Assembly (NCBI GenBank): GCA_030622115.1
Contig: JAUXGN010000024.1
Coordinates: forward strand, 1 to 37,118
DNA from: Candidatus Eiseniibacteriota bacterium
GTDB lineage: Bacteria > Joyebacterota > Joyebacteria > Joyebacterales > Joyebacteraceae
DNA length: 37,118 bases
Direction: 5' to 3'
In this document: piece after piece, positions 1 to 37,118 of the stretch
Layout of the letters: each line of letters begins with the position of its first letter
Position numbering within the stretch: the first letter of the stretch is position 1
The notes under the pieces: generated by a model
Database searches by the model: none
Told to the model about the DNA's origin: nothing
Seen by the model: only the letters and a program-made list of their open reading frames with translations
Position numbers and translations under genes: made by a program

Positions 1-1116
1 CGTGTCGCTCATTTCCCCATCGGGCCGGGCATAAAGCAGAATGCGGTTGAGGTCGAGGGTCATGCGCCAGCAGGTATCATTGCCGTGCCAGTTGCCGCTG
101 CGGACCACGCTGTCCGTGGCTCCGAAAAAGCGATAGGCCACTCCCTTGGTCATCCGGGCGAGCCCCACGACGAAGCGGTTCTCACGGAGCAGATACTTCT
201 TGGCACCAAGCACTAGCCTGTTCTCAAGCGCCCTCTTGGCGCTGCCGGCTGGAAACTGATCGCCGTTCTCCTCGGGCGAGCCGAGTGCATAGTGGGGCAA
301 CCAGTTCTTCTGGCCGTTTATGCCGACCAGATTTTTCATGTTGAGAGTGACTCCCACCTTCTTGTGGGTCTTGAGTTTGGGCAGACAGATGAAGACATCG
401 GCCTCAAGCGCGGTCCGTGAGATCATGTACTCGTGGAGCCCACCAGAGTGATGGCGGTTCGTCTCCTCGACATCGTAGAAGGCCCCGTAGTACTTCCGAC
501 CCAGATGGTCCAGCTCGGCAAAGTAGCTGCCCGCTCCCAGGTCGCAGCGGGCATTGCCGCGCGGATCACCATCGAGTTCCACCGTTTCGACATAGACGCC
601 ATCACGCTTAACTCGACGCTTGTCTCTGAGATCGATGAAGGTGAGTTCTATTCCACAGCGCTCCCTATAGAACGCTTGCAGCTGGTCGATGCCCAGTCGC
701 TCACGCATACGGTTCATCAGCGAGTCTTCCTGGGGAGCGTCAGCCAGAATGATGCGTCCCTCCCCCCGAAGGGCGAGAACCACATAATCTGCGACTGCGC
801 GAATGATCGAACCGTGGGTGATGAGACCGTGCCAAGCGCCGTTCTTTTCCTGACAGTCGGCTATCATGTTGGGCTTGAGCATTACCGTATCGCCCGGACG
901 CACTACTTCGCCTAGCGGGTTCCACTGGGCCGTCCCGAATCGCTCGGCGTCCAGCCCCATGAGTCGGAAGCACTCACGCACGCCACGATAGCCATCGTTG
1001 GCCGGGTCCACTGAATCATCGAAGCCGATCTCGGGAAAGGACTCGGGCGGATGAAAGGGGGGCTCGTCACTGTAGCGAGCCTCTCTGTTGCAGAATATCC
1101 CCACTCGATCATTCAT
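1..1116 (-). CDS. DUF362 domain-containing protein (3' end missing)
   Basis: The reading frame is open without a stop from an ATG at 1116 to the window edge (372 codons), so the C-terminus lies outside. The translation begins MNDRVGIFCNREARYSD and contains VVRPGDTVMLKPNMIAD, GRIILADAPQEDS and VFICLPKLKTHKKVGVTLNM. These are hallmarks of DUF362 (PF04015): a Lys-Pro-Asn segment and a 'LPKLKTH' segment followed by a conserved Asn-Gly pair. DUF362 proteins have no settled biochemical role and some carry ferredoxin modules; no cysteine cluster is visible in the part present. The start codon overlaps the stop of the upstream glycosyltransferase as ATGA, which suggests translational coupling and joint expression, perhaps in surface polysaccharide synthesis (inference). 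Family call is fairly sure, function unknown. Confidence 0.8.
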   Translation of the reverse strand, partial: MNDRVGIFCNREARYSDEPPFHPPESFPEIGFDDSVDPANDGYRGVRECFRLMGLDAERFGTAQWNPLGEVVRPGDTVMLKPNMIADCQEKNGAWHGLITHGSIIRAVADYVVLALRGEGRIILADAPQEDSLMNRMRERLGIDQLQAFYRERCGIELTFIDLRDKRRVKRDGVYVETVELDGDPRGNARCDLGAGSYFAELDHLGRKYYGAFYDVEETNRHHSGGLHEYMISRTALEADVFICLPKLKTHKKVGVTLNMKNLVGINGQKNWLPHYALGSPEENGDQFPAGSAKRALENRLVLGAKKYLLRENRFVVGLARMTKGVAYRFFGATDSVVRSGNWHGNDTCWRMTLDLNRILLYARPDGEMSDT

Positions 1117-2288
1117 CGGGTCTTCCTGTCGTTGCGTTTCAGACAGTCCCGCCACACTTCGCCGAAGCGCTCGAAGTTGCGGTCCAGCTCATACTCATCA
1201 GCTACCTTCCGCCGGTTGGCAACCCCCATGCGTCCGCGCAGAGCCGCATCATTGGCAAGCGTTAGAGTAGCCTTGAGCAATGCATCGGCGTCGGCTATCG
1301 GAACCAGGAGTCCATTCACGCCTTCCTCGATGACCTCCGGGATGGCCCCAACCGGCGTGGCGATGATCGGCAGAGCCATCGCCATGGCCTCCAGCATGGA
1401 GTTGGGGAAACCCTCACCGTGCGAAGGGATGAGGAACATGTCCGCCCGCCGGTATTCGACATCGAGCGCCGCGCGATCCAGAACCCCAACCGGTTCCACG
1501 ACATCGTCGAGACCCAACTCCGTGATGCGCTGCCGCACCCCGGCGTGGGTCGCGATACATCGGATGCGGACACGCCCCCGGAGCCCTGGCGCCATGGAGA
1601 GCACTTCCTCGATGCCCTTGCCGACGGGCTCCATGTTGCAGAGAAAGACGGCCGTGACCGGACTCACGGTCTCGTCTCGCTCCGGCAGCGGAGGAGGCAG
1701 TGGTACCGCATTAGGGATGATCCTGAGTTTCGACGGATCAGTGAGCTGGGCGAAGTAATCATACGAACGCTGGGACTGAACCACAATGCCGCCGGCCGCA
1801 TCCAGTATGCGCCTTATGAGCGACTGCGTGCGTACGGAACTCCCCTCGTAGAACCCGTCGAAGACCCCGCCAAAGCGAATGACTACCGCGCGGCCCATGG
1901 CCAGCGTCATAGCCATGTAGATCGACGGCTCCCAGAAGGCAAAGTAGTCGGAAAACTGGATCTGAACGATCCGGGCTCCCGAGCGCAGCAGGACAACTGG
2001 GTACGCGACAACGTGCCAAGCCGTGACCACGAGGCTCTTCACTCCGCGGACGATTCCGCCCTCAAGAAAGCCGGCGTAGGTAACCTCACCCTTGATCGCT
2101 CGCTTCCTGAGTGGTCGAGTGGTGGAGTGACGAACGAACTCCCACTCCTCCTTCTGCGAAGAACCGATGAGATTGAGCATAAAGGTGGTAACACCCCCCG
2201 TCGTCGGCGGAAAGGGTCCAACCACTAGTACTCGCGGCTTGTCGGCTATGGGAAACCTCCGGGGTACGCTCGCGGTCGAGCAAAGCAC
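1113..2288 (-). CDS. GT-B glycosyltransferase, family 4-like
   Basis: This 391-residue protein has the two-domain GT-B layout. The N-terminal domain opens with PRVLVVGPFPPTTGGV, the usual Gly-rich acceptor-side loop. The C-terminal domain carries the E-x7-E nucleotide-sugar motif in SHGEGFPNSMLEAMAM (E292 and E300), followed by LPIIATPVGAIPEVI. Such enzymes transfer a sugar from an NDP-sugar to a lipid or glycan acceptor at the inner face of the cytoplasmic membrane; donor and acceptor cannot be read from sequence. The start is a GTG at 2288 with AGGCGGGG just upstream. Homology really begins near residue 15, so a slightly later start is possible; a GGAGG lies 6 bases before an in-frame ATA, which I did not accept as a start. 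A promoter lies upstream at 2343-2371, and the stop overlaps the start of the DUF362 gene. Confidence 0.85.
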   Translation of the reverse strand: MLCSTASVPRRFPIADKPRVLVVGPFPPTTGGVTTFMLNLIGSSQKEEWEFVRHSTTRPLRKRAIKGEVTYAGFLEGGIVRGVKSLVVTAWHVVAYPVVLLRSGARIVQIQFSDYFAFWEPSIYMAMTLAMGRAVVIRFGGVFDGFYEGSSVRTQSLIRRILDAAGGIVVQSQRSYDYFAQLTDPSKLRIIPNAVPLPPPLPERDETVSPVTAVFLCNMEPVGKGIEEVLSMAPGLRGRVRIRCIATHAGVRQRITELGLDDVVEPVGVLDRAALDVEYRRADMFLIPSHGEGFPNSMLEAMAMALPIIATPVGAIPEVIEEGVNGLLVPIADADALLKATLTLANDAALRGRMGVANRRKVADEYELDRNFERFGEVWRDCLKRNDRKTR

Positions 2289-2342
2289 GAGACCCCGCCT
2301 GTAGCGCTCATCGCGGGGAAAACACGCTACGATCCTATCTTG

Positions 2343-2371
2343 AGTCTAAGGGAGCCCCTGTTGAGTGTCAA
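2343..2371 (-). promoter_or_regulatory. sigma70-type promoter for the glycosyltransferase gene, with a palindrome at the -35
   Basis: Read on the minus strand, TTGACA (2366-2371) is followed after 17 bases by TAGACT (2343-2348). The expected start of transcription is about 50 bases before the GTG at 2288. The inverted repeat TGTTGA-GTG-TCAACA (2359-2373) covers the -35 box, so a repressor or activator could bind there (inference). I see nothing else of note between 2289 and 2466. Confidence 0.5.
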
Positions 2372-2466
2372 CACGGCCACCGTATGCGGTGAGCACAACT
2401 CTCCCACCGTATCCTGAACTCCTGCATGCAAGCGCGGGGCCGGAATGATCTCCGACCCCGCCTCGT

Positions 2467-2543
<77 letters not shown>

Positions 2544-2564
2544 GCTATGTTACGTCTCCGTCGT

Positions 2565-2996
2565 CTAGAACGGCAGGTCGTCATCCTCGATCTTCGTGCT
2601 TGAGGCAGCGACGAACTCGGGCGTCCCGGAATCGCTCACTCCGGCTCCACCCTGATCTCCTCGTCCACCCAGCATCTGCATGTCGCGGGCGACGATCTCG
2701 GTCGTCTTCCTCTGCACACCCTGCTTGTCTTCCCAAGACCGCGTGGTGAGCCGACCTTCGATGTAGACCTGACGGCCCTTGGTCAAGTACTGCCCGCAGA
2801 TCTCCGCCAACTTGCCCCAGGCGACGATCCTATGCCATTCCGTCCTCTCCTGCTTGACGCCATCCTTGCCCGTCCACGATTCGTTCGTGGCCAGGGTGAA
2901 CGTCGCGACAGGAGCGCCGCTCGGTGTACTTCGAAGCTCGGGATCGCCACCGAGATTCCCGATCAGAATGACCTTGTTGATTCCTCTACCGGCCAT
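2565..2996 (-). CDS. ssb: single-stranded DNA-binding protein
   Basis: A 143-residue SSB of normal bacterial size. The OB-fold domain fills about residues 1-110, opening with [17 protein letters not shown] and including the aromatic/strand segment [20 protein letters not shown] and [12 protein letters not shown]. After a short Gly/Ser-rich linker it ends in the acidic tip DDDLPF, the peptide that docks replication and repair partners. It coats single-stranded DNA during replication, recombination and repair. The ATG at 2996 has GGAGGA eight bases upstream. The gene sits inside a tRNA cluster, between tRNA-His and tRNA-Lys and on the same strand, so it is probably transcribed from the promoter at 3379-3407; no separate strong promoter is visible in the 115-base gap. 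Confidence 0.96.
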
Positions 2997-3111
2997 GACA
3001 CCATCCTCCAGAAGGGGTCTGCCTCATACCATCTTCCGCCCGATGCCCCTGAGGGGCTGCCGACCAGGGGATGTCTTTCTGCTGAGGGGACAAACCCAAG
3101 CCTCTTATGTA

Positions 3112-3188
3112 TGGGGTGGAAGACGGGGATTGAACCCGCGACCACTGGAACCACAATCCAGGGCTCTACCAACTGAGCTACTTCCACC
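3112..3188 (-). tRNA. tRNA-His (anticodon GTG)
   Basis: Acceptor GTGGAAG pairs with CTTCCAC. The discriminator is C and the base before position 1 is G, giving the G-1:C73 pair specific to tRNA-His. CCA is encoded. The anticodon arm is CTGGA-TTGTGGT-TCCAG, giving GTG. It belongs to the minus-strand Pro-Arg-His cluster. Confidence 0.96.
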
Positions 3189-3199
3189 GTTTCATTCTG

Positions 3200-3276
<77 letters not shown>

Positions 3277-3280
3277 GACT

Positions 3281-3358
<78 letters not shown>

Positions 3359-3378
3359 GTGGCGAACAACAAACACTT

Positions 3379-3407
3379 ATGATATCCACCGACGCGCACC
3401 CTGTCAA
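3379..3407 (-). promoter_or_regulatory. strong promoter of the tRNA-Pro/Arg/His-ssb-tRNA-Lys cluster
   Basis: On the minus strand a perfect -35 TTGACA (3402-3407) is followed after exactly 17 bases by TATCAT (3379-3384), matching TATAAT at five of six positions. The predicted start is about 15 bases before tRNA-Pro. This near-consensus sequence fits a stable-RNA promoter. Confidence 0.75.
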
Positions 3408-3538
3408 GTCGGAGACGAAAAACCGACCTTGCATCCTCACCCCATCAACGAGCCGCACCCTGCAATCGACAGCTGCGTCCACCGTCGTTCACGGCCGATC
3501 TCCCGATGATCACAGGACGATTCAGCCACTGTGTATTT

Positions 3539-3571
3539 GTGGCCGCGGCCCAATGGGAGGCCCGCGGCCAC
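3539..3571 (-). terminator. GC-rich hairpin after rdgB, no U-tract
   Basis: GTGGCCGCGG (3539-3548) and CCGCGGCCAC (3562-3571) form a perfect 10-bp stem with a 13-base loop. It lies about 160 bases past the rdgB stop and before the tRNA promoter, so it probably separates the two transcription units. No T-run follows on either strand, so a classical intrinsic terminator is uncertain. The rest of 3408-3729 shows nothing I can support. Confidence 0.35.
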
Positions 3572-3729
3572 CTGAAGACTTGACCCCCAAGAGGAGGCCA
3601 AGTCGGCCAGAACAATCCGAATTGGAATTCTATCACGGCCCGAATGCCCACGCAAGCGTTTGAGCCGGAGCAGATGTGAATTGTGTAACTGTTGCGCTGT
3701 AGGGGTGTTACGGAACATGTCCAGTCACT

Positions 3730-4320
3730 CTACGTCGCCTGCGTAATGAGCTCGCGTGCCTTCTCAAGCGCCCTTCCACGATGGCTCAGCGCGTTCTTTT
3801 CGTCCCGCGACATCTCCGCGTATGAGAGTGTCTGTCCGTTCGGCAAAAAAATGGGATCGTAGCCGAAGCCGGTGTCACCGCGCGGCTCCCGCAGGATGAC
3901 ACCGTCGGTTCGTCCCTCGACGGTTGTCACTTCTCCGCTCGGTGTCGCAAGAGCCACCACGCAGCGAAACGCCGCTCCGCGCTTCTCATCCGGAACACCT
4001 TCGAGTTCATGGAGGAGCTTGCGGTTGTTGTCTTCGTAGCTACACACCTCGCCGGCGTAGCGAGCCGATATCACACCAGGAGCTCCGCCGAGAGCCGCGA
4101 CCTCGAGACCGGTATCGTCGGCAAGCGCAGGAAGACCGGTCGCCAGGGATATCTCTCTCGCCTTCTTGATGGCGTTGTCTTCGAGAGTCTCACCGTCCTC
4201 CACTACCTCGGGAAGATCCGGGAAGTCGCGGAACGAGAGAATCTCAACGTCGAGATCAGACAGCATCGCGGAGAGTTCCGCTATCTTGTGCACGTTGCGT
4301 GTCGCAAGAACAAGCTTCAT
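3730..4320 (-). CDS. rdgB: XTP/dITP diphosphatase (RdgB/HAM1 family)
   Basis: A 196-residue protein covering the whole Ham1/RdgB family. It starts MKLVLATRNVHKIAEL (the T/SxNxxK substrate loop), has VVEDGETLEDNAIKKA and LADDTGLEVAALGGAPGV (acidic metal/phosphate-binding residues), and ends with DTGFGYDPIFLPNG and the ALSHRGRAL motif. The family hydrolyses non-canonical purine triphosphates such as dITP and XTP to monophosphate and pyrophosphate, keeping them out of DNA and RNA. The ATG at 4320 lies 18 bases after the murI stop, with a GAGG upstream. It is the last gene of the smpB-amidase-GerMN-murI-rdgB operon; murI-GerMN-rdgB neighbourhoods are common in bacteria. Confidence 0.95.
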   Translation of the reverse strand: MKLVLATRNVHKIAELSAMLSDLDVEILSFRDFPDLPEVVEDGETLEDNAIKKAREISLATGLPALADDTGLEVAALGGAPGVISARYAGEVCSYEDNNRKLLHELEGVPDEKRGAAFRCVVALATPSGEVTTVEGRTDGVILREPRGDTGFGYDPIFLPNGQTLSYAEMSRDEKNALSHRGRALEKARELITQAT

Positions 4321-4338
4321 ACGTCACAACCTCGTTCC

Positions 4339-5166
4339 TCAGCGGCCGCAGCCCATGAGTTCATCTATGGTAACAACACTCACATCCGGCAGCTCCGCGC
4401 CGAGGAAGCGCTCCGCCTGCTCCCTGAATCGGTGCGGCACATCACTCACGAAGAACCCATGCGCTGGTTCCCCACCGGAGTCGTTCGCGATGTCGAACTC
4501 TGCCAGGACCTGTGCGACGTCTCGCGCCGTCTCCTCGGCGGAGTCTATGAGCCTGACGGCGGGACCGAGTACTTTCTGAATAGTCTGCTTCAATATCGGG
4601 TAGTGCGTACACCCAAGCACGACCACATCAACACCGGCGTCCCTGAGCGGAGCCAGATACTCGTGCGCCACGACGAGAGTGACCTCACGATCGGTCCAGC
4701 CCTCCTCCGCCAGCGGAACGAAGAGCGGACAGCTCTGCTCGGTGATCTCTATCTCGCTGTCGAGTCGCTGGATGCTCTCGCGATAGGCGTGACTGGCAAT
4801 GGTTCCTTCTGTCCCGATCACTCCTACCTTCCCGTTCAGCGTTGAGGATACCGCCGCAAGCGCCCCCGGGTCTATGACACCGATGATAGGAACATCGTAT
4901 CGGTCTCTGAGCTCGCCAAGAGCGGCGGCGGATGCCGTGTTGCATGCGATCACGATCATCTTCACGTCTTGGCGAAGAAGAAACTCCGAGTCCTGGATGG
5001 CGAACTGGATAACCGTCTCAGTAGACTTCGGACCGTACGGCAGTCGCGCCGTGTCTCCGAAATAGATTATCTTCTCTTTGGGGAGCTGCCGAGCGATCTC
5101 CGCAACAACGGTAAGACCCCCTATGCCTGAGTCAAAGACGCCTATGGCTCTCGGTTCCCTGCTCAC
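4339..5166 (-). CDS. murI: glutamate racemase
   Basis: This enzyme interconverts L- and D-glutamate for peptidoglycan precursors in the cytoplasm. The N-terminal IGVFDSGIGGLTV and the two catalytic cysteines in ACNTASA (Cys75) and GCTHYP (Cys186) are intact, and IIYFGDTARLPYG is a family hallmark. I place the start at the GTG at 5166 (275 residues). The frame is also open to an ATG at 5184, but the sequence there is GGAGGGAGAGAC directly before the GTG, an ideal ribosome-binding site that would otherwise be coding. It lies 18 bases after the GerMN gene and 18 before rdgB. Confidence 0.95.
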   Translation of the reverse strand: MSREPRAIGVFDSGIGGLTVVAEIARQLPKEKIIYFGDTARLPYGPKSTETVIQFAIQDSEFLLRQDVKMIVIACNTASAAALGELRDRYDVPIIGVIDPGALAAVSSTLNGKVGVIGTEGTIASHAYRESIQRLDSEIEITEQSCPLFVPLAEEGWTDREVTLVVAHEYLAPLRDAGVDVVVLGCTHYPILKQTIQKVLGPAVRLIDSAEETARDVAQVLAEFDIANDSGGEPAHGFFVSDVPHRFREQAERFLGAELPDVSVVTIDELMGCGR

Positions 5167-5184
5167 GTCTCTCCCTCCCAACAT

Positions 5185-5733
5185 CTAGCGGTAGTTCTCC
5201 ACTGGGAACGACTCGCTCGCGTCGTAGTGTCCGGCTATGGTCTCGATCTCTCTGCCTTCGACAAGAAATTTCACACTGCGGACTTCGGGGAAGTTCCTGA
5301 CCAGCGTCGCAACGACAGACCGGATTGTGAAGATCTCCCCCGCTGACCCACCTGGGTGGTTGTCAATGAGTTCGCGACTGAAGTCGACGTAGGCTCCTCC
5401 GGCATCGTCAAAGACGACCGAGATCACTCTTGTCCCCCGTGGGATCGTCGCCACTCCTCGTTTCTCCGGTCCACGAGCGAGTTCCTCAAGGATGCGACGC
5501 GCGCGTCCCGGTCTGTCGTCGGGGACGACTATCTCCCGCTCTTCAGTCACGATTCGACTCGCGGCTCTGTCAGCGAACGCGAGCTTGACCGTCTGCACAC
5601 CCGGACCCACCTTCTCTTCGATCACGCCTGTGCTCTCCACCTCAGGAACAGGCTCACGGCCTGACACGAGGAACAGCACAACCCCTGCGGCAACAACCAC
5701 TACGAGGAGAATCACCAGTTGCATTCTGGTCAT
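5185..5733 (-). CDS. GerMN-domain membrane-anchored protein
   Basis: This 182-residue protein has one N-terminal membrane segment (about residues 5-24, LVILLVVVVAAGVVLFLVSG) followed by an extracytoplasmic region. That region ends in a GerMN domain (about residues 47-170): VQTVKLAFADR, a Pro/Arg-rich ARRILEELARGP helix, IPRGTRVISVVFDDAGGAYVDFS and the FTIRSVVATLVRNFPEVRSVKFLVEG strand-helix-strand. GerMN was named in sporulation proteins but is widespread in non-sporulating cell-envelope proteins. The gene is 15 bases from the amidase stop, with GGGAGG before its ATG. Its position between an amidase and murI points to a role in wall metabolism (inference). Confidence 0.85.
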   Translation of the reverse strand: MTRMQLVILLVVVVAAGVVLFLVSGREPVPEVESTGVIEEKVGPGVQTVKLAFADRAASRIVTEEREIVVPDDRPGRARRILEELARGPEKRGVATIPRGTRVISVVFDDAGGAYVDFSRELIDNHPGGSAGEIFTIRSVVATLVRNFPEVRSVKFLVEGREIETIAGHYDASESFPVENYR

Positions 5734-5748
5734 CGGTTCCTCCCAAGT

Positions 5749-7266
5749 CTAATCTCGTGTGAAATCAGTGATGCCCCTGGCGATGGCGCCGGCCACAGTC
5801 CGGACGTGGCTCTCATCCGCAAGAAGAGAGGCTTCATTCCCGTTGGTGATAAAGCCCACCTCGACCACGACCGCGGGCATGGCGCAGCCGGACAGCACGA
5901 TCAGCTCCTGTCCTCGCGTGCCTCGCCCGGGCACATCGAGAGCTCTGTCCAAGCGTTCGCCGATATCGGACGCCAGCATTCTGCTCTTACTCGAGTACGC
6001 GGTCTGAACGCGCTTCCACTGGAACCCAGCCGCTGCAGAACGAGGCGCGCCTGATCTCATGTAGCGGAGTCCGACCTGCGAGCTTCGGCCAACGTGTGGC
6101 TCCGCATCGTCGCGGAGCGCGTAGTACGATACCGAGTGTCCGGCAGCGACCGCTGAATGGTACGCCCCGCACTGTATGCTCACAAAGATGTCGGCCGCAG
6201 CCATGTTCGCGATCTCTGCGCGCCGCTCCAGAGGAACGAAGGAATCAGCACTTCTGGTCATGAAGACGTAGAATCCGTCCTCTCGCAGAATGTTCGCAAG
6301 CTCATTGGCCAGCGCCAGCGCCACGTCCTTCTCGAGAAGGCCGCCGATACCGACGGCGCCCGGATCTCGACCTCCGTGTCCCGGATCAATGATCACCGTC
6401 TCAATGCCGTCGTAGCCGGGAAGATCCGTTGCTCCGGAGGCGACGCCCTGCTCAGACCTGAGACCCGGCATCGGCACGAACGCGGTCCTGTCTGCAGTCT
6501 CAATCGACCCGCCGCGAACAAGGACTTCGATCCGATGCGGATGGCTTCTCAGCACCGCCGAGTAGGTACCGGCGCTTCTCGAGGTCAAGATCCTCGCGAG
6601 AACTCCTGTCGGAAGCTTACTGAAGAACACCTGCGATACCACGCCCGCACCGTGCTCGATCGCCAGCGTATCCGGCATCCGCGCACCTTTGATATAGACA
6701 TCGATCTGTCCTGACCGCACGCTCTCGACTCGGAACTCGGCACTGTCATTGAGTCCGATGACAACAGCTGTTCCCTCAGCCTGCCCCTCGACCACAGCGT
6801 TCAGAACGGCTGCACCCAGATGCGTCACCCATACTCCATCATCACCGGGCGTCCACGTCACCTCAGAGTTGGTTATCCTCGCCACGATGCTCGTGAGAAA
6901 CGCCGGGGGAACCCAGAACCCTCCGTCGGCAATGCGCGCCGGATGGTGAACATTCATCACGGTCTGGTCGACTGTGATGAACGCGTTGTCCGCGGAGACG
7001 GTCACCCTGTGTTCACCGACACTCAGCACCATCTTGCGTGCTCGCGCATTCCAGTGTCTGGCTGCCCCGATGGCGCGAGCCACATCGGCAAGGCTGAAGT
7101 ATGTAACGCCGTCTCGCTCGGCTGTCTCCACCCGCTCGCTTCGCCCATCGTCCGGGAAAACGATACGGATCGCTCCCGCCTGCACCGAGCCCGGAAGGAG
7201 GCCCAGAAGCAGAACGAGTACGCCCAGCATGAACCAGATCCTATGTCGCACGAATCGCCTAGCCAT
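5749..7266 (-). CDS. Amidase_3-type N-acetylmuramoyl-L-alanine amidase with an altered zinc site
   Basis: A 505-residue exported protein. The signal peptide (about 1-30, FMLGVLVLLLGLLPGSVQA) is followed by a copper-amine-oxidase-N-like fold (VTYFSLADVARAIGA), an AMIN-like region and a C-terminal Amidase_3 domain. Amidase_3 enzymes cut the bond between MurNAc and L-Ala using a zinc ion held by His, Glu and His. Here His297 (IDPGHGG), Glu312 (LEKD) and the catalytic Glu469 (VVVEVGF) are present. The usual SIHAN motif reads SIQCG, so the third ligand is Gln365; this codon was checked in the DNA (CAG at 6172-6174 minus). The enzyme may therefore be inactive, regulatory, or use another ligand. The ATG at 7266 overlaps the smpB stop by 8 bases; a longer open frame to 7374 lies within smpB and was not used. 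Confidence 0.88.
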   Translation of the reverse strand: MARRFVRHRIWFMLGVLVLLLGLLPGSVQAGAIRIVFPDDGRSERVETAERDGVTYFSLADVARAIGAARHWNARARKMVLSVGEHRVTVSADNAFITVDQTVMNVHHPARIADGGFWVPPAFLTSIVARITNSEVTWTPGDDGVWVTHLGAAVLNAVVEGQAEGTAVVIGLNDSAEFRVESVRSGQIDVYIKGARMPDTLAIEHGAGVVSQVFFSKLPTGVLARILTSRSAGTYSAVLRSHPHRIEVLVRGGSIETADRTAFVPMPGLRSEQGVASGATDLPGYDGIETVIIDPGHGGRDPGAVGIGGLLEKDVALALANELANILREDGFYVFMTRSADSFVPLERRAEIANMAAADIFVSIQCGAYHSAVAAGHSVSYYALRDDAEPHVGRSSQVGLRYMRSGAPRSAAAGFQWKRVQTAYSSKSRMLASDIGERLDRALDVPGRGTRGQELIVLSGCAMPAVVVEVGFITNGNEASLLADESHVRTVAGAIARGITDFTRD

Positions 7267-7732
7267 CACTTGACAGCCTATGTTCTTTGCCGGCTCTGGC
7301 GATGTCACGCTTTGCATCGCGCTCGGCCAGTGCTCGACGTTTGTCGTAGACGCGCTTCCCTCGGCAGACACCAATCTCCACCTTCACGCGTCCACGCTTA
7401 AGATATATGTTGATGGGAATCAGAGTCATGCCCTTCTCCCGGACCTGCCGATGAAGCCTCCTGATCTGTGCTTTGTGAGCCAGGAGTTTGCGCTTCCTCA
7501 GGGGATCAACGTTGGAGCGATTGCCTTGTTCGTATGGGCTGATGTGGACACTGTGGAGGTAGAGCTCGCCATCTTCGATTCTGGCGAATCCGTCCACCAG
7601 CTGGACCTTCCCAAGACGAACCGACTTGACCTCGGTCCCCTTGAGAGCGATTCCCACCTCGAGAACGTCCACAACATGATAGTCGTGGAGTGCCCGCTTG
7701 TTCTTCGCGATGATCTTCACCCCATCAGCCAC
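7259..7732 (-). CDS. smpB: SsrA-binding protein
   Basis: A 157-residue protein of standard length. It has the SmpB beta-barrel signature: IAKNKRALHDYHVVDVLEVG, ALKGTEVKSVRLGKVQLVDGFARI, and YEQGNRSNVDPLRKRKLL. The basic C-terminal tail KRVYDKRRALAERDAKRDIAR enters the ribosomal decoding centre. It binds tmRNA and brings it to stalled ribosomes for rescue and tagging. The start is a GTG at 7732. The GGAG that could serve as its ribosome-binding site lies in a tight palindrome, TGGAG-CAA-CTCCA (7733-7745 on the plus strand), right against the start codon, which might limit initiation. No tmRNA gene was found in the window. The next gene, the amidase, overlaps it by 8 bases. Confidence 0.95.
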   Translation of the reverse strand: MADGVKIIAKNKRALHDYHVVDVLEVGIALKGTEVKSVRLGKVQLVDGFARIEDGELYLHSVHISPYEQGNRSNVDPLRKRKLLAHKAQIRRLHRQVREKGMTLIPINIYLKRGRVKVEIGVCRGKRVYDKRRALAERDAKRDIARAGKEHRLSSDG

Positions 7733-7800
7733 TGGAGCAACTCCAATTGCGCATCACGCGCATGCTGCGCACAGAAGGCGTACCTCAGATCTCCCAAGGG

Positions 7801-7830
7801 ATGCTATCAGAGCACGTTCGGCAAGGGCAA
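7801..7830 (-). promoter_or_regulatory. possible weak promoter of the smpB operon
   Basis: On the minus strand TTGCCC (7825-7830) is followed after 18 bases by TAGCAT (7801-7806). Each box matches consensus at four positions. It would start transcription about 60 bases before smpB, allowing smpB expression apart from the upstream small-RNA candidate. Confidence 0.3.
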
Positions 7831-7904
7831 GCGGATTGAGGGAGATGGAGCCACTCGGGTGATTCACATACACGGGGGAAACACCTTGTGGGCAACCGGC
7901 GAAC

Positions 7905-8097
7905 CCCAAAGAGACAGGCGGGGAGACACCTCCCCGCCTGAAGTTCGGGCTGATCCCCACCATCTGATTCCTGGCCGGCGACGTCGGAAGGAGAGCATCC
8001 AGACCAACGCTGCTGTGACAACAGGATGCGCGCCATTCTCGCTGGTCCCGTGATCTCTCCAAGTATCGGGCGCCTGCCGACCAAGTCACAAAGGCAC
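7905..8097 (-). ncRNA. candidate structured small RNA, 6S-like outline
   Basis: This stretch has its own near-consensus promoter (8104-8132), a strong fold and a terminator hairpin, but no plausible protein. Read on the minus strand, CTTGGTCGGC (8085-8076) pairs fully with GCCGGCCAGG (7979-7970), including two G-U pairs. Inside lies a bubble of 15 bases (8075-8061) opposite 10 (7989-7980). Then GGAGAG-ATC (8060-8052) pairs with GAT-G-CTCTCC (7999-7990), and GGACCAGCG (8048-8040) pairs with CGTTGGTCT (8009-8001). The result is an elongated rod with a large central bubble, about 190 bases with its terminator, which is the overall layout of 6S RNA (ssrS), the RNA mimic of an open promoter. It could instead be a long regulatory leader of smpB. 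Pairing was done by eye, with no covariance support. Confidence 0.42.
7915..7940 (-). terminator. intrinsic terminator after the small-RNA candidate
   Basis: A perfect 11-bp stem, CAGGCGGGGAG with CTCCCCGCCTG, and a four-base loop. On the minus strand it is followed by TCTCTTT, a modest U-rich tail. It would end the transcript begun at about 8097, or attenuate transcription into smpB. Confidence 0.5.
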
Positions 8098-8103
8098 TCT
8101 ATT

Positions 8104-8132
8104 ACAATAGCACAGGTTTTACGATGTGTCAA
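8104..8132 (-). promoter_or_regulatory. sigma70-type promoter upstream of the small-RNA candidate and smpB
   Basis: On the minus strand a perfect TTGACA (8127-8132) is followed after exactly 17 bases by TATTGT (8104-8109). The surroundings are locally AT-rich in a GC-rich region. The predicted start is near 8097, about 365 bases before smpB. This unusually long distance supports a separate RNA in between. Confidence 0.65.
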
Positions 8133-8252
8133 TAGCGGGGCGGAAACGCCAACAGCTTCTCGACCGGCGAATCCCCGACAGCGGACTCCGCCGCCTCTAT
8201 CCGATTCACACGTCACGTCGGTCTTGCGAGTCCCGATCGAAATCCTTTCTGG

Positions 8253-8281
8253 TTGACTGGGACCGTGTGTGAGACTAAGCT
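8253..8281 (+). promoter_or_regulatory. promoter of tRNA-Leu
   Basis: TTGACT (8253-8258), a 17-base spacer and TAAGCT (8276-8281). The predicted start is about 13 bases before the mature tRNA. Confidence 0.6.
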
Positions 8282-8300
8282 TTGTGTCTAGGTGTAGCCT

Positions 8301-8388
8301 GCCGAAGTGGTGGAATTGGTAGACGCGCTGCGTTCAGGGCGCAGTGGGGCTAGTCCCTGTGGGGGTTCGAGTCCCCCCTTCGGCACCA
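8301..8388 (+). tRNA. tRNA-Leu (anticodon CAG)
   Basis: A class II tRNA with a long variable arm. Acceptor GCCGAAG pairs with CTTCGGC, followed by A and an encoded CCA. The anticodon arm CTGCG-TTCAGGG-CGCAG gives CAG. The T arm is GGGGGTTCGAGTCCCCC. It is transcribed on the plus strand, opposite to the tRNA cluster at 2467-3358. Confidence 0.97.
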
Positions 8389-8434
8389 GAGTCAGCGGAG
8401 GGCGGCGTGCCGATGGCAGGCCGCTTTCGCGCGA

Positions 8435-8479
8435 ATGGCCGCCGATCGGGCGGCTAATGGCCACTGATCCGGCGGCCAT
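8435..8479 (+). terminator. hairpin between tRNA-Leu and the DUF362 gene
   Basis: ATGGCCGCCGATC (8435-8447) pairs with GATCCGGCGGCCAT (8466-8479) with one bulged base; the loop is 18 bases. No T-run follows, so it is more likely a processing or attenuation structure in the tRNA-Leu read-through transcript than a firm terminator. It ends 24 bases before the next start codon. Confidence 0.3.
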
Positions 8480-8503
8480 CGAGTCTCGACAAGGGAGCGT
8501 AAT

Positions 8504-9595
8504 GTGGCGAAGTCGAAGGTAGCAGTACTCCGGACGAAGCCCGATACGGTGCTTGAGGACTACCAGAGGCTCTGTGAACTCGCTGGGCTCAGGGATGCCC
8601 TCGACCAGTCCGCCACCACGATCATCAAGGACAACATCAGCTGGCACCTCATGTATCCGGGCTCCAACACGACCCCGTGGCAGCTCGAGGGGACGATCCT
8701 GGGCCTCAAGGACGCCGGATTCGACGATCTGGTCGATGTACACAACAAGACGGTTGTCACCATCGCGGATCTTGGAGACCGCTACAACAAGTTCGGTCCC
8801 GTCCTTGAGAAGTACGGAGTCCCAAAGAAGTACAACTTCAAGCCGGAAGACATGACGTGGATCAAGTACGAGCCCAAGGCCGAGATGGCGGTGCTCAACA
8901 AGATCTTCCCCGACGGCATCTACCTCCCGGACTACTTCTTCGGGAAGAACATCGTCCATCTGCCGACCGTCAAGACGCACAGCTACACCGTGACGACCGG
9001 AGCCCTCAAGAACGCCTTCGGCGGTCTACTGAATGTGAACCGTCACATGACACACACGTGGATCCACGACACGATCGTCGATCTTCTCGCCGTCCAGAAG
9101 GAGATCCACACGGGTCTGTTCTGCACGATGGACGGCACCACCGCCGGGAGCGGCCCCGGGCCGCGGACACTCATCCCCCACCAGAAGGATGTGATCCTGG
9201 CATCGGACGATCAGGTGGCCATCGACGCGGTTGCGGCACAGATGATGGGCTTCAATCCAATGGAGATGCGCTACATTGCCCACGCCACTGAGCGCGGCCT
9301 CGGACAGGGAGACCCACGGCAGATCGAGATAGTCGGTGATCCAGAGCTGGCCGATGAGCGGTGGGGCTTCAAGGTAGGCGTGAACCTGGGGACCGGCGCC
9401 GGCATGTTGCTCTGGCGCTCGCCGCTCAGGATATTCCAGAAGCTCCTCTTCCAGACACCCATCGTCAAGATCTTCATCTTTGCGAGCGAGTTCTACCACG
9501 ACAAGTTCTGGTACCCGACGAAGGGCGTCCCCGTAGTGGAGAAATGGAAGCGAGAGAGCCCATGGGGAGAGCTGTTCGAGAGCTACCCGGAGTAG
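8504..9595 (+). CDS. DUF362 domain-containing protein
   Basis: A 363-residue protein with DUF362 features throughout. TIIKDNISWHLMYPGSN fills the place of the usual Lys-Pro-Asn segment. KNIVHLPTVKTHSYTVTTGALKNAFGGLLN matches the 'lP.lKtH' segment followed by the Gly-Leu-Leu-Asn pair. DGTTAGSGPGPRTLIP and LASDDQVAIDAVAAQMMGFNP are the conserved tail motifs. No ferredoxin cysteines or signal peptide are visible, so it is probably cytoplasmic; its reaction is unknown. The start is a GTG at 8504 with AGGGAG six bases upstream. It is a distant second DUF362 copy; the other is at 1-1116. It follows tRNA-Leu by 115 bases and may be read from that promoter. Confidence 0.85.
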   Translation: MAKSKVAVLRTKPDTVLEDYQRLCELAGLRDALDQSATTIIKDNISWHLMYPGSNTTPWQLEGTILGLKDAGFDDLVDVHNKTVVTIADLGDRYNKFGPVLEKYGVPKKYNFKPEDMTWIKYEPKAEMAVLNKIFPDGIYLPDYFFGKNIVHLPTVKTHSYTVTTGALKNAFGGLLNVNRHMTHTWIHDTIVDLLAVQKEIHTGLFCTMDGTTAGSGPGPRTLIPHQKDVILASDDQVAIDAVAAQMMGFNPMEMRYIAHATERGLGQGDPRQIEIVGDPELADERWGFKVGVNLGTGAGMLLWRSPLRIFQKLLFQTPIVKIFIFASEFYHDKFWYPTKGVPVVEKWKRESPWGELFESYPE

Positions 9596-9670
9596 GGACC
9601 GGACGCTCAGACGCTCGGCCGACCCTTCTGTCGGCACGGGCAGCGGTATGGAACATGGCGCGATCTCACC

Positions 9671-9699
9671 TTGACTTCGCACACAGCCTCTAGTATAGT
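9671..9699 (+). promoter_or_regulatory. strong promoter of the SBBP propeller gene
   Basis: TTGACT (9671-9676), a 17-base spacer and TATAGT (9694-9699), each matching consensus at five of six positions. The start would be near 9706, leaving a leader of about 107 bases before the ATG at 9813. Confidence 0.65.
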
Positions 9700-9812
9700 T
9701 GGCTTGCCTTCCACTTGTGCTCATCATTCATCGGACTCGCACATAAAATCGTGGCTATCCCCCCAGAGCGTGGCTGTTCCCGCGCGTGTGCACCTGCACA
9801 ACGGAGGAGATG

Positions 9813-11762
9813 ATGAGAACTGCCAGATTGCTCATCGTTGTCACCGTATTGTCGCTTCTGTCCATGTGGGCAGGAGCTCAGGAGCCGTACGAGGAGTGGG
9901 TCGCCACATATGACGGTCCCGATCACCTTCTGGATTCTGGAAGGAGCATCGGTGTGGACGCCTTGGGCAACGTCTATGTCTCCGGCAACAGCAATACCCC
10001 CCACGGTGGCTTTGTCAGCGACTACGTGACGATCGCCTACGGATCTGACGGTGTCGAACTGTGGCTGACCAGGTATGACGGACCTGCCGGCTATCACGAC
10101 TACGCCAAGGGCATGGCCCTGGACAGCGCCGGCAACATGTACGTGACAGGCGAGAGTTGGGGCCTTGGCACGCTCGAGGACTACGCCACGATCATGTACG
10201 ACGCGAGCGGCAATGAGAAGTGGGTAGCGAGATACGATGGGCCCGGTGGCAGAAGCGACGAGGCAAAGGCTGTTGCGCTCTCCGGCGATGGCAGTGTCTG
10301 TGTGACCGGTCGCAGCTACGGGGGCACCGACACCGACTACGACTATGCCACGATCCGATACAACTCGGACGGAGACGAGCTCTGGGTTGCGAGGTACAGC
10401 AATGAACCCGTGCTTGGAAACGACCATGCCACCGCCATCGCAGTAGGCCCGGACGGCAGTGTGTACGTAACCGGCCACAGCTGGGGTGACGGAACCGCAG
10501 AGGACTTCGCGACCGTGAAGTACACTCCGGACGGTCACGAGGAATGGGTGGCGCGATACAATGGTCCGGACGATGGCGATGACGAGGCCGAAGCCATTGC
10601 AGTGGACGACCTGGGCAATGTGTACGTGACGGGGCGCAGCTGGGCGGACGCCTCGGAGTATGACTACGCGACCATCAAGTACGATCCGGACGGCAATGAG
10701 AAGTGGGTGGCTCGCTACAACGGACCGGGCAACAAGTGGGACCTGGCCTGGGGTCTCGTTCTGGATAATGAGGGATGCGTTTTCGTGACTGGAGGCAGCC
10801 ACAACCACGGGTGGGACGACCACGACTACGCGACCATCAAGTACGACGCGGAGGGGAATCAGATCTGGCTATCAAGGTACGGCGGGCCCGCCGGATCCCT
10901 CGACTCCGCGCGGGACATCGTCCTCGACAGCTCCGGAAATGCGTACGTCACCGGCAACAGCACCGACTACTACACCGGCTACGGAGAGTGGATCTACGAC
11001 TGCGCGACCGTCAAGTATGACGCGACCGGTACGCAGGAATGGGTAGTCAGATACGACGGCCCGTCGAACGAGACGGATGGGGGCGCAGCGATTGCGGTTG
11101 ATGACGCAAACGTGTACGTCACGGGCTACAGTTGGAACGACGGAACCGATCTTGATGTGCTGACCATCAAGTACTCGTCGGAGCTCTCTCCGGTCGAGGG
11201 TGTCTTCTACGCTGCCACTGTGGAATCGGGCGCGGTGATGCTCCGCTGGACGGTTCCCTATCTCTTCGGAATCGAGGGGTTCAACGTGTACCGGGCGACA
11301 AACCCTGACGGGCCGTTTGCCAGGATCAACACGGACTCGATCGAGCCCATCTCCCCCGGAGCGTACGAGGATACTACCATCTGGCCGGGGACGACCTTCT
11401 GGTACGAGCTTCGAGCGATCGTCGACGGCTCCGAGGAGATCGTGAGTTCGGGAGCTGCCACTGCAACGACAGGCGGCGAGCTCTCAATCCGGCTCTACGC
11501 CGCCGCACCCAATCCCTTTGTTGAGAGCACAAGCGTACGCTTCGACATCGCGGTTCATGTAGACCGCGCGCGGATCGCTGTGTACGACGTAGCGGGCAGA
11601 CTCGTCAAGACCCTGGTGGACGGGCGTGTGACCTCTGGTCCCCACGAGGTACACTGGGATGGGACGGATGATGCAGGGGTCCAGACGGCATCGGGCGTCT
11701 ATGTTGTCAGACTTGATACGGGTGGGCAGAACCGGACCAGCAAGGTCGTCCGCGTTCGCTAG
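9813..11762 (+). CDS. secreted SBBP beta-propeller protein with FlgD-like C-terminal module
   Basis: A 649-residue exported protein. A signal peptide (about 1-22, LLIVVTVLSLLSMWAGA) is followed by eight repeats of about 53 residues, each with a GNVYVTG-type core, a DYATIKYD-type strand and an EEWVARYNGP-type strand. This is the SBBP pattern, folding into a beta-propeller. An Fn3-like domain (AATVESGAVMLRWTVPYLFG) and a FlgD-like Ig domain (IAVYDVAGRLVKTLVDG to KVVRVR) end the chain. FlgD-like tails are common on secreted proteins of FCB-type bacteria and are often treated as sorting or anchoring modules; here that is inference. GGAGGAG precedes two ATGs at 9810 and 9813; the second has the better spacing. 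An upstream in-frame GTG at 9786 would place the SD inside the gene. Function beyond the cell surface is unknown. Confidence 0.85.
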   Translation: MRTARLLIVVTVLSLLSMWAGAQEPYEEWVATYDGPDHLLDSGRSIGVDALGNVYVSGNSNTPHGGFVSDYVTIAYGSDGVELWLTRYDGPAGYHDYAKGMALDSAGNMYVTGESWGLGTLEDYATIMYDASGNEKWVARYDGPGGRSDEAKAVALSGDGSVCVTGRSYGGTDTDYDYATIRYNSDGDELWVARYSNEPVLGNDHATAIAVGPDGSVYVTGHSWGDGTAEDFATVKYTPDGHEEWVARYNGPDDGDDEAEAIAVDDLGNVYVTGRSWADASEYDYATIKYDPDGNEKWVARYNGPGNKWDLAWGLVLDNEGCVFVTGGSHNHGWDDHDYATIKYDAEGNQIWLSRYGGPAGSLDSARDIVLDSSGNAYVTGNSTDYYTGYGEWIYDCATVKYDATGTQEWVVRYDGPSNETDGGAAIAVDDANVYVTGYSWNDGTDLDVLTIKYSSELSPVEGVFYAATVESGAVMLRWTVPYLFGIEGFNVYRATNPDGPFARINTDSIEPISPGAYEDTTIWPGTTFWYELRAIVDGSEEIVSSGAATATTGGELSIRLYAAAPNPFVESTSVRFDIAVHVDRARIAVYDVAGRLVKTLVDGRVTSGPHEVHWDGTDDAGVQTASGVYVVRLDTGGQNRTSKVVRVR

Positions 11763-11947
11763 CCGCCGACTTCTTCTTCCGCGGGAACAGAACGAGCCTG
11801 CGAGCACCTGTGAAATCAGAGCCTGCTTGCGAGCATCATCGCTCAGTTCAATGGCTACTGTGCCTCCTTCGGGGGAACACCCGTCTCACCACTCAGAGTT
11901 CCTTCACCCAGACATGGGCGAGGAGGGCTTCTTGTCGGGAGGTCCGA

Positions 11948-13501
11948 CTACCGGTACATCGCCTTGATGGCGCCCCAGCTCTTGGTCTCTACGGCCGTGC
12001 CGGTGCATCCAACGTCAAAGGCCCCAATGTAGCCGCCTGACGGCCCACCCGTAGCGCAGGGCGAGAGATCGTGCAGTTGAAAATCGTGCGACATCGCATT
12101 GCAGAACAACGGGTCGACGCTGATGTTCCCGTAGTACCCGGTGACATCCGGGATCGGCGAGGCGTATGTGCCGCTGGACATGTCGTAGACGTCACAGTAG
12201 AGGATGAGTGGAACCGACAAACTGCCAGTGGCACTGATGCCGTAGCCTTCACCACCCGTGATGATGCACGCCACGATATCGGGCACGATGCCGTGGTCTT
12301 CGCCGCCACAATGGATCGCTCCCCATTCAGACGTGGAACTGCCACCGTAGATCGTGCAGTTTGAGATGAGACCGGTGCAGGCACTGATGCGGATCGACCC
12401 TCCTCTGTCGTCGCAGGAGTTGTCCACGAACAAACAGTGGTCGATCAAGAGCTCGCACGCTGTCGGGCCGTACGCCCTCACAGCACCACCCTCATCATCG
12501 CAATGATTTCCGTAGAACTCGCAAGCAGAGTACGAAACGGTTGCGACATCGTGCGTTGAAACAGCACCGCCAAGACCTGATGTCGAATTCGAACGGAACG
12601 TACAGTCTGTGAACGACGCGCTCTCACTCCAGCGAAGGACGATGGCGCCCCCGTTATCCCAGGATGAGTTGTCCTCGAAGAGGGTCCTGGTCACAGCAAC
12701 GGGAGTGTCGTTTGAGCCACTCCCCTCGCAGTAGATGGCCGGCCCGAGGTCGTTGAAGTTGCGGAGAAACTCGCAGTCTTCGATGATGATGGGACCTGTG
12801 GAGTAGAGTGAGAGAGCACTCTGACCGCTGTAATCGGAGAACGTGCACCCTTGAGCGGTCAGCTCGGAGCCCTCTACTTTGACAGCTGGACCTCGCAGCT
12901 CCCGCTCCACGTAACTGCCTGAGCCACCGAACGTGCAGTCCTTCAACCCAACCTGTGCTCCACCCTCGATGAACACACCCTCACCGTGGAAATCGCATCC
13001 TGTGAAGGTAGAGCTTCCTTCACAGATCGTCGCCCCACAATCGTAGTTCGAGTAGAACATGCAGTCGCTCACCGTCGGGGACGCCGAGAACGCGAGGATG
13101 CCGGGCCCGAAATTCTGGGTGAGTATCATGTTCTCGATGGTCGGCGCAGTGCCGCTCATGCAGGTCACGCCGGCCGTGGTGCCACTCTGCACGGTGAAAC
13201 CTCTGAGGATGGTGCCCTCGCCGACCGTTCCGTAGACGAGAAATCCCTGTGAGAAAGCGAGAGCGTCGATGATCGTTATCGCCGGTCCACCCTGCGAACG
13301 AAGGGTCATGGGACCGCCGTACAACAGCACGGACTCGCTGTAGATGCCGGGCGCCACAATGACGGTATCACCCTCGGCTGCAGCGTTGACGCCGGCCTGT
13401 ATCGTTGGTTGCTCAGAAGGAACGTAGATCACGGCACTCGTCCCGCTGGCCGGAGTAAGAACCAACCCGCTAAGAACCAGCAGCACTAGCAATCTCTTCA
13501 T
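11948..13501 (-). CDS. secreted right-handed parallel beta-helix protein with W-G-x-x-K tail
   Basis: A 517-residue exported protein. A signal peptide (about 1-23, MKRLLVLLVLSGLVLTPASG) precedes YVPSEQPTIQAGVNAAAEGDTVIVAPGIY, the classic opening of NosD/PbH1-type parallel beta-helix proteins. Many short strands follow, such as GTAPTIENMILTQN, STFTGCDFHGEG and SASFTDCTFRSNSTSGLGGAV. Such proteins are often carbohydrate-active or surface-structural; no catalytic motif is evident. The last residues are VETKSWGAIKAMYR, matching the tail of the LTD protein at 25473-26078 (VEESTWGQVKSLYR). There is no FlgD-like module. AGGAG lies nine bases before the ATG, and a promoter lies at 13618-13647. It is convergent with the SBBP gene; the 185-base gap between them shows no clear terminator. 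Confidence 0.85.
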   Translation of the reverse strand: MKRLLVLLVLSGLVLTPASGTSAVIYVPSEQPTIQAGVNAAAEGDTVIVAPGIYSESVLLYGGPMTLRSQGGPAITIIDALAFSQGFLVYGTVGEGTILRGFTVQSGTTAGVTCMSGTAPTIENMILTQNFGPGILAFSASPTVSDCMFYSNYDCGATICEGSSTFTGCDFHGEGVFIEGGAQVGLKDCTFGGSGSYVERELRGPAVKVEGSELTAQGCTFSDYSGQSALSLYSTGPIIIEDCEFLRNFNDLGPAIYCEGSGSNDTPVAVTRTLFEDNSSWDNGGAIVLRWSESASFTDCTFRSNSTSGLGGAVSTHDVATVSYSACEFYGNHCDDEGGAVRAYGPTACELLIDHCLFVDNSCDDRGGSIRISACTGLISNCTIYGGSSTSEWGAIHCGGEDHGIVPDIVACIITGGEGYGISATGSLSVPLILYCDVYDMSSGTYASPIPDVTGYYGNISVDPLFCNAMSHDFQLHDLSPCATGGPSGGYIGAFDVGCTGTAVETKSWGAIKAMYR

Positions 13502-13617
13502 GACTCGCGCTCCTTTCGGTGCGTCGGCGGCGCGAGCCGCCGCATTCCTGTGAATCCGCGATTCTCTCGTCGAATAGATCGTGTCACCTCACGGCTCCCT
13601 CTGAGCCATGCATCAAG

Positions 13618-13647
13618 ATAGTATCACACGTGCTATATCGTGGTCAA
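13618..13647 (-). promoter_or_regulatory. promoter of the beta-helix gene
   Basis: On the minus strand TTGACC (13642-13647), an 18-base spacer and TACTAT (13618-13623), with TG one base before the -10 (extended -10). The leader of about 110 bases contains a perfect 7-bp hairpin with a four-base loop at 13525-13542, just upstream of the ribosome-binding site. Confidence 0.55.
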
Positions 13648-13667
13648 GGTAGAAGGAGAATCATGAT

Positions 13668-14711
13668 CTATCGCATCACTTGTATGGCAAAGACGTTCTG
13701 CAGGAAGAACAGGGCGATGAAGGTGATCGCACAGGCGATGACCGGCGTGGTCACCCAACCCGCAGCGATCTCACCCAGCACCCGGAAACGAACCCCCCGT
13801 CCACCCTTCAAGATGCCCAGACCCAGCACAGCTCCGATCACCGCCTGCGAACTCGAGACCGGCACCAATGGGATCGCCGGCAGGCCGTGCCCCGTCAGCC
13901 AGCCACTCAGTTGCTGACTCGAAAACAGGTAGAGCACTGCCGCCTGCGACAGCACCACGATCAGCGCCATCTGGGGCGTCAGTCGCATCAGGCTGCCACC
14001 CACGGTTTCCATCACACGCCGCGAATAGGTGAAGATGCCGATCGAGATGGCAATGCCGCCGATCAGGAAGAGCTGCTGGGTGCCCGTGAGAGTGAAAAGA
14101 CCGAGCACAGTCAGTGTCTTGAACGGAGCTACCGGCACGAAGACGCCCATCACATTGGCAATGTTGTTGGCGCCGAGACTGTACGAGCCAAAGGCGCCGA
14201 CCAGGATCAACCCCCACCGCATGAGCATGTCTTCCCAGAGCAGATGGACGGGGAAGCGGCGGGATACCCTGATGAACACCGAGTAGAAGAGCATGGCGAA
14301 CGCCGCGGCCAGGAGCGGGCAAGCCACCCAGGTCGTGACGATCTTGATGAGGGCCGACGCATCGGTCGGCGAGCCTGAGAAGAGATTCCAGCCGATGATC
14401 GAACCCACGATGGCCTGCGACGTGGACACGGGCAACGACATGCGCGTCATCGTGTAGACCGTGAAGCCAGCCGACAGAGCCACCATGAACGCACCGCCGA
14501 GCGCGTTGACTACACCGAGCTTGCCGAGGGTATGGGAGGCGCCCGCGCCGCCGACCACCGCACCCAGGATAACAAACGCGCTGCAGATGACGGCCGCTGT
14601 CGTGAACCGCATCATGCGCGTCCCAACGGCGGTCCCGAAAACGTTGGCGGCGTCGTTGGCGCCCAGGGACCAGCCCAGGAACAGGCCACTCGACAGGAAG
14701 AACAGCAGCAC
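13668..14711 (-). CDS. PiT-family inorganic phosphate transporter
   Basis: A 347-residue, highly hydrophobic protein with two inverted PiT repeats. Each carries the family signature: GANDAANVFGTAVGTRMM near residue 17 and GANNIANVMG in the second half, plus MSLPVSTSQAIVGSIIGW and LPAIPLVPVSSSQAVIGAVLG. About ten membrane segments are apparent. PiT carriers move phosphate, often as a metal-phosphate complex, with H+ or Na+. It is the last gene of the nine-gene operon. The GTG start at 14711 shares one base with the TAG stop of the DUF47 gene, a classic PiT-accessory pair. It is shorter than E. coli PitA (about 500 residues) but normal for the compact bacterial/archaeal type. Confidence 0.92.
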   Translation of the reverse strand: MLLFFLSSGLFLGWSLGANDAANVFGTAVGTRMMRFTTAAVICSAFVILGAVVGGAGASHTLGKLGVVNALGGAFMVALSAGFTVYTMTRMSLPVSTSQAIVGSIIGWNLFSGSPTDASALIKIVTTWVACPLLAAAFAMLFYSVFIRVSRRFPVHLLWEDMLMRWGLILVGAFGSYSLGANNIANVMGVFVPVAPFKTLTVLGLFTLTGTQQLFLIGGIAISIGIFTYSRRVMETVGGSLMRLTPQMALIVVLSQAAVLYLFSSQQLSGWLTGHGLPAIPLVPVSSSQAVIGAVLGLGILKGGRGVRFRVLGEIAAGWVTTPVIACAITFIALFFLQNVFAIQVMR

Positions 14712-15355
14712 TATACGGTCCTCTTGATGGCGTAGATGGCGAGCCGATCGGCCACGTCTTCGGCCGCGTCGGAAACGCGGTCGATATTCAGGGCGAAGTA
14801 GCGCAGGTGGATCTTGCGGGCCAGATCCACATCGGACTCGAAGATCTTGCGCTTGAGGTCCATGGCGACCCTGTCCCCTTCTTTCTCGTGGAAGTGGACC
14901 TTGTGCAAATGGTCGTTCACGCTACGGGGATCTCGAAAGAAGGCGCGTGCAGCCAGGACCACGGCCTCCGAGGTGTGCGTCGCGATGTCGGCCAGGTCAC
15001 GCCACTCCTTCCCCAGTTCCGGTATCATCTCAGGACGCTCGACCAGGAAGAGACTCAAGGTATTCTTGGCTGTATCGATGACGTCGTCCATGGTCTCGAG
15101 CAGATCCAGCACGTCCCCGCGCGACTCGGGGATCAGGGAGTAGCGGTACAGGTGGCCTTCGATGGCCCTCCGTAGATCGTCGGCACGGTTCTCCAGAGCC
15201 CCGATGGCATTGTAGCACTCCTCGAAACGCTCCATGTCCCCGGCCAGATACTCGGCCACACCCTTTTGGAAGACTAACGCTCCTTCGCTGATCGCGTCCA
15301 GAAAATCGTCTATCTGAGTAGTCAGCTCATTGGTCTGTTTGAAAAGAGTCGTCAT
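14711..15355 (-). CDS. DUF47/PhoU-like PiT accessory protein
   Basis: A 214-residue, all-helical, charged protein of the DUF47 (PhoU-like) family. Typical parts are EGALVFQKGVAEYLAGD, ENRADDLRRAIEGHLYR, LIPESRGDVLDLLETMDDVID and VHFHEKEGDRVAMDLKRKIF. PhoU-like proteins bind metal clusters and regulate phosphate transport; DUF47 genes are nearly always next to pit genes. Here the stop overlaps the pit start by one base, suggesting a fixed ratio of the two products. It lies 69 bases after the TctA gene and is expected to be cytoplasmic, at the membrane face of the transporter. Confidence 0.9.
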   Translation of the reverse strand: MTTLFKQTNELTTQIDDFLDAISEGALVFQKGVAEYLAGDMERFEECYNAIGALENRADDLRRAIEGHLYRYSLIPESRGDVLDLLETMDDVIDTAKNTLSLFLVERPEMIPELGKEWRDLADIATHTSEAVVLAARAFFRDPRSVNDHLHKVHFHEKEGDRVAMDLKRKIFESDVDLARKIHLRYFALNIDRVSDAAEDVADRLAIYAIKRTV

Positions 15356-15424
15356 GGCTTTGGGCTCCTTTGCTGAAACCTGACCGGCGTCGCCGCGAGG
15401 ACAGTGATGTCCTTGCGCCCCCTC

Positions 15425-16942
15425 TCATGATCTCGGCTCTCGCCGCTTGGCGGCCCTGAGACGGATGAGAGGCATCGCGAAGGACAGGATGGCCAGCACC
15501 AATATGACGGCACTGACCGGGCGAGTGAAGAAAATCGAGGGGTCGCCCATGATCAGGGCGCGGCGGAAATTCGACTCAGCCATGTAGCCCAGGATCAGAG
15601 CCAGCACCAGGGGCGCCGTTGGGAAACCGTAGCGTCGCAGGATCCAGCCGAGGATTCCGAAGATCAGGCAGATCAGCACATCAAAGAGGGAATTGGCCAC
15701 GCCGAAGCTGCCCACGAACGCGATGATCAGAATCACTGGGTAGAGTAGTGCCTTGGGCGCTGAGATGATCCTCACCCACAGCCTGTTGCCCAGGACTCCG
15801 AGAACCAGCAGCACGAAGTTACCCAGGACCAAGCTGGCAAAGAGACCGTAGACCAGATAGGAGTTCTTGCCGGCGAAGAGCTCGGGACCCGGAGTCACAC
15901 CGTGCAGCATCAGAGCGCCGATCAGAACCGCCGTAGCAGCACTGCCGGGAATGCCCAGGGTCAACAGGGGTACGAGAGCCCCGCCCACCGATCCGCCGGC
16001 TGCCGCCGCGGGGGCTGCGATCCCTTCCAGGCTGCCCTTGCCGAATTCCTCGGGCTTCCTGCTGACACGCCGCGCCTCATTGTAAGCGATGAAGGCCGCG
16101 ATGGTCGCGCCCGCCCCAGGTACGACGCCGATGATCGTTCCGAGCACAGAGGACTGCAGAATACTGCGCTTGAGTGCCAGCACCTCCCTGCGCCCCGGCA
16201 TCTTGCTGGAGAAGGTCTGCAGGGTCGTCTGCACCTGCTCCATGCGTTCGATATTCAGCAGGACCTCCCCCACAGCGAAGAGACCGATCAGGGCAGGGAT
16301 GAAGGCGATGCCGTCGATCAACTCGGGCCTGTCGAAGGTGTAGCGCATGAAACCGGTGATGGGATCCAGGCCGATGGTCATCAAGAGCAGACCGAGCAGT
16401 GTACTCACGGCGCCCTTGAGCATGTTCTTTGAAGCCATCGATACCACGATCGTCAGGCCGAAAATTGCCAGGGCGAAGTACTCCGGCGGTCCGAACGCAA
16501 GCGCCGCCTTGGCCAAGGGCACCGAGAAAGCGATGAGGATGAGAACGCCCAGGGTGCCGCCAGTGCAGTTGGCGATGAGGGCTGTTCCCAATGCGCGCCC
16601 CGGCTCCCCGCGCTTTGTCAGAGCGTAGCCGTCGAAGGCCAGGGCTACCGCGGCGGGCGTTCCGGGAGTATTGATGGCAATGGCGGTGATGCAGCCGCCG
16701 TACGCCGAAGCCGTGTAGACGGCTACCAGAAGGATCAGGGCGATCAGCGGATGCATACCATAGGTGAACGGCACCATCAGAGCCACACCAGTGGATGCCG
16801 ACAACCCCGGCATGACGCCCACAAAGATCCCGATGATGATACCGGCCACGACAACGATGCCGGGTTCCCACCAGGCGATGCCAGGCAGACCGGCGCCCAC
16901 GAGCGTACCGAAGCCCTCCATCAGGTTGTGCAGGATCTCCAT
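15425..16942 (-). CDS. tctA: tripartite tricarboxylate transporter large permease (TctA family)
   Basis: A 505-residue membrane protein with about 11-12 segments. It has the TctA signatures GIIIGIFVGVMPGLSASTGVALMVPFTYGM, AIAINTPGTPAAVALAFDGY (the conserved Gly-Thr-Pro loop), GVVPGAGATIAAFIAYNEAR and TLGIPGSAATAVLIGALMLHGV. TctA is the large permease of binding-protein-dependent TTT systems, which import citrate and other carboxylates. The ATG at 16942 has GGAGAG five bases upstream and follows the TctC-TctB gene by 13 bases. A longer open frame exists but lies inside the preceding gene. Its placement between a phosphatase pair and DUF47-PiT suggests a substrate linked to phosphate (inference). 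Confidence 0.93.
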   Translation of the reverse strand: MEILHNLMEGFGTLVGAGLPGIAWWEPGIVVVAGIIIGIFVGVMPGLSASTGVALMVPFTYGMHPLIALILLVAVYTASAYGGCITAIAINTPGTPAAVALAFDGYALTKRGEPGRALGTALIANCTGGTLGVLILIAFSVPLAKAALAFGPPEYFALAIFGLTIVVSMASKNMLKGAVSTLLGLLLMTIGLDPITGFMRYTFDRPELIDGIAFIPALIGLFAVGEVLLNIERMEQVQTTLQTFSSKMPGRREVLALKRSILQSSVLGTIIGVVPGAGATIAAFIAYNEARRVSRKPEEFGKGSLEGIAAPAAAAGGSVGGALVPLLTLGIPGSAATAVLIGALMLHGVTPGPELFAGKNSYLVYGLFASLVLGNFVLLVLGVLGNRLWVRIISAPKALLYPVILIIAFVGSFGVANSLFDVLICLIFGILGWILRRYGFPTAPLVLALILGYMAESNFRRALIMGDPSIFFTRPVSAVILVLAILSFAMPLIRLRAAKRREPRS

Positions 16943-16955
16943 CGAATCTCTCCGT

Positions 16956-18464
16956 CTAATGGAACCAGGCGCCTGCAGGTAGCGGCAGCCCCAGGATGTG
17001 AATGAACACGACGTAGCAGAATGCGAGCATGATGACCGCGACCGCCGCCGCCATGACGTGGCGCCGGTAGCCGATGGCGTAGATACCACCCAGCAACAGG
17101 ACTGCCGCCGCGGGGAAGAACCCAACGCGAGGCAGGACGGCAACAAAGACCACCATCAACAGGATGATGCCCAGTACCAGCCTGACGCGACCGTGCTCGA
17201 CGCTCCGGTGGTTGTGGAGATCGGCGCGGATTTCCATGACAGCGAAGAGGGCCAGTACCGCCGACCATATCAGCGGAATCGTCGCCGGTCCCACATTCTG
17301 CCCTTGTGTCGGTGGCGGGAAGCCCCAGGCGAGCACGAAGAACATTGCCGCCACCGCAGCGGACAGACCGGCAACCACGACCACTCCCGTCGGACGTCGT
17401 CGGCGCACACGGAGCACGATGGCCATGATCACGGCCGTCACGGGGATCATTAACCACCCAAGGACGCGAATACGCCGCCCGGTTGGATCTTCGTCCGACG
17501 CCAGTATCTTCGCCATGCGCAGATACTTGACTGAATCGCGGCTGCCGCGATCAACCAGGGCTGTGAACTCATCGTGCCGGTAGAAGACGGCCTTCGCCGA
17601 GTTCAGCGCCACAAAGGAGAGCCACTCCTCGTCCCGGCTGATCTTGCCCAGGAGATCGTCCAGATAGGCGATCACCTCCGGCGGCGTGCCCTTCCTGACG
17701 GCGAAGCCGCGCCACATGATCTCGTCGGGCAGATCGTAGCCCAGTTCGAGCAGTGTCGGCGTCTCCGGGAAACGCTCCAGGCGCTCCCGAGCCGAGACCG
17801 CGGCGATGTGAAGGTCGGGCCGTCCCTTGGTATCCTCGGGATTGCCCACGTAGACAACTCCGTGCCTGCCGAGCAGGGCCGCAACAGCCTCACCACCTCC
17901 GTCGTAGGGAACCCACGTCGCGGTCATCCCCACCTGATCCCAGGTCTTGACGGCCATCAGGTGATCCAGGCTGCCCACACCGGGACCCACCCAGATCTGA
18001 CGCCCCCCCTTCGCGCGGGCATCGGCCACAATGTCCTCGAAGGTAACCACGTCGCTGTGACGGTTGGTAATCAGGGCCTCGGGCGCCTCTGTCAGACAGA
18101 CCAGGAAGTGGAAATCGTCCATGCCGAAATTGCTCCGGGTGATCTGCACCGTGGAGACAAAGGTGGCCGGCGCGGCCAGCACGGTGTAGCCGTCAGCCTT
18201 GTTGCCAAGCACGGCGCGCATAGCCACGGCGCCCGAGCCGCCGTAGCGGTTCTCGATCACCATTGGGACATCGGTGTACTTGCGGGCCACCTTGGCCACG
18301 AGGCGCGCGGTCAGGTCGATGGCGCCGCCGGGCTTGGCGTGCACGATGATGGCAATCGGCCTATCGGGATAGGCCGCATGTGTGGTCGGCGGCGGTGCGA
18401 GCGCGAGAGCCGCAGCCACAAGCGCGGGCAATCCGAGGAGCCGGGTTGTCAGCCTCATTCTCAC
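16956..18464 (-). CDS. fused TctC-type binding protein and TctB-type small permease
   Basis: A 502-residue fusion. A signal peptide (about 1-30, LPALVAAALALAPPPTTHA) leads a Bug/TctC-type solute-binding domain (about 31-330): YPDRPIAIIVHAKPGGAIDLTARLVA, VIENRYGGSGAVAMRAV, DGYTVLAAP, GVGSLDHLMA and FPETPTLLELGYDLP. After a linker come five predicted membrane segments from about residue 340 (VLGWLMIPVTAVIMAIV onward). The last four form the TctB small permease (about 365-502), ending with a Gly-Leu-Pro-Leu-Pro segment typical of TctB. TctC is normally a free periplasmic protein, so tethering it to the permease is unusual. The GTG at 18464 overlaps the PPX stop as GTGA; an ATG two codons later is the alternative start. 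Together with TctA it makes a complete TTT system from two genes. Confidence 0.88.
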   Translation of the reverse strand: MRMRLTTRLLGLPALVAAALALAPPPTTHAAYPDRPIAIIVHAKPGGAIDLTARLVAKVARKYTDVPMVIENRYGGSGAVAMRAVLGNKADGYTVLAAPATFVSTVQITRSNFGMDDFHFLVCLTEAPEALITNRHSDVVTFEDIVADARAKGGRQIWVGPGVGSLDHLMAVKTWDQVGMTATWVPYDGGGEAVAALLGRHGVVYVGNPEDTKGRPDLHIAAVSARERLERFPETPTLLELGYDLPDEIMWRGFAVRKGTPPEVIAYLDDLLGKISRDEEWLSFVALNSAKAVFYRHDEFTALVDRGSRDSVKYLRMAKILASDEDPTGRRIRVLGWLMIPVTAVIMAIVLRVRRRRPTGVVVVAGLSAAVAAMFFVLAWGFPPPTQGQNVGPATIPLIWSAVLALFAVMEIRADLHNHRSVEHGRVRLVLGIILLMVVFVAVLPRVGFFPAAAVLLLGGIYAIGYRRHVMAAAVAVIMLAFCYVVFIHILGLPLPAGAWFH

Positions 18465-19384
18465 GTCGTTTCCCTGCCCTTCACGAAGCGATCATAGAAC
18501 AGGCCGTGTCGCAGGCCTCGATCGCTGATGGTCAACTCGGTGGCGCCAAGCTTGCGCATCACCGTCATCACAATGGCGGCGCCGGCCAGGATCACGTCCG
18601 CCCGCTTCGGCATCAACCCAACCGTCTCTCGTCGTTCCTCGACAGTCCGAACACGGTACATCTCCATCTGCCGCTCGACCTCGCCGAGTGCGAGCGTGGA
18701 ACCCTGGATCACGTCCGGGTCGTAGACCTTCATCATGTGGTGGACGGCGCCCATACTCGTGACCGTGCCCCCCATGCCGACCAGCACATCCACTCCCGTC
18801 TCCAGGCGATCGAACTCCCCTTCGAGATGAGCAACCATGGCCGCCAACTCATCGCGCGTCACGGGATCCGACTTGCAGAATTCCTCAGTGGGACGGCGCG
18901 AACCCACGTCCAGACTGAAACGCTCGACGATTCTCTCGCCCTCCCCGAAAATGAACTCGGTGCTGCCTCCACCGGTGTCGAAGACAACCACACTGCCCTT
19001 TCCCGTCCCCAGACCGGAGAGTACCGCCAGATACGAGAGCCTCGCTTCCTCCTCGCCGGGCACCACTTCCACATCCAGTCCGCAGCGTTCGCGCACGGCG
19101 TCGGTGAAGACATGCGCATTGCTCGCCGAGCGCAGAGCCATGGTGCCGACGGCCACGATCGTCGCAGCACCAAGCTCGGAGGCCTTGGCCTGGAGAGCGG
19201 CGATGGCTTCCACGTTGCGCAGAATGGCCTCGGCGCCAAGCTCACCGGTCTCGTGCAGCCCCTCGCCGAGACGCGTGACCTCGGTGAAGTCGCCGAGCAC
19301 GTTGGTCCGCCCATCGCTCACCGCCCCCACATGCATCTTGAGGGAGTTCGTGCCGATGTCAATGACCGCATGAGTTCCCATCAC
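18461..19384 (-). CDS. Ppx/GppA-family phosphatase (exopolyphosphatase-like)
   Basis: A 307-residue, single-module member of the Ppx/GppA family (the short form). The ASKHA-fold motifs are clear: AVIDIGTNSLKMHVG at the N-terminus, VVVFDTGGGSTEFIFGEG (phosphate 2 loop) and VLVGMGGTVTSMGAVHH. Family enzymes remove terminal phosphates from polyphosphate or hydrolyse pppGpp; the short form lacks the C-terminal HD-type module, and sequence alone does not separate the two activities. It is coupled on both sides: its ATG overlaps the CYTH stop (ATGA) and its stop overlaps the TctC-TctB start. A CYTH partner and a phosphate transporter downstream favour polyphosphate as substrate (inference). Confidence 0.9.
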   Translation of the reverse strand: MMGTHAVIDIGTNSLKMHVGAVSDGRTNVLGDFTEVTRLGEGLHETGELGAEAILRNVEAIAALQAKASELGAATIVAVGTMALRSASNAHVFTDAVRERCGLDVEVVPGEEEARLSYLAVLSGLGTGKGSVVVFDTGGGSTEFIFGEGERIVERFSLDVGSRRPTEEFCKSDPVTRDELAAMVAHLEGEFDRLETGVDVLVGMGGTVTSMGAVHHMMKVYDPDVIQGSTLALGEVERQMEMYRVRTVEERRETVGLMPKRADVILAGAAIVMTVMRKLGATELTISDRGLRHGLFYDRFVKGRETT

Positions 19385-19971
19385 GCGCCCTCCATGCCGA
19401 CGGCCTTCTTCATGGCCTTGATGTAGTTGACGTTGGTGAAGGCGTCGAGGCCGAGTTCCCGCACAACCTCCATGACCAGCGAGGGGTCGATGTGCTCTAC
19501 GGCGGCAGTCTTCTGGGCCACGCCGTTGAAGGTGACGTCGGCCACCTCGACGATTGTATCGCGGATCATGAAACCGTGACGCTTCTTCGTCACCTTCACC
19601 ACGGCCAACTCGTCGGCGCCGCCGACTACCTCGTTGATGAACTGGTCATAGGCATATTCGTCGCGCGCCATCTCGGGACTCTTCAACCCGAAGGCCAGGA
19701 AGATCCTGGCGGCGTCATCCGCGGGACAGGGAAAGCCGACTTTCAACACCGGCAGCCACTGCTCGAGGGTGTCGTTGTTCGTGTCCTCCAGCTGTTTGAT
19801 ATCCAGCAATCCGTCGCGGATCTTCACGTTGTTGCCGCTTGAGCGGCATATGATGTAGTCCTCGGCGCTTTCGAGCACGCGCGTGCATTCGTGAGTCCTG
19901 ACATTGCTGTCGACCTCACCAAGGTCCTCGGCGAAGATTCGGTATTCCCAGCGGGGTATGATCTTGTTCAT
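19381..19971 (-). CDS. CYTH-like (triphosphate tunnel) protein
   Basis: A 196-residue protein. The layout suggests the eight-stranded CYTH/TTM tunnel: RWEYRIFAEDLG at the start, alternating charged strands DYIICRSSGNNVKIRDGLLDIKQL, LAVVKVTKKRHGFMI and DTIVEVADVTFNG, and a C-terminal helix. CYTH enzymes include tripolyphosphatases, thiamine triphosphatases and CyaB cyclases, normally with an ExExK motif. Here only a degenerate W-E-Y-R is seen, so it is divergent and the family call is moderate. The start MNKIIPRW at 19971 has GGAGAGGGAC upstream; the longer open frame is rejected because it reads through the preceding gene. Its stop overlaps the PPX start (ATGA). CYTH-PPX pairs, sometimes with CHAD proteins, are known in polyphosphate metabolism. 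Confidence 0.65.
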   Translation of the reverse strand: MNKIIPRWEYRIFAEDLGEVDSNVRTHECTRVLESAEDYIICRSSGNNVKIRDGLLDIKQLEDTNNDTLEQWLPVLKVGFPCPADDAARIFLAFGLKSPEMARDEYAYDQFINEVVGGADELAVVKVTKKRHGFMIRDTIVEVADVTFNGVAQKTAAVEHIDPSLVMEVVRELGLDAFTNVNYIKAMKKAVGMEGA

Positions 19972-19999
19972 GTCCCTCTCCCCTGCGTTCTCGCCACGA

Positions 20000-20776
20000 T
20001 CAGTTGGCAACCTCGAACACGTAGAGCCTGTCATCGGCATCGGACACGATGTAGATCCTGCCATCGAGGCCTATCGCCACGCCTTCCGGCTTGTTGACGG
20101 GCAGATCAAAGACATCACCGACACCGCTCTCGGGATCCCAGGTGAACAGTACCTTGGCCTGGTCGCTTACGACCCACATCAAGCCGGTGCTCGCATCATG
20201 GCAGATCCCGGAGTAGTCAATTCCGGCGCCCAGATTGTGCTCGCTCGCGACTGTGAAATCGGCGTTGAGCCGAAAGAGCAATGCCGGGTTCTTCTCGTTC
20301 ACGACGAAGACGGTGTGGTCCGCGTCGCGAATCGCAATCCCTTCCAGACCACTATTGGTCTCCGTACCCGGGACGTCCACCGCGTGCCGCGACAGCTCCT
20401 CACCACTGGTCGAGAGCCTGACTATCTCGCGCGATCCCTCCTCGACCACCATCAGGGTGTTGTCCGAAGCATCGAAGGCCACACCTTCGAGATCCACTCC
20501 GGTGTAGTCGAGTGTGGCGAGCACGGCGCCGTTCATACCCAGCTCATACACATGATTGGTGGCGTCGCTGACCGCATAGAGACTCACGCCGTCCCCGGCG
20601 AGGCTCAGCCCCGACGGTTCGGGCATCGCAACACCATAGCTACCGAGTTCCAGCAACTCGGCAGTCGGCGTGACCACGCCCTGTCGGTCGCAGCCTGTGA
20701 CCGGCCCGAGCAGGAACAAGAGGCTGAGCAACAATGCCGCGCGGCACAAGCCGCGGTTGCTAGTTGTTGGACGCAC
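20000..20776 (-). CDS. SdiA-regulated-type beta-propeller lipoprotein
   Basis: A 258-residue exported lipoprotein. The N-terminal hydrophobic stretch ends in a lipobox, with Cys29 in GPVTGC. The rest reads as a propeller of the SdiA-regulated (YjiK) type: MPEPSGLSLAGDGVSLYAVSD, TGVDLEGVAFDASDNTLMVVEEG, NSGLEGIAIRDADHTVFVVNEKNP, GIDYSGICHDASTGLMWVVSDQ and KPEGVAIGLDGRIYIVSDADD. Related propellers include phytase-like 'esterase-like' proteins, so a surface phosphoesterase role is conceivable but unproved. The GTG start at 20776 overlaps the preceding LTD lipoprotein gene by 17 bases, and the CYTH gene begins 28 bases after its stop. Confidence 0.85.
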   Translation of the reverse strand: MRPTTSNRGLCRAALLLSLLFLLGPVTGCDRQGVVTPTAELLELGSYGVAMPEPSGLSLAGDGVSLYAVSDATNHVYELGMNGAVLATLDYTGVDLEGVAFDASDNTLMVVEEGSREIVRLSTSGEELSRHAVDVPGTETNSGLEGIAIRDADHTVFVVNEKNPALLFRLNADFTVASEHNLGAGIDYSGICHDASTGLMWVVSDQAKVLFTWDPESGVGDVFDLPVNKPEGVAIGLDGRIYIVSDADDRLYVFEVAN

Positions 20777-21731
20777 CGGGCGTCGGCGTGCCGAAGGTCG
20801 CCCACGTGTCGCTGCCGTCGGGCAGGCGACCGTAGGAAACGTCCGTGGTCTGTTCGCCGTAGGTCAGGGTGTCCACGGGCACGGAACTCTGGTCGTAGAG
20901 ACCAACCTGCTCGCCGCTGGCACTCAGCTTGAAGCCCGCGTGGATCCCCAGTCCGACGTCATCGAGACCGTCCGCCCAGATCAGGAGGTAGCCGCCCGCA
21001 GGCACCGTCGTGCCGCTCGGAACGGTCCACTTGACCGGATCTGTCAGATCGTCGGTCATGGTCCAATCGCCGATGTCGATGTCCCCGGTCGTCTCGTTGT
21101 AAAGCTCAATCCAATCCGAGAAATCAGCATAATCGGGATCCTGGTTGATTGCATCGTTCGACGCCAGGAACTCGTTGATGAACAGGCCGTAGGAAACAGA
21201 AGCCGCGTTCGCGGCGCCGGGGGTCGGCGGGTCCATGGTGACCCAGTTGTCAGTGCCGTCAGGACTGCGGCCGATGGAGATGTCGGTCGTCTGCGCACCG
21301 AATTCATACCCGTCTCTGTACTGCCCGGAACCGTCCTTCAGGGTGACGGCGTCGCCACTCGCTCCCAGCTTGAAGTTCGCGTGCAGCCCCACTCCCACTT
21401 CGTCCAGGTCGTCACACCAGATCAGGAGATAGCCGCCCGCGGGAACGGTCGTGCCGGCGGGAATCGTCCAAGAGGCGCCGGTATCGGATATGATCCAACC
21501 GCCGATGTCCTCCCGAGTCGTGCCCTTGTTGTAGAGTTCCACCCAATCGGCGAAGTCGCCGTGATCAGGGTCCTGATTCACGGTGTCGTTGGACGCCAGT
21601 AGTTCGTTGATCAGCACGTCGCCGAAACTGGCCTGCGGATCGGGGTCCGTAGGCAGATCCATGTCGCAGGCCGAAAGACTGAAGAGCAGACAGGCGAGTA
21701 GCGCCGCCGACACCTTCATTTTCCTCACCAT
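20760..21731 (-). CDS. lipoprotein with two lamin-tail (LTD) domains
   Basis: A 323-residue lipoprotein. Its signal peptide ends in a lipobox with Cys22 (LFSLSAC). Two LTD domains of about 135 residues follow, each with INE-LASND, DW-ELYN, a TTVPAGGYLLIW strand, HA-FKL-ASG and ending TPGA-N. LTDs are Ig-like modules common on secreted bacterial nucleases, phosphatases and phytases, where they are thought to bind membranes or ligands. No enzyme domain is attached here, so it may be an accessory surface subunit. The ATG at 21731 (MVRKMKV) has GAGG six bases upstream. It sits 39 bases after the porin gene and overlaps the next gene by 17. Confidence 0.87.
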   Translation of the reverse strand: MVRKMKVSAALLACLLFSLSACDMDLPTDPDPQASFGDVLINELLASNDTVNQDPDHGDFADWVELYNKGTTREDIGGWIISDTGASWTIPAGTTVPAGGYLLIWCDDLDEVGVGLHANFKLGASGDAVTLKDGSGQYRDGYEFGAQTTDISIGRSPDGTDNWVTMDPPTPGAANAASVSYGLFINEFLASNDAINQDPDYADFSDWIELYNETTGDIDIGDWTMTDDLTDPVKWTVPSGTTVPAGGYLLIWADGLDDVGLGIHAGFKLSASGEQVGLYDQSSVPVDTLTYGEQTTDVSYGRLPDGSDTWATFGTPTPGASNN

Positions 21732-21770
21732 CTCGTCCTCGCTTTCCGTTGTCACTTGCATCGAACGTTG

Positions 21771-23009
21771 CTAGAAGGCGACCATGACGCGCGCCTGGAG
21801 AACGCCGTAGTCATCGTCGCCCACGAGGCTGCCGCCGTCGGTGGCGTTCATGTCATTGTTCACCATCGTGTAGTTCGCGTAGATCTTTACATTCGGGTTG
21901 GCATACCAGGTGAGGCCCGCCGTCAAGGTGGTGGACTCGCCGCCGAGCACGTCCTTGTCTGACAGGTCGGACATGCTGTAGCGAAGCGCCAGCTCCAGGG
22001 CGCCCATTCTGCTGCCGGGTTTGATCCTGCCGAACTCGCCGCTGGTGTGGTCGTAGGGATGCGTGTCGTTGGTAAGGAAGTAGCTTGCGAAGAGATAGCC
22101 GCCCGCGAAGTTCAGGTCCTCCAGACCATCGACTCTTGTCACATTCGTGGTTATGTACTCGCCCTGAACCATCAGACGATTCAGAACGAAGGCAAGCTCC
22201 CCACCGTACTGCTCGAAGTCATCCACAGCCTGGATGTAACCGGTGTTCAGGTACTTGTAGTCGGTGACGTGTGTCTCATTGCGAGTACGAAACCGGATCT
22301 CGCCGCCGGTGCCGTCGAGAGCCTCGAACGTCGGATGGCGCCAAGCGTACGCGGCGCCCAGATGCAGCACACGGCCTTCCTCGTTGATCGGGACTGTCGT
22401 GAAGCGGCCCACGAGATTCAGGTTCATGTCATCATCGGTGGTTTCCCAAACCGTGACGTCCGGTCCGCAAGCGCCGACCGCGATGCGATAGAGATCGCTC
22501 CACTTGGCGACCTCCAACCCCATGCGACGGCCGATCGTGAGAGGATCCGTACCCTGGCTGCGCTCCATGAACATGATGTACCGGCTGGTGGTGTTCTCCT
22601 CGAGACCGAACGGCGCACGGAAGTTGCCGAACCGCACATAGCCCTGCCTATTGAAGACGTTGTCGAAGCGAAGGTACGCATCCTTGATCTCGACGGCTTC
22701 CTCATCGAAGTCCGTGTCGATCTCCGCGTACCAGTCTTCCCAGAGGATCGCCTTCCACGCCATGCGGGCGCGGCGCAGCTGAACGCCGTCGCCGAGCGAG
22801 TTCTTGTCCTCGATGTAGAAGGCCGTGTCCAGATAGATGCGCGAATCCACCCACCACATGAACTCGCCGTCGTCGGATGTGAAGACCAGGATTCCATCCT
22901 TGCTGGCGGCATCCAGTTCCGTGAGCTTGGCATGGACCCCCGCGCTCGACAGCAGCATGACGGTGATAACCACAACCAGAACCAGACGCGGAATCTTCAC
23001 CTTCTCCAT
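21771..23009 (-). CDS. phosphate-selective porin O/P family protein
   Basis: A 412-residue outer-membrane protein with a signal peptide (LVLVVVITVMLLSSAGVHA). The mature part matches the OprO/OprP porin pattern: FMWWVDSRIYLDTAFYIEDK, VQLRRARMAWKAILWEDWYAEIDTDF, EIKDAYLRFDNV, YVRFGNFRAPFGLEENTTSRYIMFMER, and RMGALELALRYSMSDLSD. It ends with an amphipathic strand and a terminal Phe (LQARVMVAF), as expected for BamA-inserted barrels. OprP takes up phosphate and OprO pyrophosphate/polyphosphate in Pseudomonas; selectivity cannot be read from this sequence. It is first in the nine-gene operon, with AAGGAG before the ATG and a good promoter at 23069-23098. No recognisable Pho box was found. Confidence 0.9.
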   Translation of the reverse strand: MEKVKIPRLVLVVVITVMLLSSAGVHAKLTELDAASKDGILVFTSDDGEFMWWVDSRIYLDTAFYIEDKNSLGDGVQLRRARMAWKAILWEDWYAEIDTDFDEEAVEIKDAYLRFDNVFNRQGYVRFGNFRAPFGLEENTTSRYIMFMERSQGTDPLTIGRRMGLEVAKWSDLYRIAVGACGPDVTVWETTDDDMNLNLVGRFTTVPINEEGRVLHLGAAYAWRHPTFEALDGTGGEIRFRTRNETHVTDYKYLNTGYIQAVDDFEQYGGELAFVLNRLMVQGEYITTNVTRVDGLEDLNFAGGYLFASYFLTNDTHPYDHTSGEFGRIKPGSRMGALELALRYSMSDLSDKDVLGGESTTLTAGLTWYANPNVKIYANYTMVNNDMNATDGGSLVGDDDYGVLQARVMVAF

Positions 23010-23068
23010 GGGGAATCTCCTTGGTTGAGAATCGTGATATCAAGCACGTGTCTGCACGCATTGGCCGC

Positions 23069-23098
23069 ACGCTAGCACCGCAGGGCTCCAATTGTCAA
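23069..23098 (-). promoter_or_regulatory. promoter of the porin-to-PiT operon
   Basis: On the minus strand a perfect TTGACA (23093-23098), an 18-base spacer and TAGCGT (23069-23074) preceded by TGC (extended -10). The start is predicted near 23062, about 53 bases before the porin ATG. I looked for a PhoB-like direct repeat and did not find one. Confidence 0.6.
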
Positions 23099-23140
23099 GC
23101 GGCCGTAGCCGGCAATGGCCCGTCGCCCACCAATTCCGGC

Positions 23141-23170
23141 GAAGGGGAGCGCTCGCATGCGCTCCCCTTC
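23141..23170 (-). terminator. 12-bp perfect hairpin after the LTD/FlgD gene
   Basis: GAAGGGGAGCGC (23141-23152) and GCGCTCCCCTTC (23159-23170) form a perfect 12-bp stem with a six-base loop, 70 bases after the stop at 23240. The minus strand has no U-tract after it. It separates this gene from the porin operon promoter. Confidence 0.45.
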
Positions 23171-23239
23171 ACACTCTTGACCTGGCCCCGTCACGGAACC
23201 GGCCCTGTCCACCTTTTTTCAACCTCGATTGTGGTGCTG

Positions 23240-25333
23240 CTACTTCAAGAGCAGCATTTTCTGCTCCGACATTCCTAATGTGGTCGCGATGCGCGCGAAG
23301 TAGACGCCGCTGGCCAGCCCGCGTCCTCTGTCGTCGCTGCCGTCCCAGCGCACCGCGTGCTCACCGCTCGACAGAAGCCCCCTGTGCAGGGTGCGCACCA
23401 GATGTCCGGCCACGTCGTAGACGCTGACCGTGACGTCGTCGGCCTGCCTGAGCGAGAAGTGGATTTCCGTCCGTGGATTGAAGGGATTCGGAACAACACG
23501 TACGCCATAGAGCGCGGACAGAGCTGTGTCGGGTGTCTCGTCCTCGACATCCGTCGGGCCTTCGTTGGCCTCACCCGGCGTTGGGTTCATCATGCTGAAC
23601 CAGAAGCTCTCACCGTCCGGGAGCCGGCCCTCGCTCACGTCGGCCGTCTGTTCTGCGAAGTCGTAGAAATCCAGCCCGCTCGTGCTGTCGGCGGCAGTGA
23701 ACATGATCACTTCCCCGGATGATGAGAAGCTGAAGCCGAGAGTCAACTCGTCGAAGACCAGGAAGTCACCTGCGGCGAGGAACGTCCCTCCGGGGATCAT
23801 GTACTTGAGGTTCTCGCTGCGGTTGTCTGACAAGAACATGCCACCTATGTCGACCGTCGACGTGCCGCGGTTGTAAAGCTCCACCCAATCATCGACCCCG
23901 CCACCAATGCTCGTGCTGAGAAACTCGTTGATGCAAACGTCCGAGTAGAGGGCCGACGCGCCATTGCTGGAACCCGGCGTGGGAGTCGACAGGTACTCGG
24001 GCGAATAGCCAAAGGAGAAATGGGCATCTCTGCCGCTGCCCAGATCGGGCAGAAAACCGATGGCGATGTCGGCAGCCACCAATCCGTACTTGAAACCGTG
24101 GATCTTGGCGTTGCCCAGATCCTCGGTGTCGTAGAGACCGACCTCCTCACCGCCGCTCGACAGCTTGAATGAGGCGTGCAGGGGGCCGTCGCCAGGATCG
24201 TTGTCGGCCCAGACCACGAGGAATTCCCCCGGCGCGAGGGAGTACCCGGCGGGGATCTCCCACTCGTGCCGATCGTCGAAGTTGTCGGTCAGGAACATGC
24301 CGCTCAGGCTGACCGTCTCTGTACCCGGATTGTAGATCTCGATCCAGTCCTCGAACTCGCCCATCTCGTCAGTGATGCCGGTGCTGTTGCTCGCGATGAT
24401 CTCGTTAATGACCAGCAGCGGGCGCTCGTGGCCGACGGTGTAGGCGCGGTACTCGGTGGGCGCGTCGCCGGGCCACATGTTCGTCTGCGCAATATCGTCG
24501 GTCGCCAGCGCGTAGTACTTGACCAGAGTGCCGTTCGCCTGGGCCGGGATCACGGCGCCGTAGACGGAGTCCGCGGGGGCGCCGTCGCCGTGGGCGCCAT
24601 CATCGAACATCGGTTGCGAAACGTAGCCGCCACCCAGATCCACGAGCAGCTCGACCGTGTCGAGGCCTTCCTCGTCAAAGGCGGTGACGGTGACGGTCAC
24701 GTTGTCGGCCGCCGTCGGAAGACGAATGTCGCGCCCGCCGTCATTGCAGATGGGGGCCGCATTGGTCGTGAAAGTGCTGTTCACAACACCCGGGGTGCCA
24801 CCCACCGGCACGCTGGGATCCCAGCTCGAAGGCGGCTCATTGTCCATCAGCGGGTTGATCAGTTCCAGGGACGGTCCATCGCCATCCGGCGAGGTTGGCC
24901 AGGGGCCGGCGTCGTCGTACTCCACGAAGTCGCGTAGGATATCGTCGTCGTCGAAGAGATTGACTTGATCGCCGCCGTTGCCCAGGCCAAAGCCCAGTCC
25001 GCCGGGATCGAAGTCGTTCGCGTTGTAGTTGGTCACACCCGGGTACTGGGCCGTAAAGATCGTGTTGTCCGCCGCGATGACGAGGTACTCGTCCACGCCG
25101 AGTATACCTTCCAGGTAACACTTCGGATGACCCGGATCGCTGTCGAGCAAGTACCAATCGAAGAGATTCACGGATGCCGGCCCCGTGTTGTAGAGCTCGA
25201 TAAACTCCACGTCCGGATCGAAGGAAGAGTTGTACATGATCTCGTTGATCACCACGTCGGCCAGGACCGGCGTCGCCGCCAGGACGACGGCCAGCGTCAT
25301 CAGACCGAAGATGCTCTTACCACATCTCATCAT
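23240..25333 (-). CDS. secreted protein with three LTD domains and FlgD-like C-terminus
   Basis: A 697-residue exported protein. A signal peptide (about 1-25, LMTLAVVLAATPVLA) is followed by a first LTD (VVINEIMYNSSFDPDVEFIELYN; YNANDFDPGGLGFGLGNGGD; SPDGDGPSLELINP), an Ig-like region (about 190-310) and a second LTD (LVINEIIASNSTG...DWIEIYN). A third LTD (VCINEFLSTS...DDWVELYN) and a FlgD-like Ig module (GVRVVPNPFNPRTEIHFSLR to KMLLLK) complete it. No catalytic domain is visible, so it is probably a surface or matrix protein. The first LTD is close to the one in the neighbouring 25473-26078 gene, so these are paralogues. AGAGG precedes two consecutive ATGs. The spacer before it contains CGGTGAT-type repeats at 25361, 25382 and 25391, which could be binding sites. 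Confidence 0.87.
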   Translation of the reverse strand: MMRCGKSIFGLMTLAVVLAATPVLADVVINEIMYNSSFDPDVEFIELYNTGPASVNLFDWYLLDSDPGHPKCYLEGILGVDEYLVIAADNTIFTAQYPGVTNYNANDFDPGGLGFGLGNGGDQVNLFDDDDILRDFVEYDDAGPWPTSPDGDGPSLELINPLMDNEPPSSWDPSVPVGGTPGVVNSTFTTNAAPICNDGGRDIRLPTAADNVTVTVTAFDEEGLDTVELLVDLGGGYVSQPMFDDGAHGDGAPADSVYGAVIPAQANGTLVKYYALATDDIAQTNMWPGDAPTEYRAYTVGHERPLLVINEIIASNSTGITDEMGEFEDWIEIYNPGTETVSLSGMFLTDNFDDRHEWEIPAGYSLAPGEFLVVWADNDPGDGPLHASFKLSSGGEEVGLYDTEDLGNAKIHGFKYGLVAADIAIGFLPDLGSGRDAHFSFGYSPEYLSTPTPGSSNGASALYSDVCINEFLSTSIGGGVDDWVELYNRGTSTVDIGGMFLSDNRSENLKYMIPGGTFLAAGDFLVFDELTLGFSFSSSGEVIMFTAADSTSGLDFYDFAEQTADVSEGRLPDGESFWFSMMNPTPGEANEGPTDVEDETPDTALSALYGVRVVPNPFNPRTEIHFSLRQADDVTVSVYDVAGHLVRTLHRGLLSSGEHAVRWDGSDDRGRGLASGVYFARIATTLGMSEQKMLLLK

Positions 25334-25431
25334 TTCACCTCTTCTTGTTTGGCGGACCTACGGTGATAGTGGCGCACGGTACGGTGATCTCGGTGATCTC
25401 GTCGGGGATGTTCCCTCTTGCGAGGCGACCC

Positions 25432-25456
25432 GGGGGAGTGCCGGCAGGCACCCCCC
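25432..25456 (-). terminator. hairpin after the short LTD gene
   Basis: GGGGG-A-GTGCC pairs with GGCAC-CCCCC with one bulged A and the loop GGCA. It starts 17 bases after the stop of the 25473-26078 gene. The T-run (TTTTT) lies before the stem rather than after it on the transcript, so termination here would be atypical. Confidence 0.35.
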
Positions 25457-25472
25457 TGGTCGTCGGGAAAAA

Positions 25473-26078
25473 CTACCGGTACAGGCTCTTGACCTGACCC
25501 CAAGTGGACTCCTCGACGGGGGTCTCATCCAGCACGCCGGGGTTGCCGCCATCTACGCCGGCTATCCAGCAGCCCGCATCACTGAAGTCGGCACAATCCA
25601 GATTGGCCAGCAGCAGGGATGGACCGTCTCCGTCGGGCTCTGTCGGCCAGGGGTCATTGTCATCGTACGTCATCTCGAAGAGCACGACATCGAACTCATC
25701 CAGGATGAAGATCGTGTCACCGCCGCCGCCCAGACCGAAGCCCAGTCCCTCGGGATCGAAATCGTTAGCGTTCAGATTCGTCACAGTGGGATACACGGCC
25801 GCGAAATCACTGAAATCGGCGACCACGACCAAGACATCACCGGGATTGATCGTACCGACCAAAACACAGTGGGGGTGAGTCTCATGGGGAACACCCGGAT
25901 CGCCGTCGACCATGTGCATGCCCGTCAGATCGATCGGAACAGTGCCTCTGTTGTACAGCTCGATCCAATCACCACCGCCATTGTTGTCCTTGTACATGAA
26001 CTCGGCGATGACCAGGTCCTGGGCGGAAGCGACGCCGGCAAGAGCGACGATGGCCAGGATTACGAGTGCCTTGCGCAT
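25473..26078 (-). CDS. secreted single-LTD protein with W-G-x-x-K tail
   Basis: A 201-residue exported protein. Signal peptide MRKALVILAIVALAGVASA, then one LTD: LVIAEFMYKDNNGGGDWIELYN, GDVLVVVADFSDF, LNANDFDPEGLGFGLGGGGD and PDGDGPSLLLANL. It ends VEESTWGQVKSLYR. The LTD is clearly paralogous to the first LTD of the next gene (23240-25333), but there is no FlgD-like module; the last 14 residues instead match the end of the beta-helix protein at 11948-13501. This suggests a short C-terminal signal shared by unrelated secreted proteins. The ribosome-binding site is AGGAGG, seven bases before the ATG, inside a sequence that recurs about 125 bases upstream. Confidence 0.87.
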   Translation of the reverse strand: MRKALVILAIVALAGVASAQDLVIAEFMYKDNNGGGDWIELYNRGTVPIDLTGMHMVDGDPGVPHETHPHCVLVGTINPGDVLVVVADFSDFAAVYPTVTNLNANDFDPEGLGFGLGGGGDTIFILDEFDVVLFEMTYDDNDPWPTEPDGDGPSLLLANLDCADFSDAGCWIAGVDGGNPGVLDETPVEESTWGQVKSLYR

Positions 26079-26079
26079 T

Positions 26080-26252
26080 GTTGGACCTCCTGTTGGTGTT
26101 GGCTACTCGCCCCTCCCCTCCCGGGGAGCGGATCATCTGCAGCGATTCGGCCGGCATGCCGAATCGCGTCGATTGCGGTATTTCATACGAGAGCTTTGCG
26201 CGTAGTTGAACCTCCTGTCGGTGTTGGCCCCTCATCCCGTCGGAGAGCGGAG
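26080..26252 (-). repeat. duplicated leader segment with a hairpin between the copies
   Basis: About 50 bases directly upstream of the short LTD gene (26080-26132) recur imperfectly at 26204-26252: GTTGGACCTCCTGTTGGTG versus GTTGAACCTCCTGTCGGTG, then GTTGGC and a CGGGGAGCGGA-like end. Both copies carry the AGGAGG ribosome-binding site on the minus strand, but only the first is followed by a start codon. A perfect 9-bp hairpin, CGATTCGGC-CGGCAT-GCCGAATCG (26143-26166), lies between them. It may be the relic of a tandem gene duplication or a structured leader. Confidence 0.55.
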
Positions 26253-26384
26253 CGTTTTCTGTTGTTCCACCAGTATGGTGGATCGTATAAAATGCACTAC
26301 CTTGACAATAGCACTTTTCCGTCTGCAAGGCAATGTCGTTTCTGGAAGATCGGGATTGTCATAGAGAAGCCGCCTACTTGCCCT

Positions 26385-26558
26385 CACTCGCGTCGTGTTG
26401 TATCCCGGCCACACGTCGGTTCCCTCACGCGGTTCCCCGCAGCTCAACCTTCCGGTCACTTCCGCCCAATGCGTAAAGCTTGTGATATCACACTGCTCCA
26501 GGAGTTCCCGCACTCCGCTGTGCATGCCGATGTAGTAGGTCATGAAAGCCAGCTTCAC
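26385..26558 (-). pseudogene. truncated PII-like (PG_0541-type) transporter-associated protein
   Basis: A GTG at 26558 begins VKLAFMTYYIGMHSGVREL, followed by CDITSFTHWAEVTGR and CGEPREGTDVWPGYNT. This fits the first 55-60 residues of the small PII-like proteins encoded next to RND pumps (about 95-100 residues; pattern 'G..gfT.W..v.G.g...GeP..gThvWP..N'). After that the frame turns into unrelated sequence and stops without the second half. The GTG overlaps the stop of the RND fragment (GTGA), so the original coupling is preserved although both genes are broken. Confidence 0.6.
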
Positions 26559-26686
26559 AGTGCCACTTCCTGTCTGCGCTCGACCCGCCCCTCTATGAGT
26601 CCGTAGATGGTCGGCACGAGAACCAGTGTCACTACTGTCGAGACAAGCAGTCCTCCCACCATCGCGACCCCCAGCGGCCTCCACAT
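26555..26686 (-). pseudogene. C-terminal relic of an RND-family efflux pump
   Basis: The frame encodes MWRPLGVAMVGGLLVSTV then VTLVLVPTIYGLIEGRVERR. This is the last membrane segment of an AcrB/CzcA-type RND transporter ('RPLG.a..GGL..St..tL..vP..Y'). Only about 43 of the usual 1,000 or more residues remain; upstream, similarity stops abruptly and the region holds the promoter of the plus-strand permease. A deletion, perhaps linked to acquisition of the permease gene, would explain it (inference). Confidence 0.65.
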
Positions 26687-26771
26687 CACATGTGTGCCGT
26701 CTATATCTCGTATGTACACCCGCTCTCTGGTTGTTAAGCTCAAATTGCCCCTGCGTGCATTTCTATCCCCC

Positions 26772-26800
26772 TTGCCAAACCGGTCTCGATTCCCTAAACT
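26772..26800 (+). promoter_or_regulatory. promoter of the permease-SUMF1 pair
   Basis: TTGCCA (26772-26777), a 17-base spacer and TAAACT (26795-26800). The start would be near 26807, about 42 bases before the GTG at 26849. Confidence 0.5.
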
Positions 26801-26848
26801 TGCTGGTCACGGATCCGACTGCAGAACCAGGACATCAAGGAGCAAGCA

Positions 26849-28018
26849 GTGTTACAGACGTTTCTCGGCGCAGGGATACTGGCACTCACGGTTCTGGCTT
26901 TCTTTGACCGACGCGCGCGGCTTCATGGCCGCAGGCTCCTCCGGGCTCCCGCGGTCACACCGACGGTGTTGCGGGCAGCGACGATCCTCGTGTTCGTGCT
27001 GTCCACTCTTCTCATCGCACCTGCTCTGTTCCCAAGGCTCAGAACCGGCCTCTTCGCCTTCTGCTCGATCTGCCCCATCGGTACCGTGGCGCAGGGCGAG
27101 GCCATCTCTCCAAGTGAGTTCGCCGGGGCCTTCCTGCTTGCGTGCTGGTACTACGCGGCCACCGTCATCCCCCTGTTCATTGTGGCCTCTCTCCTCTCCG
27201 GCCTCCTGATCGTGAAATCCCATCACATCAAGGTGCGTGGGATTTTCGGTTCATTCGCTCTCGCGGCGGTACTCCCTGTTTGTTCGTGCGGCGTCATCCC
27301 GCTCGCCAAGACAATCATAGATCGCGGAGGCACCGGCCCCCGCGATGGATTGATCTTCCTGGCAACTGCACCTCTTCTGAGCCCCATCATCATTCTTCTC
27401 GGCATCGAGATACTCGGCGGCGGCTACGTGCTGGTGAGAATCGTGACTTCGTTCATCATCGCCATTGTGATCGCATTTGTCGTTCGCCCGTTTCTCTTGA
27501 CCTCCCCTGCGGGGCACGTACCCGGCGGTGCGTCGGGATCCTGTGCGGTCGGGGCAGGGACAGCCTCGGCGGTTGGGGCCGGCGACCACGGTGGTTCAGT
27601 GCTCGCGGCGGGCCGCAACATGTTCACATCGCTCATCGCCTACGTCCTCTACGGCATCGTCCTCGGTTCCCTGGTCGTAGCTGCCGTCCCTGCTGACTAC
27701 GTCGGCACCATCGTCAAATCCGGCGTGTTCTCCCTTGCCGCAGCCGCCGTCGTCGGCGTGCCAATCAACATGTGCGCGGGTGAGGAGATCCTCCTTGTGG
27801 GGCCACTTGTCGGGATGGGTCTCTCAATGGGACACGCCATCACATTCTCACTTGCCAGCACAGGCATCTGCGCGGGATCGCTGCCGCTTCTGAACGCGGT
27901 GCTCGGAAGACGCGCCACGATCATCATGGCCGTAGTCTACCTTGCCCTTCCCTTCCTGCTCGGCCTTCTCATAAACGCGATTCAGCTCGGAGCCGCGATA
28001 GGGCCCGAGCCATTCTGA
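26849..28018 (+). CDS. ArsP/DUF318-type permease
   Basis: A 389-residue membrane protein with about eight to ten segments. It carries the two family signatures of PF03773: GSFALAAVLPVCSCGVIPLAKTII (CxC in the first half) and VVGVPINMCAGEEILLVGPLV (the matching half-repeat). An extra Cys pair, FAFCSICPIG, lies near residue 71-74, and a Gly/Ala-rich cytoplasmic loop (about 225-250) joins the halves. Family members include ArsP, which exports trivalent organoarsenicals, and permeases of unknown substrate; the cysteines could bind a soft metal or metalloid. The start is a GTG with AAGGAG seven bases upstream. It is 10 bases from the SUMF1-fold gene, so the two are co-transcribed, and it replaced or displaced an RND/PII pair whose relics lie upstream. 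Confidence 0.85.
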   Translation: MLQTFLGAGILALTVLAFFDRRARLHGRRLLRAPAVTPTVLRAATILVFVLSTLLIAPALFPRLRTGLFAFCSICPIGTVAQGEAISPSEFAGAFLLACWYYAATVIPLFIVASLLSGLLIVKSHHIKVRGIFGSFALAAVLPVCSCGVIPLAKTIIDRGGTGPRDGLIFLATAPLLSPIIILLGIEILGGGYVLVRIVTSFIIAIVIAFVVRPFLLTSPAGHVPGGASGSCAVGAGTASAVGAGDHGGSVLAAGRNMFTSLIAYVLYGIVLGSLVVAAVPADYVGTIVKSGVFSLAAAAVVGVPINMCAGEEILLVGPLVGMGLSMGHAITFSLASTGICAGSLPLLNAVLGRRATIIMAVVYLALPFLLGLLINAIQLGAAIGPEPF

Positions 28019-28028
28019 CGGAGGAACC

Positions 28029-29138
28029 GTGAAGCTCTTCTTGCACCTGGTCGTCACTGCGTTTCTCATGGCAGCACCCGCGAGCGCCAACATCGTGCCT
28101 GTGATAACGAACGTCACGGTTGAACTCGTAGGAGACGAACTGGTTGTCTCCTACGACGTCATGGACCCGGACAATGAGACCGTCGACATCGTGCTCAGGA
28201 TCGCCGGGACAGATCTCAGAGTCGAGCCGGACGCTCCCGGCGTGTCCGGAGACATCGGACGAAGCGTGGCGTGCGGTTCCGAAAAGGCGATCCATCTGCC
28301 GCTTTCGGCCGTTCCAGGCAGTTCCTCCGGCAGCTTCGTGCCGCGCATCCTCGCGTACGATGGAAAAGGCTACGGTGGTGAGATGATAGAGGTCCACTCG
28401 ACGACGGGGCCGGATTTCCTGGTCAGCCGTTTTGAACTGACGAACGAGGAATTCGCGGCGTTCGTCAGGACAGACGGCTACGAGATGATGGAGTACTGGA
28501 TCATAGACGACGGCTCGCTGGAGATCGTGGAAACAGGCTGGAACTACGCCGGGAAATTCCAGTGGCAGGCCCCACGGCACTGGGATCTGAAAGCGGATCC
28601 CCCGTGGTCATCCGACCCTTTTTCCAACCACGCCACATCTCCGATGCTGGGGGCATCGTGGTTCGAGGCGTACGCCTACTGCAAGTGGGCAGGATGTCGT
28701 CTCCCGTCTTCCAGTGAGTACCTTGAGGCGGCAGGGCTCTACGAGGCCGCGTACCCCTGGGGAGACGAGCGCATGCCCGCGGAGGGTGCTCCTGACTACC
28801 CGTTCGCGAACGTCAAGTTCGGCTACAAGGGCTACGAACACTCGGGCTTCCGGTCCGACGGCTCGGAATTCGCTGCACCCGTCGGAAGCTACAGCCCTCT
28901 GGGTGACAGCCCGCTCGGGTTAGTCGATGTCTTGGGCAATGCCTGGGAATGGTGCAGCGACGTGGTCGCCGTGATCAACTACGGCACGTTCTCATGCGCG
29001 ACCCGTCCCATAAGAGGTGGCAGTTGGGCTACGGACATGGCGAATCTCGAGGATGCCACAAGGGACCTCTGCCCCCTCTATCGTACCGACACGACCGGCT
29101 TTCGCTGCTACAAAGACTTGGCTCCCCTATCCCCATAG
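28029..29138 (+). CDS. exported SUMF1/FGE-fold protein
   Basis: A 369-residue exported protein (signal peptide MKLFLHLVVTAFLMAAPASA). An Ig-like stretch (about 22-118, NIVPVITNVTVELVGDELVV) leads into a SUMF1 domain: FLVSRFELTNEEFAAFVR, SPMLGASWFEAYAYCKWAGCRLPSSSEYLEAA, YPWGDE, VGSYSPLGDSPLGLVDVLGNAWEWCSDV, RGGSW and TGFRCYKD. Formylglycine-generating enzymes have a catalytic Cys just after GGSW and another a few residues on. Here the first is replaced (GGSWATD), and only one Cys (RDLC) is near, so it is probably a non-catalytic binding fold. The GTG start has GGAGG six bases upstream. Its stop codon overlaps the -35 box of the next promoter. Confidence 0.85.
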   Translation: MKLFLHLVVTAFLMAAPASANIVPVITNVTVELVGDELVVSYDVMDPDNETVDIVLRIAGTDLRVEPDAPGVSGDIGRSVACGSEKAIHLPLSAVPGSSSGSFVPRILAYDGKGYGGEMIEVHSTTGPDFLVSRFELTNEEFAAFVRTDGYEMMEYWIIDDGSLEIVETGWNYAGKFQWQAPRHWDLKADPPWSSDPFSNHATSPMLGASWFEAYAYCKWAGCRLPSSSEYLEAAGLYEAAYPWGDERMPAEGAPDYPFANVKFGYKGYEHSGFRSDGSEFAAPVGSYSPLGDSPLGLVDVLGNAWEWCSDVVAVINYGTFSCATRPIRGGSWATDMANLEDATRDLCPLYRTDTTGFRCYKDLAPLSP

Positions 29139-29164
29139 ACAAACTCGAAAAAGTGTGCTAAAAT
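29136..29164 (+). promoter_or_regulatory. promoter of the first C25 peptidase gene, overlapping the SUMF1 stop codon
   Basis: TAGACA (29136-29141), a 17-base spacer and TAAAAT (29159-29164), preceded by TGC (extended -10). The TAG of the -35 box is the stop codon of the upstream gene. The leader of about 135 bases contains a hairpin at 29183-29219. Confidence 0.65.
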
Positions 29165-29182
29165 AGTATCCACGTGGGAAAT

Positions 29183-29219
29183 ACGCCCGAATCCGTTAGC
29201 TTGGCGGAAGTTCGGGCGT
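29183..29219 (+). terminator. hairpin in the leader of the C25 peptidase gene
   Basis: ACGCCCGAA and TTCGGGCGT form a perfect 9-bp stem; inside it TCCG and CGGA can extend the pairing. No T-run follows (CCCGGATATTTG), so it could be a terminator for upstream read-through, an attenuator, or an mRNA-stabilising 5' hairpin. Confidence 0.4.
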
Positions 29220-29306
29220 CCCGGATATTTGTGTGCTCACTCTGGAAGAACACAAGTGGATAATCAGTAGAAACCGCGCGCAGCAATCACCCCCAAGGAG
29301 GGAACG

Positions 29307-32300
29307 ATGCGTGGAGTGCGTTTGTGGAGCGCCACAATAGGCGGTGTTGCCATGCTTGCGACGATCTTTGCAGTCGCGGCGCTTGCGATACCGGCAGCAG
29401 CCGTCACATTCAATGTTATCGAGTCCGATGCATCACACACTCTCATCGAGATCGAAGTACCGATGCCGGAGATCAAATCCATCGTGCTCGATGAGCGCTC
29501 TTTTGATCTGGCGGCCGTTGAGGGCGCGAGCGCTTGGGGAGACCCCGGGTTCCCGACTCTTGCCGTCGCGGCAACGCTTATCGCGATCCCCCCCACCTCG
29601 GGTGTTGAGCTCAGGATCATCGAAGAGCAGTACGGCACGATGCTCTGCTCGGAGCTCCTCCCCGTACAGCCGACCGGCCGCCCCGAGAGCGACCCGCTCT
29701 CCTACAATGAGACCGCCTACAACGGCGACTCCTTCAGTCCGGAGAGTTCCGTTCTGATTGGTGACCCGGCAATACTGAGAGACTACCGCGTCGTGCCCAT
29801 CAGGGTATACCCACTCGCGTACAACGCCTCCGCCGGAGAGCTTCGGTACGTGAAGCGGCTCGTGGTTGAACTCGACTACGGCACGGCCGGGAGGATCAAC
29901 CTCAAGACACGCAACAGGCCGACATCTGCTGCATTTCGCCCTCTCTACGAGGAGACGATCGCCAACTTCGACTTCGTGAAGACGCGCTACGAGAGCGATG
30001 AGCGAGGCAAGTACCTGATCATCACGCACGACAACTACTATGACAGTATCCTGCCGCTCGCCGAATGGAAGCACAGGCGCGGCATGGAAGTCGAGATAGC
30101 GAAGCTCTCGGTGATCGGATCGAGTTCAACCAACATCGACACGTACATCACAAACGCATACGACAACTGGGACGTCCCACCGGACTACATTCTCTTCGTC
30201 GGTGACACCGAGTATCTGCCCGTCCACCCATCGTCGAGCGGCTCGGATGACGGCTATTGCCAGCTCGCCGGAAGCGACCCGCTGATCGACGTGTTCTGGG
30301 GGCGCCTCTCCTGCGACACCACGACAGAGGCGGATCTTATCGTGGCGAAGACGCTCGGCTACGAGCGGACTCCGTACATGGCCGACCAGTTTTGGTTCAA
30401 GAGCGCTTGCCTGATTGTCCGCGACGACTACGACAGCTCCGACGCCATCTACTACGAAGACACGTGGCATGCGTACGACCTCATGGACAACGCCGGTTTC
30501 GCCGTCATCGACACGCTCTTCCGAAAGCACGGCGATGACAAGAACGATGTCCACGCCTCAGTTGACGCGGGGCGCGTGTTCGTCAACTACAGAGGCCAGG
30601 GTGTCTCGAACTGGTGGTCACCGTTCGATGTCAACCCCAACCAGACGAATCCGGGCTACAGGCTGCCGGTCGTGATGTCTGCGACCTGCGGCACGGGCAG
30701 CTACTCCTCGGACGGCTATCCGTGTGAGACCTGGATGCGTGCGGGCACGATAGCTGATCCGGAGGGCGCGGTTGCCTTCGTGTCTACGAGTCGCATCGTT
30801 TGCGGAGGCGCTCACTTGAGAAGCGTCGTCAACAGGAACTTCTACACAGCCATCTTCAATCTCAAGATGCACACGGCTGGAGAAGCCCTCGCGCACGGCA
30901 AGTCCTACGTCTATACGACGTACGGCGACGAGTACGAGTACGAGGGGTGGAGCGTGCAGGGAGATCCGGAGCTCTGCATCTGGACCGCCTTCCCGACAAC
31001 GCCCGACGTCACACACTCCTCGACGGTGCCGGCCGGATCGAGCACCTTCGTAGTCACTGTCGAATCCGGCGGAACGCCGCTCGACAAGGTCCTTGTCTGC
31101 GCCTACGCGGATGGCGAGGTCTACGAAACGAGCCTGACCAACCTGAGCGGCCAGGTATCGCTCTGCATCAACCCCATCCTCGCCGACACGGTATGGGTTA
31201 CGGTCACCGGACACGATCTCAAGCCGTACGAGGGTCACGCGGTCGTCACGGTCGACGGTCCCTTCCTCGAGTACGACAGCCATGTGATCGATGACTCAGG
31301 GAACGGCAACAACGATGGGATGCTGAGCCCTGGCGAGACCGTTGACCTCACCGTCACGCTGCGAAACACAGGACCGGACGACGCCGTCAACACATACGGC
31401 ATCCTTCGCTCGACGGATTCCTACACGACACTCGTCGACACTATGTCGTCCTACGGCACGATTCCCAGTAGTGCGACGGGCTCGAACTCATCTACCTATT
31501 CACTGAGCGTCGCAGAGAATTGTCCGAACGGGCACGACCTCGCGATCACTGTCTACGCCACAGCCGATGAGAGCCGCGCCACATGGACCATCCCGGTGCC
31601 CGGAGTGACGGTGGCAGCTGCTGATCTCGTTGTTCAGAGCATCATCGTCGACGACAGCGGCACCGGCGATGGAGATGGTGTGCTCGAGCTTGGCGAGACG
31701 GCCTGGCTCAACATCACGCTTGAGAACGACGGGCCTCTGGGGCTTCTCAACGTGGCCGGAATACTGACCACATCCGATGCGTACGCCGTTGTCACCGACG
31801 CGGAAGCTGTCTTCGGCGACATCGGCACGGGAGGCACAGGGTCAAACGCCGGGAACTCGTTCCGAGTGAGCGTGAGCCCGAGCGCGCCGCCCGCCCACGA
31901 GATCCTGTTCGAAATCGCGGCTACCGGCGACGGCGCTACCTACAGCCACAGCCAGAACCTCGATGTCGGGGTCACGCTCGGTGGCATGCCGTCAGAAGGC
32001 CCGATAGGACCGGATGCACACGGCTACTACGCGTACGATTCCACCGACACGTGGACCGGTCAGGCGCCCGTCTACAGCTGGGAGGAGATCACCGGGATTG
32101 GCTCCATCATCTCCGCGATCACCAATTCTGATGCGGCCACGGCAGTTCTCTCGCTCCCGTTCACATTCAAGTACTACGGTGTGGACTACACGCAGATCTC
32201 GGTCTGCTCAAATGGATTCGTTGCTCTCGGGTCGGAGGACTACCGGTTCGGCGACAACTCCGGCATTCCCAGTACTCACGGCCCCGAAGCAATGATCGCG

Positions 32301-33326
32301 CCCTTCTGGGACGACCTGGATCCGTCGGCTGGTGGCGATATCTATGAGTACGACGATATTGCCAATCACCGCTACATCGTGCAGTTTGACGCCAACGTGC
32401 ACTACGGAGGCGCCAACCCCGAGACTTTCGAGGTCATCCTGTACGATCCGGCCTACTACCCGACATCGTCGGGCGACGGCGAGATCGTTCTCCAATATCA
32501 GGATGTACGCAGCATCGGCACCGCAACAGTCGGGATCGAGAATCACCCGGAGAATGACGGCATCCAGTACGTTTACAACGGCAACTACGACGACAATGCC
32601 GCGACGATAGACAACGGGATGGCCATCAAGTTCACGACCGAAACGCCCGACCAGGCCGATGTGTGGCTTGCGGTCGATGGTCAGACAATAGACGATTCGA
32701 CCGGCGGCGACGGCGACGGGGTTGCCGAGCCGACCGAGACATTCGATCTCATCCTCACGCTCATGAACAGCGGCGCTTCCACAGCCTCAAGCGTAACGGC
32801 CGTTATCTCTACGACTGATCCTGATCTGATCGTTGTCGATGGCACGGCCGACTTTGGGAGCATCGCGGGCAGTGCGTCAGGAGACAACGCTGCTTCGCCG
32901 TTCGTTGTCACGGTGTCAGGCTCGCCGGGAGATGAGACGGCTGAACTCGACCTGCACATCTACACGGGAAGCCGCTACGACGCATACGACATCGTGACGA
33001 TCACGATCGATCTCACGGGAACCGGCGTCGAGGATCTGGAGATCCCGCTGGCGTTCGCCCTCAGACAGAACTACCCGAACCCGTTCAGGGGCGGTACCGC
33101 GCTGGCGTTCGCTCTCCCCAGACCGGCTGAGGCGAAGCTCGAGATCTACAACGTGGCGGGCAGAAGGATAGCGACTGTCGTGAGCGGGAGCCTCCCGGCA
33201 GGCAATCATCTCGTGACGTGGGACGGCACCGATGCACGCGGCGCCAAGGTCCCGGCCGGCATCTACTTCTACCGCTTCGAGGCCGACAGGTTCAAGAGCA
33301 CGAGGAAAATGATTCTTCTGAAGTAA
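29307..33326 (+). CDS. C25 (gingipain-type) peptidase homologue with GQG in place of GHG, FlgD-like tail
   Basis: A 1,339-residue exported protein. Signal peptide to about residue 32, then a C25 propeptide-like region (about 33-210). The C25 catalytic-type domain (about 230-560) includes YLIITHDNYYDSILPLAEWK, ILFVGDTEYLP and DVFWGRLSC. It reads VFVNYRGQGVSNWW where the catalytic His-Gly is expected (Gln431), then VVMSATCGTGSY (Cys461). C25 enzymes are cysteine endopeptidases using a His-Cys dyad; the Gln may abolish activity. CARDB-like repeats (about 660-890), a nidogen-like beta domain (LPFTFKYYGVDYTQISVCSNGF), another CARDB-like domain and a FlgD-like Ig module (LRQNYPNPFRGGTALAF to KMILLK) follow. 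The ATG has AAGGAGGG upstream. It converges on the second C25 gene. Confidence 0.88.
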   Translation: MRGVRLWSATIGGVAMLATIFAVAALAIPAAAVTFNVIESDASHTLIEIEVPMPEIKSIVLDERSFDLAAVEGASAWGDPGFPTLAVAATLIAIPPTSGVELRIIEEQYGTMLCSELLPVQPTGRPESDPLSYNETAYNGDSFSPESSVLIGDPAILRDYRVVPIRVYPLAYNASAGELRYVKRLVVELDYGTAGRINLKTRNRPTSAAFRPLYEETIANFDFVKTRYESDERGKYLIITHDNYYDSILPLAEWKHRRGMEVEIAKLSVIGSSSTNIDTYITNAYDNWDVPPDYILFVGDTEYLPVHPSSSGSDDGYCQLAGSDPLIDVFWGRLSCDTTTEADLIVAKTLGYERTPYMADQFWFKSACLIVRDDYDSSDAIYYEDTWHAYDLMDNAGFAVIDTLFRKHGDDKNDVHASVDAGRVFVNYRGQGVSNWWSPFDVNPNQTNPGYRLPVVMSATCGTGSYSSDGYPCETWMRAGTIADPEGAVAFVSTSRIVCGGAHLRSVVNRNFYTAIFNLKMHTAGEALAHGKSYVYTTYGDEYEYEGWSVQGDPELCIWTAFPTTPDVTHSSTVPAGSSTFVVTVESGGTPLDKVLVCAYADGEVYETSLTNLSGQVSLCINPILADTVWVTVTGHDLKPYEGHAVVTVDGPFLEYDSHVIDDSGNGNNDGMLSPGETVDLTVTLRNTGPDDAVNTYGILRSTDSYTTLVDTMSSYGTIPSSATGSNSSTYSLSVAENCPNGHDLAITVYATADESRATWTIPVPGVTVAAADLVVQSIIVDDSGTGDGDGVLELGETAWLNITLENDGPLGLLNVAGILTTSDAYAVVTDAEAVFGDIGTGGTGSNAGNSFRVSVSPSAPPAHEILFEIAATGDGATYSHSQNLDVGVTLGGMPSEGPIGPDAHGYYAYDSTDTWTGQAPVYSWEEITGIGSIISAITNSDAATAVLSLPFTFKYYGVDYTQISVCSNGFVALGSEDYRFGDNSGIPSTHGPEAMIAPFWDDLDPSAGGDIYEYDDIANHRYIVQFDANVHYGGANPETFEVILYDPAYYPTSSGDGEIVLQYQDVRSIGTATVGIENHPENDGIQYVYNGNYDDNAATIDNGMAIKFTTETPDQADVWLAVDGQTIDDSTGGDGDGVAEPTETFDLILTLMNSGASTASSVTAVISTTDPDLIVVDGTADFGSIAGSASGDNAASPFVVTVSGSPGDETAELDLHIYTGSRYDAYDIVTITIDLTGTGVEDLEIPLAFALRQNYPNPFRGGTALAFALPRPAEAKLEIYNVAGRRIATVVSGSLPAGNHLVTWDGTDARGAKVPAGIYFYRFEADRFKSTRKMILLK

Positions 33327-33360
33327 GATCGCGGCACGATCGAAGTGCGGCAGACGCAAA

Positions 33361-33393
33361 AAGGGGCCGCCCGAATCAACCGGGCGGCCCCTT
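33361..33393. terminator. bidirectional intrinsic terminator between the two C25 genes
   Basis: AAGGGGCCGCCCG (33361-33373) and CGGGCGGCCCCTT (33381-33393) form a perfect 13-bp stem with a seven-base loop. On the plus strand CTGTTTTC follows; on the minus strand TTTTTGCG follows. It lies 34 bases after one stop and 28 before the other, so it serves both convergent genes. Confidence 0.85.
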
Positions 33394-33421
33394 CTGTTTT
33401 CGCATCCGTGCTGCCGAACGT

Positions 33422-36400
33422 CTACTTGAGCAACACCATCCTCGACTCGAGCAACTCATCGCCGGCCTCCAGGCGATACACATAGACGCCTGAGGCAACA
33501 GCCGCGCCGTTCGAGTTCGTTCCATCCCACGTCACCTGATTCCGTCCGGCCTCATACTCTCCGTCGGCCACAACCTTCACAAGCCTGCCCGACACATCGA
33601 AGACCGACACCTTCACGTGACCCGTGCCCGGCATCGCGAATGCGATCTCGGTCATCGGGTTGAACGGATTCGGATGGTTTCCATAGAGCAGAAGCGAGAC
33701 CGGGATATCACCGATGCCCGTCGACTCAACGTGCAGGGTGACCGGTATAACAATCCGGGCGCCACCGTTTGAGTCGATGAGAAGGTCGGCGTGGTAGTCG
33801 CCCTCCGCCATCCCATCGGCATCGAATCGAATCTCGATGTCTGCTGTCTGCGAGGCGTTCACGGAACCGCCCGCCGGAACAGCCGCCAGCCAGTCAACCG
33901 GCACGAAGATCGAAAAGAGAGCATCGCTCGCATCCTCGATCGGAGGCACGGTCTCACCAATGACTCTCACAAGGCACTCATCCGAGGCGTCGCCTGCGAC
34001 AAGCCAGCTGTGGCTGCCGTCGTTCGGCGTGGCACCGATGATGTCGTACCATGATGCGCCGTTGTCGGTCGAGTAGCTGAGGGCAACCGACGAGAATGCA
34101 CCGGACCAGGTCCAGGCAATGTCGTGCGGATCGCCTATGCCCCACTCCTCGCCGCCGTTAGGCACGGTCAGCGTGATCGTCGGTCCCGGAGGTCCACTGA
34201 GAGTCACCGTGCCGCTCACGACATGCGGAGCACTCCCGTAGTCATCCCCTGTCAGTGTGAAATCGATCTCCAGATCTCCGCTGAAACCGCCGTCGATTGT
34301 GACGTTCACGGTCGCCAACGCAATCTCATATGGGTAGATGACATTTGAACTGTTGCCGATCCAGTCCACGGAGGCCCCATCTCCCGTCGTTCCGTCCCAG
34401 ATCAGCTCTCTGCTTGAGATGGAAGGAGAAAAGTTGGTGCACGTGTTCACTGTGACACCGCTGGGGAAGTCGAGATTGACGCGCTCGATCCACTCCTGGT
34501 CTGAGCTCCCGTTGTACGCGGAGAAGACGATGTCGATCGTCGCTCCCGGTGTGTACTCGGTGGGTGCGGACGACACGGTCGAGCCGGTGAGATCCCTGGC
34601 CCCTCCACCGTCCACGATGTCGATCTGGTAGTTCAGAACCGATAGTGCCTCACCGATGTTGCCTATGTACAGCATCCGAGTGGCTGTCTCGCCGGGCTCA
34701 AGCGTCACGTCAAAACTCGCGGGATTCACATCAATGATGGGAGTGTACGTCGGCCCCACTGTGACCGTGCCGAAGTACGGCATCGCGTTGAACGATGTCA
34801 CGGTGAGCACGAGGTTGTCCCCGTCACCGAGCGTCCCTGAGATCGTAATCGCAGCATCCCCGCTCGCGTTTGTGAGCGCAGAGCCGTAGAGAGCGCCATC
34901 ATAGTAGAGCGCACAGAGCGCTCCCTCGACACCAGTAACTTCTACGTCGAATGTCCCGGCTCCCGAATCGATCTCGCAGTCGTGGACGACCGTCAGGGAT
35001 GCAGGCGTGTCTGTCGACACCCTGAGCGACGGGTCGCCAAAGATGTGCCAGGTCAGGAAGTCATCATAGCCGGCGGCGCCATATTCGTCCATCATGTGCG
35101 CCCCGCCGTTTATGCACAGGCCTCCGAACGTCCGCTTCGCATTCCCAACGAGCAGATCCGCCACTTCGTCCTGTGCGTCCATCGGCTCGTTCCAATCCTG
35201 GTTGATCGAGGACATCCAGGTTGCGATCGCGCCGGTCGGCTCGCTTCCGTGAGTCGCCCTGAGCCACGTCTCGGCGAAACACGTGGTGTTTGCGAACTGG
35301 CCGTTCACACAGGCAACGCTGATGATAAACGGCAGCATGTTGTCGTTTGTGAGCGCATTGATATGGCTGTTCGAGAAACCGGTTGAACCCCAGCTCGTAG
35401 CCGAGCCATGGCCGGTGTAGTTGACTACGCTCCGACCGTTGTTCAGACCGCTTGCGACCATCGATGATGTGCCGGTCGGATCGTAAATCTGGTCGACTTC
35501 GGTGTACGTGAAGCCAAGGAGATCTGTGCGGATGTTGTCGAGGTGCACGTTGTCGTACTCGCCATCGTCACCAGGACCCTGGTTCGACGCGACACCCATG
35601 CCCTTGTGGTACCAAGCAGCGCCGGACTGCGGGTACTTCTCGTACTCGACGCTGCGGAGCACCTGCGTCTCCACCTGACCGGTAGTCTCAGCGGAGAAAC
35701 GACCGACAAAGATGTCTGAGTAGTTGTCCGAGCCCGCGACCAGCGAGTAGGTTGGATCGGACGAGCCTCCGTACGCACTCGGCGTCGGGACCTGCGCCGC
35801 GTCACCAACGAGTAGGACAAACACGAGACCGTTCGTGTCGTAGTAGTTCTGGATGTACGTCTGGATCGCACTCGCGCTGCCGCCGGCGTCCGTCACGCTC
35901 ACCATCTCGCACGGGACACCCATCTGCTTCTTCCACTCGACAAACGGCTCCATGGCCGTCATGAAGCTCCCGTAGGAGATGACGAGCATGTTACCGACCT
36001 CGCCGACCGATGTGTACCGATCAAACCTCACATGGTCGTAGTTGAGAAAGTGCCGAGAGTAGATGCGCTCGAACTCGGCCACTCTGGATTCATTCGGCTT
36101 CCGCTCGAGCACATTGATGTACCCGGAGCCAGTCGAGTAGACCTCCACGATGACGCTCGTGTAGACTCTCAGAGTCTTCGTGGCGGGGTTGTACTGGGCT
36201 GGACTCAAGACGATCGTCTGACCTCTCACGTCACGCATGATGTAGGGCTCGCGGGCGTGAACCACCTCTTCGGGGAACCACTGATCGGTCTGATAGAACG
36301 AATCGAAATCGTAGGAGACCGTGGCAGGGTCTATGTTCCTTGAGATGACACCCTTCGATGGTGCGACGGGCACATCTTCGAAGTCCACGTAGCTCATCCC

Positions 36401-36712
36401 CAACACGCGGACATCCATCGCCGCATCGTCGGGAATGATGATGCTTCTGGCCACAACCGGAAGCCCGGGGAGTCCCCTCTCCAGCATGTTCCCTTCCGTG
36501 CCGATAGTGATCGCGTAGTACGTATCGCCATCGATATCAACAGGGCTCTTGGCAAAACTGCCGAACTCATACTCGATGACGGTCCGGGTATCATCCGCTG
36601 CAACCACGCCAACAGCGACGGCATCCGCGTCGCTACTCAACGTCACGGTCTCAGCTGTCGCACCGAGCACCAGCAAGGCAACAGCGGCCAGCACCAATCC
36701 TGCTATCCGCAA
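33422..36712 (-). CDS. C25 (gingipain-type) cysteine peptidase with FlgD-like C-terminus
   Basis: A 1,096-residue exported protease. Signal peptide IAGLVLAAVALLVLGATA, then a C25 propeptide region (about 20-215; GLPGLPVVARSIIIP, YNPATKTLRVYTSVIVEV) and the catalytic domain (about 235-560; MLVISYGSFMTAMEPFVEWKK). The dyad is intact: His435 in VVNYTGHGSATSW and Cys468 in IISVACVNGQF. LVTSFN-type Ig domains, a cohesin-like segment (TPGATIDIVFSAYN), further beta domains and a FlgD-like Ig tail (LYGNHPNPFNPMTEIAFAMP to RMVLLK) follow. It should be a secreted endopeptidase. I prefer a TTG start at 36712, directly before the signal peptide and after GGGGGGTG. A TTG at 36808 would add 32 charged residues in front of the signal peptide. 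Confidence 0.88.
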   Translation of the reverse strand: MRIAGLVLAAVALLVLGATAETVTLSSDADAVAVGVVAADDTRTVIEYEFGSFAKSPVDIDGDTYYAITIGTEGNMLERGLPGLPVVARSIIIPDDAAMDVRVLGMSYVDFEDVPVAPSKGVISRNIDPATVSYDFDSFYQTDQWFPEEVVHAREPYIMRDVRGQTIVLSPAQYNPATKTLRVYTSVIVEVYSTGSGYINVLERKPNESRVAEFERIYSRHFLNYDHVRFDRYTSVGEVGNMLVISYGSFMTAMEPFVEWKKQMGVPCEMVSVTDAGGSASAIQTYIQNYYDTNGLVFVLLVGDAAQVPTPSAYGGSSDPTYSLVAGSDNYSDIFVGRFSAETTGQVETQVLRSVEYEKYPQSGAAWYHKGMGVASNQGPGDDGEYDNVHLDNIRTDLLGFTYTEVDQIYDPTGTSSMVASGLNNGRSVVNYTGHGSATSWGSTGFSNSHINALTNDNMLPFIISVACVNGQFANTTCFAETWLRATHGSEPTGAIATWMSSINQDWNEPMDAQDEVADLLVGNAKRTFGGLCINGGAHMMDEYGAAGYDDFLTWHIFGDPSLRVSTDTPASLTVVHDCEIDSGAGTFDVEVTGVEGALCALYYDGALYGSALTNASGDAAITISGTLGDGDNLVLTVTSFNAMPYFGTVTVGPTYTPIIDVNPASFDVTLEPGETATRMLYIGNIGEALSVLNYQIDIVDGGGARDLTGSTVSSAPTEYTPGATIDIVFSAYNGSSDQEWIERVNLDFPSGVTVNTCTNFSPSISSRELIWDGTTGDGASVDWIGNSSNVIYPYEIALATVNVTIDGGFSGDLEIDFTLTGDDYGSAPHVVSGTVTLSGPPGPTITLTVPNGGEEWGIGDPHDIAWTWSGAFSSVALSYSTDNGASWYDIIGATPNDGSHSWLVAGDASDECLVRVIGETVPPIEDASDALFSIFVPVDWLAAVPAGGSVNASQTADIEIRFDADGMAEGDYHADLLIDSNGGARIVIPVTLHVESTGIGDIPVSLLLYGNHPNPFNPMTEIAFAMPGTGHVKVSVFDVSGRLVKVVADGEYEAGRNQVTWDGTNSNGAAVASGVYVYRLEAGDELLESRMVLLK

Positions 36713-36876
36713 GACACACCCCCCAGTTCGAGATGACAAGTTAGTGGCCCGCTTCCCATGGGCGCAGTCGCGCCTGCAAGCGGGTTCGTTTTTGAACACT
36801 GAACACAAAGCAATGCACGTAATCTGACCGTAACCGACAGCAGATTACCATCATAGAAGCAGTTGTGGATGCATAT

Positions 36877-36904
36877 ATTATACCACAGCAACACAATTTG
36901 TCAT
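36877..36904 (-). promoter_or_regulatory. promoter of the minus-strand C25 peptidase
   Basis: On the minus strand ATGACA (36899-36904), a 16-base spacer and a perfect TATAAT (36877-36882). Transcription would start near 36870, giving a leader of about 160 bases to the TTG at 36712. Confidence 0.65.
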
Positions 36905-36916
36905 TACCAATTGTGT
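36891..36916. promoter_or_regulatory. palindromic operator-like site around the -35 box
   Basis: ACACAATT (36891-36898) and AATTGTGT (36909-36916) are perfect 8-base inverted repeats separated by 10 bases that hold the -35 box. The half-sites are 18 bases apart centre to centre, a geometry typical of dimeric regulators. It probably controls the C25 peptidase gene (inference). Confidence 0.5.
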
Positions 36917-36975
36917 GACCCTTTCGGCTGTTTGATGCGAGCGAGGGGTCTGGGATGCCCCTATTGTCACGCAAG

Positions 36976-37021
36976 AACGGGAACGGGGCCCACTTATCCA
37001 GGTGGACCCCGCTTCCCCGTT
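36976..37021 (-). terminator. long hairpin downstream of the gene at the right edge
   Basis: AACGGG...ACGGGGcCCAC pairs with GTGGaCCCCG...CCCGTT, an interrupted stem of about 15 pairs. It starts 18 bases after a minus-strand TGA at 37039-37041, so it probably ends the transcript that enters from the right. On the minus strand only CTTGCG follows, without a U-tract. Confidence 0.45.
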
Positions 37022-37038
37022 TGTATCAGATCCGGCTG

Positions 37039-37118
37039 TCAGGGCGCCCGCAGGCGCCGGACGAGTGGCGCCGACCGCAAGACGCGGATCCGCCCCTCAG
37101 GACCGCATCCTATTTCAA
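37039..37118 (-). CDS. possible C-terminal end of a gene running off the window
   Basis: One minus-strand frame is open from the edge and ends EIGCGPEGRIRVLRSAPLV then RRLRAP and a TGA at 37039-37041. The other two minus frames stop at once. Only 25 codons are visible, so no function can be given; a hairpin at 36976-37021 directly downstream is the main reason to believe it. It could be chance. Confidence 0.3.
   Translation of the reverse strand, partial: EIGCGPEGRIRVLRSAPLVRRLRAP

Follow-up and report, generated by a model that had tools for sequence, protein, structure and literature searches.

The window, that is, the whole stretch of 37,118 nucleotides analyzed here, carries nine open reading frames on its minus strand between positions 13668 and 23009, at the coordinates proposed in the first-pass annotation. 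The nine-gene, same-strand set was borne out: eight of the products match Pfam families above the cut-off, and the remaining one could be assigned through an AlphaFold model. The set begins with genes for an OprO/P-type outer-membrane porin (21771–23009; Porin_O_P, 183 bits), a lipoprotein with lipobox LSAC and two lamin-tail domains (LTD; 20760–21761; 126 bits, 1.4e-36, two stretches) and a propeller lipoprotein of the SdiA-regulated/YjiK-like type (20000–20776; SdiA-regulated, 77 bits, 1.3e-21; Phytase-like, 48 bits). These are followed by genes for a divergent, cytosolic CYTH/triphosphate-tunnel protein (CYTH-like; 19381–19971), recognized with AlphaFold and Foldseek, and a short, single-core exopolyphosphatase, PPX (18461–19384; Ppx-GppA, 189 bits, 1.2e-55). 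Then come a TctC-TctB fusion (16956–18464; TctC, 98 bits, 1.3e-27, residues 53–287; TctB, 63 bits, 5.7e-17, residues 364–496), the large membrane subunit TctA (15425–16942; PF01970, about 491–492 bits), a DUF47/PhoU-like PiT accessory protein (14711–15355; PhoU_div/DUF47, 84 bits, 1.7e-23) and a PiT-type phosphate transporter (13668–14711; PHO4, 192 bits, 2.5e-56). Comparison with PHROGs yielded nothing of weight.

The spacings calculated from the coordinates are −17 (LTD/propeller), 28 (propeller/CYTH), −4 (CYTH/PPX), −4 (PPX/TctC), 13 (TctB/TctA), 69 (TctA/DUF47) and −1 (DUF47/PiT), all seven as listed before, whereas the earlier porin/LTD value of 39 holds for an inner ATG and becomes 9 with the first ATG. 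From the gene overlaps, we infer that the nine genes are co-transcribed. The single promoter previously placed at 23069–23098 is a possible but weak one: its TTGACA (23098–23093) is perfect, but the −10 element, TAGCGT, matches at three of six positions and the candidate is absent from the consensus scan listing.

Components of the operon

The only PDB relatives of the porin are OprP (3e-20) and OprO (9e-18). It thus belongs to the same family as these phosphate/pyrophosphate porins and has the Porin_O_P barrel, but is distant from them, the likeness being at the family level. LTD genes also adjoin the porin in the operons of Cloacimonadota and WOR-3. The propeller lipoprotein, in which lipobox Cys29 is invariant across eight homologs, was modeled with a pLDDT of 85.9 and has E. 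coli YjiK (3qqz) as its best PDB match; its assignment as a phytase was rejected as unsupported. DUF47 of the operon, a second copy in the source genome, which also has a core DUF47-PiT copy, is 86% identical to that of an operon remnant in genome G013 and 48% identical to the core copy (G000:C50). PiT scored far below the cut-off of the NCBIfam sulfate permease model. PiT and DUF47 are missing from all seven Bacillota operons, and Bacillota loci also lack the porin and the lipoproteins, so that these proteins, originally counted as parts of the system, are dispensable.

TctA, TctB and TctC are encoded together by adjacent genes and form a tripartite tricarboxylate transporter (TTT), TctA being the single PF01970 match in the source genome. 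The three components, their families and the tctC-tctB-tctA order are those of known TctCBA systems (TC 2.A.80). The operon version differs in that TctC and TctB are fused in diderms (they are separate genes in Bacillota), in its association with polyphosphate/triphosphate enzymes, and in its TctA, which forms a clade of its own (support 100/98) in a tree with 18 other TctAs including same-genome paralogs. The plasmid-encoded TctAs nearest to this clade (Ilyobacter, Sinorhizobium, Vibrio, Halocatena) reside in ordinary gene contexts. A further difference concerns ligand binding. TphC contacts dicarboxylates through T155 and T242, with S156 and Q150 (PMC8556258); at the positions of Q150, T155, S156 and T242, operon TctCs have P161, L/V/N/T, D167 and M/L/I, respectively. 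With these replacements, they lack the dicarboxylate-contact residues, which bears on the substrate rather than on family membership. In the ligand loop, PFxAGGxxD in TctC (PMC8556258), GG/GS and D are retained and H/Y-x takes the place of PF. Characterized TTT substrates are carboxylates or near relatives, for example, sulfolactate (PMC5812351).

The CYTH-like protein had no match in Pfam, NCBIfam or PDB profile searches and was not detected by hhalign against canonical CYTH proteins; its fold is therefore known only through the AlphaFold model (pLDDT 93.7), of which the best 30 PDB matches are all triphosphate-tunnel/CYTH-type proteins (Foldseek probability 1.00, TM about 0.5). The model thus predicts an eight-stranded tunnel fold of the CYTH/TTM superfamily. 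Across 31 family members, R7, E9, R11, K50, R52, K59, K77, K129, R131, E142 and E159 are invariant, and many invariant basic residues, like the predicted tunnel, are common to the triphosphate tunnel metalloenzymes (NeuTTM, YgiF, AtTTM3) and Vtc4p. However, R7-x-E9-x-R11 replaces the ExExK of tripolyphosphatases in all 31 members, and their acidic metal-2 patch is partly lost (R7 occupies the position of AtTTM3 E2 and no acid is found at that of E171), for which reasons we did not classify the protein as a tripolyphosphatase. Since this residue pattern partly resembles that of the polyphosphate polymerase Vtc4p, the CYTH-like protein may bind, or even make, phosphate chains instead of cutting them. 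Canonical ExExK enzymes are present in sister loci, and an exported CYTH-type protein, with a homolog in Bacillota, adjoins TctA in WOR-3.

PPX displays the Ppx-GppA domain with the DIGTNS and DTGGGSTE motifs, is closest to exopolyphosphatases in the PDB (9e-53) and is predicted to have this activity. Like short exopolyphosphatases of the Rv0496 type, it consists of a single core (about 305 aa), but it is paired with the CYTH-like protein and falls below the NCBIfam cut-off for exo_poly_only. Rv0496 favors short chains (PMC3411833), and PPPi is a poor substrate for E. coli PPX (PMC3440374).

Co-inheritance of a dedicated TTT with CYTH/PPX across at least six phyla

The first-pass annotation described the TTT as built into a CYTH/PPX/DUF47-PiT module and stated that its hypothesis would be refuted by a gene order conserved in no relative. 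The former view is now on much firmer ground than before, and the refutation fails: CYTHlike-PPX adjoins TctCBA in Cloacimonadota, WOR-3 and Bacillota. Outside the window, the CYTH-like gene and TctA lie on the same strand, 2.3–5.7 kb apart, in 19 distinct loci. In Cloacimonadota (125 genomes, counted without ascertainment via CYTH), TctA is found in 10 genomes, CYTH-like in 19 and both in nine (P = 5.6e-8), with the two genes on one contig and within about 7 kb in eight of the nine. The same Bacillota and Cloacimonadota groups emerge from the CYTH, PPX, TctC and TctA trees. Within the source phylum the operon is accessory, and TctA, present as one full copy and one remnant, was ruled out as a feature of the phylum; a degenerate TctA-like match in G037 has no operon-type neighbors. 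Collectively, the TTT is a dedicated partner of CYTH/PPX, co-inherited with them in at least six phyla.

Individual partners are exchanged between lineages. A NeuTTM-like CYTH takes the position of PPX in KSB1, Calditrichia and locus L080; its closest PDB relatives include NE1496/NeuTTM, described as a highly specific PPPi hydrolase (PMC3440374). An SLC13/DASS transporter accompanies CYTH-like and CYTH at two loci, L080 and a plasmid of Citrobacter freundii, with no such locus in the E. coli genomes searched, and L057 and L131 have a Na/Pi transporter either after PiT or in its place. These swaps stay on theme for the import of phosphate chains. Bacillota loci encode regulators of the PrpR_N type, a family named for carboxylate catabolism, and no phosphate-responsive regulator was found. 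That the transporter and phosphate enzymes are mere co-inherited neighbors with no common substrate is very unlikely: parts of the module do occur by themselves, as CYTHlike-PPX fusions lacking a TTT in Thiobacillus and as CYTHlike-DUF47-PiT in spirochetes, but recurrence in six phyla, the same partners in rearranged orders in WOR-3 and Cloacimonadota, the near-exclusive pairing throughout the latter phylum and the dedicated TctA clade argue against it.

Candidate substrates of the transporter

The CYTH and PPX families are cytosolic and their substrates are phosphoanhydride chains. A search for the polyphosphate kinase PPK1 found none in the 21 genomes with a TTT-bearing operon, and therefore PPX and CYTH probably act on an imported substrate. 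The four PPK1-positive genomes all contain CYTHlike-PPX but no linked TTT. PPK1 is also missing from all 35 comparison genomes devoid of the operon, so its absence is lineage-wide. We give roughly even chances to the operon being a conserved system by which short inorganic phosphate chains are taken up and hydrolyzed; tripolyphosphate or short polyphosphate, perhaps in metal-bound form, would be the most likely substrate. The polyanion would cross the outer membrane through the porin, and the LTD and propeller lipoproteins could bind it or hand it on; the TctC domain, tethered to TctB, would capture the chain and TctA would import it via an ion gradient. The chain would be bound and cut to phosphate in the cytosol by PPX together with the CYTH-like protein, or by the NeuTTM-like CYTH in some lineages, and DUF47-PiT, or the Na/Pi transporter elsewhere, may move the orthophosphate. 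Less directly, the phosphate-bearing substrate originally envisaged gains from the missing PPK1, the exported CYTH-type proteins beside TctA and the altered TctC contacts. More tentatively, with the chances slightly against it, this TTT subfamily (TctC tethered to TctB in diderms) may be a dedicated importer of inorganic oligophosphate for cytosolic CYTH/PPX, with SLC13/DASS doing the same job elsewhere, including on the Citrobacter plasmid.

Several observations weigh against import of phosphate chains, namely, the carboxylate-like substrates of known TTTs, the PrpR_N regulators and lack of a phosphate-responsive one, the lineage-wide absence of PPK1, the poor action of E. coli PPX on PPPi and the incomplete metal-2 patch. 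The main rival, which we regard as unlikely, is polyphosphate-powered carboxylate uptake: PPX/CYTH would break down internal polyphosphate, PiT would export phosphate together with protons or cations, and import of di- or tricarboxylates by the TTT would run on the gradient so formed. PPX, PiT and a carboxylate-type importer are found together in polyphosphate-accumulating bacteria (PAO), as they are here; TTT and SLC13/DASS, which fill the same slot, are transporters of the carboxylate type, a PiT or Na/Pi carrier is often among the partners, and a Vtc4p-like CYTH-like protein could supply polyphosphate without PPK1. However, unlike in the PAO cycle, PPK1 is missing from every TTT-bearing operon genome, the Bacillota operons do without PiT and DUF47, the scanned partners include no conserved carboxylate-metabolizing gene, and TctC has lost the known dicarboxylate contacts. 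Import of an organic phosphate, phosphorylated carboxylate or metal-citrate-phosphate complex by a phosphate-scavenging gene set is improbable. The Phytase-like match of the SdiA-regulated lipoprotein and the retained GG..D anion loop of TctC, where D167 in place of a ligand serine would suit a metal-bound ligand, fit this possibility, but the cytosolic enzymes act on phosphoanhydride chains, the loci contain no conserved esterase or phosphatase for organic phosphates, and the top 50 structural matches of the propeller, headed by YjiK, include no phytase.

Conservation of the gene set in at least six phyla suggests an undescribed bacterial route for uptake and use of external short phosphate chains. 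Our literature search found no comparable system, nor any importer that bacteria devote to inorganic phosphate chains, and we know of none. If such import takes place, the CYTH and PPX enzymes gain a source of substrate, condensed phosphates from the environment count among the nutrients of bacteria in anaerobic sediments and digesters, and TTT transporters reach beyond carboxylate-like substrates. An earlier paper (PMC3440374) left open whether living cells contain free tripolyphosphate and what the reason is for the existence of specific triphosphatases. The divergent, widespread CYTH-like family now has a genomic context.

Composition of the operon

The nine minus-strand open reading frames (ORFs) that the first-pass annotation placed at 13668-23009 were all found there, and for eight of them the proposed family agrees with a Pfam match above the cut-off; TctC and TctB form a single ORF, and the assignments of PiT, DUF47, exopolyphosphatase (PPX) and TctA are secure. 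The CYTH-like protein has no match in a Pfam search, but its AlphaFold model (pLDDT 93.7) resembles triphosphate-tunnel/CYTH structures, which make up its best 30 PDB matches. The gaps and overlaps reported earlier recurred, except between the porin and lamin-tail domain (LTD) lipoprotein genes (9 or 39 bases, depending on the start codon chosen), and the overlaps suggest a single transcription unit. The proposed promoter contains a perfect TTGACA, but its -10 element is poor, and the promoter escaped a consensus scan. Just upstream lie two further LTD-type proteins (23240-25333 and 25473-26078, minus strand); the larger combines LTD repeats with a FlgD-Ig/type IX-like C-terminal sorting domain, and the smaller is LTD-like as judged by eye only.

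Conservation and loss of the module

The gene association, which the first-pass annotation had proposed to seek in relatives, is kept in other phyla, as revealed by a scan for the CYTH-like family (one genome per species, 31 loci). Cloacimonadota have the order ArsR-CYTHlike-PPX-DUF47-PiT-TctCB-TctA-porin-LTD-propeller (L068, L073, L074, L078, L136, L137 and partial loci), whereas WOR-3 operons combine identical partners in a rearranged order, PPX-TctCB-TctA-(exported CYTH-type protein)-DUF47-PiT-porin-LTD-propeller-CYTHlike. KSB1 and Calditrichia carry CYTHlike-canonical CYTH-TctCB-TctA, with DUF47-PiT-Na/Pi transporter also in KSB1, and all seven Bacillota loci encode CYTHlike-PPX-TctC-TctB-TctA without porin, LTD or DUF47-PiT. 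The CYTH-like gene lies 2.3-5.7 kb from TctA on one strand in 19 of 19 distinct loci. In a test without ASCERTAINMENT, 19 of 125 Cloacimonadota genomes contained the CYTH-like gene, 10 contained TctA and 9 both (8 of these on one contig; hypergeometric P = 5.6e-8, assuming independent genomes, although these are not); in the tenth TctA carrier, G158, TctCB-TctA-porin-LTD starts at a contig end.

Operon TctAs fall on one side of a branch (support 100/98) from 18 other TctAs, among them TctAs from plasmids and additional copies in the Bacillota genomes that carry the operon. The CYTH, PPX, TctC and TctA trees each contain a Cloacimonadota group (high support) and a Bacillota group (88-99). Thus, the operon has its own tripartite tricarboxylate transporter (TTT), co-inherited with the enzymes, and forms a conserved unit whose TTT belongs to a subfamily dedicated to it.

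Within its own phylum, sampled through 20 genomes of one family, the operon is accessory: full TctA occurs only in the window's genome. In G013, of a related genus, decayed TctA fragments (L011:7360-7876), a scar of operon deletion, precede intact DUF47-PiT (DUF47 86% identical to the window's), and G008 retains porin-CYTHlike-PPX as far as the contig end, the lipoproteins missing. Hence, parts of this gene order were once present in at least three genera and were repeatedly lost or moved. DUF47 is found in 17 of the 20 genomes, nearly always as a different copy (46-50% identity to operon DUF47) that adjoins PiT wherever fetched.

Several variants were also encountered. A DUF498 (PF04430) gene separates the CYTH-like gene from its next neighbour in four operons (L058:4583-5002, L075:701-1102, L077:1049-1441, L137:11190-11582). 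Spirochaete loci L084:7307-10667 and L085:4792-7183 encode CYTHlike-DUF47-PiT without PPX, with a LysR regulator after it in L084. A Cupriavidus plasmid (L163:7982-10485) and Thiobacillus (L081:10001-12479) encode a 497-aa CYTH-like/PPX fusion, without TTT, adjoining another CYTH-type protein, which is about 320-330 aa long.

Candidate substrates

Linear inorganic phosphate chains are the kind of substrate that PPX shares with NeuTTM-like CYTH enzymes. The place of PPX is occupied by a canonical CYTH enzyme in KSB1, Calditrichia and L080; it has two PDB relatives, one of them NE1496, known as NeuTTM. NeuTTM is described as a highly specific hydrolase of tripolyphosphate, a substrate on which Escherichia coli PPX is poorly active (PMC3440374). 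The window PPX is of the short, single-core kind, with exopolyphosphatases as nearest PDB chains, and the short Mycobacterium tuberculosis PPX Rv0496 prefers short chains (PMC3411833). The CYTH-like family has eight invariant basic residues; compared with AtTTM3 (PMC4641920), in a correspondence read from motif order rather than structure-based residue alignment, R7 occupies the E2 position and no acid that of E171. Vtc4p is basic at those positions, so that the CYTH-like protein could be a polymerase or chain binder.

As to substrate, direction and activities, we infer, with about even confidence, a module for inorganic oligophosphate, which the operon products would import and then hydrolyse. 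PPK1 was detected in none of the 21 TTT-bearing operon genomes and in none of 35 comparison genomes, so its absence is a property of these lineages; among 19 CYTH-like genomes in which no TctA was found, it occurs in four (three Thiobacillus, one Bacteroidota), all with CYTHlike-PPX and no linked transporter. PPX, CYTH and a dedicated importer without PPK1, the sole synthesis marker scored, most simply imply a substrate from outside. Exported CYTH-type proteins directly downstream of TctA (L059:4358-5317, L060:4290-5315; L151:2747-3715, minus strand; Pfam near or below cut-off), found beside TctA in WOR-3 and with a homologue in G188, point the same way; their signal peptides were judged from the sequences. 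Among open-licence papers, we found none linking TTT to polyphosphate metabolism.

Carboxylate uptake powered by polyphosphate is an unlikely reading. TphC grips the deep carboxylate with T155 and T242, Q150 shapes the pocket, which is without positive charges, and S156 is the counterpart of a serine binding C4 ligands (PMC8556258). At these four positions, equated via the TphC-like 8hkb sequence, operon TctCs have L/V/N/T, M/L/I, P and D, respectively, and K173, W158 and N208-P209 are invariant; the Asp is nearly operon-specific, recurring in one of about ten non-operon TctCs. These changes argue against an ordinary dicarboxylate. An anion bound to a metal, or one of some other kind, would fit them; overall, a phosphate-bearing or metal-bound substrate other than oligophosphate is slightly less probable than polyphosphate-powered carboxylate uptake. 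Mere neighbourhood without a shared substrate is highly improbable, since SLC13/DASS, a second anion-carrier family, can occupy the TTT slot, in L080 (porin-LTD-SLC13/DASS-CYTHlike-CYTH) and in Citrobacter freundii plasmid NZ_CP026058.1 (L162:8442-12727; LysR-CYTH-CYTHlike-SLC13, then a 486-aa protein without family assignment), which argues that the enzymes need the carrier. The plasmid provides a cultured carrier of the SLC13 version. Bacillota operons are flanked by divergent PrpR_N-PAS-sigma54 activators (L061:7653-9692, L150:4808-6868, L151:8627-10600), which may sense the ligand.
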